A stretch of 64,000 nucleotides of DNA, from positions 186,001 to 250,000 of the forward strand of contig NZ_JAJNKA010000005.1 in NCBI RefSeq assembly GCF_021533215.1, given 5' to 3'. Positions 1 through 64,000 of the stretch are shown one piece after another. The stretch comes from Portibacter lacus. Lineage in GTDB: Bacteria > Bacteroidota > Bacteroidia > Chitinophagales > Saprospiraceae. A program made the position numbers and the translations under genes. Position 1 is the first letter of the stretch, and each line of letters opens with the position of its first letter. Under the pieces are notes generated by a model. It was given only the letters and a program-made list of their open reading frames with translations. It ran no database searches and was not told the DNA's origin.

Positions 1-1
1 A

Positions 2-892
2 ATGATGGCTCTCGAACTCAAGCCTGGTGACGAAGTTATTGTACCTGCTTTTACATATGTTGCTACAGCAGAGGTTATTGCACTTTTAGGCCTAGTTCCC
101 ATTATGGTTGATGTTAACTTAGATGATTTCAACATCAAAATTGATGAAATTGAAGAAAAAATTACAAACAAAACCAAAGCAATTGTTCCTGTCCATCTTT
201 TCGGACAAAATGCTGATATGGAATCTATATTAAGATTAGCAGAAAAGCACAATCTTTACGTTATAGAAGATGCAGCACAATCCTTAGGTTCAACATACCA
301 AAACAAGAAATCTGGAACAATCGGTGACATAGGCTGTACTTCCTTTTTCCCAACAAAGAACCTAGGATGCATGGGCGATGGTGGCGCACTCTTTACCAAC
401 AATGATGATTTAGCTGCTAAAATTAGAATGATTGCCAGTCATGGTCAAATCAAAAAGTATCACCATTCTGTTATTGGTGTTAACTCAAGACTAGACGCCC
501 TTCAAGCAGCGATTCTTGATGTCAAACTAAAATATCTAGATGATTATGCTACTGCTCGAAGAACTGCAGCTGATCGATATGACCACTTAATTACAACATC
601 AGAAAACATTAAAACACCTAAAAGAAATAAAAATAGCGATCACGTATTTCACCAATATACTTTACAGAGTGATCAACGCGAAGCATATATTAAAAAATTG
701 AAGGAGAAAAATATACCTAACAATATTTACTACCCGATTCCTTTGTATAGACAAGAAGCTTTTAAAAGAGGAAACGAAGACCTTTATTTGCCAAATACAG
801 AGCAACTTTGCAAAACAGTTTTCTCGTTACCAATGCATACCGAATTAACTAACGATCAACAAGAATTTATAGTTAATCAACTTTTATCTTAA
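2..892 (+). CDS. DegT/DnrJ/EryC1/StrS aminotransferase, 5' end cut by the window (WbpE-like)
   Basis: PLP-dependent sugar aminotransferase that transfers an amino group to a nucleotide-linked keto sugar. The reading frame is open to the left edge. Only 296 residues are present against the usual 360-380, and the first visible residues align with the middle of the cofactor domain, so the true start lies outside the window. Visible marks are GDEVIVPAFTYVAT, the IEDAAQ cofactor-binding motif near residue 88, and the Schiff-base lysine in FPTKNLG near residue 119. A WbpD-like acetyltransferase (3772-4830) and a WbpB-like dehydrogenase (15792) nearby suggest a 3-amino-uronic acid route (WbpB-WbpE-WbpD). 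That specific substrate is inference; the family call is firm. Confidence 0.9.
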   Translation: MMALELKPGDEVIVPAFTYVATAEVIALLGLVPIMVDVNLDDFNIKIDEIEEKITNKTKAIVPVHLFGQNADMESILRLAEKHNLYVIEDAAQSLGSTYQNKKSGTIGDIGCTSFFPTKNLGCMGDGGALFTNNDDLAAKIRMIASHGQIKKYHHSVIGVNSRLDALQAAILDVKLKYLDDYATARRTAADRYDHLITTSENIKTPKRNKNSDHVFHQYTLQSDQREAYIKKLKEKNIPNNIYYPIPLYRQEAFKRGNEDLYLPNTEQLCKTVFSLPMHTELTNDQQEFIVNQLLS

Positions 893-944
893 ATTTGCGC
901 CACAATAAATTACATAAGCCATTAGTCATCAAATAAATATAAAC

Positions 945-2372
945 CTGAAAGAAGAATTAAAAAACCTTCATTACGAAGAACTTCTTAGTTCTGGAGGAGA
1001 TGAAAGAATAGATCTGCTAGAAACTGGTAAACATAAATATCACCTAGCTCCAAATGATTATAATGGACTATTTACCAGGGGATCATGCACTTGCTCGTGC
1101 CTTAATCCACAATCTGGTTCTAAGCTAAACGGTTTTGGAACTTATATAGATTCAGAAGATTTTTCGAAAGTAAGAGGTCGACAATCTAAAAGACTTAAAG
1201 ATCTTTTTAACTATAAAGGAAAAGATGCTTTTGATGTCATCTTTGCTCCTTCTGGAAGTGATCTTGCATACTTGCCAATGATCTTCTCAGAAATATTGAA
1301 TCCGGGGAAAAAGAAACTTGTCTTGTTAACTTGCCCAGAAGAATTAGGCTCTGGGTCTCAAATGGCATTTTTAGGAAAGTATTTTGGTGATAGAAACCAA
1401 TTTGGTGATAATGTAGAAAAGGGAGAAGACATCAACCCAACATATGATATAAGCCTAAGCAGGTTTTCTGCCAGAAATAATAAAGGGCTGATTATTGACC
1501 ATGCTTCTAATATCAAAGAAGAAATCAACAACCATCCCGATGTTTCTAAAATAGGAGCGTTAGTAATTGGTAGTAAATCCGGAATCGAAGATGATATTAG
1601 CTTAATTCCTAAGATTGATGAAAATGTGATGTGGGTCGTGGATTTATGTCAATTTAGGAATTCTAAAAAGTTAGTAAATCAACTACTTTCGATGAATTGT
1701 ATGGTTATGATTACCGGTTCTAAGTTCTATATGGCTCCTCCGTTTTGCGGAATCATGCTGATACCAAAGAAAGTCGGAGATAAAATCAAAAAATCTAAAG
1801 TTGAACCTGCATATATTAAGGGCTATGACCGAATCTTTTCATATTATGATTTTCCAAGTTCTTATGAGAACCTTCGTAAATTCCTTCCTAAGAAAGTAAA
1901 TAAAGGATTAACTCTTCGTTGGGAAATCGCCCTAGATGAAATGGAAAGGTTCAGCAGTATTTCAACTGTCACGGTGAATTCATTGCTAAATAAATGGAAT
2001 ACACTGGTCAATAAATGCATCGAAGAAAGCAAGCATTTTGAATTGATGCCGCATCAAGACAAAACAAATTTCACCATCATTTCATTTAAAGTGAAAAATC
2101 CTAAAGGTGGCTTTCTAGAATATGACGAATTGAGAAGTTATTTCAAATATGTCGTTGATCAGAAACATGATTGTTTCGACCGCTTTGATAGGGTGTTTTT
2201 CGGCCAACCAGTAAGGTATGGACACGGAGCATTCATTAGACTTGCTGTAGGTAGTAATAATATATTCAATTTACTCAAGCGAAGTCCAGAAACTCGCTTT
2301 GATAATGATAAAATCCTGGTCGATTTATTAGATCGAAAGGTGGTAGAGTTTATGAGTGAAAAAAATATCTAG
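945..2372 (+). CDS. PLP-dependent fold-type I enzyme (aminotransferase-like), no ATG start
   Basis: The frame is open from 918 to 2372, but the first ATG/GTG/TTG is TTG at 1272, which would remove about 110 well-formed residues (for example GGDERIDLLETGKHKYHLAP). CTG at 945 is chosen because it gives a plausible N-terminus (KEELKNLHYEELL) just after the upstream gene; ATT 921 or ATA 933/939 are alternatives. The protein of about 475 residues shows a fold-type I layout: an Asp in WVVDLCQFR and the presumed Schiff-base Lys in MITGSKFY, followed by a Pro/Gly-rich strand. The substrate is unknown. It sits 11 bases before a fold-type III decarboxylase, so the two probably act in sequence, perhaps making an amine or amino-acid substituent for the glycan. 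A lost start codon or sequencing error cannot be excluded. Confidence 0.7.
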   Translation: MKEELKNLHYEELLSSGGDERIDLLETGKHKYHLAPNDYNGLFTRGSCTCSCLNPQSGSKLNGFGTYIDSEDFSKVRGRQSKRLKDLFNYKGKDAFDVIFAPSGSDLAYLPMIFSEILNPGKKKLVLLTCPEELGSGSQMAFLGKYFGDRNQFGDNVEKGEDINPTYDISLSRFSARNNKGLIIDHASNIKEEINNHPDVSKIGALVIGSKSGIEDDISLIPKIDENVMWVVDLCQFRNSKKLVNQLLSMNCMVMITGSKFYMAPPFCGIMLIPKKVGDKIKKSKVEPAYIKGYDRIFSYYDFPSSYENLRKFLPKKVNKGLTLRWEIALDEMERFSSISTVTVNSLLNKWNTLVNKCIEESKHFELMPHQDKTNFTIISFKVKNPKGGFLEYDELRSYFKYVVDQKHDCFDRFDRVFFGQPVRYGHGAFIRLAVGSNNIFNLLKRSPETRFDNDKILVDLLDRKVVEFMSEKNI

Positions 2373-2383
2373 TAGCGCAACCA

Positions 2384-3532
2384 TTGCGAAAATATACAGA
2401 TAAAGAAATTAGTCAGATTGCAAAGGAGATCCTTCTGAAAGGACCTATTGAGAAGTCATTGTATGTCTATGCTCGTGAAATATTGAAAATCAGACTAGAT
2501 CATATAAAGTCAATTTTTCCTTCTACAACGAATCATGCTGTTGCTATAAAAGCCAATTCTCATCCTGAAGTCTTAGGTGAAATCGTAAAGCAAGGTTGTG
2601 GTCTTGAAGCTGCTTCTTTTGAAGAAGTTTTATTAGCACATCATGCAGGTTGCCCTGCTGAAAAAATAGTTTTCGATTCTCCAGTGAAAACAGTGAATGA
2701 AATTAAGAATTGTACCGATAGATTTCCTGGAATGATCTTAAATGCAAATTGTTTTGCGGAACTAGAGAGGCTTAAGGAAGTAGATCAATTAAAAATTGGC
2801 ATACGAATCAATCCGCTAGTGGACATCGGTTCTCCTGGAATATTTAATGTTAGTGGTGTAAATTCTAAATTTGGAATTCCAGTTACAGATAGAGCGAAGA
2901 TTGTTGAATATGCTTTGAAGATGGAAAATGTTCGAGGACTACATATTCATGCGGGTTCAGAGATAGGAAGTCGAGAAAATCACCTTAAGGCCATTGGTCT
3001 AATTGTCAATGTAGCAGAAGAAATACGAAGCAAAGGAAAGAAACTTGACTTTATAGACATTGGCGGAGGAATACCACCGAGTGAAGAAAGCTTAGACGGT
3101 TTTTATACTGGTTTAATTCAAGAATGTCCTGAAATACAAGACTATCAAATCATTACAGAATACGGCCGTTTTGTTCAGTCTCATTGTGCATTTGTCTTGA
3201 GTAAAGTCGAATACATATTGGATCATTGTGAACCTAAAATTGCTCTAATCCATGTTGGTGCTGACTTGTTTCCACGGGAAATATATAGTTCATCGCCACC
3301 ACATCATGATTTTATAATACTTAACTCAGCAGGAAATCAGAAAAAGGGAATCAAAGAGCGTTACGACATCGGTGGACCCTTGTGTTTTTCAGGAGACTTC
3401 CTTACTAAAGGAACCGATTTGCCACATATAGAAGCAGGCGATTTTGTTTGTATTACAGATACTGGAGCGAATAGTTTAAGTATGTGGAGTAGACATTGTA
3501 GTAGGGAGGTGGTGGAGGTGAGGGTTTGTTGA
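2384..3532 (+). CDS. Fold-type III PLP decarboxylase (LysA / ornithine decarboxylase-like)
   Basis: Member of the alanine-racemase-fold decarboxylases that remove the alpha-carboxylate of lysine, ornithine, diaminopimelate or related amino acids. The N-terminal barrel carries the cofactor lysine in AVAIKANSH (about residue 56), a HIHAGSE motif, and the phosphate-binding loop DIGGGIPPSEES. The C-terminal beta domain ends with CITDTGANS. Length (382) is normal. The start is TTG; no ATG lies near. The last codons and stop run into a GTTGAT repeat array. Its partner is the fold-type I PLP enzyme upstream. It is unlikely to be the housekeeping lysA given its setting inside a glycan locus, but the substrate cannot be read from the sequence. 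Confidence 0.8.
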   Translation: MRKYTDKEISQIAKEILLKGPIEKSLYVYAREILKIRLDHIKSIFPSTTNHAVAIKANSHPEVLGEIVKQGCGLEAASFEEVLLAHHAGCPAEKIVFDSPVKTVNEIKNCTDRFPGMILNANCFAELERLKEVDQLKIGIRINPLVDIGSPGIFNVSGVNSKFGIPVTDRAKIVEYALKMENVRGLHIHAGSEIGSRENHLKAIGLIVNVAEEIRSKGKKLDFIDIGGGIPPSEESLDGFYTGLIQECPEIQDYQIITEYGRFVQSHCAFVLSKVEYILDHCEPKIALIHVGADLFPREIYSSSPPHHDFIILNSAGNQKKGIKERYDIGGPLCFSGDFLTKGTDLPHIEAGDFVCITDTGANSLSMWSRHCSREVVEVRVC

Positions 3533-3589
3533 TAAAATGAGGTTGATAGAGAGTTGATCGGGTTGATATAAATAGTTGATTGGGTTAAT
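3528..3589 (+). repeat. Degenerate GTTGAT phrase array (left side of four-helix-bundle element)
   Basis: Six copies of GTTGAT or GTTAAT spaced about 9-13 bases apart start at 3528, 3542, 3553, 3562, 3575 and 3584. The first overlaps the stop codon of the decarboxylase. Two more copies lie at 3745-3750 and 3754-3759, just before the four-helix-bundle frame opens. The related inverted phrase (TATAGGGTT on the other strand) appears at 4182-4227. Confidence 0.6.
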
Positions 3590-3631
3590 AAAGTAGGAGG
3601 TCACTTAAAATTACGAACCTCGATTTTCAGA

Positions 3632-3769
3632 ATGTCTAAAGAAGCTTGGGCTTTAGCCCGAGAAAAGTTGGAGTTTAGGAAAAAGGTTTATGGGAAACCA
3701 CTGATGGTCTCACTTCAAGCTGAGGCTATCAATGGGGTTTGCAGGTTAATTAGGTTGATAAATAATTAG
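3632..3769 (+). CDS. Small ORF, 45 residues, unknown function
   Basis: An ATG-started frame of 45 residues lies in the gap between the decarboxylase and the four-helix-bundle gene: it begins MSKEAWALAREKLEFRKK, is basic and helical in character, and ends INGVCRLIRLINN. Composition looks more protein-like than the repeat DNA on either side, but its last codons fall in GTTAAT/GTTGAT repeat units. It may be a small protein belonging to the repeat element, a gene remnant, or chance. No family is recognised. Confidence 0.25.
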   Translation: MSKEAWALAREKLEFRKKVYGKPLMVSLQAEAINGVCRLIRLINN

Positions 3770-3771
3770 AT

Positions 3772-4830
3772 ATCAAAAAGGAATATACTTTTTCATTTGA
3801 AAAATTAAAAGTATGGCAGGATGCAAGAGCATTTGTGTCATTAATCTACAATGTAACCAAAGCATTTCCACAAGAAGAAATTTATGAAATCACTGCACAA
3901 ATTCGTAGATCAGCAATTTCAGTAGCATCAAATATCGCTGAAGGTTCCTCCAGAATTAGTGTGAAAGAGCAAAAAAGGTACTACGAAATAGCTTTTAGCA
4001 ACGCAACGGAATGTCTCAATCAACTAATTATCTCTAATGATTTAGGCTACATAGAAAACCATGCTTTATTAACATTTAGAGAAAATATATCTAGAATAAC
4101 CTATAGTTTAAACAAACTCAAGTCATCACTTGATTCAAAACTAACCGTTTCAGAACCAAGCGAAGAATATAAACCAAAATCAACCTCCCTCAACCCTATA
4201 AACCCTATAAGCCCTATAAACCTAGCAAAAGAAAACCCGGAACTTATCCAGACCATTGGCTACACTTTCCACTACACAGCTTTAATCGACAACGATAGTG
4301 AAATTGGAGAGGGTACTAAAATCTGGCATTTCTCACATATTATGCCTCATTGTAAAATAGGAAAGAACTGTAACATCGGACAAAATGTAGTCGTTTCTCC
4401 AGAAGTCATTCTTGGAAATAATGTAAAAGTTCAGAATAACGTCTCTATATATACGGGTGTTACCTGCGATGATGATGTTTTCTTAGGGCCATCTTGTGTA
4501 TTCACAAATGTAGTTAATCCAAGAAGTGCAGTAAATCGACGAGGACAATATTCAAAGACACATGTTGGGCAAGGAGCAAGTATCGGGGCTAATGCAACCA
4601 TCGTCTGTGGTCATGATATTGGCAAGTTTGCCTTCATCGGTGCTGGGGCAGTAGTAACAAAGCATATTCCTGATTATGCATTAGCCGTCGGAAATCCAGC
4701 GAAACAAATGGGTTGGATGAGTGAATATGGTCATCGCTTAAAATTTGATGATAAAGGTGAAGCAACATGTATAAAGAGTGGAGATGCCTATATTTTAAAG
4801 GATAAAAACGTACATAAGGTAGGTGAATAA
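3772..4830 (+). CDS. Four-helix-bundle (23S rRNA IVS-type) domain fused to WbpD-like N-acetyltransferase
   Basis: Residues about 1-125 match the four-helix-bundle family found in 23S rRNA intervening sequences: FSFEKLKVWQ, then QIRRSAISVASNIAEGSSR. A linker of three-residue repeats (NPINPISPIN, encoded by a 9-base repeat at 4182-4227) leads into a left-handed beta-helix acetyltransferase beginning near GYTFHYTALIDND. Hexapeptide motifs follow (KIGKNCNIGQNVVVSP, GASIGANATIVCG), as in WbpD/WlbB, which N-acetylate a UDP-3-amino-uronic acid. The frame opens after a stop at 3763; the first standard start is GTG 3835, but the family N-terminus begins around ATC 3772, so the start is uncertain. The four-helix domain is normally a separate protein, which makes the fusion unusual. 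The last bases overlap the next gene. Confidence 0.8.
   Translation: MKKEYTFSFEKLKVWQDARAFVSLIYNVTKAFPQEEIYEITAQIRRSAISVASNIAEGSSRISVKEQKRYYEIAFSNATECLNQLIISNDLGYIENHALLTFRENISRITYSLNKLKSSLDSKLTVSEPSEEYKPKSTSLNPINPISPINLAKENPELIQTIGYTFHYTALIDNDSEIGEGTKIWHFSHIMPHCKIGKNCNIGQNVVVSPEVILGNNVKVQNNVSIYTGVTCDDDVFLGPSCVFTNVVNPRSAVNRRGQYSKTHVGQGASIGANATIVCGHDIGKFAFIGAGAVVTKHIPDYALAVGNPAKQMGWMSEYGHRLKFDDKGEATCIKSGDAYILKDKNVHKVGE
4182..4227 (+). repeat. AACCCTATA 9-base tandem repeat inside the coding sequence
   Basis: Units AACCCTATA at 4192-4200 and 4201-4209 and AGCCCTATA at 4210-4218 are flanked by degenerate copies (4182-4190, 4219-4227). Being a multiple of three, the repeat keeps frame and encodes the Asn-Pro-Ile linker between the four-helix bundle and the acetyltransferase. 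On the opposite strand it reads TATAGGGTT, related to the GGGTTGAT/GGGTTAAT units upstream of the same domain. Confidence 0.75.
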
Positions 4831-6202
4831 TAAAACAATTTTATGTTTTTTTGATACAGATTCTGGAAGGGATGTTCAAGCCATGGCACCTATACTCTTC
4901 TACCTTGAAAAAATTCAAGAATTTAATATAGTAATCAAATACTTCTTTGAAACTTATCTTATTGCTAGGATCAAACCTGATATGGTCTTCTTGCCAAATT
5001 GCGTAGGTGCCAGAGAGTACAATCAAATCCTTAAAGATTGCAGTAAAAGGGATATTCCTGCCTTTGGATTAACTGCTGAAGGAAATATTAAAGAAGAATT
5101 TTATAAGTCAGGAATAAATTGGGGCTGGAATAAAGATCAAATAATATTTCAAGATACACTTTGTTTGTGGTCCAATAAAAGCCTAGAAATGTATAAAAAA
5201 TATTGGCCAAAATCAGACTTTAAAAGAATTGCGGTCGCTGGTGGTTCTGGCTTTGATATTTACAAAATTGCATCACAGTCTAAAACCAATAAAAATTTAT
5301 TTAATGTTGGAAGTTATAAAAAGACTATAGGATATGCAGGGTGGGCATTTGGCAAAACTAATTCTCAGCATAACATCAAAATAATAAAAGCACAATTTAA
5401 AGACGATTTTGAAAAAGAATTAGCTTGGAGAAAAAAGAAAGAAAAAGAGATGGAAAGCATTCTTAGAAGTGCAATAGAGCAAAATCCGGAATATCTTTTT
5501 ATCTTAAAAAAACACCCTAAAGAAAACTCTGTGAACGATCTTACAGATCTACAAAATGAAATGAGTAGTCTTGAATCTTACCCTAATGTAATTTATTTGA
5601 AAGATGAAACTTATGCACTTTATGAAATAATAGGAAGCTGTGATGTTTGGACTTGTTTCGAATCAACTACAATCCTCGAGGCGTGGTTAATGGGTATACC
5701 AACAATAAATATAAAACCCAATAACGAAAACAAATATGAAACTACTATTGCAAATGGCTCACTTAAAGCAATTGATGCCTTATCCTTTAACGAATTAATT
5801 AACAAACTTAGTAATTCTGAATTGGAAGAATTATTTAAAGAGGACGCATTATTGAATTATCGAGAAAAAATCATTAAAGATTCTATTGGGTTTAGTGATG
5901 GGCTTAATCATTTACGGATAGTGAAGGAGTTAATGAAAAGTTTCGAAAAGAAACGTCATCCAAAATACAGTCTTTCAAAAATGAATTTTTACCACAAATT
6001 CTTGATGACATCAATGAAAACACTTACAAAAAGCAAGTTCTTTTTAAAATTTGCAATTGTAAAAAAACACTATTTCCTTTTTCATACTTTTGATATAGAT
6101 CGATTAAATAAGAACTTAACAAAGTACTACGAATTAATTGATAGTTTTTATAACCAAGAAAAACAGGAAATTGAAAATTTAATGAGTTATGAAACTATTT
6201 AG
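4823..6202 (+). CDS. GT-B type surface-carbohydrate glycosyl/glycerophosphotransferase-like protein
   Basis: A 459-residue soluble protein with a GT-B type plan. The N-terminal half has a Rossmann-like start (TILCFFDTDSGRDVQAMAPILFY would continue into an FNIVIKYF strand). The C-terminal half carries FILKKHPKEN and TCFESTTILEAWLMGIPTI, the donor-binding region seen in CDP-glycerol glycerophosphotransferase and KpsS-type capsule proteins. The GTG start overlaps the stop of the preceding acetyltransferase by eight bases, and the 3' end overlaps the FkbM gene by 14. A role in adding a residue to the surface glycan is likely; donor and acceptor are unknown. Confidence 0.65.
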   Translation: MNNKTILCFFDTDSGRDVQAMAPILFYLEKIQEFNIVIKYFFETYLIARIKPDMVFLPNCVGAREYNQILKDCSKRDIPAFGLTAEGNIKEEFYKSGINWGWNKDQIIFQDTLCLWSNKSLEMYKKYWPKSDFKRIAVAGGSGFDIYKIASQSKTNKNLFNVGSYKKTIGYAGWAFGKTNSQHNIKIIKAQFKDDFEKELAWRKKKEKEMESILRSAIEQNPEYLFILKKHPKENSVNDLTDLQNEMSSLESYPNVIYLKDETYALYEIIGSCDVWTCFESTTILEAWLMGIPTINIKPNNENKYETTIANGSLKAIDALSFNELINKLSNSELEELFKEDALLNYREKIIKDSIGFSDGLNHLRIVKELMKSFEKKRHPKYSLSKMNFYHKFLMTSMKTLTKSKFFLKFAIVKKHYFLFHTFDIDRLNKNLTKYYELIDSFYNQEKQEIENLMSYETI

Positions 6203-6974
6203 AACGATTAGTTCATCTGATAATTTTAATCGATTAAAACTTAAGTTTTTTAAGAATTCTAATATCTTTTTCAAATTAAAAAGATTTCTTCCTTCCACAT
6301 CTGAATCCTTACGAACAAAACTAATTTCAGATTTCTATAATATCAAAGTAATTATTGATATAGGAGCCAATAAAGGACAATTTTCTGAACAGCAACTTAT
6401 TCTAGGATATAAAGGAAAAATCGTTTCTTTCGAACCATCTCAAAATGCTCATGATGCACTTTCTAAACGAGCAGAAAAATATGCAAACTGGACTGTCCAT
6501 GAACCTCTAGCAATAGGCGAAAAGGATTCCGAATTAGAGTTTCACGAATATACTGATAGCGTTTTTAATTCTTTTTTAAAAGTAAAAGAAGATTTTCGCA
6601 AAGATAAGGATTATTTAAAAGACGTTGTTGTAAGAAAAGTTAAGGTTGCAAGGCTTGATGATTTACTACCTTCTATACTTACATCTGAATCAGATAACTT
6701 CTTGCTCAAAATTGATACTCAAGGTTACGAAAAACAAGTATTGGAAGGTTGTAAAAACTACATTAAGAAAGCTTCCATCATAAAAATTGAAATTCCAGTT
6801 AAAGCAATGTATGAAAATGTTGAATGGACATTCTATGACACAATTGAATATATGAAAGAGCTAAATTTCCACCCAATAAATTTTGATATTGAAGGTGTAA
6901 ATAAAAATGGGATTGTTAGGACCATAGATATGTCGTTCTTAAATACAAACATGCACAAACTACATGCTAATTAA
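6189..6974 (+). CDS. FkbM-family SAM-dependent methyltransferase
   Basis: Class I methyltransferase of the FkbM type, typically O-methylating sugars. The SAM-binding motif IDIGANKGQFS is near residue 55, followed by an acidic strand (IVSFEPSQNA). The family-typical KIDTQGYEKQVLEG is near residue 180. Length (261) fits. The start overlaps the upstream gene by 14 bases, and the Wzx flippase follows 6 bases after the stop, so it belongs to the same transcript. Confidence 0.88.
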   Translation: MKLFRTISSSDNFNRLKLKFFKNSNIFFKLKRFLPSTSESLRTKLISDFYNIKVIIDIGANKGQFSEQQLILGYKGKIVSFEPSQNAHDALSKRAEKYANWTVHEPLAIGEKDSELEFHEYTDSVFNSFLKVKEDFRKDKDYLKDVVVRKVKVARLDDLLPSILTSESDNFLLKIDTQGYEKQVLEGCKNYIKKASIIKIEIPVKAMYENVEWTFYDTIEYMKELNFHPINFDIEGVNKNGIVRTIDMSFLNTNMHKLHAN

Positions 6975-6980
6975 TTTCTA

Positions 6981-8495
6981 ATGGGTGTAATTCAACGACA
7001 AGCATCTAGAAATGTTTTTGTATATGGGTTCTCTATTATTTTAGGCATTATTAATAACCTATTTGTATATCCTAAATATATCATCATATATGGGTTTTTA
7101 CAAACCATATTAAGCTTTGTTAGATTGATATCACCTATATCTATTTGGGGCCTTGATTCTGTAATGAATAAATACCACGCTTATTTTAAGGATTCAGAAT
7201 CTAAAAGATTTCACTCGCTTATCATAAATTGGTTTGCTATCGCATTCTCTATATTTTCAGTTCTTTATTTTATCACCATTTTTATAATTGAGAACTTCAA
7301 CATTGGAGAAATAAAGAACTTGAGTTTAATCACCTCAAATTTTAAACTGATATGGCTATTCGTTTTTTGCTTTAGCTTACTTAGATTAGCGTACGTCTAT
7401 CAGATCATTAAGAAGTATGTTGCTTTATCTACTTTTTACTATAAAACCCTTTTACCAAAAATTGCTATTCCTGGTTTGTTGATAATTGGCGCCATATTTA
7501 ATTGGTCAAAAGAAGAATACCTTATTGGATTTATTCTATCCTGTTTTATCACTTTTATCTTAACCATTTTGATAGGTTCAAAAGTTAAAATTACTGAAAA
7601 GTTAAAACCACTTATTGACATTCCAAAATTGAATAGAACAGAGCTATTAAACTATGGAACGTTCGGAATATTCAATAGCTTTACTTCCTTATTAGCATTT
7701 AGTATTGATATACTTTTAGTAGGAATACTCATCAGTGAAGAAGCTGCGGGTTTGTATGCAGTTTTTTTATTCTTGGCTAATACGATAAGAATTCCATTAG
7801 ACTCTATATCTACAATGCTGCTTCCTATTATTGGATCATTTTGGAAAGATAAAGATTTCGATAAAATTAGTGATTATTATAAGAGAACAGGAAATGGGTT
7901 ATTCTTACTTACAACTGGAATTTTCTTAATGATTATTCTCTCTTTAGACGATATACTTTTAATAATGGGTAAGTCAGAATTTACGCTTCTTGCTAATTAC
8001 ATTATACTATCTATTAGTGCTAGCATAATCATAGACAGTATTACTTCTGTTAATACCCATATTATAGTTCAATCTGATAAGTACCGCTGGAATCTTGTGT
8101 TCACCGTATTCTTAGGAATCATGAACCTTATTCTCACTTACTATTTTATCGTTTATGTATTCGCCCCACCTTATCAAGCTGTCGGTGCAGCAATAAGTAC
8201 ATCATTTTCGATCATTTTGGTCAATCTAGCTAAGACAGTCTTCGTTTATAAACACTATAAAACACATCCTTTCCAAAAGAAAATGGTAATTACGATAGGT
8301 TTGGGCATTATCGCCTATTTCCTAATAAACTTCTTAAACTTCACAGTTTATCCATGGATTAACTTATTTATAATAAATGGGCTAGTGGCAGTGCTATTTT
8401 TCTTACCAGGTGTGTTCTTAAAGGTTTCAAAAGATATCAATGAAATAGCTACGAAGTATCTGAAAATGCTAAATATCAATATAAATTTAGGCTAA
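6981..8495 (+). CDS. Wzx-type oligosaccharide flippase (first of two)
   Basis: Integral membrane protein of 504 residues with about 12-14 hydrophobic segments spread over its length, in the MATE/MOP-like polysaccharide exporter family that moves lipid-linked repeat units across the inner membrane. It lies directly upstream of the first pseudaminic-acid operon. A second, shorter flippase is at 22850, so the locus encodes two. The assignment rests on membrane topology, length and context; the residue pattern is typical, but the substrate cannot be inferred. Confidence 0.85.
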   Translation: MGVIQRQASRNVFVYGFSIILGIINNLFVYPKYIIIYGFLQTILSFVRLISPISIWGLDSVMNKYHAYFKDSESKRFHSLIINWFAIAFSIFSVLYFITIFIIENFNIGEIKNLSLITSNFKLIWLFVFCFSLLRLAYVYQIIKKYVALSTFYYKTLLPKIAIPGLLIIGAIFNWSKEEYLIGFILSCFITFILTILIGSKVKITEKLKPLIDIPKLNRTELLNYGTFGIFNSFTSLLAFSIDILLVGILISEEAAGLYAVFLFLANTIRIPLDSISTMLLPIIGSFWKDKDFDKISDYYKRTGNGLFLLTTGIFLMIILSLDDILLIMGKSEFTLLANYIILSISASIIIDSITSVNTHIIVQSDKYRWNLVFTVFLGIMNLILTYYFIVYVFAPPYQAVGAAISTSFSIILVNLAKTVFVYKHYKTHPFQKKMVITIGLGIIAYFLINFLNFTVYPWINLFIINGLVAVLFFLPGVFLKVSKDINEIATKYLKMLNININLG

Positions 8496-8527
8496 ATATT
8501 GCGTTTTAATAATGGAAAATATACATC

Positions 8528-9538
8528 ATGCTAAATAATAAATCTATCCTAATAACAGGAGGAACAGGATCCCTAGGAAAAGCACTCACCAAAAGAATTT
8601 TTTCTGAGTTCCCTGATGTAAAAAGACTTGTGATTTATTCAAGAGATGAACAAAAACAATTTGTTATGGCTCAAGAATACCCAAATCATAAATATCCACA
8701 AATAAGATTTTTTATAGGTGATGTAAGAGATAAAGAAAGACTTCTAAGGGCTTTTAATGGTATTGATTATGTTATTCATGCAGCAGCAATGAAACATGTT
8801 CACTTAGCGGAATACAATCCTGGAGAATGTATAAAGACTAATATTGGTGGAGCAGAAAATGTAATTAATGCTGCACTTATGTCTGCTGTTACTAACGTTG
8901 TAGCTCTTTCCACAGATAAAGCTTGTGCTCCTATAAATTTATATGGAGCCACGAAACTTACTAGTGATAAACTTTTCATTGCCGCAAATAATATTAGAGG
9001 CACAAATCCTATTAAGTTTTCTGTAGTCAGATACGGAAACGTAATGGGTTCTAATGGATCAGTAATACCGTTTTTTATTAAAAAAAGGGACCAAGGCTTC
9101 CTGCCTATAACTGACACCAGTATGACTAGGTTTAATATATCATTAGATGAAGGAGTCGATATGGTTTTCCATGCCCTTGATAATGCTTGGGGTGGTGAAA
9201 TTTTCATTCCTAAAATTCCCTCTTATAAAATCACCGAGGTTGCGAAAGCCATTGCACCTAATATAGAACATAGAGTTATTGGAATTAGACCTGGTGAAAA
9301 GATTCACGAAGAAATGATTACGTCTTCAGATGCATTTAACACTTATGATCTAGGTGATTATTACACCATTCTTCCTACGATTCCTAACTGGAACCTAGAA
9401 GAATATATTGCAAAACATGATGCAAAACTTGTCCCTAAGGGCTTTAGTTATAATTCAGGAACCAATACTGAATGGGTGAATGCTGAAGAGATAAGAAAAC
9501 TTATACAAGAAAAAGTTGATCCTACTTTTTCGATTTAG
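8528..9538 (+). CDS. pseB: UDP-GlcNAc 4,6-dehydratase (inverting), copy 1
   Basis: First step of pseudaminic acid synthesis: 4,6-dehydration with C5 epimerisation of UDP-GlcNAc. It is a short-chain dehydrogenase of 336 residues with the NAD-binding TGGTGSLG motif near residue 10, AAAMKHVHLAEYNP, and the catalytic set STDKA followed by YGATK. The order pseB-pseC-methylase-pseF-pseGH-pseI that follows fixes the pathway. Copy 2 at 16765 is very similar, with most differences outside the active-site motifs. Confidence 0.95.
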   Translation: MLNNKSILITGGTGSLGKALTKRIFSEFPDVKRLVIYSRDEQKQFVMAQEYPNHKYPQIRFFIGDVRDKERLLRAFNGIDYVIHAAAMKHVHLAEYNPGECIKTNIGGAENVINAALMSAVTNVVALSTDKACAPINLYGATKLTSDKLFIAANNIRGTNPIKFSVVRYGNVMGSNGSVIPFFIKKRDQGFLPITDTSMTRFNISLDEGVDMVFHALDNAWGGEIFIPKIPSYKITEVAKAIAPNIEHRVIGIRPGEKIHEEMITSSDAFNTYDLGDYYTILPTIPNWNLEEYIAKHDAKLVPKGFSYNSGTNTEWVNAEEIRKLIQEKVDPTFSI

Positions 9539-9547
9539 TCGAACTTT

Positions 9548-10699
9548 ATGAAACAAGAAGAAAATATAATCCCATACGGAAGACAGCACATTGATGAAAA
9601 AGATGTCCGTGCTGTTATTGAAACACTTAATTCTGATTTTCTTACTCAAGGTCCTAAAATTAGTGAGTTCGAGCAGAAATTTGCTTCCTATGTAGGAGCC
9701 AAACATGCTGTAGCGGTTAATAATGCTACTGCTGGGCTTCACTTAGCCGTTCTCGCCCTAGGATTACAAAAAGGACAAAAAGTTATTACAACACCCATAA
9801 CTTTTGCTGCATCTGCTAATTGTGTAAGATATGCAGGAGGAGAGGTTTGGTTCGCAGATATAGATAAAAAGACATATAACTTATCATTAGTAGCAACAAA
9901 AAAGCTTATTGAATCTAAACCTAAGGGTTTCTTTACTGGGATTATTCCGGTTGATTTTGCAGGTCTACCAGTTAACACCGAAGAGTTTCGAAATCTAGCT
10001 AATGAACACAACTTATGGATAATAGAAGATGCTTGTCATGCACCTGGAGGATCCTTCCAAGATTCTAAAGGAGTTATTCAAAAATGCGGTAACTGTGCTT
10101 ATTCTGATATGTCTATATTTTCTTTTCATCCAGTAAAACATATTGCTTGTGGCGAAGGAGGAATGATCACTACTAATTCCGATCAACATGCTAAAAAACT
10201 TCGATTACTGAGATCACATGGCATCACCAAAGAAAATATGACAGTTAATCATGGTGGTTGGTTTTATGAAATGCAAGAATTAGGATTTAATTATCGATTA
10301 ACCGATATACAGTCCGCCCTCGGAATTACTCAACTTTTAAAGAACGATGAAGGAGTAAAGAGAAGAAACGAAATAGCATCAAAATATAAAGAAGCATTTC
10401 GTGGAAAATTGAGTTTCCAAGATCTTCCAGAAGGTCATTATAATGCGCATCATTTATTTGTTATTGAAGTCGAAAAAAGAAAAGAATTATACGACTTCTT
10501 AAGAACACATAATATTTTTGCACAGATACATTACATCCCTGTTCACACATTACCTTATTACAAACAAATAGGCTACGATGGTGCAGCACTAAAAAACGCT
10601 GAAGACTATTATAAAAAATGCATTAGTATTCCTATGTTTCCTTCATTAACGGATGAAGAACAGGATTATGTAATTAATAAAGTGCTCGCCTTCATATAA
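9548..10699 (+). CDS. pseC: UDP-4-amino-4,6-dideoxy-AltNAc transaminase, copy 1
   Basis: PLP aminotransferase of the DegT family (383 residues) that aminates C4 of the PseB product. Motifs are the start region IIPYGRQHIDEKDV, FLTQGPKISEFEQKFA, the cofactor Asp in IEDACHAPGG, and the Schiff-base Lys in FSFHPVKHIACGEGG. It lies 9 bases after pseB and shares its gene order with copy 2 (17788). Confidence 0.95.
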   Translation: MKQEENIIPYGRQHIDEKDVRAVIETLNSDFLTQGPKISEFEQKFASYVGAKHAVAVNNATAGLHLAVLALGLQKGQKVITTPITFAASANCVRYAGGEVWFADIDKKTYNLSLVATKKLIESKPKGFFTGIIPVDFAGLPVNTEEFRNLANEHNLWIIEDACHAPGGSFQDSKGVIQKCGNCAYSDMSIFSFHPVKHIACGEGGMITTNSDQHAKKLRLLRSHGITKENMTVNHGGWFYEMQELGFNYRLTDIQSALGITQLLKNDEGVKRRNEIASKYKEAFRGKLSFQDLPEGHYNAHHLFVIEVEKRKELYDFLRTHNIFAQIHYIPVHTLPYYKQIGYDGAALKNAEDYYKKCISIPMFPSLTDEEQDYVINKVLAFI

Positions 10700-10710
10700 A
10701 AAAAATCAAT

Positions 10711-11355
10711 ATGAATACAGAACAAATTAGCTTTTGGACAGGAGAGTTTGGGGAGAAATACACTGAAAGAAATTCATATGATTCCGAGGGCTGGGATGAA
10801 TTCTATCGTAACAATTGGGGATCGACCAAACCTGAAATGAATGATGAGTTTTTAGGTCATTTACCTAAAAGCTCTAAAATTTTAGAAGTTGGAAGTAATA
10901 CAGGAATGCAATTAAATGGATTACAGCGTAATGGATTTAAACAATTATATGGAGTAGAATTGCAACGATATGCTGTCGAACGTTCCAAAGACTTTACTAA
11001 AAATGTAAATCTTATTCAAGGAAGTGGTTTTGATTTACCTTTTAAAGATGAGTTTTTTGATGTCACTTGTACGAATGGTGTTTTGATACATATTGCACCC
11101 AAAGATTTACCAAAAATAATGGGAGAGATGTATAGAACGTCCAAAAAGCACATTTGGGGTTTTGAATATTTTGATAAAGAAATAACTGAAATAAACTATC
11201 GTGGTAATATAGGTTATTTATGGAAAGCAGATTATGCAAAAATCTTTATGGAGCAGTTTCCTGATTTAATATTAGTCAAAAAAAAGATGTTTCCTTATGT
11301 GTCAGCTACGGAGAAAGGAAATATTGATTGCATGTATCTTCTAGAAAAGTCTTGA
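10711..11355 (+). CDS. Pseudaminic-acid-biosynthesis-associated methylase, copy 1
   Basis: A 214-residue SAM methyltransferase of the family that co-occurs with pse operons. The N-terminus has the characteristic FWTGEFGEKYTERN, the SAM motif is ILEVGSNTGMQL near residue 57, and the acceptor side shows CTNGVLIHIAPKDL. The reaction it performs on the sugar or its acceptor is not established by sequence. It overlaps pseF by one base (TGATG). Its partner at 18948 is nearly identical in the central 100 residues. Confidence 0.88.
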   Translation: MNTEQISFWTGEFGEKYTERNSYDSEGWDEFYRNNWGSTKPEMNDEFLGHLPKSSKILEVGSNTGMQLNGLQRNGFKQLYGVELQRYAVERSKDFTKNVNLIQGSGFDLPFKDEFFDVTCTNGVLIHIAPKDLPKIMGEMYRTSKKHIWGFEYFDKEITEINYRGNIGYLWKADYAKIFMEQFPDLILVKKKMFPYVSATEKGNIDCMYLLEKS

Positions 11356-12047
11356 TGAAAATACTATGTATTATCCCTGCTCGTGGTGGGAGTAAACGAA
11401 TTCCTAGAAAAAATATAAAACCTTTTTTAGGAAAACCTATTTTATCTTATCCTATTTCAGCAGCAAAAAAAAGCGGTATTTTCTCAGAAATAATGGTTTC
11501 CACTGATGATGATGAAATCGCTGAAATTGCAAATATATCTGGTGCAGAAGTACCATTTCTCAGAAGTATAAAAAATGCGGATGACTTTGCCACAACAGCA
11601 GATGTGTTGCTTGAAGTACTAAAAAAATATCAAGATTTAGGTCAAGAATTTGAATTCGCATGTTGCATTTATCCCACTGCACCTTTTGTAACTAGTGAAA
11701 AATTAAAAGAGGCATTTTCTGTTTTAAAAAGTCAATGCAAAGATGTAGTTATTCCAGTATTACCGTATGAGCACCCAATTCAACGTGCACTATTTATTGA
11801 AAAAGGTCGACTATCAATGCTTCATCCGGAAAATACATCAATCCGTTCACAGGATTTACCAAGACGTTACCATGATAGTGGTCAATTTTACTTTTTTAAA
11901 GTGTCATCTTTCTTGGCTCAAAAAACACTTTGGATGAAAGATACTGGAGCTATTACATTATCTCATTTATTAGCCCACGATATTGATTCACCTGAAGACT
12001 GGAAAATTGCAGAAATGAAATATACACTAATCCAAAGTGGGCAATAA
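11355..12047 (+). CDS. pseF: CMP-pseudaminic acid cytidylyltransferase, copy 1
   Basis: Activates pseudaminic acid with CTP. The 230-residue protein starts MKILCIIPARGGSKRIPRKN, the CTP-binding signature of CMP-sialate-type synthetases; the acceptor region reads CIYPTAPFVT and RSQDLPRRYHDSGQFYFF. An upstream in-frame ATG at 11328 lies inside the methylase and is rejected, because the overlap start at 11355 matches the family N-terminus and copy 2. The 3' end overlaps the GTG start of pseGH. Confidence 0.94.
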   Translation: MKILCIIPARGGSKRIPRKNIKPFLGKPILSYPISAAKKSGIFSEIMVSTDDDEIAEIANISGAEVPFLRSIKNADDFATTADVLLEVLKKYQDLGQEFEFACCIYPTAPFVTSEKLKEAFSVLKSQCKDVVIPVLPYEHPIQRALFIEKGRLSMLHPENTSIRSQDLPRRYHDSGQFYFFKVSSFLAQKTLWMKDTGAITLSHLLAHDIDSPEDWKIAEMKYTLIQSGQ

Positions 12048-13464
12048 ACAAAGAATCTTTTTTAGAGCGGATGCTAGTGGAAAAATTGGACTTGGTCATG
12101 TTATTAGAAGCTTGGCCCTTGCAGAAATGCTGGGTGATGATTATTATAAGATCTTTCTCTCACGAAATTTAAACACTTCCATAGCCGAGAATGTCACTCG
12201 TGTATGCGATGAATTAATAACTTTAGATTCAGAAGATGAAGAGATCTCCAAAATTAAAAAATCCTACAAAGAAGGAGATATTATTGTTTTAGATGGCTAT
12301 CAATTTAATTATGAATACCAAACGAGTCTCTTCAATCATGGATTCAAAATTGCTTCTATTGATGATATTAGTAATACCACATTTAATACTCAGGTGATCA
12401 TAAATCATGGTGGAGGATTTTCAGCATCAGATTATCAAGATCTTGGAAATTCTATTTACTTTTTAGGTCCGAAATATGCATTACTGAGGCCTGCTTTTAT
12501 AAGTGCTGCTAAGGAAAAGAAATCCTCATTGAACATGACCGATAGCATTTTTATCTGTTTTGGGGGAGCAGATCCCAATAACGAAACCCTAAGAACATTA
12601 GAGTTCTGTATTGAGCAAGGGTATGAAGAATTGCACATTGTAATCGGAGCTGCTTATAACCATAAGGCTCAGCTTTTAGATAAAATAAAGCAAAAAGGTA
12701 TAAACGCTTCATTGTATGTTAATGTGAGTGCTGAAGAAATGGTAATAATCATGAAGAAATGTGAAATAGGCATTACTTCACCATCTACTGTATCTTATGA
12801 GTTTTTATCAGTCAATGCTCGTTTATTTCTTAAGGTGATTGCTGATAATCAAAAAAGAATTTACAAGTATATGCTTGAAAATTCTTTAGCTAAACCTTTA
12901 GAAAAACTGCCTAGAAAAGAAGATATAACAGTTCAATGTTATGAGAAGTCTACCATTTTTGATGGGCAACAGAAAGAAAAATATCAACAATTATTTGAAG
13001 GGTTATCTCTAAATTTAAGACCTGCTCAGAAAATGGACTCCCTGCTGTATTTTAACTGGGCTAATGACCCTAGTGTTAGGATACATTCTTTTAGTAGTGA
13101 AGAAATTAAGCTTAAAGATCATCAAACTTGGTTTGATAATAAATTGACTTCTGCAGATACCTATTTATTCGTAGTTCATCAAAATCTAGAGCCGATAGGT
13201 CAGATACGGCTCGAAATTATAGATAACAACGCTTTAATAAGTTATTCTATCGCTGCACAATACAGAGGGAAAGGATATTCAAAATTTGTCCTGCAATTAG
13301 GAATCAATAAAATTAAAGAAGTAAAAAAAGATATTAAAGAAGTCTATGGCTTTGTTAAAATTTCTAACATCGCTTCGTGTAAAGTATTCAAAAGACTTAA
13401 TTTTAAAGAACAACAAACTGATCTATACCCCAAATCATTAAAATTTACAAAAAATGTCATTTAA
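12037..13464 (+). CDS. PseG hydrolase - PseH N-acetyltransferase fusion, copy 1
   Basis: One 475-residue chain joins two pathway enzymes. Residues 1 to about 325 are PseG, the UDP-sugar hydrolase, with the catalytic His in the loop GKIGLGHVIRSLALAEML, FICFGGADPNN, and the uracil-side motif near ITSPSTVSYEF. Residues about 328-475 are a GNAT acetyltransferase (PseH, C4 N-acetylation): LNLRPAQKMDSLLYFNWAND, then SYSIAAQYRGKGYS with the acetyl-CoA loop. In Campylobacter and Helicobacter these are separate genes. The start is GTG, overlapping pseF by 11 bases. The order of action (PseH before PseG) is the reverse of the domain order. Confidence 0.9.
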   Translation: MGNKQRIFFRADASGKIGLGHVIRSLALAEMLGDDYYKIFLSRNLNTSIAENVTRVCDELITLDSEDEEISKIKKSYKEGDIIVLDGYQFNYEYQTSLFNHGFKIASIDDISNTTFNTQVIINHGGGFSASDYQDLGNSIYFLGPKYALLRPAFISAAKEKKSSLNMTDSIFICFGGADPNNETLRTLEFCIEQGYEELHIVIGAAYNHKAQLLDKIKQKGINASLYVNVSAEEMVIIMKKCEIGITSPSTVSYEFLSVNARLFLKVIADNQKRIYKYMLENSLAKPLEKLPRKEDITVQCYEKSTIFDGQQKEKYQQLFEGLSLNLRPAQKMDSLLYFNWANDPSVRIHSFSSEEIKLKDHQTWFDNKLTSADTYLFVVHQNLEPIGQIRLEIIDNNALISYSIAAQYRGKGYSKFVLQLGINKIKEVKKDIKEVYGFVKISNIASCKVFKRLNFKEQQTDLYPKSLKFTKNVI

Positions 13465-14503
13465 GATAGGAAGTACAATCATTGGGAATAATGAAAAACC
13501 CTTTATTATCGCTGAACTATCGGGAAATCATAATCAATCTTTAGAAAGAGCACTTGAATTAGTACGATTAGCTGCTGCTTCTGGCGCCCATGCTATAAAA
13601 TTACAGACTTATACTGCCGACACAATTACAATGAATGTTAGAGGCGGATTATTTGATATAAATGATTCTAATTCTCTGTGGAAGGGTTATAACTTATATG
13701 ACTTATACAAAGAAGCACACACTCCTTGGGAATGGCATAAAGAAATTTTTGATTTAGCTAATTCACTAGGTATGCAAGCTTTTTCATCACCTTTTGATGA
13801 AACTGCAGTTGATTTTCTCGAAGAACTAAATGTGCCCGCATATAAAATTGCTTCATTTGAGAGTAATCATTTTCCACTTCTAAAGAAAGTAGCCCAGACA
13901 GGTAAGCTAATTTTAATATCTTCTGGAACAAGCAAAATTAATGAGCTGTACGAATCCGTTCAGTATTTAAAGGACAATGGTGCAAGTGATATTATAATTT
14001 TTAAATGTACTTCTACATATCCAGCGAGCGCTGCAGACACTAATGTAAACACTATTCCTGTACTACAAAAGATATTTCCAGATTGTGTAATTGGTTTATC
14101 AGATCATACTATGGGAATAGGTGCATCCATTGCTGCTATTGCTATGGGAGCGAGAGTAATTGAAAAACACTTTACAATATTAAGATCTGAAGGCGGAGTT
14201 GATAGCGCTTTTTCTCTTGAACCTCAAGAATTAAAATTACTAACACATGAGTCAGAGCAAGCTTTTCTTTCATTAGGAAAAATACAGCTTAATACCCAAA
14301 AATCTGAAGAAAAGAGTTTACAATTCAAACGATCTATATACGCACAAGATGAAATTAAAGAGGGTGACATCTTTTCAGCTGAGAATATTAAGGTAATTAG
14401 GCCAGGAGATGGGCTTCATCCGAGGTTTTATGATAACATCATAGGGACCAAATCAAAAAGAAACCTAAAAAAAGGTGATCCCATTAGGATTAGTGATCTA
14501 TAA
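13454..14503 (+). CDS. pseI: Pseudaminic acid synthase, copy 1
   Basis: NeuB-family enzyme (349 residues) condensing the free hexose with phosphoenolpyruvate. The barrel domain shows PFIIAELSGNHNQSLERA, KLQTYTADTIT, FKCTSTYPA and IEKHFTI near the metal site; the C-terminal antifreeze-like SAF domain starts near FKRSIYAQDEI and ends at the stop. It overlaps pseGH by 11 bases and closes the first pse operon. The next gene starts 20 bases later. Confidence 0.94.
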   Translation: MSFKIGSTIIGNNEKPFIIAELSGNHNQSLERALELVRLAAASGAHAIKLQTYTADTITMNVRGGLFDINDSNSLWKGYNLYDLYKEAHTPWEWHKEIFDLANSLGMQAFSSPFDETAVDFLEELNVPAYKIASFESNHFPLLKKVAQTGKLILISSGTSKINELYESVQYLKDNGASDIIIFKCTSTYPASAADTNVNTIPVLQKIFPDCVIGLSDHTMGIGASIAAIAMGARVIEKHFTILRSEGGVDSAFSLEPQELKLLTHESEQAFLSLGKIQLNTQKSEEKSLQFKRSIYAQDEIKEGDIFSAENIKVIRPGDGLHPRFYDNIIGTKSKRNLKKGDPIRISDL

Positions 14504-14523
14504 TCAAATGAAAAAAAGAACAG

Positions 14524-15795
14524 TTGCCCATTAAAGTGCTATTGATCACTTATTATTGGCCACCATCAGCATCTGTAGCAATGCATCGTTGGTATTTTAT
14601 GTCTAAATATCTAGCTCAGTCTGGACTTGATGTACATGTTCTTGCTCCCAAAAACGCCGATTATCCAAGCACTAACCCGAATGTGCAAGAAGAAGTGGAA
14701 AATGTAACATTATTGAGAGAGAACATTTGGGAAGTTCGAAGAATCTTCAATAAATCTACCAAAACCAAAGAAGCAGAAACAGATGGGATATTTTTCAAGG
14801 ATAAAAAGAACTTGAGTCTAAAAGAAAAATTTAGTCTTTGGGTTCGTGGCAATATATTTATTCCAGATGCGAGGGTTCCTTGGTATTTTCAGATCAGAGG
14901 ATTTGTGAAAAATTATATAAAAAAGCATGAAATCGATGTGCTCATAACCACCGGTCCACCTCATTCCATCCACTTGAATGGTCTATATGCTAAGAAAAAA
15001 ACTGACGTGAAGTGGATTGCTGATTTTAGAGATCCTTGGACGACGATCGAATACCATGATAAGATGCCCATGACTGCTTTTGCTAGAAACAAACATCAGC
15101 AATTAGAGGGCAAAGTTATGAAAGTAGCTGATCGAGTCATAACCGTTAGTCCAAGTTGGGCTGAAGAATTTCAAAACTTAGGCGCTGAAAAGGTAGACGT
15201 TGTTTATAATGGATACGAAGAGTCTGTTTTTGATATTAAGGCACTTAGTAAAAATGAAAAAATCCAAATTGCTCATTTAGGGACATTAAGAGCTGATAGA
15301 AATCCAGAAAACTTGTGGAAGGCATTGCATAGTTTAAAAGACTCCATTGCTTTTGAATTGAATCTTTATGGAGAAGTTTCACAAGATGTCCGATCGAGTA
15401 TAGAGAACAACAACTTAACGAACTTTACCACTTATAAAGGTCAAGTTTCACATCAGGAAGCATTGAAAGCTATGGTTTCAAGTGATTTATTACTCTTATT
15501 GGTTAATCAAGATGAAAAAAACTCGAAGGGTAGAATTCCTGCTAAAATATTTGAATATCTAAGAAGCGGTTCTAAAATATTAATACTAGAAAATCAAGAA
15601 GGAGATGCCTCAAAGATCACTCAAAAATTTACAAATACAAGAAGTGTAAATTATAATAATTACGAACAGATTTTAGAAGCCGTGCAATCATTAGTAAACA
15701 ATAAAGACTCGTTCACAGATTTAGATCAAGTGAAAACATACAGCAGAGAGAACCAAGCTAGCAATCTTTCTAAAATCATACACGAGCTCGTTTGA
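14524..15795 (+). CDS. Glycosyltransferase family 4
   Basis: GT-B glycosyltransferase of 423 residues. The N-terminal domain begins LLITYYWPPSASVAMHRWY, the acceptor side has WIADFRDPWTTIEYHDK, and the donor side has IAHLGTLRADRNPENLW and KIFEYLRSGSKILIL. The TTG start is the first usable codon: the ATG at 14508 is in another frame and ends within a few codons. It lies between the two pse operons and shares a TTGA junction with the WbpB-like gene. It could transfer one of the locally made sugars. Confidence 0.85.
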   Translation: MPIKVLLITYYWPPSASVAMHRWYFMSKYLAQSGLDVHVLAPKNADYPSTNPNVQEEVENVTLLRENIWEVRRIFNKSTKTKEAETDGIFFKDKKNLSLKEKFSLWVRGNIFIPDARVPWYFQIRGFVKNYIKKHEIDVLITTGPPHSIHLNGLYAKKKTDVKWIADFRDPWTTIEYHDKMPMTAFARNKHQQLEGKVMKVADRVITVSPSWAEEFQNLGAEKVDVVYNGYEESVFDIKALSKNEKIQIAHLGTLRADRNPENLWKALHSLKDSIAFELNLYGEVSQDVRSSIENNNLTNFTTYKGQVSHQEALKAMVSSDLLLLLVNQDEKNSKGRIPAKIFEYLRSGSKILILENQEGDASKITQKFTNTRSVNYNNYEQILEAVQSLVNNKDSFTDLDQVKTYSRENQASNLSKIIHELV

Positions 15796-16757
15796 AAAAT
15801 TATGTAATTATCGGTGCTGCAGGATATATAGCTCCTAGGCATATGAAGGCTATAAAGGAAACTGGCGGCGAGCTTGTTGCTGCCTATGATCCGAATGATT
15901 CGGTAGGTATTATCGATTCCTATTTTCCCAATGCTGCTTTCTTTACAGAGTTTGAACGATTTGATCGGCACTTGGAAAAGCTAAAGAGATTAGGAAAGAA
16001 AGTGGATTATGTAGTTGTTTGCTCTCCGAATTACTTGCATGATGCACATATACGTTTTGGTTTAAGATACGGTGCAGATGTAATTTGCGAAAAGCCTGTA
16101 GTACTAAATCCTTGGAATCTGGACGCACTTGAGGAAATTCAGAAGGAAACAGGAAAACAAATATTCACAATTCTACAGCTAAGGTTGCACAAGAATATTA
16201 TTGCTTTAAAAACCAAAGTAGATCAAGCACCCAAGGGAGCAATCTTTGATCTAGATCTAACTTACATTACTTCTCGTGGACTATGGTATTATACTTCATG
16301 GAAAGGCGATATAGAGAAGTCAGGAGGTATCGCCACAAATATCGGAGTTCATTTTTTCGATATGCTGGGCTGGGTTTTTGGCAATTTAGAAGAAAATATT
16401 GTTCATTTGCATACCCATGATAGAGCAGCTGGTTTGTTAATATTTGAAAAAGCAAGGGTTCGCTGGTTTTTAAGTATTAATTTTGGCACTTTACCAGATA
16501 ATATTAAAGCTAAAGGAATGCGAACCTATCGATCCATTAAAATTGATGGAGAGGAAATAGAATTCAGTGATGGATTTACGGAATTGCATACTCGGAGTTA
16601 TGAGGATATTATAGGTGGAGGAGGTTATGGATTGGCTGCTAGTAAAGATGCCATTGAGGCAGTATATAATATAAGACAAGAAGAACCAGTAGGTTTAAAA
16701 GGTGACTATCACCTATATTGCGAAAAAAAATTAAGTAAACATCCTTTTAATAGATAA
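15792..16757 (+). CDS. Gfo/Idh/MocA oxidoreductase, WbpB/WlbA-like UDP-GlcNAcA 3-dehydrogenase
   Basis: NAD-dependent dehydrogenase of 321 residues. It opens NYVIIGAAGYIAPRHMKAI, the variant Rossmann motif typical of WlbA/WbpB, then VVVCSPNYLHDAHIRFGLRYGAD and the catalytic CEKPVVLNPW. The enzyme oxidises C3 of UDP-N-acetylglucosaminuronic acid, feeding the aminotransferase (2-892) and acetyltransferase (3772-4830). Start is TTG in a TTGA overlap with the GT4 gene. Although it sits between the pse operons, its partners lie 11-15 kb upstream. The UDP-GlcNAc 6-dehydrogenase needed to make its substrate is not in the window. Confidence 0.85.
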   Translation: MKNYVIIGAAGYIAPRHMKAIKETGGELVAAYDPNDSVGIIDSYFPNAAFFTEFERFDRHLEKLKRLGKKVDYVVVCSPNYLHDAHIRFGLRYGADVICEKPVVLNPWNLDALEEIQKETGKQIFTILQLRLHKNIIALKTKVDQAPKGAIFDLDLTYITSRGLWYYTSWKGDIEKSGGIATNIGVHFFDMLGWVFGNLEENIVHLHTHDRAAGLLIFEKARVRWFLSINFGTLPDNIKAKGMRTYRSIKIDGEEIEFSDGFTELHTRSYEDIIGGGGYGLAASKDAIEAVYNIRQEEPVGLKGDYHLYCEKKLSKHPFNR

Positions 16758-16764
16758 TAGAAAA

Positions 16765-17772
16765 ATGTTTAACAATAAATCAATTCTAATTACTGGTGGA
16801 ACAGGATCACTAGGTAAGGCTTTAACCAAAAGAATATTTAAAGAAAATCCTAATATAAAAAGACTTGTGATATTCTCAAGGGATGAACAAAAGCAGTTTG
16901 TGATGGCGCAAGAATATCCTGTAAAAGATTATCCCGCAATCAGATTTTTTATTGGTGACGTAAGAGACAAAGAAAGGTTAATAAGGGCAATGCAAGGTAT
17001 TGACTATGTTATCCATGCAGCTGCAATGAAGCATGTTCACTTAGCAGAATATAATCCATCTGAATGCATTAAAACTAATGTGGGAGGTGCTGAAAACGTT
17101 ATTTATGCAGCTTTGGAAACTTGTGTTCAAAGAGTTGTAGCCCTATCAACTGATAAGGCATGTGCACCTATCAATCTTTATGGTGCTACAAAATTAACAA
17201 GTGACAAACTCTTTGTAGCTGCAAATAATATAAGCGGCCCAAATCCAATAAAGTTCTCTGTGGTCCGTTATGGAAATGTAATGGGCTCAAATGGCTCTGT
17301 GATTCCTTTCTTTATTAAAAAAAGAAGTGAAGGGTTCCTACCAATTACGGATAAAAATATGACGAGATTTAACATATCCTTAGACGGTGGTGTAGACATG
17401 GTATTTCATGCTTTAGAACATTCATGGGGTGGAGAGATTTTTATTCCAAAGATCCCATCTTACAAGATCACAGAAGTCGCAATGGCTATCGCTCCTAATA
17501 TAGAGCACAGGGAAATAGGTATACGTCCTGGAGAAAAAATTCATGAGGAAATGATTACTTCTTCAGACTCTTTCAATACTTATGATTTAGGTAAATATTA
17601 TACTATTCTTCCATCGGTCGTTAAATGGGACTTAGACCAATACATTTCTCATTTTAACGCAAAAAAAGTTAAACAGGGGTTTAGTTACAATTCTGGTGAT
17701 AATAATCAATGGATAAAGGCTTCTGAGCTGCGAAGATTTATAAAAGAACATGTCGATACAACTTTTGAATAA
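16765..17772 (+). CDS. pseB: UDP-GlcNAc 4,6-dehydratase (inverting), copy 2
   Basis: Second PseB, 335 residues, with the same TGGTGSLG, AAAMKHV and STDKA/YGATK motifs as copy 1. Nucleotide differences are spread over third codon positions, so the duplication is old or the copies came from different donors. The gene starts 7 bases after the WbpB-like dehydrogenase and leads the second complete pse operon. Confidence 0.95.
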   Translation: MFNNKSILITGGTGSLGKALTKRIFKENPNIKRLVIFSRDEQKQFVMAQEYPVKDYPAIRFFIGDVRDKERLIRAMQGIDYVIHAAAMKHVHLAEYNPSECIKTNVGGAENVIYAALETCVQRVVALSTDKACAPINLYGATKLTSDKLFVAANNISGPNPIKFSVVRYGNVMGSNGSVIPFFIKKRSEGFLPITDKNMTRFNISLDGGVDMVFHALEHSWGGEIFIPKIPSYKITEVAMAIAPNIEHREIGIRPGEKIHEEMITSSDSFNTYDLGKYYTILPSVVKWDLDQYISHFNAKKVKQGFSYNSGDNNQWIKASELRRFIKEHVDTTFE

Positions 17773-17787
17773 GAATTTAAGAATAAC

Positions 17788-18945
17788 ATGATACACGATC
17801 CCATTCCTTATGGAAGACAAAGTATAGATCAAACTGATATTGATGCCGTTGTTGAAACACTAAAAACCGATTTTCTGACTCAAGGGCCTAAAATTAAAGA
17901 GTTTGAGGAGCTTTTCGCCAAATATGTTGGTGCACAATATGCAGTTGCTGTAAATAATGCAACAGCAGGTCTACACCTTTCTGTACTCGCACTAAATTTC
18001 AAAAAAGGACAGCGAGTCATAACAACTCCCATCACATTTGTAGCTTCAGCAAATTGCATTCGATATTGTGGTGGTGAAGTTTGGTTCGCTGATATAGACA
18101 GAGAAAGTTATTTACTATCCCTAGAAAGTACAAGAGCATTGATAGAAAGTAAACCTAAAGGTTTCTTTGCAGGGATTATTCCTGTTGATTTTGCAGGTCT
18201 GCCAGTAAACACAGAAGAATTTCGTGCTCTTGCAAACGAACATGGTCTTTGGATAATAGAAGATGCATGTCATGCACCTGGTGGATATTTTGTTGATTCT
18301 AATGGAGAGCAACAAAAGTGCGGTAGTGCTAACTATAGTGATATTTGTGTTTTTTCGTTTCATCCTGTAAAGCATATCGCATGCGGGGAAGGAGGGATGT
18401 TAACCACAAATTCTAAAGAGATTTATGATACACTGATGCTTTTGCGTTCACACGGAATTACTAAAAACAATATGTCTGAAAATCATGGTGGATGGTTTTA
18501 TGAGATGCAGGCACTAGGTTTTAACTATAGATTGACAGATATACAATGTGCTCTTGGAATTTCCCAACTGGCTAAAAACGACAAAGGTCTTGAACGAAGA
18601 AACCTAATTGCAAAACGTTATGAAAATGCATTTGAGGGAAAGATTAGGTTTCAATCTCTTCCAGAAAAAACATACAATGCACACCATCTATTTGTCATAG
18701 AAATTGATAACAGGAAGGGGCTCTATGATTTTTTAAGAGCTTCCGAAATATTTGCTCAAATTCACTACATACCAGTTCATACTTTACCCTATTACCAGGA
18801 TATAGGCTATGGGGAAGCAGATTTAGCCAATTCAGAAGGCTACTACAGTAAATGTATAAGTCTTCCAATGTATCCAACTTTAACAGATGAAGAGCAAAAC
18901 TATGTAATCGATAAAGTACTTACCTTTAATGAAAAAAATATTTAA
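17788..18945 (+). CDS. pseC: UDP-4-amino-4,6-dideoxy-AltNAc transaminase, copy 2
   Basis: Second PseC, 385 residues, with IPYGRQSIDQTDI, IEDACHAPGG and the Schiff-base Lys in FSFHPVKHIACGEGG. It is colinear with copy 1 throughout; the C-terminal end is three residues longer (NEKNI). The methylase follows after two bases. Confidence 0.95.
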   Translation: MIHDPIPYGRQSIDQTDIDAVVETLKTDFLTQGPKIKEFEELFAKYVGAQYAVAVNNATAGLHLSVLALNFKKGQRVITTPITFVASANCIRYCGGEVWFADIDRESYLLSLESTRALIESKPKGFFAGIIPVDFAGLPVNTEEFRALANEHGLWIIEDACHAPGGYFVDSNGEQQKCGSANYSDICVFSFHPVKHIACGEGGMLTTNSKEIYDTLMLLRSHGITKNNMSENHGGWFYEMQALGFNYRLTDIQCALGISQLAKNDKGLERRNLIAKRYENAFEGKIRFQSLPEKTYNAHHLFVIEIDNRKGLYDFLRASEIFAQIHYIPVHTLPYYQDIGYGEADLANSEGYYSKCISLPMYPTLTDEEQNYVIDKVLTFNEKNI

Positions 18946-18947
18946 AC

Positions 18948-19592
18948 ATGAAGACAGAACAAATAGATTTTTGGGCAGGAGAATTTGGGGAAAAATATAC
19001 TGAAAGAAATTCATATGATGACAAAGGCTGGGATGAATTCTATCGAAAAAACTGGGGCACTACAAAGCCTCTAATGAATGAAGAGTTTTTAGGTCATCTT
19101 TCCAAAGATATTAAAATATTGGAGGTTGGAAGTAATACAGGAATGCAATTAAACGGCTTACAAAGAAATGGATTTACCGAATTGTATGGAGTCGAGTTAC
19201 AGCGGTATGCCGTAGAGCGCTCCAAAGATTTTACAAAAAATATTAATTTGATTCAAGGTAGCGGTTTCGATCTTCCATTTAAAGATGAGTTTTTTGACGT
19301 CACTTGCACAAATGGGGTTTTGATACATATTGCACCCAAAGATTTGCCGAAAATAATGGGCGAAATGTATCGCACATCTAAAAAATACATCTGGGGTTTT
19401 GAATATTTCGAAGAACAAATAACTGATATAAATTACCGAGGCAATACTGGATATTTGTGGAAAGCAGATTATGCTAAGATTTTTATGGAGCAATTTCCTG
19501 ATTTGAAATTAGTTAAGAAAAAAATGTACCCATATGTATCCGAAGCTGAGAAGGGAAATGTTGATTGTATGTACCTTTTGGAGAAATCTTAA
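18948..19592 (+). CDS. Pseudaminic-acid-biosynthesis-associated methylase, copy 2
   Basis: Same length (214) and motif set as copy 1: FWAGEFGEKYTERN, ILEVGSNTGMQLNGLQRNGF and CTNGVLIHIAPKDLPKIMG. The central region differs from copy 1 at only a few residues, more conserved than pseGH or pseI in the same operon. The stop abuts the pseF start at 19593. Confidence 0.88.
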   Translation: MKTEQIDFWAGEFGEKYTERNSYDDKGWDEFYRKNWGTTKPLMNEEFLGHLSKDIKILEVGSNTGMQLNGLQRNGFTELYGVELQRYAVERSKDFTKNINLIQGSGFDLPFKDEFFDVTCTNGVLIHIAPKDLPKIMGEMYRTSKKYIWGFEYFEEQITDINYRGNTGYLWKADYAKIFMEQFPDLKLVKKKMYPYVSEAEKGNVDCMYLLEKS

Positions 19593-20282
19593 ATGAATAT
19601 TCTGTGTGTCATTCCTGCTCGAGGTGGAAGTAAACGAATTCCTCGAAAAAACATAAAACCCTTTCTTGGTAAACCTATTATATCTTACGCAATATCTGCA
19701 GCAATTGAGAGTGAAGTTTTTTCAGAAATTATGGTCTCATCAGAAGACACTGAAATTACTTCCGTCGCAATTAAGTCTGGTGCAAAAGTTCCCTTTAAGA
19801 GGAGTATTGAGAATGCTGATGATTTTTCTACCACTGCTGATGTTTTATTAGAAGTGCTTAATCAGTATCAAAATATTGATCAACACTTTGAATATGCTTG
19901 CTGTATTTACCCAACAGCACCTTTTGTTACAGGCGCAAACCTCAGAGAGGCATTTAAAATATTGAAAGAACAAGAGAAAGATGTTGTTATTCCTGTTTTA
20001 TCATATGAACACCCCATACAACGAGCCTTATCTATAGTAAATGGTAAATTAGAAATGGTAAATCCAGAAAATGCAACTATCCGTTCACAGGATTTACCAC
20101 AACGTTATCATGATAGCGGTCAGTTCTACTTTTTTAAGGTTGCAAATTTCTTAGCTCAAAATACACTTTGGATGAAGAATGCAGGAGCAATCATCCTATC
20201 TCACTTTGATGCGCATGACATTGACACCCCTTCTGATTGGAAAATGGCAGAATTAAAATTTGAGTTTAGAAAAGAGTCTTGA
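19593..20282 (+). CDS. pseF: CMP-pseudaminic acid cytidylyltransferase, copy 2
   Basis: Second PseF, 229 residues, starting MNILCVIPARGGSKRIPRKN. The substrate region TIRSQDLPQRYHDSGQFYFF is shared with copy 1. It overlaps the TTG start of the following pseGH fusion in a TTGA junction. Confidence 0.94.
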   Translation: MNILCVIPARGGSKRIPRKNIKPFLGKPIISYAISAAIESEVFSEIMVSSEDTEITSVAIKSGAKVPFKRSIENADDFSTTADVLLEVLNQYQNIDQHFEYACCIYPTAPFVTGANLREAFKILKEQEKDVVIPVLSYEHPIQRALSIVNGKLEMVNPENATIRSQDLPQRYHDSGQFYFFKVANFLAQNTLWMKNAGAIILSHFDAHDIDTPSDWKMAELKFEFRKES

Positions 20283-21814
20283 GAAAAAGAGTTTTATTTC
20301 GTGCAGATGGTAATAACAAGATAGGTTTAGGACACGTCATTAGATCTTTAGCATTGGCAGATATGCTTAAAGAAGATTTTGACTGTTATTTTATCATTCG
20401 CTCACCTCTTCAAACATTAAAAGATCAAATTTTACACGTTTGTCAAAGCATTCATTCCTTGCCAGAAACAAATGATAGCAATGAAGAAGCCGAGTTAATA
20501 GCTGAAAAGTTTCTTCTGCCGTCTGACATCGTCGTTCTAGATGGTTACCACTTTGGTTTACAATATCAAAAAGCAATCCAATCGGTAGGCTGTAAAATAG
20601 CTTTTATTGATGATATTCAGCATACTGAATTTATTGCCGATGTAGTGATTAATCACGCTCCAGGACTTAACAGAAAGGACTTCTCAACTTCTCCACACAC
20701 AATTTTACTACTTGGTTCAGAATATGCCTTATTGAGACCGCCCTTTTTAAAAGCAGCAACACAGAAACGATCAATTGAAGTGATAGATACCGTATTTGTC
20801 TGTTTTGGAGGTGCTGACTTTAATAATCTTTCTCTGAAAATTTTGAGATTGTTTTCTGCTTTCAAAAGAAGAAAGTACAATATCAAAATGGTTCTTGGCG
20901 GCGCTAATCACTTTAAAGAGCAAGTCAAGGCATTTGCAAAAACTATTACAGAATTCAAGGTAGACCTCTACGAAAATTTAAGTGCAGAGAAAATGGTAGA
21001 AATAATGCAGCAAAGTGATTGTGCTATTGTACCTGCAAGTAGTATAATGTACGAAGTACTGGCAGTTAAAATGCCTGTTATAGGAGGGTATTTTGTGGAG
21101 AATCAGATAAATATCTATCATGGTCTTAACGACACTGATATTATACGAGGAATTGGAAATTTCAATACTTATGATAAGTATGAGATGATTTTAGAAGAAT
21201 TCAATCAAGAGAAAATAAGTGCGATTTTGCAGTTACAGCAAGAGTTAGGAATTTCTCAATCAAAAACTAACTTGCTAAAAGCTTTCAATAATCTAGAATT
21301 ACAATCTGACTTTGAAAATATGGATAGCAAGAATTTGACTATTAGAAAGGCTACTAAAGAAGACTTAATGACTTATTCTGAATGGGCAAATGACATTAAC
21401 GTTAGAACCAATTCAATTAATAGTGAAAAAATATCTCTAAACGTCCATCGGGTATGGTTTGAAGATAGATTAAAGTCTCCTGATAGTATATTGTATATTT
21501 TTGAATCAGAAAAAAAGCCTGTTGGACAATTACGATTTGAAATTGATAAAAAAAAGGCCACTATTAATTTCTCTGTAGATTCTGACAGCCGAGGTAAAGG
21601 ATTTGGTCAGAAAATTTTACAAATTGCTGTGAACACCTTGTTAATAGAAAATATAGAACTTGAACAGATAGTAGGACTAGTTAAAAACAATAACATCTCT
21701 TCTTCTAAAATTTTTGATAACTGTGGATTTAAAAGATCCGCAGATCAAGAAATAGGAGGAGAAAAATACTATTCTTACTTCTTAGATAATTTTGAATCAA
21801 CAAAAACTGTATGA
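20279..21814 (+). CDS. PseG hydrolase - PseH N-acetyltransferase fusion, copy 2
   Basis: Second two-enzyme fusion, 511 residues against 475 in copy 1. The PseG part shows NNKIGLGHVIRSLALADML with the catalytic His, VFVCFGGADFNN and VPASSIMYEVLAVKMPVIGG. The GNAT part begins near LTIRKATKEDLMTYSEWAND and has SRGKGFGQ at the acetyl-CoA loop. The PseG C-terminal region is longer and closer to the usual PseG pattern than copy 1, which has lost part of the segment after the acceptor motif. This is the most diverged pair of the two operons. Confidence 0.9.
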   Translation: MRKRVLFRADGNNKIGLGHVIRSLALADMLKEDFDCYFIIRSPLQTLKDQILHVCQSIHSLPETNDSNEEAELIAEKFLLPSDIVVLDGYHFGLQYQKAIQSVGCKIAFIDDIQHTEFIADVVINHAPGLNRKDFSTSPHTILLLGSEYALLRPPFLKAATQKRSIEVIDTVFVCFGGADFNNLSLKILRLFSAFKRRKYNIKMVLGGANHFKEQVKAFAKTITEFKVDLYENLSAEKMVEIMQQSDCAIVPASSIMYEVLAVKMPVIGGYFVENQINIYHGLNDTDIIRGIGNFNTYDKYEMILEEFNQEKISAILQLQQELGISQSKTNLLKAFNNLELQSDFENMDSKNLTIRKATKEDLMTYSEWANDINVRTNSINSEKISLNVHRVWFEDRLKSPDSILYIFESEKKPVGQLRFEIDKKKATINFSVDSDSRGKGFGQKILQIAVNTLLIENIELEQIVGLVKNNNISSSKIFDNCGFKRSADQEIGGEKYYSYFLDNFESTKTV

Positions 21815-22866
21815 GGGAGATTAGAATTGGCGAACGAATGATAGGAGATAATCATGTCCCATTCATAATAGCTGAGATGTCAGGCAATCACAATGGTGAT
21901 ATTAGAAGAGCATTAGAATTAGTAAAAGCGGCTTCAGATGCAGGTGCTCATGCCCTAAAATTACAGACTTATACTGCAGATACAATTACACTTAATCATA
22001 CAGGAGGTTTATTTGATATTACTGACATTCATTCACTTTGGTACAGGAAAAATTTACATCAGTTATATCAAGAAGCACACACACCTTGGGATTGGCACAA
22101 GGAAATATTTGACTATGCAAATTCCTTAGGAATGATCGCATTTTCGTCACCTTTTGATGAATCTGCTGTTGATTTCTTAATGAATCTAGATGTCCCGGCC
22201 TTCAAAATTGCTTCTTTTGAAAGCAATCACTTTCCTTTGTTGAAAAAAGTTGCTCAAACAGGTAAACCGATTTTGATTTCATCTGGAACAAGTAAATTGA
22301 ATGAACTCTATGAGTCTGTAAAATACTTAAAGGACAATGGCGCGAGAGAAATCGTCATCTTTAAATGCACTAGCACATATCCAGCAACTCCAGAAAACAC
22401 TAATCTGAATACAATACCTGTGTTTCAATCTATTTTTGAGGACTGTGTTATTGGTCTTTCAGACCACACAATGGGTATTGGAGCATCAGTTGCTGCAGTT
22501 GCCTTGGGTGCTCGAGTAATTGAAAAACATTTTACATTACGTCGTTCTGACGGAGGTGTTGACAGTGCATTTTCGCTAGAACCTGAAGAATTGAAGGCTC
22601 TCGTAAATGAAACGGAAACGGCATTTTTAGCTTTGGGTCGTGTGCAATTAGATACTCAAAAATCAGAAGAGAAAAGTCGTCAATTTAAGCGATCTATTTA
22701 TGTTTCTAAAGATATTAAAGCAGGAGAAACACTTACAGTGGATAATATTCGAGTGGTCCGTCCTGGAGATGGTTTGGAGCCGAAATATTATGATGAAATT
22801 TTGGGTAAGAAAGTTAAAATAGATGTGAAATTTGGGACACCTTTAACTCTTGAAACTCTTATATAA
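21811..22866 (+). CDS. pseI: Pseudaminic acid synthase, copy 2
   Basis: Second PseI/NeuB-family synthase, 351 residues: PFIIAEMSGNHNGDIRRA, KLQTYTADTIT, FKCTSTYPA, IEKHFTLRRSDGG, and a C-terminal SAF domain from about FKRSIYVSKDI. ATGA overlap with pseGH; its 3' end overlaps the TTG start of the second flippase by 17 bases. Confidence 0.94.
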   Translation: MREIRIGERMIGDNHVPFIIAEMSGNHNGDIRRALELVKAASDAGAHALKLQTYTADTITLNHTGGLFDITDIHSLWYRKNLHQLYQEAHTPWDWHKEIFDYANSLGMIAFSSPFDESAVDFLMNLDVPAFKIASFESNHFPLLKKVAQTGKPILISSGTSKLNELYESVKYLKDNGAREIVIFKCTSTYPATPENTNLNTIPVFQSIFEDCVIGLSDHTMGIGASVAAVALGARVIEKHFTLRRSDGGVDSAFSLEPEELKALVNETETAFLALGRVQLDTQKSEEKSRQFKRSIYVSKDIKAGETLTVDNIRVVRPGDGLEPKYYDEILGKKVKIDVKFGTPLTLETLI

Positions 22867-24142
22867 AGCATTTTTGCTTAATAAATTACAAAGTTCCTTT
22901 AAAAAATACAAAGGTGAATTAATTTATACTTCTGCTGGCTTTTATCAACCAGTAGTAAGATTAGTTTCTAGTTTCATAGTTGCCGCTTTTGTACTTCCTG
23001 AGATGTTTGGAATTATTCAGGCTGTGGCGCTTATTGGATCCTATATTGCATTTTTACATTTTGGAGTTTTTAATGGGTTAAATCGAAATTTGGCTTTTTA
23101 CAAAGCCCAAGGTCAAAATGAGAAAGTACAGCATATGGTCAATGCATCTTTTCAAGTATCCAAATGGGTTTCCTATCTTGGCTTAGTAACAGGCATTAGC
23201 GTAACATTCTATTTTTTATGGTCAGGCCGAGATTTAATTTATATATTATCAGCATTATCACTAACAATTGTTTTATTTTTTACACCTCGTAATTTGCACT
23301 ATGATACAACATATCGTAGTGGTCAAGATTTTCAAAAATTGGGTCAAATACTAATTAAGCAAAGTACTCTCTTTGCATCTGTTAGTGGGTTGAGTTATTT
23401 CTTAGGATACATTGGTAAAATTCTTGCTGATGTGGTTAATTCTATCAGCGGATTTATTCTAAGGTACCGATCACAACCTATCAAACCAAATGCCGCAGGT
23501 AGCAAACAAGATATAGTAGAATTAGCCCACGTTGGGTTTCCCCTACTATTGGGAGGTTATTTTCTAAGTCTTTTCAAAGTTGCTGATCAATCAATCATCG
23601 CATTGAGATTAGGGACGGAAGACCTTGGTTTTTATACTATTTCCAAGCTAATTCTATTGGCGGTTCCTGTAATACCAACAACTTTGGGTGTTTTGCTCTA
23701 CCCTCGGGCTGCTGCACAATATGGGAAAACAAAAAATAACAAAGGACTAAGACCTTTCTTCTATAAGGCTTTGCTTTTTAATGTTATTGTAGTCATACCC
23801 CTATGCATTGTGCTTTATTTTCTAACACCAGTTATAGTGCATACTTTTTTACCTAAGTATGAGGCAGGAATAGAAGCTGCAAGGATTAATCTGTTAACCT
23901 GTATGACATTTGTTTGCTATGGCCCAAGTATAATTATAGGTGTTGTACGCCGAAATACACCATATGTCATTTTTACAGGAATAATTTTAGGACTATTTTG
24001 GTTAGTAGGCCTATATATTACACAAGGAGATAGCTCAATAGAAGATATTGCGTATCTACGTTTTTGGTTCTCACTGACCTTAGCAATTTTTACCCTTGGG
24101 TTTAGTTACTATCTAACAACTCTACATGATTTTAGAATTTAA
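22850..24142 (+). CDS. Second polysaccharide flippase / Wzx-like membrane protein
   Basis: Integral membrane protein of 430 residues with about 12 hydrophobic segments and the N-terminal plan of polysaccharide exporters (ELIYTSAGFYQPVVRLVSSF; VLPEMFGIIQAVALIGSYIA). It is shorter than the first flippase (504) and not closely alike by eye. The TTG start lies inside pseI, suggesting translational coupling with the second pse operon. Confidence 0.8.
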   Translation: MKLLYKAFLLNKLQSSFKKYKGELIYTSAGFYQPVVRLVSSFIVAAFVLPEMFGIIQAVALIGSYIAFLHFGVFNGLNRNLAFYKAQGQNEKVQHMVNASFQVSKWVSYLGLVTGISVTFYFLWSGRDLIYILSALSLTIVLFFTPRNLHYDTTYRSGQDFQKLGQILIKQSTLFASVSGLSYFLGYIGKILADVVNSISGFILRYRSQPIKPNAAGSKQDIVELAHVGFPLLLGGYFLSLFKVADQSIIALRLGTEDLGFYTISKLILLAVPVIPTTLGVLLYPRAAAQYGKTKNNKGLRPFFYKALLFNVIVVIPLCIVLYFLTPVIVHTFLPKYEAGIEAARINLLTCMTFVCYGPSIIIGVVRRNTPYVIFTGIILGLFWLVGLYITQGDSSIEDIAYLRFWFSLTLAIFTLGFSYYLTTLHDFRI

Positions 24143-24157
24143 TAGAATAAAAATTTA

Positions 24158-24883
24158 ATGTCCAAAGAAATTATAATTTGCTGTGGCATCAATCGGTCTG
24201 GTTCCACTTGGGTTTATCAAGTGATGCAAGAACTCTATCTTGACGAAAAAATAATAGATTTAGGTTTTGTTGATAGTGATTTTGTATTGCTAAAAGAAGC
24301 CATAAAGGAAAATGGTGAAATAATTCTTGCAAAAATGCACAATCACCCTAATGGTTTGAAATCATTATTATCAGGACATCAAGTAAAATTGGTTTACTCA
24401 CATCGTGATTTACGAGCCTGTATTTTGTCCTTGACAAAGAAAACGGGCAAGCCTTTTGATAAAGTTTATAAAATGTCATTCTTTGAAGAAGCTGTGTTGT
24501 CCTTAAGCAACTGGCAGTCATATGATCATATTACCTATATTGATTACAAAGATATAAAAGGAGAAAGTGAAAAAGCGGTAAAACAGATTGCATCCTTTTT
24601 GCAAATAAAAAACATAAACACAAAGCTTATCACAGAGAAATTCTCTATAGAAAGGCAGAAAAAACGCATCAAATCTTATAAACGATCACCGAAGTTTATA
24701 CTTCGGATTTTACTTCACAAATTAAGGTTAGCTCCTTTACCCAAAGACGAAAACTCTTTACTACACTTCAATCATATTCAATCTGGAAGTATTGAAGAAT
24801 GGAAAAATATATTTACGAAAGAACAGTCTGAAATTGTAAAGAATACCTATTCAGAATGGATGAATTTCTTTAAATACGAATAA
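24158..24883 (+). CDS. Sulfotransferase-family protein
   Basis: A 241-residue P-loop protein. IIICCGINRSGSTWVYQVMQ is a 5'-phosphosulfate-binding loop (compare the PKSGTTW pattern), and LVYSHRDLRACILSLTKK matches the 3'-phosphate-binding motif (RDxRxxxxS). A PAPS-dependent sulfation of a sugar hydroxyl is the likely reaction. No PAPS synthesis genes are in the window. It is two bases upstream of the next gene. Confidence 0.72.
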   Translation: MSKEIIICCGINRSGSTWVYQVMQELYLDEKIIDLGFVDSDFVLLKEAIKENGEIILAKMHNHPNGLKSLLSGHQVKLVYSHRDLRACILSLTKKTGKPFDKVYKMSFFEEAVLSLSNWQSYDHITYIDYKDIKGESEKAVKQIASFLQIKNINTKLITEKFSIERQKKRIKSYKRSPKFILRILLHKLRLAPLPKDENSLLHFNHIQSGSIEEWKNIFTKEQSEIVKNTYSEWMNFFKYE

Positions 24884-24885
24884 CC

Positions 24886-26352
24886 TTGACATCCTCTTAC
24901 TTATTTATACCACATAGCCCACTGCAATTCGAAGTTTTTAATCACTGGGCAGAAATGCTCAATGAAAAAACTAACCTTCTAACATGTGTGCTCCTAATAA
25001 CAGATGATTTATACGACAGAATGCCTATAAATCACTCCTTTAAAAAAGTAATTAGTTTACAAGGTCATATAAGCAAGTTGTTATATACGAGTCTTCCGGA
25101 ATCTACAAAACAAGTCAAAAAATTTGAACAAGAACATACTGAATGTCTGATCGCAATCGATTGGTCAATAGACCGGGCTTTTCAAAATATTCATAGAGGA
25201 TTATCAGAATCTATAGTGTTTACGCATCAGGTCATAGATAGTATCCGAGAAATTATACAAAAAGATAATGTTGTTGGTGCAATGAGTGAAAAATTATTTC
25301 TCCCACAAAGAGTTACTCATTATATACTAGCAAAAAAAGGAAAGAAACATATCCTTCCTATTGGTGATCGTTTTTTTAAGAGATTCTATTTTGAAGATGG
25401 TCTTAACGATTGGCATTGGATTAAAATAAGAGAGAAATATGAGATTATCTTTAGTTCTGAACAAAAGTCCTTTAACGATGAGGTAACATCAGTTTATAAC
25501 AAAATTGTGAAGGAAAAGTACAAGAAAATATTCTCTGACAATAGAGCTTCAAAGATCAGAAAAACTACCTATTTTTCTAAATTAATTGCTCGAAGTAAAA
25601 AAAGAATTTTTGATAATATATATTCAGAATATCTATTTGGAGATTTTAAGACGGGAATTAAAAGCAAGGTTGTAAATAGAATTACAAAAAAAAGAAATAT
25701 AAAATATTATAATCAAGTCACTTCATCAACAATTCCTGAAGGCAAATTTATTCTCTTTTTATTCCATATGCAGCCAGAATATACAGTCGATGGTATAGCT
25801 TATGATTTCTATAATCAAGTGGAGTTTATTGCAAGTATTGCCAAAAAGTTACCTGCTGATGTTTCGATAGTTGTGAAAGAAAACCCAAGAATGATAGGTG
25901 CAAAAAATCGAAATCCTGAATATTATACTGAATTATTAAGACACCCCAATATTGTTTTTCTGCACCACTCTATAGATGCACACGAATTAATAGAAAAATC
26001 AGCTCTGGTATTAACATTAACAGGTACCGTGGGTTTAGAAGCGTTGCTATTAGGTAAGCCCGTCATTGTTGTAGGAAATATATTTTATAGATTTTTTGAT
26101 CGAATTATCTTCGCTTCTAAGATTGATGATATACTAATTAATATAAAAAACATCCTAGAAAACGGGTTTGATGGATTTTCAAATAAAGAAACTCAAGAAT
26201 TATTTGGTAAAAGGGTGTTGCAGTCCTTTCACGACGCAACGTATCCAGGACAAATGTATAATGGCTTTAATCCAGAATTACATAGAGATCCAAAAAATAT
26301 TCAATTGTTAAAAGATGGTTTTATGGAGGAAATGAAAAAATACATTAGTTAG
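24886..26352 (+). CDS. Capsule polysaccharide biosynthesis protein, KpsS/LipB-like
   Basis: A 488-residue GT-B type protein. The C-terminal half carries FILFLFHMQPEYTVDG, SIVVKENPRMIG and TLTGTVGLEALLLGKPVIVVG, the pattern of capsule-polysaccharide (PF05159-type) proteins. The TTG start follows the sulfotransferase by two bases, and the stop overlaps the GTG of the polymerase gene. It may add a Kdo-like or other sugar, or act on chain ends; the sugar is unknown. Confidence 0.7.
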   Translation: MTSSYLFIPHSPLQFEVFNHWAEMLNEKTNLLTCVLLITDDLYDRMPINHSFKKVISLQGHISKLLYTSLPESTKQVKKFEQEHTECLIAIDWSIDRAFQNIHRGLSESIVFTHQVIDSIREIIQKDNVVGAMSEKLFLPQRVTHYILAKKGKKHILPIGDRFFKRFYFEDGLNDWHWIKIREKYEIIFSSEQKSFNDEVTSVYNKIVKEKYKKIFSDNRASKIRKTTYFSKLIARSKKRIFDNIYSEYLFGDFKTGIKSKVVNRITKKRNIKYYNQVTSSTIPEGKFILFLFHMQPEYTVDGIAYDFYNQVEFIASIAKKLPADVSIVVKENPRMIGAKNRNPEYYTELLRHPNIVFLHHSIDAHELIEKSALVLTLTGTVGLEALLLGKPVIVVGNIFYRFFDRIIFASKIDDILINIKNILENGFDGFSNKETQELFGKRVLQSFHDATYPGQMYNGFNPELHRDPKNIQLLKDGFMEEMKKYIS

Positions 26353-27623
26353 TGGGCATAAGAAGGTCAGATAACTTCTCTTTAAAGATCTTTATACTAG
26401 GTATGTTTTGTACATTCTTTGGAATGCTTTTATGGGTTTGGAACCTAAATACTATCAGATTAGGTTTAATCACAATAGGGCTTTTTCTTTACTTATTTGC
26501 TGGATTATGGGCTATCTTTTACGAACAGAAAGTAAAACAAATAACCTTCTTAGGCAAGGCTGCAGTACTATTTTATATTACCTTTTACTTCTATTGCTTA
26601 TTTATTAATTTATTTGCAGATGGCATACATGAGAAGTATTTTCCCAATTTATTATGGGATTCTGGCTTTTTCTTCCTCGGTATAGGTTGTCTTTCTTTTA
26701 TTGGATTACAAAAAAAAGATTTAAAGTTTCTCGTTGGCTTTTATGTTGTTTTTTTTATCATTGATCTTATAATTACTGGTAGATATTTAGACCCGACTAT
26801 AGCTTTCACCGCAACTGATCGAAGAGATGCATTTCGACAAATATCTGGCGCTCTAGGTCATGCTCATAAGGCTTATCAATTGCACGTGATACTTAGTTCT
26901 TTAGCATTGCTTATGTTTGCTTTGACTTTAGAATATATTAAGGAGAAAAAATGGATCATCTTTTCATCTTTAAGCGTAGTTGCATTGGTTTTTCTAGGGT
27001 TGTTTTACCAGAAAAGAAATGTCTTCATTGAGGTAGCTATATTTAGTTTTTTCTTGATCATATTACCAAGTTTGAAATTTACTAAATCCGGACGAAATTT
27101 TAAAATTATTGGCATTCTTGTCTTTGCTTCTTTGGTTGCCCTCTACTTGAATCAAGATATTTTTAGAAGTGGGGTAAATTTAGTGCTAGATCGATTTTCA
27201 AATAGCGGCAATTACCAAAGACAAGGAAATTATAGCAGTTATGAGAGGTTTGCAGAAACACAATTCTATTTAGATCAGTATCAAAGTTACTATTACCTCA
27301 TTGGCAGAGGACTTACCTCTTTCGTACCTGGTGCTGAAGGGGGTAACAATTTACATCTTGGTGTTGGAAATTTATTATTAAAGGGTGGTGTCCCCATGGT
27401 TTTATCAGTTCTCGGGCTACTAGTATTAAATATTCTCTATTCAATTAGAATGTTCTTCTTAAAAGGTATTAAAATAGGCTTATGGATTCAGTCTTTCTGT
27501 CTTCTATCTCTTTGTACTTATCTCGCATTGTGGGGATGGTTCCCTAATATAATTTACCTACCTATTTCATTATTTTTCTACGACATTCACAAATCATTTA
27601 AATTTAAGACATCACATGCTTAG
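26352..27623 (+). CDS. O-antigen polymerase / ligase-like membrane protein (Wzy-like)
   Basis: A 423-residue membrane protein with about 10-12 hydrophobic segments and a long periplasmic loop near residues 285-335 (ERFAETQFYLDQYQSYYYLIG), the usual layout of Wzy polymerases. GTG start in a one-base overlap with the KpsS-like gene. Only one such gene is seen beside two flippases. Identification rests on topology and position. Confidence 0.7.
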   Translation: MGIRRSDNFSLKIFILGMFCTFFGMLLWVWNLNTIRLGLITIGLFLYLFAGLWAIFYEQKVKQITFLGKAAVLFYITFYFYCLFINLFADGIHEKYFPNLLWDSGFFFLGIGCLSFIGLQKKDLKFLVGFYVVFFIIDLIITGRYLDPTIAFTATDRRDAFRQISGALGHAHKAYQLHVILSSLALLMFALTLEYIKEKKWIIFSSLSVVALVFLGLFYQKRNVFIEVAIFSFFLIILPSLKFTKSGRNFKIIGILVFASLVALYLNQDIFRSGVNLVLDRFSNSGNYQRQGNYSSYERFAETQFYLDQYQSYYYLIGRGLTSFVPGAEGGNNLHLGVGNLLLKGGVPMVLSVLGLLVLNILYSIRMFFLKGIKIGLWIQSFCLLSLCTYLALWGWFPNIIYLPISLFFYDIHKSFKFKTSHA

Positions 27624-28320
27624 CATTATTACACCTGTTTTAAACGGTGCAAAATTTATTGAAAAAAATATATCGAGCATACAATCTCTTGATATTCCAC
27701 ACGAGCATATTATTGTTGATGGTGGATCGGATGACGGTACTCTGGACATAGTAGATAAATTTCCACATCTAATTCTTTTAAAGCAAAAAGAAAAAAGTGG
27801 TATGTACGGTGCAATTCACGAAGGTATCTTAGAAACAAAAGGTGATTTCTTAAGCTATGTTAATGCAGATGACACAATTGAAAAAAATGGTTTTCAAGCC
27901 ATGTACAAGGAAATTACATCCTTAGGCAATGATCTAGTTTACTCGGATGCGGAATTTCATTTCATCGAAACAAACAAATACAAATACATAAAAGGACATC
28001 GGTTTGCCATTTTCTTCTTACGAAAAGGAATTATGCCTTTTGTCCAACCTTCATCTATTTATAGTAAAAATATATACAATAAGGTAGGAGGATTAAGATT
28101 TGACAAATTCAAACTTTTTGGTGACTTAGATTTGTTTCAGCGAATAACTCAGCATTCTAAAAAAGTTTCATATGTACCGCAAAAATCTGCTGTCTTCATG
28201 ATGAGAGAAGATTCATTAGCACATAAATTCAGAGATGCCGGAAAAAAAGAACTACAGTTTCTAAAGTATTATAAAGGAGATAAACTTTGGGTGAAAGCTC
28301 TTTTCAAATTAACAAGATGA
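27616..28320 (+). CDS. Glycosyltransferase family 2
   Basis: GT-A fold glycosyltransferase, 234 residues. It starts LSIITPVLNGAKFIEKNISS, with HIIVDGGSDDGTLDIV and the metal-binding region SYVNADDTIEKNGF (DxD-like ADD). The middle region FVQPSSIYSKNIYNKVGG and GDLDLFQRI is typical of GT2 enzymes in O-antigen loci. Overlaps the polymerase gene by eight bases and the next gene by four. Confidence 0.88.
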   Translation: MLSIITPVLNGAKFIEKNISSIQSLDIPHEHIIVDGGSDDGTLDIVDKFPHLILLKQKEKSGMYGAIHEGILETKGDFLSYVNADDTIEKNGFQAMYKEITSLGNDLVYSDAEFHFIETNKYKYIKGHRFAIFFLRKGIMPFVQPSSIYSKNIYNKVGGLRFDKFKLFGDLDLFQRITQHSKKVSYVPQKSAVFMMREDSLAHKFRDAGKKELQFLKYYKGDKLWVKALFKLTR

Positions 28321-29468
28321 ATAAAAAGACAATAATATTGCTAAATTTAGTTGCTATAAAAAAAGGTGGTGGTCAACAAGTTGCTGTAAGTTTTCTTAAT
28401 GTAATTCTAGAAAATAAAATAATAGATTTAAGTTTTTTCATTATTGCAACCAAAGGTACAATACTCGCAAAAAAACTTATCACACAAAATACTTATAAGT
28501 ATATTCTTATTGAGAACCATGTTTTCAAACGAGCAATATTCGATCTTTATTTAATCAGAAAAATAGTTAAAACATATAAGATCGATTTAATCTATTCCCT
28601 TTTCGGCCCTCCTATTTTTGCCCAAGACACAATTTCTGTTTCAGGCGTTGCAGTTTCCAATATTTTTTATCCAGAAATAAAATTTTGGCATGGAAATATT
28701 TTCTACTTGTTAAGAAAGTTAATCATCGATAAATATAGATTGGCAACATTCAAAAAAGCAAATGCTTTAATTTTTGAGAATAATGATATGAGGATTAGAG
28801 GGAAAGAGCTTCACGGGATGAGTGAATCCATCTTCATTCATCCTTCTATATCAATTCAAAAAAAAACGCCTTCCGCCGTGGTTATTGATCAGATAAAGCA
28901 CTTAGACAAAAAAAAATATACAGTCATAATGCTTACAGGAGTTCACCCAAATAAAAAAATAGAGGCCGTCATTCCAATTTTGAAACATTTGAAAGACTTG
29001 AATGAGCAAGGGATTGATTTTGCAATAAGTATTTCACCTAGTCATTCGTTTGCAATTAAATTAATGGAACAAGCAAAGAATTATAACCTTGAAAATAACA
29101 TTAAATTTCTGGGTGCTGTAAACCCAGAAGATGTAAGTACATTGTCAAAGAATATTGATGCCTATCTTCTTATAAGTCTTTTAGAAAGTTTTAGCAATAA
29201 TATAATAGAGGCTTGGAGTTACGAACGACCTCTACTAATTACAGATGCTGATTGGTCTAGAAGTATTTGTAACGATGCTGCCTTGTATGTGGATCGCGAA
29301 AATGAAAATGATATTGCTTTAAAAATTTTAAATTTATCTAAATCTAAATTTCAACAAAAGAAATTAATTGAAGCTGGTTGTGTTGAATTACAGAAGTATC
29401 CATCCCCTGAAGATAAAGTATGGCTTCAACTCGATTACCTAAAAAAGGTTTTAAAAAATAAAAAATAA
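28317..29468 (+). CDS. Glycosyltransferase family 4
   Basis: GT-B enzyme of 383 residues. The ATG at 28317 (ATGA overlap with the GT2 stop) is preferred over the in-frame GTG at 28287, because the latter adds ten residues read from the GT2 gene. N-terminal [20 protein letters not shown], donor side [14 protein letters not shown] and [21 protein letters not shown] with the GT4 Glu-rich pocket. Confidence 0.86.
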
Positions 29469-29469
29469 G

Positions 29470-29994
29470 TTGAAGGCGTATATTAAATACTCTTTAGTTT
29501 CCACCTATGAATTTATCTCGGGGTTTATTTTTGCTTTACCAAGACATCGACTCTTTGGCTTTATAAAGTCGAATTATTTACGACTACAAGGAGCAACTGT
29601 TGGTAAGGCTGTAGTGTTTTATCCTGGAATAAAGATTAATCCTGCTTTCAACATAGAAATAGGTGATCATGTAGATTTAGCGTGGGGTGTATTGATCACG
29701 ACAGGAGGAAAGGTTAAAATTGGAAATAGAACATTAGTGGGTTATAACACTCAAATATTCTCTGCAAATCATATCATCCCTTCAAAAAGAGGAAGAATAT
29801 TTGGCTCAGGACATATATTAAAACCTGTAGATATTGGCCAGGATGTCTGGATCGGAGCAGGTTCAATAATTCTACCAGGTGTTACTATCGGAGAAGGAGC
29901 TGTTATTGCTGGGGGAAGCGTTGTAACAAAAAATGTTGCTCCCTTTACAATTGTAGGTGGAAATCCTGCTAAACTTATAAAAGAACGAATTTAG
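29470..29994 (+). CDS. Hexapeptide-repeat O-acetyltransferase
   Basis: A 174-residue left-handed beta-helix acyltransferase: [32 protein letters not shown] with the catalytic His, then [17 protein letters not shown] and [14 protein letters not shown]. Likely O-acetylates the glycan. TTG start one base after the previous stop. Confidence 0.85.
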
Positions 29995-30015
29995 AATTTC
30001 TATCAAAAAAGCCAT

Positions 30016-31176
30016 ATGAGGAATCTGGTAATGTACTTGAGTTATATATTTCTTGTTTCTGCTTGTCATCCAAAGGTGTATCAAGTCTCTTCAGATACTT
30101 TTAAAAGTTATCTAGTAACTCCTCAGCAGTTTGGGGCAATAGGGGATGGTAAGAATGATGATGGAGGAGCTTTACAAAAAGCAGTTGATTTTTGTATTGT
30201 TAATAAAAAGAAACTCTACATCCCCACAGGCACGTATCGAACAACCAAATCATTGATAATTTCTGGAAAACTTGTTCTGGAGGGAGAGTCTAGGGATGGA
30301 TCTTATATTTGGTATGATCCAGCGGGTAAAGAGTCGTTGTGGATTATAGATGCTAATAGAGAAAGCGAAGGCCTAAATATATCTAATATAAAATTTGGTT
30401 TAAGAGGGTTTGGAGTAGGGAAAAATGATATTCACTGTTTCATTGTTAAAAACTCACGAATTGCTCGTTGGACATTTTCAAATCTCGAATTTTTTGGTTT
30501 TACTGGGTACGGTTTGTATCTAACGGGAAAAGACACCTATGGACAAAATTTAGCGTTCCGAGATTTAAGCTTTTATAGAATGGGTGGAATGATCGGACAA
30601 AACAATGACCGAGGAATAAATAACTGGTGGACTAATCTTGTCATATTCGAAAACATCCATCTAGATGCTTACAGTGGTCATAGTATTAACTTACAGTCTC
30701 CTCAACAATACATTTTTGATATGCGAGGTTGGCGTATGGTCAATATCACAAATCTTCTAATCGAAGGATCTATAAAACCCGGTGCAAATATTAAGGCGAG
30801 TGTTAGATTGGGCGGAGGTTATACTTCCAAAGGGTCTAACTACATAGGATTGGGTAATGTTATCATTCTAGGCTACTGGGAAGAATTTTCATCCAAAAAT
30901 AAACCAGCCTTTTCTTTTGAAATAAATGAAGGTGTTTCCTTCATAGAAATAAAAGATATCCAAGCTAGAAAATTTCAAATTAATGCAGATGCTCTTAGCT
31001 TAAATATTGATGGTATAAGACTGCATGGCTTAAACACGAAGGATCGTTTTGAAGTTAATGGAAATGCTAAAGTTGTGCTAAATAATGTTCTTAATTCGAT
31101 GGATGGAACCGTAAATCTAAGTCATCGAGGCAACAGTAATATTGAAATCCAATCTGTGATAAATAAGTTTAATTAA
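30016..31176 (+). CDS. Pectate-lyase-fold lipoprotein (right-handed beta-helix)
   Basis: A 386-residue protein with a short signal and lipobox ending at Cys17 (SYIFLVSAC), so it is a predicted lipoprotein. The mature part begins TPQQFGAIGDGKNDDGGALQKAV, the N-terminal signature of the pectate-lyase_3/GH28-like beta-helix family, and continues with beta-helix coils (GLNISNIKFGLRG, WTFSNLEFFGFTGYGLYL). It could cut, epimerise or bind the exported glycan. Active-site acids cannot be assigned by eye. It is the last gene before a 174-base gap. Confidence 0.7.
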   Translation: MRNLVMYLSYIFLVSACHPKVYQVSSDTFKSYLVTPQQFGAIGDGKNDDGGALQKAVDFCIVNKKKLYIPTGTYRTTKSLIISGKLVLEGESRDGSYIWYDPAGKESLWIIDANRESEGLNISNIKFGLRGFGVGKNDIHCFIVKNSRIARWTFSNLEFFGFTGYGLYLTGKDTYGQNLAFRDLSFYRMGGMIGQNNDRGINNWWTNLVIFENIHLDAYSGHSINLQSPQQYIFDMRGWRMVNITNLLIEGSIKPGANIKASVRLGGGYTSKGSNYIGLGNVIILGYWEEFSSKNKPAFSFEINEGVSFIEIKDIQARKFQINADALSLNIDGIRLHGLNTKDRFEVNGNAKVVLNNVLNSMDGTVNLSHRGNSNIEIQSVINKFN

Positions 31177-31350
31177 AAATAGATTAAAAAAACTCCTACT
31201 CTAATAGGGAAAGTACAAAATAGTGCCTACATATCAACTTTATCTAACAAAGAGCGGTTATATTTTGAAATATATATCTGACTTTTAATTTCTAATCTTA
31301 TACAAGATGTGGACTGGTATTGGTCTATTCTTAGCAAAAAGAATTAATTA
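31177..31350 (+). promoter_or_regulatory. 174-base AT-rich gap, possible internal promoter region
   Basis: One of the larger non-repetitive gaps in the plus-strand locus. It contains a perfect inverted repeat TATATTT-TG-AAATATA at 31259-31274, and the left arm runs into TATATTTTG, one base off the Bacteroidota -7 consensus TAnnTTTG. No matching -33 TTG is evident. A new transcript for the bi-domain oxidoreductase/heparinase pair may start here; weak evidence. Confidence 0.3.
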
Positions 31351-33456
31351 ATGAAACAAATAATCCAATCCTTTAAATCCGGAGATACCATCCTCGAGGA
31401 AGTTCCTGCACCACAAGTATCTCCTGGACAGCTTCTCATAAAAACAACACGTTCCCTTGTTTCGCTTGGAACCGAAAGAATGCTGGTGGAATTTGGTAAA
31501 GCTAACCTTATTCAAAAAGCGAGAAAGCAACCTGATAAGGTAAAAATGGTGCTGGATAAAATCAAGGCGGATGGCTTAATGCCAACCCTTGAAACTGTAT
31601 TTAATAAATTAGGACAACCTCTACCTCTTGGATATTGTAATGTTGGTACAGTCATCGGAATCGGAGAGGAAGTGACTGGATTTTCTATTGGAGATCGAGT
31701 TGCGAGTAATGGACCACATGCAGAATTTGTATCTATCCCGCAAAATTTATGTGCTATAATTCCCGACCAAGTGACTGATGACGAAGCTGCATTTACTGTA
31801 ATTGGTTCAATTGGCCTACAAGGCATCCGACTTCTTAAACCTACCTTCGGTGAAACTATTGTCGTTACTGGTCTTGGACTTATTGGTTTAATAACTGCTC
31901 AACTACTAAAAGCAAATGGTTGCAATGTTATAGGACTTGATGTGGATGACTCAAAACTAAAACTTGCAGAGTCATTCGGTATCAAAACTTTTAATCCACT
32001 TAAAGCAGACCCCATTAAAGCAGTCATGTCGCTTACAAATGGCATCGGAGCAGATGGTGTTATTATATCCGCTTCTTCAAAATCCGATGACATTATTTCA
32101 CAAGCTGCTCAAATGTCTAGAAAAAGAGGTCGAATTATCCTTGTCGGTGTAATCGGTCTTAACTTAAGTCGTGCAGAGTTCTATGAAAAAGAGTTAACCT
32201 TTCAAGTTTCGTGTTCATATGGTCCAGGACGATATGATGACGACTACGAACAAAAGGGCAAAGACTATCCCCTTCCATTCGTAAGGTGGACAGAAAAAAG
32301 AAATTTTGAAGCGCTACTGAATGCAATTGCTTCAAAAAATATTATTGTAGACGCCTTAATAACAGAAAAAATTCCGCTTGATAATTACTTAGAAATATAT
32401 GGTCAAATAGGCAAATCTAATAGTGTTGCTAGCCTTTTAATCTTTAGCGAATCTAGTACTCCTACTTCTAAAGTGCAGGTTACAAAAAAAGAAAAGGAAA
32501 GAAAAGAAAAGGCTCTAGCTATCGTCGGTGCTGGCAATTTCACAAAGATGACTATGCTGCCTGTGCTTAAAAATGCGGATATAAAATATATTGTTAGTAA
32601 AGGAGGGCTTTCAGCTAAATCACTTGCAGATAAGTATAAAATAGAATTTAGCTCTTCTGATTACAATGATCTTCTATTAGATAAAGAAGTGTCTACTATC
32701 ATTATAACCACAAGACATAACCTGCATGCAGACATGGCTATTAAAGCTATAGAATCAGGTAAAAACGTTTTTGTTGAAAAACCCCTTGCATTAAATCAAA
32801 ATGAATTAAATCAGATTATCGAGGCCAAAGAAAAATTTGGAGTGAATGTAACTGTTGGGTTTAACCGAAGATTTTCTCCTCACGTTGAAAAAATTAAGCA
32901 ATTTACGCCAACCTCTGCTCGTAAAAACATGATTGCGACCATGAATGCTGGTTTTATTCCAGAAAATGTATGGATTCATGACCTAAAGGTTGGAGGCGGA
33001 AGGATTATAGGAGAAGCATGTCATTTCATTGATTTATTGGCTTTTATTTCTGGTTCAGAAGTATCCTCTATTTGTATGAATGCTCTAGGAACAAATCCAG
33101 AAACAACAACCGATAATGCAAGTATTCTACTGAAATTTAAAAATGGAGACACTGGTGTAATAAATTACTTTTCGAATGGAAGCAAGGCCTATTCAAAAGA
33201 GCGTCTAGAAGTATATTTTGACGAGAAAACAATCATAATGGATAACTATAGAGTTACTAGAGCTTATGGCATTAAAGGTTTTTCTAAGTTCAAAAGTAAA
33301 CTGGATAAAGGGCACAAGAAACAATTTGAATTACTAAGTAAAAATCCAAACTTGGAAGGTGAGCTGCTTATTCCATTTGAAGATATTGTTAACACAACCA
33401 AGGCTAGCTTTGCAGCAATCGAAAGCCTGAAAAATAACGCCTGGGTTTCCGTTTGA
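31351..33456 (+). CDS. Bi-domain oxidoreductase: zinc-type alcohol dehydrogenase + Gfo/Idh/MocA
   Basis: A 701-residue fusion. Residues 1 to about 370 are a medium-chain dehydrogenase (PLGYCNVGTVIGIGEEVTGF; cofactor motif VVTGLGLIGLITAQLLKANG). Residues about 388-701 are a Gfo/Idh/MocA dehydrogenase (ALAIVGAGNFTKMTMLPVL; NVFVEKPLALNQNELNQI with the catalytic EKP). This architecture is recurrent in exopolysaccharide loci, next to heparinase II/III-type proteins as here, where the next gene overlaps by four bases. Substrate unknown; a redox change on a nucleotide sugar or a glycan end is plausible. Confidence 0.88.
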   Translation: MKQIIQSFKSGDTILEEVPAPQVSPGQLLIKTTRSLVSLGTERMLVEFGKANLIQKARKQPDKVKMVLDKIKADGLMPTLETVFNKLGQPLPLGYCNVGTVIGIGEEVTGFSIGDRVASNGPHAEFVSIPQNLCAIIPDQVTDDEAAFTVIGSIGLQGIRLLKPTFGETIVVTGLGLIGLITAQLLKANGCNVIGLDVDDSKLKLAESFGIKTFNPLKADPIKAVMSLTNGIGADGVIISASSKSDDIISQAAQMSRKRGRIILVGVIGLNLSRAEFYEKELTFQVSCSYGPGRYDDDYEQKGKDYPLPFVRWTEKRNFEALLNAIASKNIIVDALITEKIPLDNYLEIYGQIGKSNSVASLLIFSESSTPTSKVQVTKKEKERKEKALAIVGAGNFTKMTMLPVLKNADIKYIVSKGGLSAKSLADKYKIEFSSSDYNDLLLDKEVSTIIITTRHNLHADMAIKAIESGKNVFVEKPLALNQNELNQIIEAKEKFGVNVTVGFNRRFSPHVEKIKQFTPTSARKNMIATMNAGFIPENVWIHDLKVGGGRIIGEACHFIDLLAFISGSEVSSICMNALGTNPETTTDNASILLKFKNGDTGVINYFSNGSKAYSKERLEVYFDEKTIIMDNYRVTRAYGIKGFSKFKSKLDKGHKKQFELLSKNPNLEGELLIPFEDIVNTTKASFAAIESLKNNAWVSV

Positions 33457-35336
33457 ACGTAAAGAATCTTATTCAAGTTTTTAAAAATCAAGGACCTAAA
33501 TACTTTATTTATAGGTCAATGTATGAGCTAAAGAGAAAATCTGGTCTACTTAAAACAAAGTTTCCAGTTATTCCTAAGGTCGAATCTTACCTCTCCTTAA
33601 ATGAATGGAAGAGACTAAATATTCCTTTCTTCTTTCAATCTAGAGATACACTGACTTTCCCAAAAAATCTGAATGGAAAATTAGAACGTGCATATAATAA
33701 TCTCCTTTCAGGAAAGATAGCATTTTTTAATAATGCCTGGAATGAAGTAAAGGCATGGAACACAAACCCTGATACTGGCTTCGTTTATGACACCACAAAA
33801 CATTGGACAGAAGTAGAAGATATTTCATCAGAAGCTGGAGATATTAAATACGTCTGGGAAAAATCTAGGTTTTCATTCCTAAATACCATTATCCGTTATG
33901 ACTATCATTTTGATCACGATTCATCAGATTTTGTTTTTTCAAAAATTAAAGATTGGATACAAAACAATCCTATTAACCAAGGACCAAACTACAAGTGTAG
34001 TCAAGAAATTTCTCTGAGATGCCTCAATTGGGCGTTTGTACTGCATTTTTACAAAAACAGTGCAGTACTTACTGAAGAGTTGTGGCAAGAAATTATGCAT
34101 TCGATTGACTATCAAATGCGGCATGTCTATGAAAATATAAATTTCTCCAGGATCTGCGTTCGTAACAATCATGCTATAAGCGAAACTTCTACTTTATACA
34201 TGATCAGTCTTCTTTTTCCATTTCTAGATCCAGAAAGAAAATGGAGAAACCATGGTCTGAAATGGCTTGAACAAGAAGTTGCATACCAGATCTATGAGGA
34301 TGGAACCTTCCTGCAATTTTCTCACAATTATCATCGGGTATTGATTCAATTACTCACTTGGATCATAACGCTGTCTAAATTGCATAATGTCACATTGTCA
34401 GATACCACAGTTAAGCGTGCCCAAAAAACATTGGATTATCTTCATACTTGTTGTATTGGTGCAGAAGGTGAACTTCCAAATTATGGCTCAAATGATGGTG
34501 CTCTGTTCTTTAATTTGAATGATCGAGCTTATACTGATTTCAGACCTCAAATTAATGCTTTGAACGCTGTCTTAAATAAAAAACATATTTATCGGGAAAG
34601 TGAATTACAAGAAGATGCATCTTGGTTCGGGTGTGCAAGCCTTCCATTAGAAAATAAAAGTTCTTCTAAAGAAACAAATTCATTTAATCAAGGTGGTATT
34701 TACACTATAAAAGATGAGCTAAGTTTTACTTTTTTTAAATGCGCTAAATATAGGGATCGGCCTGCTCATGCAGATAATATGCATCTCGATATCTGGGTAA
34801 AAGGTAAAAACTACTTTCGAGACAGTGGTACTTACAAGTACAATACAGAAAGTAAGTGGATTGATTATTTTACAGGAAGTATAGGTCATAATACCATTAC
34901 GGTTGATGGATTAAGCCAGATGCAAAAAGGAGACCGTTTTATCTGGTACAACTGGACGAAAAACGCTGAAGCCGAAATTACAGAATTAGATAATTCTGTA
35001 ATGATCAATTCTAAAGCAGTAATGTTTCAAGAAATATCAAAAGGAATTACACATACAAGAAAAGTCAGAAAGCAAAAGTCAGCATTTAAATGGGAGGTGA
35101 CTGATGATGTTTTAAATCTTATGGGGGATCATAGTATTAAACAGTACTGGCATCCTAATCCAGAATTATTAGATGAAATTAAAATCACTGCAGTTGATGA
35201 ATATGGCATTTCACTAAAATTAATTCAAGATAAAGGACAATGGTCTTCTTACTATGGGACGAAAGAAGAAGTTCCATTATGGTTTTTCGAAACAAAGACT
35301 AGAAAGATTCAAACTACAATTATTATTCAATTATGA
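33453..35336 (+). CDS. Heparinase II/III-family polysaccharide lyase-like protein
   Basis: A 627-residue protein with an N-terminal alpha-helical toroid (about residues 60-370; CSQEISLRCLNWAFVL, NNHAISETSTLYM) and a C-terminal beta-sandwich lyase domain (RDRPAHADNMHLDIWVKGKN, FRDSGTYKYNTESKW). Arg-Pro-Ala-His-Ala-Asp and the YKYN segment are the usual catalytic region. There is no evident signal peptide (N-terminus NVKNLIQVFKNQGPKYF), unusual for a lyase acting on extracellular glycan. It may be cytoplasmic, or act on lipid-linked precursors. TTG start overlaps the preceding stop. Confidence 0.85.
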   Translation: MNVKNLIQVFKNQGPKYFIYRSMYELKRKSGLLKTKFPVIPKVESYLSLNEWKRLNIPFFFQSRDTLTFPKNLNGKLERAYNNLLSGKIAFFNNAWNEVKAWNTNPDTGFVYDTTKHWTEVEDISSEAGDIKYVWEKSRFSFLNTIIRYDYHFDHDSSDFVFSKIKDWIQNNPINQGPNYKCSQEISLRCLNWAFVLHFYKNSAVLTEELWQEIMHSIDYQMRHVYENINFSRICVRNNHAISETSTLYMISLLFPFLDPERKWRNHGLKWLEQEVAYQIYEDGTFLQFSHNYHRVLIQLLTWIITLSKLHNVTLSDTTVKRAQKTLDYLHTCCIGAEGELPNYGSNDGALFFNLNDRAYTDFRPQINALNAVLNKKHIYRESELQEDASWFGCASLPLENKSSSKETNSFNQGGIYTIKDELSFTFFKCAKYRDRPAHADNMHLDIWVKGKNYFRDSGTYKYNTESKWIDYFTGSIGHNTITVDGLSQMQKGDRFIWYNWTKNAEAEITELDNSVMINSKAVMFQEISKGITHTRKVRKQKSAFKWEVTDDVLNLMGDHSIKQYWHPNPELLDEIKITAVDEYGISLKLIQDKGQWSSYYGTKEEVPLWFFETKTRKIQTTIIIQL

Positions 35337-36574
35337 ACATTCTTTTAATTCATCAATACTTTCTAGAAGAAAACGATGGTGGTGGTTCTCGCTTTAATGA
35401 AATGACAAAACAATGGTCAAAAAATGGGCACCATGTTACGGTATTAGCCGGAATGATGCATGCTAATGGAAGTGAAAAACGTCCAGAATATAAAGGAAAA
35501 TTATTCTTTAATAAGCAACATGAAAAAGTCTCTGTAATAAGATGTCATGTATCTGAATCCTATAATAAAGGTTTTGTGGGAAGACTCTGGGGATATTTTT
35601 CTTTTGTTTTTTCTAGTATTTGGGCAGGCTTGTTTAAAGCCAAAGGTAAATATGATGTAATATTGGTTACTTCTCCACCTCTTTTTGTTGGAATAACTGC
35701 TTATATCATTTCACTTTTTAAAAGACTGCCATTTATTTTTGAAGTTAGAGACCTTTGGCCTGAATCAGCCATAGATACCGGTGTATTAACAAATAAGTTC
35801 CTAATCAAGTTTTCACTGTGGTTTGAAAAGTTCATATATAAAAAATCACGATTGATTAATGTTCTAACTCCAGCATTTAGAGAAACTTTAAAAGATAAAA
35901 AAAAGGTGCCTCCTGAAAAGATTATTTTTGTTCCAAACGCAGCTGATTTCTCACTTGCAGAAAAAATTAGTGAAAGTGATTTTGATCCGGAGAATTTTAG
36001 AAAAGAACTAGGCTGGCAGGATAAATTTGTCATAACCTATGTAGGAGCTCACGGTGTTGCGAATCACTTAAGTCAAGTTATTGATACTGCTAAAATAATT
36101 AAGGATACCCAACCCAATGTTCTATTTGTGCTAATAGGCGATGGAATGCAAAAAAAAGAATTAATAAGTAGAGCTAAAGAAGAGAACTGTTCCAACATTC
36201 TATTTTTAGACTCCGTACAAAAATCTGAAGTTTTTAAATATATACTAGCTTCTGATTATGGGGCATCCATTTTGAAAAAAGTTGATACATTTAAGACCAT
36301 TTATAGTAATAAAACTTTTGACTACATGTCTTGTAAAAAACCAGTTTTTTTAGCCATAGATGGTGTATCAAAAGAATTAATAGAATCAGCAGAGTGTGGT
36401 GTGTATGTTGAACCTGAAAACCCACAAGATTGGGCAATAAAAATAGCAGAAATTCAAAAATTGGATAATATACAACTGGGCTTAAATGGTTTTCTATATG
36501 CTAAGAAACATTTTGATCGTGAAAAACTTGCTGACAAATATATTGAAGATATTGAAAGAGCCATAGATGAATAA
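35333..36574 (+). CDS. Glycosyltransferase family 4 (WbuB-like)
   Basis: GT-B enzyme of 413 residues: ILLIHQYFLEENDGGGSRFNEMT at the start of the acceptor domain, FIFEVRDLWPESAIDTGV (the WbuB-type acceptor motif), then VITYVGAHGVANHLSQVID and DYMSCKKPVFLAIDG on the donor side. WbuB transfers L-FucNAc in E. coli O26; here the sugar is unknown. It is followed at once by the bacillosamine-type cassette. Confidence 0.85.
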   Translation: MNILLIHQYFLEENDGGGSRFNEMTKQWSKNGHHVTVLAGMMHANGSEKRPEYKGKLFFNKQHEKVSVIRCHVSESYNKGFVGRLWGYFSFVFSSIWAGLFKAKGKYDVILVTSPPLFVGITAYIISLFKRLPFIFEVRDLWPESAIDTGVLTNKFLIKFSLWFEKFIYKKSRLINVLTPAFRETLKDKKKVPPEKIIFVPNAADFSLAEKISESDFDPENFRKELGWQDKFVITYVGAHGVANHLSQVIDTAKIIKDTQPNVLFVLIGDGMQKKELISRAKEENCSNILFLDSVQKSEVFKYILASDYGASILKKVDTFKTIYSNKTFDYMSCKKPVFLAIDGVSKELIESAECGVYVEPENPQDWAIKIAEIQKLDNIQLGLNGFLYAKKHFDREKLADKYIEDIERAIDE

Positions 36575-37187
36575 AAGTTCAGTCATCATCGGTTATTCAG
36601 GACATGCTTATGTTATAATTGACGCACTTTATTCGTCTGATGGAAAGAATATCTTCACAAGTTATTGTGATGCTGAAGAAAAAATTCACAACCCATATCA
36701 ATTAAATTATCTCGGGGAAGAATCCAAGGAGATTATTGGAAAATATAATTGGTTTGTTGGAATTGGAAATAACCTAATTAGAGAAAAAATAATATCAAAA
36801 TTCGACCATCAAAATCTGCTTACTATAATACACAAAACCTCTATTGTTTCCGATAAAGCAATGATAGGAAAAGGCAGTTTTGTATCAGGTAATTCGACAA
36901 TAAACGCTCTAGCAAATATAGGATTAGGCTGTATAATTAACACTGGAACAATTATAGAACACGAATGCCACATTGGTGATTTTGCTCATATTGCTCCTGG
37001 AGCTGTACTTGCTGGAAATGTTAGTATTGGCAAACGATCTTTTATCGGTGCAAATGCCACAGTTATCCAAGGTATCAATATTGGAAATGATGTGGTTGTT
37101 GGTGCTGGTGCTGTAATTATTAATGATATTCCCGACAAATGTACCGTTGTTGGCAATCCTGGAAAAATAATAAAACAAACAAAATGA
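36567..37187 (+). CDS. NeuD/PglD-family sugar O/N-acetyltransferase
   Basis: A 206-residue protein with an N-terminal Rossmann-like domain (SSVIIGYSGHAYVIIDAL) and a C-terminal beta-helix with hexapeptide repeats (GCIINTGTIIEHECHIGDFAHIAPG would continue to GNVSIGKRSFIGANATVIQG). The His of EHECHIG is the usual general base. With an aminotransferase, a dehydratase and a phosphoglycosyl transferase following, it resembles PglD, which N-acetylates UDP-4-amino sugar to UDP-diNAcBac. ATGA overlap with the next gene. Confidence 0.86.
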   Translation: MNKSSVIIGYSGHAYVIIDALYSSDGKNIFTSYCDAEEKIHNPYQLNYLGEESKEIIGKYNWFVGIGNNLIREKIISKFDHQNLLTIIHKTSIVSDKAMIGKGSFVSGNSTINALANIGLGCIINTGTIIEHECHIGDFAHIAPGAVLAGNVSIGKRSFIGANATVIQGINIGNDVVVGAGAVIINDIPDKCTVVGNPGKIIKQTK

Positions 37188-38278
37188 TTCCTCTCTCTAT
37201 CCCACATCTTTCAGGTAATGAACTCAAGTATGTTACCGAATGTATTGAAACCGGTTGGGTTTCCTCAGCAGGTTCTTATGTTACCAAATTTGAAGAAATG
37301 GTCGCTAAATGGGCTGGCTGTAAGTACGGAATAGCAGCCAGTAGTGGTACCTCTGGTCTACATCTAGCGATGCACATGCTAGGAATAGAACATGGTGACA
37401 TCGTTCTTGTTCCTAACATTACCTTCATTGCTTCTGCCAATGCCGTAGCTTATACAAATGCAACGCCTGTTTTCATTGATATCGATCCTGAAACTTGGCA
37501 GATGGACTTGGACTTACTAGAGGAATGGCTTGATGAAAATAATAGTCCTTCTGTAAAAGCAGTGATGCCCGTTCATGTACTTGGAAACATGTGTGATATG
37601 GAGAAGTTACTTGACATTGCTTACCGACATGGACTACGCGTGATAGAAGATAGTACCGAAGCTTTAGGATCCTACTATAAAGGCAAGTCTGCTGGTTCCT
37701 TTGGTGAAATGAATGTATTCTCCTTTAACGGAAATAAAATTATTACAACTGGTGGTGGAGGAGTGATTGTAACCAACGATGAAGCACATGCTAAAAGAGC
37801 GAAACATTTATCTACTCAAAGCAAGGTGGATCCTGAAACTTATTTCCATGACGAAATTGGCTTTAACTATAGATTGGTCAATGTTCTAGCAGCAATAGGA
37901 GTAGCGCAAATGGAACAACTTCCATCATTTATCCTGAAGAAAAAAGAGATAGATGCTTTCTATCGCACAAATCTCAAAGACGTAGGCGATATCCGATTTC
38001 AAAAAGTTGAAGACAATGTAGATCCTAATTGTTGGTTATTTACTTTTCAATCTTCTCAACAAGTTGAAATTCTAAAAGCATTAAAGGAAAATGAAATTAT
38101 CGCAAGACCTTTCTGGTATCCGATGAATCAACTTCCTATGTTTAAAGAAAACATTTACCATCATCATTCAGACTACTCGAGAAGGATACATGCTAATTGC
38201 TTAAGTATTCCAAGTAGTGTGAACCTTGGAGAAAGTGAATTAACTAAGGTGGTTGAGGTTATTAAAAACTGTTTCTAA
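37184..38278 (+). CDS. LegC/PglE-type DegT aminotransferase
   Basis: A 364-residue PLP aminotransferase (MIPLSIPHLSGNELKYV; IEDSTEALGSYYKGK; Schiff-base Lys in FSFNGNKIITTGGGG). The NGNKI variant of the lysine motif is typical of LegC/PglE enzymes acting on UDP-4-keto-6-deoxy-GlcNAc. Start ATG 37184 is chosen over an upstream in-frame candidate at 37139 because the latter lies in the preceding gene. Confidence 0.88.
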   Translation: MIPLSIPHLSGNELKYVTECIETGWVSSAGSYVTKFEEMVAKWAGCKYGIAASSGTSGLHLAMHMLGIEHGDIVLVPNITFIASANAVAYTNATPVFIDIDPETWQMDLDLLEEWLDENNSPSVKAVMPVHVLGNMCDMEKLLDIAYRHGLRVIEDSTEALGSYYKGKSAGSFGEMNVFSFNGNKIITTGGGGVIVTNDEAHAKRAKHLSTQSKVDPETYFHDEIGFNYRLVNVLAAIGVAQMEQLPSFILKKKEIDAFYRTNLKDVGDIRFQKVEDNVDPNCWLFTFQSSQQVEILKALKENEIIARPFWYPMNQLPMFKENIYHHHSDYSRRIHANCLSIPSSVNLGESELTKVVEVIKNCF

Positions 38279-38335
38279 ACTCATCATTGCACAACTCGTT
38301 CCTATCTTTTTGACAAGACTTACAAATTATTTAAA

Positions 38336-39544
38336 ATGTTAAACATTGACATACCTTCATTTATAAAGGAAAGCATAACGAATAGGCCAACCTCTTTTTT
38401 TAGCTCAGACATTGAAGCCAATAAAGAAAAATTGTCCTCTGAAATTAAGGGTAAAAAAGTACTTGTACTTGGTGGAGCTGGAACAATTGGGTCTTCGTTC
38501 ATCAAAGCTATTCTTCCTTTCGAGCCGGCTAGTCTCGTAGTCGTTGATTATAGTGAGAATGGCCTAACAGAACTGACCCGTGATCTTCGTTCTCAAAACA
38601 TCTTTATTCCAAAAGAATACATAACCTATCCATTTGATTTTGGTAGTGCGGTATTCGAAAAAATGGTCTCCGCTAAAAAATTTGATATTATAGCCTGTTT
38701 TGCAGCGCATAAGCATGTAAGAAGTGAAAAAGATCATTTGGCTATCGAAGCGATGATTAACAACAATGTTTTTAATACTAAAAAATTAATAGACCTTGCG
38801 CTAAAATCTAAACCCAGCCATTTTTTCTCTGTATCCACCGACAAAGCTGCAAATCCTGTAAATGTAATGGGGGCAAGCAAAAAATTAATGGAAAATGTGC
38901 TGATGTCTTACACCGATGAATTGAAAATATCGACAGCTCGTTTTGCCAATGTTGCATTCAGTAATGGAAGTCTATTGGCAGGTTTCATAGATCGAATAAT
39001 GAAGCGTCAACCGCTATCAGCTCCTAACGATGTGAAAAGGTACTTTGTAAGCCCAGAAGAAAGTGGTCAATTGTGTATGCTTGCTTGCCTATTAGGAGAA
39101 ACGAGTGATATTTTCTTTCCAAAACTAGAAGAAGATCAAATGTTGACCTTTTCCACCATCGCTATCGATTTTCTAAAATCGATGAACTTAGAAGCAGATC
39201 AATGTTCTTCGGAAGAAGAGGCTAAGTTGAAAGCAGCAAATTGGAAAATAGGAGATACTACCTATCCTGTGTATTTCTTTTCAACGGACACCTCTGGAGA
39301 AAAATCATTCGAGGAATTTTATACGGAGAAGGATGATGTTGATATGACTACCTTTGAAGCCTTAGGAGTTATTAAAGGAAGTAACGTTCCTAATAAATCT
39401 GATATTGACCTGACATTAAAAGCTTTCCAAGAATTATTTAATAATGATGAAGTGAATAAGGCTAAGGTCGTAAATTTACTTTCAACTTATTTGCCTGATT
39501 TTAAACATATTGAAACAGGAAAATCTTTAGATCAAAAAATGTAA
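38336..39544 (+). CDS. UDP-GlcNAc 4,6-dehydratase, PglF/LegB-like, soluble form
   Basis: A 402-residue short-chain dehydrogenase. NAD motif VLVLGGAGTIGSSF near residue 42, then ACFAAHKHVRSEKD and STDKAANPVNVMGASKK. The catalytic Tyr position holds Met (VMGASKK), as in the PglF/WbpM group, unlike the PseB copies that keep Tyr. The membrane domain of PglF/WbpM is absent; an N-terminal stretch of about 40 residues replaces it. It lies 57 bases after the aminotransferase and one base from the sugar transferase. Probably forms the first step of the bacillosamine-type sugar. Confidence 0.83.
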   Translation: MLNIDIPSFIKESITNRPTSFFSSDIEANKEKLSSEIKGKKVLVLGGAGTIGSSFIKAILPFEPASLVVVDYSENGLTELTRDLRSQNIFIPKEYITYPFDFGSAVFEKMVSAKKFDIIACFAAHKHVRSEKDHLAIEAMINNNVFNTKKLIDLALKSKPSHFFSVSTDKAANPVNVMGASKKLMENVLMSYTDELKISTARFANVAFSNGSLLAGFIDRIMKRQPLSAPNDVKRYFVSPEESGQLCMLACLLGETSDIFFPKLEEDQMLTFSTIAIDFLKSMNLEADQCSSEEEAKLKAANWKIGDTTYPVYFFSTDTSGEKSFEEFYTEKDDVDMTTFEALGVIKGSNVPNKSDIDLTLKAFQELFNNDEVNKAKVVNLLSTYLPDFKHIETGKSLDQKM

Positions 39545-40215
39545 TGTATTTATTTATAAAAAGATACTTCGATATATTCAGCTCATTGCTTGCACTAATT
39601 GTGTTGTCTCCACTTCTAATTCCGATCGTTATCGGGTTAAAGTTGACGGGAGAAGGCCATGTTTTTTACTTGCAAGAACGTGTCGGCTTTAAGAACCGAA
39701 TCTTTAAGATTTTTAAATTTGCCACGATGTTAAAAGATAGTCCTAACATGAAGGGTGGCCTTATCACAACTAAGCGAGATCCTAGACTTACGCCGATGGG
39801 AGGCTTCTTAAGAACTACCAAGATTAACGAGCTGCCACAATTACTAAATATTCTCTTTGGGCATATGAGTGTTGTCGGACCGAGACCTGTCATGCAGAAG
39901 AGCTTCGATGCTTATCCTGATGATGTTCAGAAAGTTATTTATAATGTGAAGCCAGGCCTAACAGGAATAGGCTCGATAGTATTTCGAGATGAAGAAACCT
40001 TAATAACTGAAGTAAAAGAAAAAGGTGGAGATACATGGGATTTTTATAAAAACCAAATCTATCCACATAAAGGACAATTAGAGAAATGGTATCAAGATAA
40101 TATCTCATTCTTTACTGATTTGAAGATTATCATTCTAACGGCTTGGGTCATACTGTTTCCTAAAAGTGACTTGGTATATAGATGGTTTCCTAAACTTCCT
40201 AAACGTAATTTTTAA
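39544..40215 (+). CDS. Monotopic phosphoglycosyl transferase (PglC-like), initiating enzyme
   Basis: Bacterial sugar transferase of 223 residues, the minimal PglC-type: one re-entrant membrane helix near residues 9-32 ([20 protein letters not shown]), then [17 protein letters not shown], and the core [22 protein letters not shown]. It transfers phospho-sugar to undecaprenyl phosphate, starting the repeat unit; the upstream pgl-like genes suggest a bacillosamine-type sugar. The canonical Asp-Glu dyad of this family (DELPQL) reads Asn95-Glu96 here, which deserves attention. Confidence 0.88.
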
Positions 40216-40216
40216 T

Positions 40217-41329
40217 ATGAAAAAAGCATTAATCACAGGTATAACGGGGCAGGATGGAGCCTATCTTTCAGAACTCCTTTTAAAAAAAGGATATGAAGTT
40301 CATGGAATAAAAAGAAGAACATCTCTTTTTAACACTGCAAGAATAGATCACCTCTATCAAGATCCGCATGTAGACAATAGAAATTTTATTCTTCATTATG
40401 GTGATCTCAGTGATTCCACAAATATTATTAGGATTATTCAACAAGTTCAGCCAGATGAGATCTATAATTTAGGAGCTATGTCTCATGTAGCTGTTAGTTT
40501 CGAAGTGCCAGAATACTCTGCAGATGTAGATGGTGTAGGAACTTTAAGAATTTTGGAAGCAATAAGAATTTTAGGGTTAGAAAAGAAAACTAAAGTTTAT
40601 CAAGCTTCCACTTCTGAACTTTATGGTAAAGTACAAGAGGTGCCACAGTCTGAAACCACTCCATTTTATCCTCGTTCTCCATATGCTGTCGCAAAGATGT
40701 ATGCTTTTTGGATAACGGTTAATTATAGAGAAGCCTATGATATATTCGCATGCAACGGTATTTTATTTAACCATGAAAGTCCTCTAAGAGGGGAAACTTT
40801 TGTTACTAGAAAAATTACTAGAGCTACTGCTAAAATTGCATTAGGCTTACAAGATAAGTTATACCTCGGTAATCTTAATGCTAAGAGAGATTGGGGTCAT
40901 GCTAAAGATTATGTCGAGCTCATGTGGAAAATCCTTCAATATGATAAAGCCGAAGACTGGGTCATCGCTACGGGTGTAACAACAAGCGTTAGAGATTTTG
41001 TTAGGCTCTCGTTCAAAGAGGTAGGCATTGAAATTATTTTCACTGGAGAAGGGGTAAATGAGAAGGGACATGTAGGTCAATGTACAAACCCTAAATATCA
41101 AATTGCAGAAGGAACAGAAATAGTTTCTGTAGATCCAAAATATTTCAGACCAACTGAAGTAGATCTTTTAATAGGAGATGCTTCAAAAGCTAGAAATCTG
41201 TTAGACTGGCAACCTGTCTATAATGTGGAATCGTTATGTGCAGAGATGGTCCAGGCAGATTTAGAACTTTTTGCTAAGGATCAGATTTTGAAGGATGCGG
41301 GGTTTGAGATAAAGAATGAGTTTGAGTAG
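40217..41329 (+). CDS. gmd: GDP-mannose 4,6-dehydratase
   Basis: A 370-residue dehydratase converting GDP-mannose to GDP-4-keto-6-deoxymannose. Motifs [29 protein letters not shown] (GDP-mannose dehydratase signature), and [10 protein letters not shown] with the catalytic Tyr/Lys; [18 protein letters not shown] is also diagnostic. The ATG at 40217 is the start; a longer in-frame version from 40166 overlaps the preceding gene. The 3' end meets a repeat-rich gap. Confidence 0.95.
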
Positions 41330-41334
41330 GGAGG

Positions 41335-41575
41335 CCTATGGCCGCTTTCCGTGGGCCGTATTCCGTGAGCCGCGGGCAGCTGGCAGCTTTCCGTTTGCCG
41401 TTTTCCGCTTTAACAGAAAGTAACATTTTTAAAACTGAATGCGGATCGCTGAATACGGACAGCGGATAACGGATAACAAAATAATACATGCACTAAAAAC
41501 GATTAGATGGAATCAAAAACAAGATCAGGAAAAACGATCATTGAACATCGGAAAACGGATAACGGTATGCGGAAG
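41335..41575. repeat. Inverted TTTCCGT / ACGGAT phrase repeats between gmd and fcl
   Basis: Left side: TTTCCGT or TTCCGT phrases at 41346-41352, 41361-41366, 41388-41394 and TTTCCGC at 41402-41408, embedded in GCCG-rich sequence. Right side, in the opposite sense: ATGCGGATCGCTGAATACGG at 41439 onward and GCGGATAACGGATAAC at 41462-41477, then GGAAAACGGATAACGG at 41550-41565 running into the ATG of fcl. The GC content is well above the neighbouring genes. No ORF of note lies between the arms. Confidence 0.65.
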
Positions 41576-42499
41576 TCTGATAAAATATACATAGCTGGTC
41601 ACCGTGGAATGGTAGGATCCGCAATCAAGCGAAACCTCGAAGCAAAAGGCTTTTCGAACTTCGTAGAAAGAACTTCTAACGAACTAGATCTCAGAAATCA
41701 AGCTAATGTTAAAGAATTTTTTGCTAATGAAAAACCCGATTTTGTGTTTTTGGCTGCTGCAAAAGTTGGAGGAATTCAAGCTAATAATACTTATAGAGCA
41801 GAATTTCTCTATGACAACCTCATGATTCAAAACAATGTGATTCACCAAAGTCATGTAACTGGGGTGAAAAAACTGATGTTCTTAGGTTCATCTTGCATCT
41901 ATCCTAAGATGGCTCCTCAACCTATGAATGAGGATGCTCTTCTCACTGGAAAATTAGAGCCAACCAATGAACCATACGCGATTGCAAAAATAGCAGGAAT
42001 CAAAATGTGTGATGCATATCGGTCTCAATATGGTAGCGACTTTATATCTGTTATGCCTACAAACCTCTATGGGCCCAACGACAATTATAATTTAAATAAT
42101 TCACACGTTCTTCCAGCATTAATTCGAAAATTCCATACGGCTAAAAAACAAAATGATCCAGAAGTTATTATGTGGGGCACTGGTTCTCCGTTAAGAGAAT
42201 TTATGCATGCTGATGATTTGGCTGATGCTTGTGTGTTTCTCATGGAAGAATATAGCGATTCCGGTTTTGTAAATATTGGAACAGGAGAAGAAGTTTCTAT
42301 TTTTGATCTTGCTACCACAATTAAGCAAGTTGTTGGTTACCAAGGAAATATTACTAAAGATCTCACAAAACCTGATGGAACACCAAGGAAATTGATGGAC
42401 GCTAGTAAACTTCATAATTTAGGTTGGAAGCATAAAATATCCTTAAAAGAAGGCATAGAAAGTGTTTATATAAATCTGGAGACAAAGGATTGGTTTTAA
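41567..42499 (+). CDS. fcl: GDP-L-fucose synthase
   Basis: Epimerase-reductase of 310 residues making GDP-L-fucose from the Gmd product. Motifs [35 protein letters not shown] and the catalytic [12 protein letters not shown] longer frame from 41507 adds 20 residues ([19 protein letters not shown]) translated from the repeat; the ATG at 41567 gives the family N-terminus and is preferred. The repeat phrase ends within the first three codons. Confidence 0.94.
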
Positions 42500-42500
42500 A

Positions 42501-42675
42501 AGATCTCTCGGTTATACTCTACGATCTCTGCGCCTTTACGAGAAAAAAATATCAATTGTTTCTTGATTTATTCTTTGCGATTCTGCGAGATAATAAAAAG
42601 TGGGTCGCAAGGAAAGAAAAACTGTCACGTATAGGCGCAAAGGACGCAGAGATTATATATTCCGAGAATCGCGGG
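42501..42675. repeat. Large imperfect palindrome of CTTTGCG-type phrases
   Basis: The outer arms GATCTCTCGGTTATA (42502-42516) and the segment ending CCGAGAATC (42662-42670) pair imperfectly. The middle arms ATCTCTGCGCCTTT (42524-42537) and AAAGGACGCAGAGAT (42639-42653) pair with a one-base gap. The inner arms TTCTTTGCGATTCTGCGA (42571-42588) and TCGCAAGGAAAGAA (42605-42618) pair partly. The gap contains only a frame read out of this repeat, not a gene. Confidence 0.65.
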
Positions 42676-42706
42676 ATACCTCAACTAATACATCAACAAT
42701 TTTAAT

Positions 42707-43801
42707 ATGAAAAAATTAGACATTATAGCTGGTGCAAGACCTAACTTTATGAAAATAGGCCCCATAACCCACGCCATCCATAAGCACAACGAAAGCGCCA
42801 ACGAGAAAATAGAGTACCGTCTTATCCATACTGGCCAACACTACGATAAGAAAATGTCTGAAGACTTTTTCGATCAATTGAATATCCCAAAACCTAACCT
42901 AAACCTTGGTGTAGGTTCTGGAACCCAAGCGGAACAAACAGGAAAAATTATGCTTCGATATGAGGAAGCAATCAAAGCATGGAAGCCACAATTATGCATT
43001 GTGGTTGGTGATGTAACTTCTACAATGGCTTGCTCTATTACCGCCAAAAAAGAAGGTGTAAAAGTAGCACATGTAGAAGGAGGAATTCGTTCTGGGGACG
43101 AAAGTATGCCCGAAGAAATTAATAGGATGGTTACAGATAGCATCACTGATTACTTTTTTACTACTTCGTCAGTCGCTAATGAAAATTTAAAAAACCTTGG
43201 TCATCATAATGATAAAGTCTTCTTTGCTGGCAATACAATGATAGATTCTCTTTACGCCAATCTTGAAAGACTTATCAAACCATCTCTATTTGATGAAAAT
43301 CAATTAAAAAATAAAGATTACCTAGTGATGACCTTGCATCGTCCTTCTAATGTAGATGCCATGCAAAGCCTTGAACATCTTTTATCACTGATCAATAATA
43401 ACGTTGATGGTAAAAAGGTGGTTTTCCCAATGCACCCACGTACTAAGAAAATGTACGATCAATTGGGGATGAACTTTGAGAATTTGCTCATAACCGGACC
43501 TATGTCCTATCTTGAATTCATCTATATGATCAAAAATGCTTTGGGCGTCATTACAGACTCCGGAGGTATCACTGAAGAAACAACTGTTTTAGGGGTTCCA
43601 TGTATGACATTGAGAAATAGTACAGAAAGACCAGAAACCGTAACTCAAGGCACCAATGAAATTGTAGGAACCAATCCAGATAATATTCTTCCTTTCCTAG
43701 AAAAGCTTCTTTTAGGTCAATGGAAAAAAGGTAGTATTCCCGAACTTTGGGATGGCAAAACAGCTGATCGTATTGTTAAAATTATTTCCGGATTAGATTA
43801 A
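42707..43801 (+). CDS. wecB: UDP-N-acetylglucosamine 2-epimerase (non-hydrolysing)
   Basis: A 364-residue GT-B-fold epimerase interconverting UDP-GlcNAc and UDP-ManNAc (or the WbpI-type 2,3-diacetamido uronic acid). Motifs IAGARPNFMKIGPI, HTGQHYDKKMS, VVGDVTSTMACS, HVEGGIRSGD and ITDSGGITEETTVLG. If it acts as WbpI, it would finish the uronic-acid route started by the WbpB/E/D homologues elsewhere in the window. Confidence 0.92.
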   Translation: MKKLDIIAGARPNFMKIGPITHAIHKHNESANEKIEYRLIHTGQHYDKKMSEDFFDQLNIPKPNLNLGVGSGTQAEQTGKIMLRYEEAIKAWKPQLCIVVGDVTSTMACSITAKKEGVKVAHVEGGIRSGDESMPEEINRMVTDSITDYFFTTSSVANENLKNLGHHNDKVFFAGNTMIDSLYANLERLIKPSLFDENQLKNKDYLVMTLHRPSNVDAMQSLEHLLSLINNNVDGKKVVFPMHPRTKKMYDQLGMNFENLLITGPMSYLEFIYMIKNALGVITDSGGITEETTVLGVPCMTLRNSTERPETVTQGTNEIVGTNPDNILPFLEKLLLGQWKKGSIPELWDGKTADRIVKIISGLD

Positions 43802-44500
43802 ATGTTACACCTAATTCACTCTTCGTGGGATGATTTCAAAGTTAAAATTACCAATCGGGTAGTGCAAAATGGGGTAGTGAAGGTTTTAGAAATAGGTGGT
43901 GGTGCTCAGCCTTTTTTTAACGACGAACTCATATCAAAACATAACATTGATTATACAATTATAGATATCAGTCAAAAAGAATTAGATAAAATTATCAGTC
44001 AGCAAGTAAAAAAAATTTGCTTGGACTTAACGTTTACAAAGTATCATGAAAAATATGATCTAATATTTTCGCAGATGGTTTTAGAACACTTGGAACATCC
44101 ACTTGAATTTCATAAAAATGTATTAGAAATGGCAACTAATGAAGCAACAATTTGCCATTTTTTTGCTACAAAATATGGTCTTCCAAGTTTTCTTAATAGA
44201 ATTCTACCTAGCAATCTAACCGATTACATTGTATATAATTTGCAAAAAAGAGATCCAGAATCTGCAGGCAAGTTTAAAGCATACTATATAAAATGTACTG
44301 GACCAATAAAAAAAACGAAAACTTGGTTTGAAAAGTTAGGATACGAGGTTCTAGATTATAATGGATATATAGGACACGGGTATCTGGGTAGAATCAAAGT
44401 TTTAGGAGCTTTAGAAAGAAGCTTTTCTAGGTTACTTCTTAAGCTAAATTCTCCATATCTTACTTCAAACGCAATTTTAGTTCTTAAAAAGAAACAATGA
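43802..44500 (+). CDS. Class I SAM-dependent methyltransferase
   Basis: A 232-residue methyltransferase: VLEIGGGAQPFFNDEL is the SAM-binding motif I near residue 29, DYTIIDISQKEL motif II, and DLIFSQMVLEHLEHP the conserved motif around strand 4. The C-terminal half is basic. The start abuts the wecB stop and the end overlaps the mutarotase gene by four bases. Acceptor unknown. Confidence 0.8.
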   Translation: MLHLIHSSWDDFKVKITNRVVQNGVVKVLEIGGGAQPFFNDELISKHNIDYTIIDISQKELDKIISQQVKKICLDLTFTKYHEKYDLIFSQMVLEHLEHPLEFHKNVLEMATNEATICHFFATKYGLPSFLNRILPSNLTDYIVYNLQKRDPESAGKFKAYYIKCTGPIKKTKTWFEKLGYEVLDYNGYIGHGYLGRIKVLGALERSFSRLLLKLNSPYLTSNAILVLKKKQ

Positions 44501-45252
44501 TATCATTCGCAAAACACACCGCACACCTTATTTCTTGGATTCCTGAAGGACATGATGAGGTCATGTATCTTAGCACTCAAGCATTTATGGAAGCTGGAAA
44601 GCCTATTAGAGGCGGAGTTCCTATCTGTTGGCCTTGGTTTGGGTCTCTTGAGAATAAGCCTGCTCATGGATTTGCTAGAATTAATTCCTGGAACACGATT
44701 TCAGAAAATTCCTTTTCTCTTCCTGAACAACTTATTCAAGATGAATGGGGCAATAAGGCTTCACTAGTATTTACCGTAACTGAGGACGGAAACAAACTCA
44801 AAATGGAGCTTACTACCACCAATCTCGATTCTTCTGAATTTGAATTTACTCAAGCGCTACATACTTATTTTAAGGTAAGTGATATTAATAAAGTAAGCAT
44901 TAAGGGTCATGATAAACAAGCTTACTATGATAAAGTCCTGGATGATAATGATATCCAAAAAGGGACATTAATCTTTAATGGTGAGACGGATCGAATATAT
45001 ACCACGACAGCATCTAGTCTACTTATAGATCCAGGTTTACAAAGAGAAATCCTCATCACCAAAAAAGGCTCTAACTCAACGGTTATATGGAATCCAGGAC
45101 CTGAAAAATCTGTAGAAATGAAGGATATGCCAGATGATGGATATCTTACCATGTGTTGTGTTGAAGCAGCAAATACCCATCTTGACCCAGTCACATTACA
45201 GCCAGGAGCATCACACACCATTGTTCAAGAAATAACCGTAAGCAAATTTTGA
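44497..45252 (+). CDS. D-hexose-6-phosphate mutarotase / aldose 1-epimerase-like
   Basis: YeaD-type galactose-mutarotase fold protein of 251 residues: PIRGGVPICWPWFG, HGFARINSW, a catalytic-site region TQALHTYFKVSD and the C-terminal CVEAAN. It interconverts anomers of a hexose-6-phosphate or free aldose. ATGA overlap with the methyltransferase; overlaps the transporter gene by four bases. Confidence 0.88.
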   Translation: MISFAKHTAHLISWIPEGHDEVMYLSTQAFMEAGKPIRGGVPICWPWFGSLENKPAHGFARINSWNTISENSFSLPEQLIQDEWGNKASLVFTVTEDGNKLKMELTTTNLDSSEFEFTQALHTYFKVSDINKVSIKGHDKQAYYDKVLDDNDIQKGTLIFNGETDRIYTTTASSLLIDPGLQREILITKKGSNSTVIWNPGPEKSVEMKDMPDDGYLTMCCVEAANTHLDPVTLQPGASHTIVQEITVSKF

Positions 45253-46478
45253 AAAAATCTATTCAAGTCCGTCTATCCTTCATGATGTTTCTCGAATTTT
45301 TCATTTGGGGAGCATGGTTTGTTACTTTAGGGACATTTCTTGGTAACAATCTCAGTGCAAGTGGCGCAGAAACTGGGATGGCTTTTTCTACCCAATCGTG
45401 GGGTGCTATCATCGCACCTTTTATTATTGGACTAATTGCTGATCGATATATTAATGCTGAAAGGATACTTGGGATTTTGCACCTAATTGGAGCCGTTTTG
45501 ATGTATCAGATGTATCAAAGTACTGACTTTCAAACATTCTACCCGCTTGTCCTAGGCTATATGATTGCCTACATGCCTACATTGGCATTGGTCAATTCTG
45601 TTTCCTTTAATCAGATGACTGATCCTGCTAAGGAATTTTCATTTATTCGAGTCTGGGGAACGATAGGTTGGATTCTCGCTGGTCTATCTATTAGTTTTGT
45701 TTTTAACTGGGACACTTCAGAAAATATCAATCAAGGTTTGCTAAGAAATACATTTTTGATGACTGCAATTGCCTCTGCTGTCCTCGGAATCTATAGTTTT
45801 ACCTTACCGAAAACGCCTCCAAACATTGACAAAAAAGAGAAAGTAAGTGTTTCTACCTTACTAGGCCTCGATGCACTCAAACTATTAAAAGATAAGAACT
45901 TTCTGATTTTCTTTCTTTCTTCCATTTTGATCTGTATTCCATTGGCTTTTTACTATCAAAATACGAATCCATTTTTAGCTGAGATAGGCGTCGCTAATCC
46001 AACTGGAAAAATGGCCATCGGCCAAATATCCGAAGTAGCTTTTATGTTGCTATTGCCTCTATTCTTTAAGAAATTTGGATTCAAAGTGACCATTCTATTT
46101 GCGATGTTAGCATGGACGATAAGATATGCTTTATTTGCTTTTGGGGATGCAGGAGACCTTGCATTTATGCTCATCATCGGAATCGCTCTGCATGGAATAT
46201 GCTACGATTTCTTCTTTGTTGCGGGTCAAATTTACACCGATTCTAAAGCAGGAAAAAAATATAAAAGTGCTGCACAAGTTTTGATAACGCTCGCAACCTA
46301 TGGGATCGGAATGCTAATAGGATTTTGGGTGGCAGGGAAAATTTCAGATCACTACCTTACTGTAGATGGTACACACATTTGGCAGAGTATCTGGTTGTTT
46401 CCAGCGATGTTTGCAATAGTCGTTCTTATCATATTCGCTCTTTTGTTCAAAAATGAGAAGATCGAATATGTTGAATAG
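45249..46478 (+). CDS. MFS transporter, nucleoside:H+ symporter (NupG-like) type
   Basis: A 409-residue membrane protein with 12 predicted hydrophobic segments, opening RLSFMMFLEFFIWGAWFVTL and containing SFIRVWGTIGWILAGL, both typical of the NupG/XapB-like group widespread in Bacteroidota. Substrate may be a sugar or nucleoside; next to a mutarotase and a sugar isomerase, a sugar is plausible. TTG start coupled to the upstream stop. Confidence 0.8.
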   Translation: MKKSIQVRLSFMMFLEFFIWGAWFVTLGTFLGNNLSASGAETGMAFSTQSWGAIIAPFIIGLIADRYINAERILGILHLIGAVLMYQMYQSTDFQTFYPLVLGYMIAYMPTLALVNSVSFNQMTDPAKEFSFIRVWGTIGWILAGLSISFVFNWDTSENINQGLLRNTFLMTAIASAVLGIYSFTLPKTPPNIDKKEKVSVSTLLGLDALKLLKDKNFLIFFLSSILICIPLAFYYQNTNPFLAEIGVANPTGKMAIGQISEVAFMLLLPLFFKKFGFKVTILFAMLAWTIRYALFAFGDAGDLAFMLIIGIALHGICYDFFFVAGQIYTDSKAGKKYKSAAQVLITLATYGIGMLIGFWVAGKISDHYLTVDGTHIWQSIWLFPAMFAIVVLIIFALLFKNEKIEYVE

Positions 46479-46571
46479 TGACATAACAGCTCGCCTTTAT
46501 TATTGCAATAGATGATATTTATATTTTAAAATCTCCCTAAAAACAAAAAACTTAAGACTAAAAACTATCAT

Positions 46572-47624
46572 ATGAAAACAATTAAAGGACCAGCCATTTT
46601 TCTAGCCCAATTTATGGACGATGTTGCGCCATTTAATTCTTTAGATGGTTTATGTCAATGGGCAAGCGATCTAGGATATAAAGGTGTTCAGATTCCGACG
46701 GGCGAATCAAGGTTGATGAATCTTGACCTCGCTGCAGAAAGTCAGACCTATTGTGATGAATTAAAAGGTCGGATAAATAGCTATGGGCTTGAGATTACGG
46801 AGCTATCCACTCATCTTCAGGGCCAACTTGTTGCTGTTCATCCAGCATATGATTTAATGTTTGACAATTTTGCTCCTGATGATTGCAAGAAGAATCCGGC
46901 AAAAAGAACAGAATGGGCTATAGATCAAGTCAAAAAAGCTGCAATCGCTAGCCGACGACTTGGACTGAATGCACATGCTACCTTTTCTGGTGCGTTATTA
47001 TGGCATGCCGCGCATCCTTGGCCACAAAGACCAAAAGGATTGGTAGAAATGGGCTTCAAGGAACTAGCTAAAAGATGGACACCTATTCTTGATGTGTATA
47101 AGGAAAATGGAGTCGCTTGTTGTTATGAAATTCATCCAGGTGAAGATCTTCATGATGGTGTAACTTTTGAACGTTTCCTAGAAGCTACCGGAAACCATTC
47201 TGCTGTTAATATATTATACGATCCCAGCCACTTTATTCTTCAACAATTGGATTACATAGAATACATTGACCATTATCATGAATTTATTAAAGCCTTTCAT
47301 GTTAAAGATTCAGAATTCAATCCTACAGGTAAGAAAGGTGCATTTGGAGGATATTTAGATTGGGCAGATCGTGCTGGTCGATATCGTTCTCCTGGAGATG
47401 GGCAGATCGACTTTAAGACCATTTTTTCAAAGCTAACTCAATATGGTTGCGATGTGTGGGCAGTTATGGAATGGGAGTGCTGTATAAAGAGTCCAGAACA
47501 AGGTGCAAAAGAAGGAGCTCCGTTTATTCAGAGACATATTATTGAAGCTACGCAGAAGGTATTTGATGATTTTGCTGGTGGAGGATTTAGTGATGGGGAG
47601 ATGAGGGAGATGTTGGGGATTTGA
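46572..47624 (+). CDS. Sugar phosphate isomerase/epimerase (xylose-isomerase-like TIM barrel)
   Basis: A 350-residue TIM-barrel protein. Probable metal ligands are the Glu of CCYEIHPGEDLHDG, the Asp of ILYDPSHF, the His of AFHVKDSEF and the Glu of AVMEWECC, in the order expected for this family. The preceding 93-base gap has no clear promoter. Exact sugar unknown; likely works with the transporter and mutarotase just upstream. Confidence 0.85.
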   Translation: MKTIKGPAIFLAQFMDDVAPFNSLDGLCQWASDLGYKGVQIPTGESRLMNLDLAAESQTYCDELKGRINSYGLEITELSTHLQGQLVAVHPAYDLMFDNFAPDDCKKNPAKRTEWAIDQVKKAAIASRRLGLNAHATFSGALLWHAAHPWPQRPKGLVEMGFKELAKRWTPILDVYKENGVACCYEIHPGEDLHDGVTFERFLEATGNHSAVNILYDPSHFILQQLDYIEYIDHYHEFIKAFHVKDSEFNPTGKKGAFGGYLDWADRAGRYRSPGDGQIDFKTIFSKLTQYGCDVWAVMEWECCIKSPEQGAKEGAPFIQRHIIEATQKVFDDFAGGGFSDGEMREMLGI

Positions 47625-47643
47625 GACGTGGGTCGTGGATCGT

Positions 47644-47731
47644 GAGCTATGAGCTATGAGCTATGAGCTATGAGCTATGAGCTATGAGCTATGAGCTATG
47701 AGCTATGAGCTATGAGCTATGAGCTATGAGC
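47644..47731 (+). repeat. GAGCTAT heptamer tandem array, 12 perfect copies
   Basis: Twelve consecutive GAGCTAT units from 47644 to 47727, followed by GAGC. The perfect copies suggest recent slippage. The array ends 16 bases before the start codon of the four-helix-bundle gene. An inverted, degenerate version (GCTCAAA at 48124-48130 and 48145-48151) lies just after that gene. Units are seven bases without spacers, so this is not a CRISPR. Confidence 0.92.
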
Positions 47732-47747
47732 AAAAAATAAATATAAA

Positions 47748-48104
47748 ATGGGAAGAAGTTATAAAGATCTAATAGTTTGGCAAAAAGCACATATTTTTAC
47801 GCTAGAGATCTATAAAATTTCGAGTACTTTTCCAGATAATGAAAAATATGGGATAACCTCACAAGTAAGAAGAGCTGTAGTCTCTATAGAACTAAACATT
47901 GTAGAAGGAAAATCAAGAATGTCAGATAAAGAATTTAGACATTTCCTTCATATTTCGAGAGGTTCTAATCAAGAAGTCCATTGCATTTTAGAAATATGCA
48001 AAGACTTAAATTATATCACAAATGATAAATACGAAGTGCTTATTAAATTGTGCGATGAAATAAATAAAATGTTAAATGGTTTTATTAAAAAAATATCTCA
48101 ATAA
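47748..48104 (+). CDS. Four-helix-bundle protein (23S rRNA IVS-type), standalone copy
   Basis: A 118-residue protein of the family encoded in intervening sequences of 23S rRNA: YKDLIVWQKAHIFTLEIYK, QVRRAVVSIELNIVEGKSRM and a long amphipathic C-terminal helix. It shares the L-VWQ-A, FP-E-Y-IT-Q-RR, N-I-EG-SR and KE signature with the fused domain at 3772-4180. Members form pentameric bundles, and the diversity-generating-retroelement protein Avd has the same fold, but no reverse transcriptase is present. Its TAA is immediately followed by the manC ATG. Confidence 0.88.
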   Translation: MGRSYKDLIVWQKAHIFTLEIYKISSTFPDNEKYGITSQVRRAVVSIELNIVEGKSRMSDKEFRHFLHISRGSNQEVHCILEICKDLNYITNDKYEVLIKLCDEINKMLNGFIKKISQ

Positions 48105-49208
48105 ATGAATGTAAATGCTAACCGCTCAAAGCTAGCAGCTTCCAGCTCAAACTACATAGCCATCATGGCTGGTGGAATCGGTTCTCGTTTCTGGCCTTCT
48201 AGTACTGCAGACCATCCGAAGCAATTCCTGGATATTCTAGGAGTAGGTAAATCACTGATAAGATTAACATTTGAAAGGTGCTTACACTTGGTTCCTGTGG
48301 AAAACATTTTAATTGTAACCAATATTCGGTACAAACAATTAGTTCAAAATCACTTGCCCGAGCTTCCAGAAAGAAATATACTTTGTGAACCATCGATGAA
48401 TAATACTGCTCCGTGTGTGGCTTATACTGCTATGCATATCAAAGCACGTAACCCAGAAGCCGTCTTTGCGGTTCTCCCTTCAGATCATGTAATTTTAAAA
48501 GAGAAAGAGTATATAGATCGATTGTCTGAAGCATTTGACTTCGCTACGAATAATGAAGCTATTGTAACTTTAGGAATACAACCTACCCGTCCAGATACAG
48601 GATATGGCTATATAGAAACAGATAACAATGCTTCCCCTGATCAAGATGAATTAAAAGTAATCTCATTTAAGGAAAAACCTAATGTAGAAGTTGCTCAGCA
48701 ATACCTAGACGCTGGGAATTACTACTGGAATGCCGGAATGTTTGTCTGGAGTGTGAAAACGATCATCTCCGCTTATGAAAAATACGCTGGAGGAATATTG
48801 GAAACACTTTGTATTGATGATTCTAAATTTGGTACAGATGAAGAACAAGCTTACATTAACGAAGTCTATCCCAAAACGGAAAGCATTTCAGTAGATTATG
48901 CAATTTTGGAAAAGGCAGATAACACCTATACTTTGCCCGCTGATATAGGCTGGAGTGACTTAGGAACATGGAATAGTCTTTATTCATACTTAGAAAAAGA
49001 TCAAAACGAAAATATCGTTCAAGCGCATAAACATCATATTTCTGAAACTAAAAATACCTTGATACGTGCTCAAAATGAACGGACCATAGTCATAAAAGGC
49101 TTAGATAATTACATCGTTGTAGATGAGCCAGGAGCTTTGCTAATTTATCCTAAAGGTGACGAACAGGAAATTAAAGCGGTAGTGCAATCGCTTACAAAAC
49201 CTAATTAA
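48105..49208 (+). CDS. manC: Mannose-1-phosphate guanylyltransferase
   Basis: A 367-residue GDP-mannose pyrophosphorylase providing substrate for Gmd. Motifs YIAIMAGGIGSRFWPSS (nucleotide-binding loop), FAVLPSDHVI, YYWNAGMFVWS and GWSDLGTWNS. There is no PMI domain (short form). The first 14 residues (NVNANRSKLAASSS) are an extension encoded by the right-hand inverted repeat of the four-helix-bundle element; family members usually begin a few residues before the YIAIMAGG strand. The ATG directly follows the previous stop. Confidence 0.92.
   Translation: MNVNANRSKLAASSSNYIAIMAGGIGSRFWPSSTADHPKQFLDILGVGKSLIRLTFERCLHLVPVENILIVTNIRYKQLVQNHLPELPERNILCEPSMNNTAPCVAYTAMHIKARNPEAVFAVLPSDHVILKEKEYIDRLSEAFDFATNNEAIVTLGIQPTRPDTGYGYIETDNNASPDQDELKVISFKEKPNVEVAQQYLDAGNYYWNAGMFVWSVKTIISAYEKYAGGILETLCIDDSKFGTDEEQAYINEVYPKTESISVDYAILEKADNTYTLPADIGWSDLGTWNSLYSYLEKDQNENIVQAHKHHISETKNTLIRAQNERTIVIKGLDNYIVVDEPGALLIYPKGDEQEIKAVVQSLTKPN
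48124..48151 (-). repeat. Inverted, degenerate copy of the GAGC phrase inside the manC 5' end
   Basis: GCTCAAA at 48124-48130 and 48145-48151 flank AGCTAGCAGCTTCC-type sequence. On the minus strand they read TTTGAGC, one base from the TATGAGC frame of the upstream heptamer array. They encode part of the extra N-terminal residues of ManC. Confidence 0.55.
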
Positions 49209-49246
49209 CCATGCATTTTTCAATATGCACAATGAAAAATACATGG
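49209..49246 (+). terminator. Hairpin after manC, possible terminator
   Basis: CCATGCATTTTTCA (49209-49222) and TGAAAAATACATGG (49233-49246) form a 14-base stem with one mismatch and a 10-base loop, starting right after the manC stop. There is no T-run downstream, so a classical intrinsic terminator is uncertain; it may also be a repeat phrase. Confidence 0.4.
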
Positions 49247-49250
49247 TAAA

Positions 49251-49279
49251 TTGACAAAAACAATACTTAGAAGTATATA
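49251..49279 (+). promoter_or_regulatory. TTGACA-17-TATATA promoter-like sequence
   Basis: TTGACA at 49251-49256 and TATATA at 49274-49279 are separated by exactly 17 bases, immediately downstream of the hairpin and 50 bases before the GT4 start. This resembles the enterobacterial sigma-70 consensus more than the Bacteroidota TTTG/TAnnTTTG type, so its use by the host is uncertain. Confidence 0.3.
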
Positions 49280-49329
49280 TCCAAGATCAGAAATTAAGTT
49301 ATGGAACAAAAATTGTACTTTTAACTTAG

Positions 49330-50493
49330 ATGTCCAATAATAAGAAAATAGTTCTTGTCTCTAATACATCCTGGAGTCTATATAATTTCAGGCTTGGACT
49401 CATAAGAGCATTGAACAAAAAAGGCTACGAAGTAACAGTGGTTGCACCTCGAGATAGCTTCACTTCTAAGTTAATCGCAGAAGGTATTTTCTACAAGGAA
49501 ATTTACATAAAAAACTATAGTATTAATCCATTTGATGACTTGAAGATTATTCTTCAGCTTTCCAAGATCTATAAATCTGTCAAGCCAGGATTGATCTTTC
49601 ACTATACTATTAAACCTAACATTTACGGGAGCATCGCTGCGTTCACTCATAGAATTCCTTCTATTTCCGTAACAACTGGTCTCGGTCATCTATTTGAATT
49701 CAAGAATATTATTCTACGTTGGGTCACCCTTTTTCTATATCGAATTTCAGCATGGATGAGTAAGGAAATGTGGTTCCTTAATGAGAATGATCGTGATATT
49801 TTCGTTTACAAAAGAATTGTACGAGCTAAAAAGGCAAAGATCATTAAAGGCGAAGGAATTAATACGCTGTGGTTTTCACCAAGAAAGAATAAACATTTTA
49901 CTGGTATAAGTAGGTTTATATTTGCAGGGAGGCTGATTTGGGATAAGGGTATCAATGAATATGTGGAAGCTGCTAAGATCGTTAAAGATAAATATCCGAA
50001 TACGAGGTTTGAGATTATCGGGTTCATAGACCAATCCAACCCCAAAGCTGTTTCCTACCAACAACTTACAGATTGGCAAAAAGAAAAGAATATCAAATAT
50101 CTAGGAGAAACGACTGATATCCGTCCTTACCTAAATAAGGCATCATGTCTAGTTTTTCCATCTTACTATCGGGAAGGTATATCCAGAATCTTAATGGAAG
50201 CAGCAAGCATGGAAACACCAATAATTACAACAGATAATGTTGGGTGCCGTGATCTTGTGGATGATGGTGTAAATGGATATTTAGTTCAACCAAAATCTGT
50301 AGAAGACCTCGTCGAAAAGATTGAGAAATTTATCCATTTAGATCCCGAAGATAAATTTGTAATGGGGAAATTAGGCAGGAAGAAAATGGTGAAAAGTTTC
50401 GAAGAGAGCCTAATTATTACCGAATACCTCAAGTCGATAGCTAAGTATCTCCCTATTGATATAAAAAACGTTTCTAAACACGTCCATACTTAA
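49330..50493 (+). CDS. Glycosyltransferase family 4, last gene of the plus-strand locus
   Basis: A 387-residue GT-B enzyme: VLVSNTSWSLYNFRLGLIRAL, FHYTIKPNIYGSIAA and SVTTGLGHLFEFKN in the acceptor domain (pattern of PglA/CapM-type GT4 enzymes), RFIFAGRLIWDKGINEYVEA and FPSYYREGISRILMEAASM (E-x7-E type pocket) on the donor side. The gene has its own upstream gap and overlaps the convergent minus-strand gene by 20 bases at the 3' ends. Confidence 0.88.
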   Translation: MSNNKKIVLVSNTSWSLYNFRLGLIRALNKKGYEVTVVAPRDSFTSKLIAEGIFYKEIYIKNYSINPFDDLKIILQLSKIYKSVKPGLIFHYTIKPNIYGSIAAFTHRIPSISVTTGLGHLFEFKNIILRWVTLFLYRISAWMSKEMWFLNENDRDIFVYKRIVRAKKAKIIKGEGINTLWFSPRKNKHFTGISRFIFAGRLIWDKGINEYVEAAKIVKDKYPNTRFEIIGFIDQSNPKAVSYQQLTDWQKEKNIKYLGETTDIRPYLNKASCLVFPSYYREGISRILMEAASMETPIITTDNVGCRDLVDDGVNGYLVQPKSVEDLVEKIEKFIHLDPEDKFVMGKLGRKKMVKSFEESLIITEYLKSIAKYLPIDIKNVSKHVHT

Positions 50494-51778
50494 AATTCAA
50501 TTTGCTGACTCCTAATGCTGCAATCATGCAAATCAGAGGAATCACAGGCATTAAAAACCTTCCATTTCCCGCTGGCCCTGGTATAATCATAAAATAAAAA
50601 ATTATTAGAAGAATAATTGAACCACCACTCTGCCATTCTTTCTTCTTGAATTTTAAAATGCCCACTCCTGCCGCTAAAAGTGTAATCATCCAAATTAAAA
50701 TAAAAGGTAACATTACTACGTAGCCTATTTTAGTGTGATTAGAATAATGTTTAAAACCTGCCCAAAATCCTTCCTTATTTATCACTCCTAAAGTTCCTTT
50801 GTCTCCGGAACTCAACCCCCACTTCTCAGATAATAATGTTACTTCGGGTAAAAACATGTTTGGAATGCTTTTAAAATGAAGCCACGCATATTGTAGCTTA
50901 TTCGACCTTAGAATCTCTAACCCTTTTCTTCTACTTTCTTGTACATACGCATAATCGCCACCACATTCTGCTAACGGCTTGTGTTCCATTCCACTCATTA
51001 AGATCTCTCTTTGGTCATTTTCGTGCCTATTGTTGTTTCTAGATTCAATTGCATTGGCAAAAGTGAAATACAAGTTGTATTCTTGAATGGACGAAATGGA
51101 ATATAATCCGGTTAATGAATGATTTCGACTCATCCAAGTAAAAACAATTAATCCCCCAATCATGACCGTTGCTACTCCCCTTAGAATCTGTTTCATTGTA
51201 TTGTCCTTAATCGCCATAAAGCCAATTATTGGTAATAGGTAGAAAGCAATAGGTCGTATCGAAACTAACAATCCGTAGAGCACTGCCAATAACAAGAAAT
51301 CATATTTCTTATGAGCATTTATTCCAACATATACGGTCAATAACAAAACTAGGCTAAATACAGACTCGGTAATTGCCAAACCGGAATACGTTATCGCATG
51401 AGAGGATACTGAATAGAATAAAACAGCCAACAACCCAACTTTTCGATTAAAAAGAGACTTGCTTAGTAGAAATAAGAGCCAACAAATTAGCAAATCTATC
51501 AATACCTGGATTCCAATTATTATTCTTAAATCCTTACCAAATAATGATTGTACACTTGCTAAAAAATAAGGATAGCCTGGGGTAATAATGGTATTTTTAT
51601 AGAAAGGTTCTGTACTACAACTTGAGAATCCATTTCCTAGTGTAATATTCTCAGCTAACTTAAGATGGTAATAACTGTCATTGTGGATCGCTAAAGTATC
51701 ATCCTGGAATACTGGAATATTCATTAGCACTCTAAGAATAAGAGCCAGAAGTATTATATGCCACAATTTAAAGCGCAT
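50474..51778 (-). CDS. Membrane glycosyltransferase, GT39/ArnT-like (PMT family)
   Basis: A 434-residue membrane protein with about 10 hydrophobic segments. The first external loop has NDSYYHLKLAENITLGNGF, resembling the acidic acceptor/donor loop of GT-C enzymes, followed by PGYPYFLASVQSLFG. It probably uses a polyprenyl-phosphate sugar on the periplasmic side. It is the last gene of a four-gene minus-strand operon, overlapping its neighbour by 11 bases. Its 3' end overlaps the convergent GT4 gene. Confidence 0.72.
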   Translation of the reverse strand: MRFKLWHIILLALILRVLMNIPVFQDDTLAIHNDSYYHLKLAENITLGNGFSSCSTEPFYKNTIITPGYPYFLASVQSLFGKDLRIIIGIQVLIDLLICWLLFLLSKSLFNRKVGLLAVLFYSVSSHAITYSGLAITESVFSLVLLLTVYVGINAHKKYDFLLLAVLYGLLVSIRPIAFYLLPIIGFMAIKDNTMKQILRGVATVMIGGLIVFTWMSRNHSLTGLYSISSIQEYNLYFTFANAIESRNNNRHENDQREILMSGMEHKPLAECGGDYAYVQESRRKGLEILRSNKLQYAWLHFKSIPNMFLPEVTLLSEKWGLSSGDKGTLGVINKEGFWAGFKHYSNHTKIGYVVMLPFILIWMITLLAAGVGILKFKKKEWQSGGSIILLIIFYFMIIPGPAGNGRFLMPVIPLICMIAALGVSKLNFKYGRV

Positions 51779-52853
51779 CCACCACCTCTTTCATTTTCAC
51801 AGCCCAGTCCAAGTGCCTTTCTGCATAAACCATCATTCGTTCTTCTACACCCTTTGTACTTTCATAAAATTGTAACACCTGTCCTATATCTATCGGGCCA
51901 TCTCCAGGAAAATACTTCACAAAACCTAGCAGTTCCGGAAAGTCAATATCCTCACTACCAAGTATAAAAGGTAGTCCTCTGCTACAATAATCTCTATGCT
52001 TAAGCGAGGAATCCAGCATAACGCCCTTCCGTTGGATACCCAATGTTCCAATTCCTATATCCGCTTTGTCAAATGCACGATTAAGCGATTCACCAATCAA
52101 ATTATCTTCAAAGCTTACCCTATTTTCTAGACTCAACTCTTTCACAAGTTTAGTGAGATGATCTGATTCTGGACCCACACCAACAATAGTCAAATGAAGA
52201 TCTATTTCGCTTTCGGATACTCCATAAATGATCCGATCTAACCCATGCCAATACGCCCACTTTCCTACTGCTAGTAATTCTAATTTGTCGCTCCTCTCCT
52301 TTATTCTCAAAGGTGCTTTTGCCGTTATAATTCCGTTGGTACTATTAATGCATGGAATTCCCCATATTTCCTCTTCCTTTCCGTAATGAATCATTAAATC
52401 CACATACTTACTCAGCCGTTGCCTGTTTTTCTCATCTATCTTCAATAATAACTTCCCTCTAGCACCTTTCCATTCCTGTTCATACGGATAAGTAGGCATG
52501 TCAATAATAATCTTTATAGATGGACTGTGGCTCTTCAACATAGCAAACAATCGAATCATTCCTTCCATTACTAAATGAAATCGAAAAAGCACCAGGTCAT
52601 ACATCCCTGCATCAATTCTAGCTTTAATAACTTTGTAAAAAGTCCTTGCCTTAAATATGCCTCTCGAAACTGAATTCTTATTGAAAATACACAAGCAATT
52701 CTGATTCAAATACAATCCATTTTCACTGATGTAAATCACATCCACTTCATAACCGTTTTGTGTTAATCCATAAACATGTCCCTGCATTTTTTTGCTCACA
52801 CCTTGGTTCGCCAGATTCGAAATATCCACTCTGTAAATCACTAATGCTCTCAT
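51768..52853 (-). CDS. Glycosyltransferase family 4-like
   Basis: A 361-residue protein with GT-B character: VIYRVDISNLANQGVSKKMQ at the N-terminus (a loop contacting the acceptor), LELLAVGKWAYWHGLDRIIYG and LTIVGVGPESDHLTKLV for the donor domain, then IGIGTLGIQRKGV in place of the classical E-x7-E pocket. It shares a four-base overlap with the polysaccharide deacetylase upstream. Donor and acceptor unknown. Confidence 0.7.
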   Translation of the reverse strand: MRALVIYRVDISNLANQGVSKKMQGHVYGLTQNGYEVDVIYISENGLYLNQNCLCIFNKNSVSRGIFKARTFYKVIKARIDAGMYDLVLFRFHLVMEGMIRLFAMLKSHSPSIKIIIDMPTYPYEQEWKGARGKLLLKIDEKNRQRLSKYVDLMIHYGKEEEIWGIPCINSTNGIITAKAPLRIKERSDKLELLAVGKWAYWHGLDRIIYGVSESEIDLHLTIVGVGPESDHLTKLVKELSLENRVSFEDNLIGESLNRAFDKADIGIGTLGIQRKGVMLDSSLKHRDYCSRGLPFILGSEDIDFPELLGFVKYFPGDGPIDIGQVLQFYESTKGVEERMMVYAERHLDWAVKMKEVVDAL

Positions 52854-54139
52854 CCAAATATTTTCATGTAATGTTCCTTCATATTAATCCCCCGAACCTC
52901 CATCTCATCAAAAGTAGAATTGTGAAAATTAAAGCTACCGTAATATTTAGACAAATCTGGAAGGGTAAAGTTATCTAACCTAATCGCCTCAAATAACCAA
53001 GCTACATCCATGAAGACTAGCGGTATTTCCACCACATCAAACGCTTTCTCATTCACAAAATCATACAACTTATACGGTAATCCCGTACCACATCTGTATC
53101 CTACATACCTCGTAAATCCAATACTAGAATCCTCCCGAATACCAAGGTTTTCCAGTAGTCTTGGCGTTATAGAAATATCGAAATTAAGGAAATGCTGCCT
53201 ACTTATTGATATCTCAATTCCTACTTCATGCTCTAATTTCTCTTTTTCGGCCCGAATCAGGTCTATATCATTCCAACTTTCATAAGAAGGATGTATGCCA
53301 ATGATATAATTTCTTTCTTTTGCTAATCTAAATGCCTTTTGAACAACCTTAGATTTTAATGAATATTCATTATCCTCTTTATGTTTTCCACCCACCAAAA
53401 AGTAGATTGATTTATCTATTTTCAGCTCACTTATCATCCAATCAAATGTATCAAACCCATCCCTGCCTCTTAACAGATAATCCATGTACGACTTCCATAA
53501 TTTAGGAAATCCACTCATAGATTTTCGGTGCCTTATATGACCAGCTATTTTTCTAACAATAGAAAATGGCGATTTAAATTTCTGTATAAAATCTATGTCG
53601 TGACTTAGCACGGTTGGTTTCGAGTAATCTGCTTTTTCACCTGTTAAAACTTCCAGAAAAGCTGCAACCAATTCATCCACTAATGGCCGCTTTTCTAATC
53701 CTGCTTTTACCGTTAACAATGAACGCTCGAATGCAAGTTTGTTACTTAGGAAAGCTGAAAAGTCTAGTGACCTTTCCTCATATCTAGATAAATGAAAAAA
53801 GATCGCTTCGAATAGGTCAAACCCAAATTGACCATCATTATAAAACTCAGAGCTTTTCGATGATGATGCTAACTCTACACTATATATCTGCTCATCTCCA
53901 TAGCTGTATTCATTCGCTACATATTCTCCTGAAACATCTTCTAAGATCAATTCTTGACGTGGAATATAGAAACTACCCTCGATTTCAGCCAGCCCATAAC
54001 TAACATTAATCTCTCCTTGACCTTCTATGGTAAAGAAAAGTCTTCTCGCCTTGACAAATGGATGATCATTCAGAATATCGATAGTGTATGCTAATCTAGG
54101 ATTAGGCCTCGGGTTTGTATGGATAGCAACAACATTCAT
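52850..54139 (-). CDS. Polysaccharide deacetylase-like protein with DUF7033-type N-terminal domain
   Basis: A 429-residue protein. The N-terminal part (about 1-150: LFFTIEGQGEINVSYGLAEI; FHLSRYEER) matches the uncharacterised domain often placed before NodB-like deacetylases. The C-terminal domain begins PTVLSHDIDFIQKF, with the Asp-Asp type metal/acid motif as HDID, then IGIHPSYES containing the metal His. A de-N-acetylase acting on glycan precursors is likely. Overlaps both neighbours (ATGA-type). Confidence 0.75.
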   Translation of the reverse strand: MNVVAIHTNPRPNPRLAYTIDILNDHPFVKARRLFFTIEGQGEINVSYGLAEIEGSFYIPRQELILEDVSGEYVANEYSYGDEQIYSVELASSSKSSEFYNDGQFGFDLFEAIFFHLSRYEERSLDFSAFLSNKLAFERSLLTVKAGLEKRPLVDELVAAFLEVLTGEKADYSKPTVLSHDIDFIQKFKSPFSIVRKIAGHIRHRKSMSGFPKLWKSYMDYLLRGRDGFDTFDWMISELKIDKSIYFLVGGKHKEDNEYSLKSKVVQKAFRLAKERNYIIGIHPSYESWNDIDLIRAEKEKLEHEVGIEISISRQHFLNFDISITPRLLENLGIREDSSIGFTRYVGYRCGTGLPYKLYDFVNEKAFDVVEIPLVFMDVAWLFEAIRLDNFTLPDLSKYYGSFNFHNSTFDEMEVRGINMKEHYMKIFG

Positions 54140-55080
54140 TATGGTTTAATATATTTATACCATCTCATAATTGGATTGCTGATTTTACTAATTTGGTGAT
54201 AAGCGACCTGCTCCCCTCCAAAAGTTCTAAAAAATTTCTCTACACCCGGAAGCATACTTCCTTCGAAATCAAAGTCCTTACCTTTCTCAACACTTTCTTT
54301 TATTCCTTCCCATATCAACTTAGATACCGCTTCCTCCTTCTTTCCTTCCTCATTTTTTGCCGTAAATAAACAATAGGTTTTCTTAACATCTTCTATGATA
54401 AAGATACCAGCAATCATTTCACCTTGCTGATTGTAATAACCCAGCACTTTACCAACTCCTTTATTTATTGCAACCGTGATTAGCTCATTGATGTTCGTCG
54501 GATAAAAAAATTGACCTGCATTATTACCTGCTAAGGTATCTCCTAACATCCGCACGAATTCTTCTAACTTTTCATTCGTTCTAATCTCAAATTCACCGAC
54601 TTCTTTCAGTACTACATTCCGTAGTTTAGGTTTTAGATTCGATGTGATCTTATCCAGCCCTAATTTGTGGTCAATAATGTATGAATACCTTGTTGTTTGT
54701 TTGTAACCTAACTCATAAAGTGGATACCAAGATTGGCCATCGATCGGGAAATTGATATTGATATATCCAGCATTTGGTAGCTGAGCGGCTAATTCACGCA
54801 ACTGACTAAAGTAAAAGCTATTGGTTTTATATGGAGAATTAAGGTGGTCTGGGAAATTAATGATGGGTCCTAAAGATGGCGTATAAGGTGGCATCTGAAT
54901 AAAAGAAAACCCTTTGCGCTTACTAAAATGGTAAGGCCACGCACCTACAATCTTCTCTTCCTTATCGTACGAAAGTACAACATCCCAGTTGGCCCCAGTC
55001 ACAATATCTAAATACCAAGGCTGTGCAAAAACAGAAACTTCAGCATTATCCTCACAAAACTTTAGATATTTACTTTTCAT
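54139..55080 (-). CDS. GNAT/FemAB-family transferase
   Basis: A 313-residue protein with the double-GNAT plan of FemAB-like proteins: VSVFAQPWYLDIVTG and YDKEEKIVGAWPYHFSK at the N-terminus, and DFDFEGSMLPGVEKFFRTFGGE at the C-terminus, a highly typical motif for this group. FemAB proteins add amino acids or acyl groups to cell-wall or glycan amines, which would fit action after the adjacent deacetylase. First gene of the four-gene minus operon. Confidence 0.75.
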   Translation of the reverse strand: MKSKYLKFCEDNAEVSVFAQPWYLDIVTGANWDVVLSYDKEEKIVGAWPYHFSKRKGFSFIQMPPYTPSLGPIINFPDHLNSPYKTNSFYFSQLRELAAQLPNAGYININFPIDGQSWYPLYELGYKQTTRYSYIIDHKLGLDKITSNLKPKLRNVVLKEVGEFEIRTNEKLEEFVRMLGDTLAGNNAGQFFYPTNINELITVAINKGVGKVLGYYNQQGEMIAGIFIIEDVKKTYCLFTAKNEEGKKEEAVSKLIWEGIKESVEKGKDFDFEGSMLPGVEKFFRTFGGEQVAYHQISKISNPIMRWYKYIKP

Positions 55081-55127
55081 AGGTTATCCTCGCAAAATAG
55101 TGATTTTATTACAGCCATTTTGAAAAG

Positions 55128-55157
55128 CAAATTTAATAAGAATAGTTTATTCTTATT
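55128..55157 (-). promoter_or_regulatory. Perfect inverted repeat abutting a TAnnTTTG -7 motif
   Basis: AATAAGAATA (55135-55144) and TATTCTTATT (55148-55157) are a perfect 10-base inverted repeat with a 3-base loop. On the minus strand it is followed directly by TAAATTTG (55135-55128), a match to the Bacteroidota -7 element, about 48 bases before the FemAB-like start codon. An operator overlapping a promoter, or a weak terminator for the upstream gene, would both fit. Confidence 0.45.
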
Positions 55158-55273
55158 TCGAATCCTAATGGTATTAGAAATTAGTGGAAGAATAATTAGA
55201 AGTGAGAAGCAAAAGAAATTTTATAATATCTAGACTCTACTTTTAATTTTGAGCAGTCAAGCCTGATATCTAT

Positions 55274-58200
55274 CTACTGCTTTATGATTTTCTTGCAACT
55301 TTTTGAAGTTGCCGTGTTTACCTGAACAAAGTATATTCCAGGAGTAATTTTACTTAGATTAAGAATGGAAGAACGACCATTAAACTTTTGATCTTTAACC
55401 ATCACACCTGACTGGCTGAATACTTTTACCGTAAATTCTTCGTCTATGTCTGTTTTGATAATGACTTGGTCTTGTACTGGATTAGGGGAAATCGAAATGG
55501 ACCTCGAAAAAGCATAATCTTTTGTATGAACTAAAATATCGTTCATAATTTCTTCGATCTGTACTTGATCTAGAGCAATATCATATACTCTAATATCATC
55601 CAGCTCTCCTATCCAAAAATAGCTACCATTGTAACTCGCGTTGCCTATTTGGATGTTATTGACTTTCGCATCTGTGTTAATGGAAATGCTTTCAGAATTA
55701 TACGACTCTCCAGAATCCGGCTGATTCTCGTAATGCTTGCCATCGATGTAGAGTTTTATATCCTTAAGTAAAGCTCCATTATCCGGATCATAGGTGACCG
55801 CAATATGCCTCCATTCATTATTATCTAACCTAGTGACTTCACTATTTGCATTCTGCACATTGCAAGAACCCGCTTCTACCCGAATATTACCATTATGAAC
55901 CATGACATTAAACATCTCACCACTTAGGTTTTCTCCCCATGATACAATGGTCTTACGACTTCCCACTGTGCTCGTTTTAATCCACGCCGTAACCGTTCTA
56001 GGACCATTTCCTCCTATTCCTTTATAGCTGTTAGTAAGATAATTTCCAGTCTTTCCAGGCAATTCAAGTGCACTTAAGTAGTTGTTATTCTTATCCCTTA
56101 CATACATGGGTGTGAAATTCCCAACTTCCGCCAGGTTTCTCTGGTAAGATGATGAATCCGCCGTCGTTGCATCAAACGTATAATGTGCTTGCAAATTTCC
56201 CATGCCCATGTGCTCGGTTACTTCTATAAAATCTGTTTTCTCAATAGAACTTGTATCAGAAGTGGTGAACACTTTAAGCTTGACCTTATACTTGCCTATT
56301 TCATCATAAAAGATAACAGGGCTTTCATCATTACTCTTTGAGGGATTTCCACCTTCAAATTCCCACTCCCACCTTATTGGATTTCCGCTTGACTCATCCT
56401 TGAATTTCATAGAATTACCCTTAATGATCACTTCCTGCTCAGATGAAAAATCAGCGTTGGGTTTAACTGCCTCTTCACCGTACAACATTGACCTCCAAAA
56501 ACCTCTTCCATCTGTTGCTATCGTTAATAGGCTTTCCGTTCTGCTTTCTCCATAATAAATATCCATTCCAGCCACTCTAATTACGGGCAATCCTTTCGAG
56601 TAATCTATCCATTCGCTCATGGAATTATCTTTGTAATAAACACCTATATCTGTCCCGACGTAGATGCCTTCGTCACTGGATTTATCCAATATCATTTCTA
56701 GCAATGCAACTCCAGGAAGTCCGTCCGATATATTTTTCCATGTTTCTCCTTTGTCCTCGGATTTGTAAATTTTAGAGCCTAGTAAAATATAGACTATCCC
56801 ATCATTTGTAGGATGAGTGGCGATATCCGTTACTTTACCACTCGCAGGCAACTTGCTAGTAATATCCGTAAATGTAGGTTGCGCTGATCTTACATTTTCC
56901 GACCTGAAAAACCTGTTTCCTTCTCTCGATACATACATGATTTCATGATTTGCATCCGCTTGCTCGATTTTTTCTATTCGCTGGTTACCACCAAATGTGG
57001 AGATTTTAGTCCAAGAAACATCTTGTGTGTTTTCAGCTCTCGCATTCTGTGTTCGCTCTACTTCGAAAAGGCCCACGTATAAAACATTGACATCACTCTT
57101 ATCTAACACGCCCGTACCTGTGTAATAACCTCTGTTCGCTGTAGTCGAGTTAATTCTCTGGAATGAAAAGCCTCCATCCGTGGAACGGTGTATTTTGTCA
57201 TACTTAAAATGGTAAGCATAGTTATCATCAGAATAATCAAATAAAACAGTGGCTTCATCGCCTCCCCAAGGTGAATACCATGATCCTCCTCTATTCAATT
57301 TAATGCCACAATGGAAGGTTCCACCCGCTACATTCGATCTATTCGTTTGGCTTTGGGTGCATTCCCATACTTCTGCGATCGGTAATCCATCAGTTATCGG
57401 TTCGAACAAGTTGTCTTCATTCAGAAAATAGATTCCACCATCATTAACAGCAAATAGTTTATTAGTCCCTGGCTGGTATGCCCAAGATAACTGGTCTAAA
57501 TGTAGACCGAAACCCAGTGTGGTAACTTGGTCAAATGACTGTGTCCAAGAAACGCCTCCATCCGTGGATTTCCAAGCTTTCACGCCTCCAGCATAGATCA
57601 GGTTTTCATCTTCTTGATCCGCAACTATAAAAAGATTATAATTGGGCTGGCCTCTTGAAATTTCACCTGCGCTGCTGTAACCTGTAATGCACGGAGATTG
57701 TCCTGATTGCTTGGTAAATGTTTGACCTGAGTCTTTAGAAAGATACACTCCTTCGAAAGAATCATCTCCTAAGTGATCTCTTGAATTGATGACATAAACA
57801 TAATTCGGTTTTGCCTTAGTGGTTGCGATTTTCATAAACGCACCCTTTTCGAATTCAATTTCTGTCCATGTATCTCCACCATCTTCTGATCTGAAAAATT
57901 GCGAAGGATTTCCATTCGTTCCAGCATATAGAATTTCTGGATGCTCTGGGTGTGATTTAATTTCTTCTACAAACGGAGCCGTTAAGACATTCATAAAATG
58001 AACACCTCCATCTTCAGACTTAAAGATTCCACTATCATTTCCTGCTAAGATCACATCTGGTTCATCACTTTTAATCAGTAAACCCTTCGTTTTTTCAGTG
58101 GTTAACCCCGTTTCATCCCAAGTGTTTCCTCCATCTGTGGATTTCAGCACACCCAGATTACTACCTAAATAAATGGTTTCTGGATCAGACGGATCAACGG

Positions 58201-58756
58201 CCGAAATATAGGTTTCCTCGATTAAGTGATCTGTTAATGGCGTCCAAGTCTTTCCGCCATTTTCAGTCTTAAATGAACCACTTTTAAAACAAGAAATATA
58301 ATACGTATCAAGATCCTCTGGATGAAAGGAAATGTGTTTCACTCTTCCTCCATCTCTCTGATCTCCGTTGGGTCTAGGACCTACCCGAAGTGGACCATAA
58401 TTAAACCATTGACCTTCCTGATTGCCTCCTACATATGAACGCATTCTTTGGAACTCTTTTTTCACAACTGTAGGTGAAATAACATGGCCTGATTCATCTA
58501 ACCGCTTCGACTGGATGGCGTACCATCTCTCGAATTGCTTAGATCGGTCTCCTTTATGATGTGTGTGATTTGCCCAGTACGCATCAAAAGCGAGCCTAGC
58601 ATCATTCATATTTACATCAGGTTCTTCCATCATTTCTATCCAGATAGGATAATCTGAGTCTGAAACTGATTCCGATACTTTGTTATTACAACTGACAAAG
58701 CATAGCAATGCCATTAGAAACATGAACATGTTTCTTTTATAAAGTCCTTTTATCAT
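55274..58756 (-). CDS. Asp-box (BNR) / PKD / LamG protein with T9SS sorting domain
   Basis: A 1160-residue secreted protein. The N-terminus has a lipoprotein-type signal ending in FVSC. Residues about 120-760 form one or two beta-propellers of the VPS10/sialidase type, with repeated Asp-boxes: STDGGNTW, SEDGGDTW, STDGGVSW, SEDKGETW and others. A PKD domain follows (about 768-850; RWEWEFEGGNPSKSND), then a LamG/concanavalin-like domain (about 860-1070; RTVTAWIKTST) and a Por-type C-terminal sorting domain (ISPNPVQDQVIIKT; LNLSKITPGIYFVQV). It is probably surface-exposed and binds or cleaves a polysaccharide. A lipobox together with a T9SS tail is unusual. Last gene of the PUL operon. Confidence 0.85.
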   Translation of the reverse strand: MIKGLYKRNMFMFLMALLCFVSCNNKVSESVSDSDYPIWIEMMEEPDVNMNDARLAFDAYWANHTHHKGDRSKQFERWYAIQSKRLDESGHVISPTVVKKEFQRMRSYVGGNQEGQWFNYGPLRVGPRPNGDQRDGGRVKHISFHPEDLDTYYISCFKSGSFKTENGGKTWTPLTDHLIEETYISAVDPSDPETIYLGSNLGVLKSTDGGNTWDETGLTTEKTKGLLIKSDEPDVILAGNDSGIFKSEDGGVHFMNVLTAPFVEEIKSHPEHPEILYAGTNGNPSQFFRSEDGGDTWTEIEFEKGAFMKIATTKAKPNYVYVINSRDHLGDDSFEGVYLSKDSGQTFTKQSGQSPCITGYSSAGEISRGQPNYNLFIVADQEDENLIYAGGVKAWKSTDGGVSWTQSFDQVTTLGFGLHLDQLSWAYQPGTNKLFAVNDGGIYFLNEDNLFEPITDGLPIAEVWECTQSQTNRSNVAGGTFHCGIKLNRGGSWYSPWGGDEATVLFDYSDDNYAYHFKYDKIHRSTDGGFSFQRINSTTANRGYYTGTGVLDKSDVNVLYVGLFEVERTQNARAENTQDVSWTKISTFGGNQRIEKIEQADANHEIMYVSREGNRFFRSENVRSAQPTFTDITSKLPASGKVTDIATHPTNDGIVYILLGSKIYKSEDKGETWKNISDGLPGVALLEMILDKSSDEGIYVGTDIGVYYKDNSMSEWIDYSKGLPVIRVAGMDIYYGESRTESLLTIATDGRGFWRSMLYGEEAVKPNADFSSEQEVIIKGNSMKFKDESSGNPIRWEWEFEGGNPSKSNDESPVIFYDEIGKYKVKLKVFTTSDTSSIEKTDFIEVTEHMGMGNLQAHYTFDATTADSSSYQRNLAEVGNFTPMYVRDKNNNYLSALELPGKTGNYLTNSYKGIGGNGPRTVTAWIKTSTVGSRKTIVSWGENLSGEMFNVMVHNGNIRVEAGSCNVQNANSEVTRLDNNEWRHIAVTYDPDNGALLKDIKLYIDGKHYENQPDSGESYNSESISINTDAKVNNIQIGNASYNGSYFWIGELDDIRVYDIALDQVQIEEIMNDILVHTKDYAFSRSISISPNPVQDQVIIKTDIDEEFTVKVFSQSGVMVKDQKFNGRSSILNLSKITPGIYFVQVNTATSKSCKKIIKQ

Positions 58757-58777
58757 TCTATTTATTTATAAGACCGA

Positions 58778-60370
58778 TTATTCAGAGGCATAAACTTCCT
58801 CTAAGGCCTCAATTCGAAATCTCTCTATTTCTGGAGTCTTGTGTTCTTTCTTAATGATTTCATATAATTTTGTGATGAATTCTGGATGTTCATCAACCAA
58901 ATTATTTAGTTCTTCGATATCCTCTTCAAGGTTATATACTTCTATGTTTTTATTCCCTTTGTTCATATCCTTCCAGAGAATTTTCCATTTTCCCATTCTA
59001 ACAGCAACTTGGCCACCATATTCTGGATATTCCCAGTACATATATTCATGGTCCTTCTGCTCTTTTTCTTGGGTCAATGTATTCAAGAAACTTATTCCAT
59101 CTGCATTTTCTGGTGTTTCAGCTCCAGCGATCTCACTTAGAGTAGGCATTACATCCCAAAACGCTGAGATGTGGTCTGTTTTAGAACCTGATTTGATTTT
59201 ATCTGCCCAAGTAGCAATCATAGGAATTCTAATTCCTCCTTCATATAAAAACCCTTTTCCTCTTCCGCGCTCACTTGCAAACGGTCCTCCACTATCGAAC
59301 CAAGGAGAATCTGATCCTCCATTAAAGGTCGGTCCATTATCCGATGTGAAAACGATTAAGGTATTATCGTAAAGGTCTTTTTCTTTAAGATAGTCCACTA
59401 ATTTTCCAATATTCTCATCTAAGTAAGAAATCATTGCAGCATAAGTTGCATGCGGATATCTTACTGGAAAGTAACTTTTCTTCTTACCTCCTTCGAAGAA
59501 ATAATACGGTTCTTCATCTCCGAATTTCTCTACATAATGATCTACCCAGTTCTTAGGCGCCTGAAGTGGCACATGCGGAATCGATGATGCCCAATAAATA
59601 AAAAAAGGATCTTCCTCGTTTTCTTTAACAAATCCCATTAGTTTCTCGAAAGAGATTTCCGGAGAATATCCTGGTTGTTGATACTTTGCATAAGATTCAG
59701 GATCATATGGATCTGCGCCTGGATCTAGACCAGTAGTCGGTGCAATAGTATCTTTATTAATGATGTATCTCTTTTCATTCTCATACATGTGAATCGGGTT
59801 AAATGTATGAGCTATTCGCTGACAATTGTATCCGAAGAAATAATCGAAACCCATTTTCGTAGGAATAGACTCTGTATGCGGAGCTCCAAGTCCCCACTTC
59901 CCAAACATTCCTGTACGATATCCAGCATCTTTTAATAAGTTGGCAATGGTAACCGTTCCTGTAGGTAATGGTCGCTGACCTTCGAGAGTAGAATCTTTAA
60001 CCATCGCTTCGTAAGACCATACATTTCCTCTTTCTCTCCATTCATCATTTCCTCTCACATAAGAATGTCCCATGTGCTGTCCAGTCAATAAAACAGATCT
60101 TGCTGGAGCACATACAGGAGCGCCAGTATAATGCTGAGAGAAAATCATTCCTTTGCTAGCGAGTGCATCAATGTTAGGTGTCTCTATTTTAGTCTGACCA
60201 TAAGCACCGACTTCTCCGTAACCTAGATCATCTGCAAGGATGTAGATAATATTTGGTTTGGCATTCTGAGTTTTCTTCGAAGAAGAAGACGAGCAACTGT
60301 ATAATGTGGTTAAACCAAAGAATAGGAATAACATTGAAAATCTACCTGCTTTACGTACTAATACTTGCAT
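58778..60370 (-). CDS. Sulfatase (arylsulfatase type), lipoprotein
   Basis: A 530-residue formylglycine sulfatase removing sulfate esters from a polysaccharide. The signal has a lipobox at Cys26 (TLYSC). Metal ligands lie in YILADDLGYGE (Asp47/48). The C-x-P-x-R signature is Cys87 in PVCAPARSVLLTG, so maturation requires a formylglycine-generating enzyme, not seen here. Further motifs are GMFGKWGLG, SSIPHVPLQAP and FTSDNGPTF. It lies five bases after the LamG/PKD gene in the same operon as susC/susD. Confidence 0.94.
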   Translation of the reverse strand: MQVLVRKAGRFSMLFLFFGLTTLYSCSSSSSKKTQNAKPNIIYILADDLGYGEVGAYGQTKIETPNIDALASKGMIFSQHYTGAPVCAPARSVLLTGQHMGHSYVRGNDEWRERGNVWSYEAMVKDSTLEGQRPLPTGTVTIANLLKDAGYRTGMFGKWGLGAPHTESIPTKMGFDYFFGYNCQRIAHTFNPIHMYENEKRYIINKDTIAPTTGLDPGADPYDPESYAKYQQPGYSPEISFEKLMGFVKENEEDPFFIYWASSIPHVPLQAPKNWVDHYVEKFGDEEPYYFFEGGKKKSYFPVRYPHATYAAMISYLDENIGKLVDYLKEKDLYDNTLIVFTSDNGPTFNGGSDSPWFDSGGPFASERGRGKGFLYEGGIRIPMIATWADKIKSGSKTDHISAFWDVMPTLSEIAGAETPENADGISFLNTLTQEKEQKDHEYMYWEYPEYGGQVAVRMGKWKILWKDMNKGNKNIEVYNLEEDIEELNNLVDEHPEFITKLYEIIKKEHKTPEIERFRIEALEEVYASE

Positions 60371-60375
60371 TCTAT

Positions 60376-61344
60376 TTATTTTATTTCACTTAGAATCTTA
60401 ACTTCTTCTTGAGTTAAAACTACATCAAAAATTCTAACATCATCCATCATCCCTTGAAAAATTGACCCACCTAATTGCGAACCGATATTAACATCCGTTT
60501 CTCCAGCAGATCCTGTATCTAATGTTTTTCCAGCGATGCTAAAAACTTCAACTGCATCGATATATATGATAATTTTATCTCCATCATAAGTATAAGCAAT
60601 GTGATGCCATTCATCATCATTTACCGCAGGACCTATGGTGTGACCTCCTCCTTGATACTCATATCTAATTTCACCAGTGTTTTGCATTTTGAATGAAGAT
60701 CTACTAAACGATCCTGTCTGACCCCAATGAACCAAACCAGAGGTAGCAGCATGGTTGGTTTTAATCCACAAAGCAACGGATCTCGCTCCTGCACCATTAA
60801 TTCCTGTATAACCTGTTAGGTCTATTTGGTTATTACCATTGAATACATAGGCGCCTCCACCTCCTGGACGAATTCCGTAAGAAGCTGGAGCTGCTGGAGT
60901 TGCTGTAAACGAAGTCAACCCTGCGTTATCCAAGTTGTCCTCAAAATCCAACCTAACTTGTGGTTGTGTTTCAATATCAATAACAGGAGGAGCAGTGATC
61001 ACGATATGGTCTTCCATCAAAATCTCCCCAGCACCTTCATCATTTCTAACGGTTAACATTACATCATAAGTCCCTGCTCCTTCATAAGTGACAGTAGGAT
61101 TCGCTTGGTTACTATACGTAGGATTTCCACCCTCAAAATTCCAAGTATACAGCGATGGTGCATTAGTAGATGCGTCCGAAAAAGTTATAGAATCTCCAGC
61201 CTCTACTGTTGTAGCGCTTGCATTAAAAGCAGCCATTGGTAACAAGGCTGGATCTGGACCATCATCTATTGATTTCTCACATGAAACAATGATTGCTAAG
61301 GTTAACACGAAGAGATATATCTTATTATATTTTAAATATTTCAT
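60376..61344 (-). CDS. PKD + LamG surface lipoprotein of the PUL
   Basis: A 322-residue lipoprotein (lipobox near LAIIVSC, then EKSIDDG). A PKD domain at about residues 35-115 (SLYTWNFEGGNPTYSNQ) is followed by a LamG domain at about 140-315 (ARSVALWIKTN; DDEWHHIAYTYDGDKI; MMDDVRIFDVVL). It occupies the place usually held by SusE/SusF-like glycan-binding lipoproteins. The LamG part resembles that of the 1160-residue protein downstream. Confidence 0.82.
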   Translation of the reverse strand: MKYLKYNKIYLFVLTLAIIVSCEKSIDDGPDPALLPMAAFNASATTVEAGDSITFSDASTNAPSLYTWNFEGGNPTYSNQANPTVTYEGAGTYDVMLTVRNDEGAGEILMEDHIVITAPPVIDIETQPQVRLDFEDNLDNAGLTSFTATPAAPASYGIRPGGGGAYVFNGNNQIDLTGYTGINGAGARSVALWIKTNHAATSGLVHWGQTGSFSRSSFKMQNTGEIRYEYQGGGHTIGPAVNDDEWHHIAYTYDGDKIIIYIDAVEVFSIAGKTLDTGSAGETDVNIGSQLGGSIFQGMMDDVRIFDVVLTQEEVKILSEIK

Positions 61345-61356
61345 TTGTTTGCTTTT

Positions 61357-61391
61357 AAAAAGGTGATCCGCACTCTCACATAACGGATCAC
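61357..61391 (-). terminator. Hairpin plus T-run between susD and the downstream PUL genes
   Basis: On the minus strand GTGATCCG (61391-61384), a 13-base loop, and CGGATCAC (61370-61363) are followed by C and five T (61361-61357). This has the form of an intrinsic terminator, 20 bases after the susD stop and before the next gene's start at 61344. It probably attenuates transcription, making the downstream genes less expressed than susC/susD. Confidence 0.65.
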
Positions 61392-61410
61392 ATTATTTAT
61401 GAAAAGATTT

Positions 61411-63186
61411 CTACCAACCTGTATTTTGAGTCAATTGTGGATTAAGTACGATTTCATCCGATGGTAAAGGGAATAAATAAGAGTGTTCTGGAAATGGTGG
61501 TGCTTGTCCTGGAATTAACTGCACATATCCTTCGGCTGCATCATTCTGAATCGGTATGGTTTTCGTATAATCCGCTTGTTTAATCCATCTTCCCAGTTGA
61601 ACTTCTGTTGCATAATCCATTTTTTTCCATCTTCTTAGGTCTTCTCTTCTAAATCCATCAGCCATTAATTCTATGGCTCTTTCTCTTCTGATTTCGAATA
61701 ACACTGGATCTACAGATGGATCTCTAGTCGGATCGAAAGCTGCGTCTATACTATTTACATCCATGGGTGCAACTTCTCCACGCGCTCTTAACTTGTTAAT
61801 GGTTTCATCCGCAATAGCTTGATTAAACGTGCCCATTTCCCATGTTGCTTCTGCATAATTAAGCATCACTTCACCTATTCTGAAAATTGGAAAGTCATTG
61901 ATATCTGCAGAAGAAACTCTTGGATTAAGATCATTATATATCTTCCATAATCGGTATCCATTTCCAGTCTGTGTAGGTGCTAGAAGGTCAAAATTAGGCA
62001 CTTCTCCTGTTGCTCTTCCTGACCAGTTAGCGTCCGGTAATTCTTTATATGGAAATCCACCTGTTATTGATTTCAAAACTGGAAAGTATTCTTGATCAGC
62101 TGGATCTTCTGTAAATGTCCATGTGTCTACAGAACCATTCCCGATAATCTTGTAAGGTGGTGGTGTCATAACCAAAAGCCTTGTATCTCTATTTCTAAAT
62201 TCAGCATATGGATCTTTATCGCCTTCGAAAAGCGGGCTATTGTGAACCGTCAATCCATCTTTACATAAAAATTTGTCAATTCCTTTTCTCGTGATGTCAT
62301 ACTTATTATTCGTAGATCTTGTATTCGTAGAATTCCAATGTGTCAAAATATCTACAACAAAATGCTTGTACAGAATGATTCCGTCTTTATTTCCTAGATC
62401 TTCACTGTTGTATACCTGGTCATAATTTGGATGAATCGTTGGATACTTATCCATTAATTCTCTAGATGCTTTAATAGAAGCATCTAAGTATTTTTCCTGA
62501 TCTCCTAGGTTATGATACTTTCTCCATGTTCCTTCGAACAGACCGAATCGAGAAATAAAGGCTTTCACAACGTTTTTATTAATGGTATTCGGACCGTCAC
62601 CTTCTTCCTTAACGGTTTCTGTTGCTTCTAGTAAATCTCTTAACATGTTTCCTGCTACAACATCTCTGCTATCTCTAGGACCATATAATTTCTCTAAGTC
62701 CGTATCCTTCAGTGTTGTTTCTAGCCAAGGAACTCCTCCATATAACTTTAGCAGTTTAAAATATTCATGTGCTCTGAAAAACAAACCCACACCTCTCCAG
62801 TGTGCAATTTCTTCTTCCGTCATATCGCTATTCACAATGTTATCAAGCATGATATTAACCACTCTAATATTAGCATAGGTATTATTCCATGTAGCTGAAG
62901 TTGCAGGCACATTAAGATTACTCCATGAGTATGCTGGACCTACGGTACTGCCTCCATTCTGAATTAAATCAGCTTGTGGCTCCGTTGCATGTATTCCTCC
63001 TGTAGATCTCGCGTAGGTTTCAAAAAAATCGTAGAAACTCCAAGCGTAAAGTTTAACATTATTGTAAGTTGAAAACGTAGTTGCTTCCGACAGCTCGTCT
63101 TGGGGCACTAGGTTTAGAAAATCATCACTACAACTTGTAAAACTTATGAGCGTGACGATGAATAAAATTTTATATATCTGTTTCAT
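61411..63186 (-). CDS. susD: SusD/RagB-family nutrient-binding outer-membrane lipoprotein
   Basis: A 591-residue SusD-like protein with a lipobox ending SFTSC followed by SDDFLN, a lipoprotein export pattern common in this group. TPR-like regions are visible (VGLFFRAHEYFKLLKLYGGVP would be the typical AxxYF-LV--YG motif), and the C-terminal RagB region has FEIRRERAIELMADGFRREDL and FPLPSDEIVLNPQLTQNTGW. It captures oligosaccharide for the SusC transporter 13 bases upstream. The start at 63186 is used, because the longer in-frame start at 63222 overlaps susC and precedes the signal peptide. Confidence 0.93.
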   Translation of the reverse strand: MKQIYKILFIVTLISFTSCSDDFLNLVPQDELSEATTFSTYNNVKLYAWSFYDFFETYARSTGGIHATEPQADLIQNGGSTVGPAYSWSNLNVPATSATWNNTYANIRVVNIMLDNIVNSDMTEEEIAHWRGVGLFFRAHEYFKLLKLYGGVPWLETTLKDTDLEKLYGPRDSRDVVAGNMLRDLLEATETVKEEGDGPNTINKNVVKAFISRFGLFEGTWRKYHNLGDQEKYLDASIKASRELMDKYPTIHPNYDQVYNSEDLGNKDGIILYKHFVVDILTHWNSTNTRSTNNKYDITRKGIDKFLCKDGLTVHNSPLFEGDKDPYAEFRNRDTRLLVMTPPPYKIIGNGSVDTWTFTEDPADQEYFPVLKSITGGFPYKELPDANWSGRATGEVPNFDLLAPTQTGNGYRLWKIYNDLNPRVSSADINDFPIFRIGEVMLNYAEATWEMGTFNQAIADETINKLRARGEVAPMDVNSIDAAFDPTRDPSVDPVLFEIRRERAIELMADGFRREDLRRWKKMDYATEVQLGRWIKQADYTKTIPIQNDAAEGYVQLIPGQAPPFPEHSYLFPLPSDEIVLNPQLTQNTGW

Positions 63187-63199
63187 TTTTGTCTCTTTT

Positions 63200-64000
63200 T
63201 TAGAATGTTGTATTAAGTCCAATAGAATAGTTGCTCATCAATGGGTAAACTCCATTCGAGCCATAATCCGGATCTAGCCCTTTAGGCAGATGATCAAATG
63301 TGTGAATATTGTTACCTGCAACAAATACTCGCAATTGCTGTAATTTCACTCTTGAAAGGATTTTCTTAGGAATAGCATAACCTATCGTAATATTTTGGAT
63401 TCTCATATAGCTCTCGTTGCTTAAGTACTTGGTTTGTACTCTTCTGCTTCTGCCATAATTGCTTCCTGTATTACCATTCGGCTCTCCATAAACTCTTGGG
63501 TAGAATGCATCCTGATTATCTGGTGTCCAGTAGTCTAATTGGTGTTTGTAGATGTTATCAAATACCGATGGATAAGGCCATATTACATCTGAATCTCTCC
63601 ATAAGTCTCTTTTACCCACTCCACTAAGTACAAAGGAAAGATCTAAGCCTTTATAACCTACATTTCCATTGATACCAAATAAATATCTTCTATTAGAATT
63701 ACCGATGATCTCTACATCTCCAGGTCCTGTATTAGGTACCAAGTTTCCTGACTCATCATACATACCCTCTAAGGTTCCATTTCCAGCATTGATGACGCCA
63801 TCTCCATTAAGATCCTTATATTTTATATCTCCAGGATAAGGTGTCGGTGCATTTTCAATCTGAACTACGCCTTCTTTAAGTTGACGATTCGGACCTGATA
63901 AATGCGCATCTAGTGTTCCACCTACAAAATCATCTACTGTATAATATCCATCCGTTACATATCCCCAGATCTCTCTTGGATCTTTTCCGACATAGAAATT
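63200..64000 (-). CDS. susC: SusC/RagA TonB-dependent transporter, C-terminal part only
   Basis: The frame is open from the stop at 63200 to the right edge (267 codons); the internal Met at 63763 is not the start. The translated right-hand part reads EIWGYVTDGYYTVDDF and YPGDIKYKDLNGDGVIN, both hallmarks of SusC-type proteins, followed by beta-barrel strands ending YSIGLNTTF with a terminal Phe. About 700-800 N-terminal residues lie outside the window. With SusD it forms the glycan import complex. Confidence 0.93.
   Translation of the reverse strand, partial: NFYVGKDPREIWGYVTDGYYTVDDFVGGTLDAHLSGPNRQLKEGVVQIENAPTPYPGDIKYKDLNGDGVINAGNGTLEGMYDESGNLVPNTGPGDVEIIGNSNRRYLFGINGNVGYKGLDLSFVLSGVGKRDLWRDSDVIWPYPSVFDNIYKHQLDYWTPDNQDAFYPRVYGEPNGNTGSNYGRSRRVQTKYLSNESYMRIQNITIGYAIPKKILSRVKLQQLRVFVAGNNIHTFDHLPKGLDPDYGSNGVYPLMSNYSIGLNTTF

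Follow-up and report, generated by a model that had tools for sequence, protein, structure and literature searches.

An S23 gene fused to a sugar acetyltransferase as a candidate trace of hairpin-armed, IVS-like elements outside rRNA

How does an S23 protein, of the kind encoded in the intervening sequences (IVS) of 23S rRNA, come to form the N-terminal part of a sugar acetyltransferase? The question is raised by a 64,000-nt stretch of the Portibacter lacus genome (positions 186,001-250,000 of contig NZ_JAJNKA010000005.1, hereafter the window), and it touches an old open one, namely the origin of rRNA IVS and the role of S23 proteins. In Coxiella, as described in PMC4990558, the IVS carries an S23 ORF flanked by complementary ends, which pair into a 28-bp stem; RNase III excises the IVS in vitro, and it has been proposed to be of mobile origin. 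An S23 gene inserted in 23S rRNA was rejected for the window, where no Rfam family reaches its gathering score at any position and the flanks are protein-coding. The fusion is neighbored by a decarboxylase ORF (2384-3532) and a glycosyltransferase-family ORF, and a DegT aminotransferase gene (2-889) opens the window.

The first-pass annotation had described an S23 four-helix bundle fused in frame to a sugar acetyltransferase and joined to it by a 9-base tandem repeat read as Asn-Pro-Ile, and both descriptions hold. Positions 3766-4830 of the forward strand, on which all features given here lie, form a single open frame by ORF reading. The encoded chain matches the Pfam family 23S_rRNA_IVP (PF05635) at residues 10-114 (E 1.4e-30, 106.1 bits against a curated cut-off of 33.8) and the NCBIfam four helix bundle protein family TIGR02436 (E 4.4e-28, 97.7 bits against a cut-off of 24), with Pfam Hexapep (E 2.6e-21) past the S23 domain. 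The nearest and only solved relative found for the S23 part (3772-4155, without a canonical start; HMM match 3799-4113) is 2gsc (XCC0516, E 1.9e-18); the domain match is shared with such S23 proteins, whereas the S23 domain of the window is fused C-terminally to an enzyme. The enzyme part (4255-4830, start approximate) has a left-handed beta-helix fold with WlbB as its closest solved relatives: the best match is 3mqg (WlbB of Bordetella petrii, E 1.1e-63), and Foldseek on the structure model, valid for this part only, also ranked WlbB first (3mqh, TM 0.91 by target length). Relative to these proteins, which it matches in both sequence and model, the window enzyme adds an N-terminal S23 domain and a repeat linker. 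The alternative name WbpD comes from the first-pass annotation, the matches themselves giving WlbB, and enzymes of the WlbB/WbpD type are trimers. In the model the beta-helix domain mostly exceeds a pLDDT of 90, with a dip to 60; linker residues 123-154 are unstructured (pLDDT below 50), and the S23 part folds into four helices at a low pLDDT of about 50, the other rows of the alignment being acetyltransferases.

The repeat between the two parts (4192-4222) comprises 3.4 copies of the 9-nt unit AACCCTATA, translated as LNPINPISPINL. The start of the fusion had earlier been placed at 3772; the frame is indeed open there, but the codon at 3772 is ATC, and the first in-frame ATG, GTG or TTG is the GTG at 3835, inside the S23 domain. 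No ATG lies between the S23 and acetyltransferase parts of the window copy. The acetyltransferase has thus probably lost its own start codon, as has, it seems, the S23 gene, for which a start at ATC is possible. Upstream, a 45-codon mini-ORF (3632-3769) ends with its stop 2 nt before the ATC; a conserved mini-ORF was rejected as a candidate, its protein being present in only 1 of 40 genomes, the genome of the window itself.

A sequencing or assembly error that joins two frames would be in keeping with the lack of a canonical start codon in the window copy. We regard such an error as very improbable, and dropped it, since eight further genomes show the same domain order; the frames are open without an internal stop in seven of them, and the single stop in the eighth, G018, precedes a 320-residue frame. 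These genomes also show that the fusion is not an isolated case, the first-pass annotation having known of no other. They were obtained by a search for the same two-domain order, which that annotation had named as a check, using a profile built from four fused chains; genomes were drawn evenly from the larger groups, and the best five candidates per genome were considered in nearly all rows. Among the matches listed, at least 9 of the 398 genomes searched in the family of the window carry the full-length fusion (G000, which is the genome of the window, G018, G124, G125, G155, G156, G188, G226, and G272; seven genera), with scores of approximately 490-615 bits, whereas no other genome exceeds 406. 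In the class-wide search (395 genomes, including 5 from this family), G000 alone matched, among the matches listed; outside the family the fusion was found in none of 390 genomes, where nearly all rows considered the best five candidates of each genome. A tenth genome, G086, has S23 joined to a DegT/DnrJ/EryC1/StrS aminotransferase, and in G125 the gene immediately upstream of the fusion encodes a DegT aminotransferase.

Five of the nine fusions, including the window copy, have no ATG between the domains, and their enzyme is probably made only as a fusion; the other four have an ATG between the S23 end and the enzyme (the scan covered ATG only), which makes a separate enzyme possible there. 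The acetyltransferase tree (59 sequences) requires 7 changes of the fused state, at least 4 of them forced by starred branches, in a tree whose bootstrap is not settled, in which gains and losses are indistinguishable, and whose 59 loci are a biased sample, rich in fusions since fusions scored best. The S23 tree (101 domains) requires 5 changes, only 1 of them forced, and all ten fused S23 domains fall into one part of it (32 of 101 rows), the branch of which is itself weakly supported. A single origin of the fusion was rejected on the acetyltransferase tree. Because this tree forces at least 4 changes and the fused S23 domains occupy one part of theirs, several origins of the fusion within one part of the S23 family appear likely.

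The Asn-Pro-Ile repeat does join the domains, as the first-pass annotation had it, but it is not a linker only. It is also the right arm (4190-4223, by repeat search and RNA fold) of an inverted pair, the left arm of which (at about 3521-3597) consists of degenerate GGTTGAT-type repeats and begins on the last codons of the decarboxylase ORF; an isolated additional copy of the left-arm unit lies right before S23 (3748-3767, by repeat search). The two arms are predicted to form base pairs with each other when the RNA folds (z -3.05 against 20 shuffles), which places the S23 ORF in a loop between them, and the element so delimited is about 703 nt long. The complementarity of the arms has p = 0.035 against dinucleotide shuffles, and its score of 19 stays below the maximum of 22 that a cruder mononucleotide shuffle of the linker gave. 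The evidence that the window copy itself has terminal inverted repeats able to form a stem is therefore modest, and it is strong over many copies.

The larger sample was derived from 113 hits, which represent 96 distinct S23 genes, 87 of them with enough flanking sequence; three of these were dropped for runs of N, which left 84. In the family and order, inverted flanks at p<=0.005 against dinucleotide shuffles were found for 45 of 84 S23 genes and for 6 of 136 control ORFs, and at p<=0.05 for 65 and 12, respectively, the controls being mechanical ORFs of at least 100 residues that were not matched for operon-junction position. The inverted flanks of 55 of 87 S23 genes exceed the 95th percentile of mismatched pairs, compared with 5 of 136 control ORFs. 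Predicted RNA folds contain a median of 54 arm-arm pairs (n=84) against 29 with swapped downstream flanks (n=252), a generous control in which 151 of 252 constructs still form 20 or more such pairs. Nineteen of the 84 S23 genes have no inverted flanks even at p<=0.05. Only four of the ten fused copies score above every one of 200 mononucleotide shuffles; among the remaining six, one is short of upstream sequence. When own and cross arms were compared within the same junction, the own arm was the best partner in only 6 of 9 and 4 of 7 cases. Direct rather than inverted similarity of the flanks is also high in 25 of 87 S23 genes, which may reflect tandem S23 copies. Three of the four other S23 genes in the genome of the window (one of the three interrupted) have inverted arrays of other units by eye, and the fourth, near a contig end, has at most a loose one-sided array. 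Across many copies, arms are strongly linked to S23 genes.

Mobility is suggested by copies on cyanobacterial plasmids. With the S23 part of the window as query, 21 plasmid records were obtained, 20 of them cyanobacterial. An inverted pair is readable at each of ten plasmid loci and exceeds all 200 mononucleotide shuffles at nine of them (two of the loci, L296 and L302, are 97% identical throughout and represent one site); at eight of the ten, both neighbors run in the direction of S23. A unit of approximately 416 nt, consisting of arm, S23, and arm, is 78-82% identical among Trichormus, Aulosira, and Nostoc plasmids, where it occupies three sites with unrelated flanks, and the similarity ends at the arms, short repeat matches aside. 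In the Trichormus and Aulosira copies, and in that on plasmid pNsp_a of Nostoc sp. ATCC 53789, the right array contains the stop codon of S23. The pNsp_a element is located in an operon, between genes for proteins of 146 and 95 residues, where pNsp_c of the same strain has 3 nt, and pNsp_c carries a different S23 element between the gene for the 95-residue protein and the next one, where pNsp_a in turn has 3 nt. Each of the two plasmids is the other's empty site. TTCTA stands at both ends of the pNsp_a element, a single case that may hint at a target duplication. The occurrence of one unit at different sites, together with empty sites, points to the cyanobacterial plasmid copies as mobile; this evidence concerns those copies and not that of the window, which we infer to have arrived in the same way. 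Non-rRNA copies for which two plasmids of a single strain provide clean empty sites offer a system for the study of how the element moves, how its RNA is processed, and what S23 does, and the recurrence in other bacteria suggests a little-noticed mobile element. Two of the co-directional plasmid loci, on Picosynechococcus and Pseudanabaena plasmids (L297 and L301), lie inside CRISPR gene clusters, in the orders cas10-S23-cmr3 and cas6-S23-cas4, each time with inverted arms. Carriage of S23 by viruses was rejected as a candidate, the search for close relatives giving one relative in viral contigs.

The arrays could also be ordinary intergenic short repeats with no special link to S23, and TGAGCTA arrays do occur elsewhere in the genome without S23. 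We consider this explanation unlikely, as matched inverted pairs are far more common around S23 genes than around control ORFs, nine of the ten plasmid loci exceed every shuffle, and what the plasmids have in common is the entire unit of arm, S23, and arm.

The genomic placement was assessed for 75 S23 genes with both neighbors resolved (3 unresolved), the neighbors being mechanical ORFs. Co-directional neighbors were found for 53 of the 75, and in 46 of these 53 S23 lies in sense. There are 54 distinct same-strand downstream neighbors, 48 of which were scanned (the genes after the fused L002, L089, and L039 were left out, as were L037, L097, and L114), and these include 10 thiolases, 7 proteins with a GTP_EFTU domain, and 3 UDP-GlcNAc 2-epimerases. 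The same junctions recur: nine S23 junctions of thiolase genes and seven of a gene pair that we take to be cysD and cysN were read in detail. A survey of the latter junction covered 28 loci, 23 of which were measured and 5 were not measurable; among the 23, 15 junctions are short (16-124 nt), four contain S23, one contains a degraded S23 (tblastn E 6e-11), and three are long without S23, one of these having runs of N. In G011 and G142, which belong to one genus, the S23 domains at this junction fall into different parts of the S23 tree. Two loci at this junction were noted in passing: in G014 (L165) it is a 585-nt stretch in which no S23 was detected and which consists of repeated blocks containing GTTTAGAGG-type as well as complementary units, and in G005 (L169) a long junction with repeat-like ends has, by eye, toxin-antitoxin-like small ORFs in place of S23, which raises the question of other cargo between similar arms.

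The explanation that we favor, and consider probable, is an IVS-like, hairpin-armed mobile element outside rRNA, with the fusion arising by readthrough of its right arm. The S23 gene would form the central part of a small mobile element that resembles the 23S rRNA IVS in its architecture and in which the S23 ORF lies between two inverted arrays of a repeat unit that differs from copy to copy. Mostly inserted in sense at junctions of genes that run in the same direction, the element would become part of a polycistronic RNA, whose arms would pair as a stem that holds the S23 ORF in its loop; this stem, its cleavage, and the mode of movement are themselves deduced. The right arm can supply either the C-terminal part of S23 or the N-terminal part of the following protein, and where it lacks an in-frame stop, S23 would be read into the next gene. 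The window fusion could then be explained in a simple step, because its right arm, with its 9-nt period, has no in-frame stop, so that S23 continues into the acetyltransferase, and the fusions of the eight related genomes would have the same origin. The repeated fusions would illustrate how an inserted element can become part of a host enzyme, the repeat-encoded linker being its visible trace.

According to the description in PMC4990558, the Coxiella IVS measures 428 nt, against approximately 416 nt for the Nostoc-type unit, and both have an S23 ORF and complementary ends. The elements considered here differ from the rRNA IVS of that source in lying at protein-coding junctions, in having arms that are arrays of a short, copy-variable unit, in the greater length of the window element (about 703 nt), and in their ability to fuse to neighboring proteins. 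We see about an even chance that a single broad class of hairpin-armed mobile elements, an mRNA counterpart of the rRNA IVS, is built around the S23 genes of Bacteroidota and Cyanobacteria. Its members would enter operon junctions in sense, renew the sequences of the two arms together, leave the flanking proteins intact through RNA processing or readthrough, and sometimes be captured as N-terminal domains of a downstream enzyme, repeatedly in sugar-nucleotide biosynthesis.

The first-pass annotation had offered two readings of the fusion, an altered assembly of the enzyme and a by-product of insertion, which are not mutually exclusive. An inserted element is what the inverted arms suggest, in agreement with the second. 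The fate of the S23 part after insertion was followed at 22 positions that are conserved among free S23 domains (n=90), which retain 19.7 of them on average and 7 at minimum. Nine of the ten fused domains keep 17-21 of the 22 positions; the tenth, that of G018, keeps 10 and has a long branch in the tree, with the enzyme intact. In the genus with three fused species, dN of the S23 part is 0.15-0.41, with dS of 2.3 or too large to compute, compared with dN of 0.39-0.89 and dS of 0.93-1.25 for the linker and dN of 0.07-0.17 for the enzyme part; the ratios are rough, as dS is too large to compute for several pairs. Because dN of the S23 part is well below dS, these values speak for purifying selection on it in this genus, and so for later maintenance, while the decay in G018 speaks for the opposite, a loss of constraint.

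Two accounts of the fused domain divide this evidence between them. In the neutral one, the insertion destroyed the start of the enzyme gene, readthrough rescued the enzyme, and the S23 part has been passive since. The scattered distribution of the fusions (at least 9 of 398 genomes, among the matches listed), the decayed S23 of G018, and the fast evolution of the linker agree with this, but the retention of S23 in the three fused species of one genus, where its dN lies well below its dS, does not; we think this account quite possible, at somewhat less than an even chance. The other account is that of a selected two-domain protein, in which the S23 bundle would recruit or scaffold enzymes of sugar-nucleotide synthesis and the repeats would serve as a flexible linker. 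The choice of partners would fit, since 12 of the 87 S23 genes with flanks have frames longer than 185 residues and the five of these that enter a downstream enzyme all reach this acetyltransferase (four) or a DegT aminotransferase (one). It would also be in line with the conserved positions kept in nine of ten fused domains, with the purifying selection in one genus, and with the position of all ten domains in a single, weakly supported part of the S23 tree. Conservation of fused S23 need not mean work for the enzyme, however, because free S23 domains are conserved too; moreover, the linkers are element arms in at least four of ten cases, and S23 has decayed in G018. Nor would the oligomeric states of the two parts match, the enzyme being trimeric. 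A solved S23 relative is pentameric, an assembly of five four-helix bundles, judging by the title of a reference in PMC10053308. We hold the scaffold account tentatively and lean against it, and any benefit of the fused S23 domain is likewise conjectural. The reading as an inserted, hairpin-armed element is the one we retain for the locus.

Several observations in the literature are related. PF05635 resembles Avd of diversity-generating retroelements, as stated in a passage of PMC10053308. A table of phage elements in PMC5524665 places a four helix bundle gene of Flavobacterium columnare between the genes for guanylate kinase and nicotinate-nucleotide adenylyltransferase. Arrays of the heptamer TAACTGA have been described in Beggiatoaceae, Cyanobacteria, and Bacteroidetes, many of those in a Beggiatoaceae genome lying near upstream of start codons (PMC4679880, main text). 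Like the arms described here, they are short direct repeats in intergenic regions, but their unit is fixed, and the Beggiatoaceae genome holds 169 direct sets and one inverted; neither "S23" nor "four helix" occurs in the main text of that paper. In the open-licence literature of PubMed Central, we found no report of S23-acetyltransferase fusions or of S23 elements with inverted arms outside rRNA. Judged from sequence, the new finding would be hairpin-armed S23 elements outside rRNA, of which the fusion is the most visible by-product.

Arrays are not confined to S23 genes, and arms exclusive to S23 were rejected as a candidate. TGAGCTA heptad arrays without S23 occur in the genome of the window at L275 (G000:C9:82220-82331), L274, L276, L277, and L278, mostly in one orientation in a rough pattern scan; one such array, of approximately 15 copies, stands right after a superoxide dismutase-like gene. 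Because such arrays occur without S23, the arms may come from a general array-making process. The same heptad forms the left arm (47643-47731, 12.7 copies; inverted-flank p=0.01) of a second element in the window, which contains a free-standing S23 gene (47748-48104; profile match G000:C39:233763-234080). Its right arm (48105-48155) is an N-terminal extension, MNVNANRSKLAASSSN, of a mannose-1-phosphate guanylyltransferase, in which the matches to the enzyme family begin at residues 14-20.
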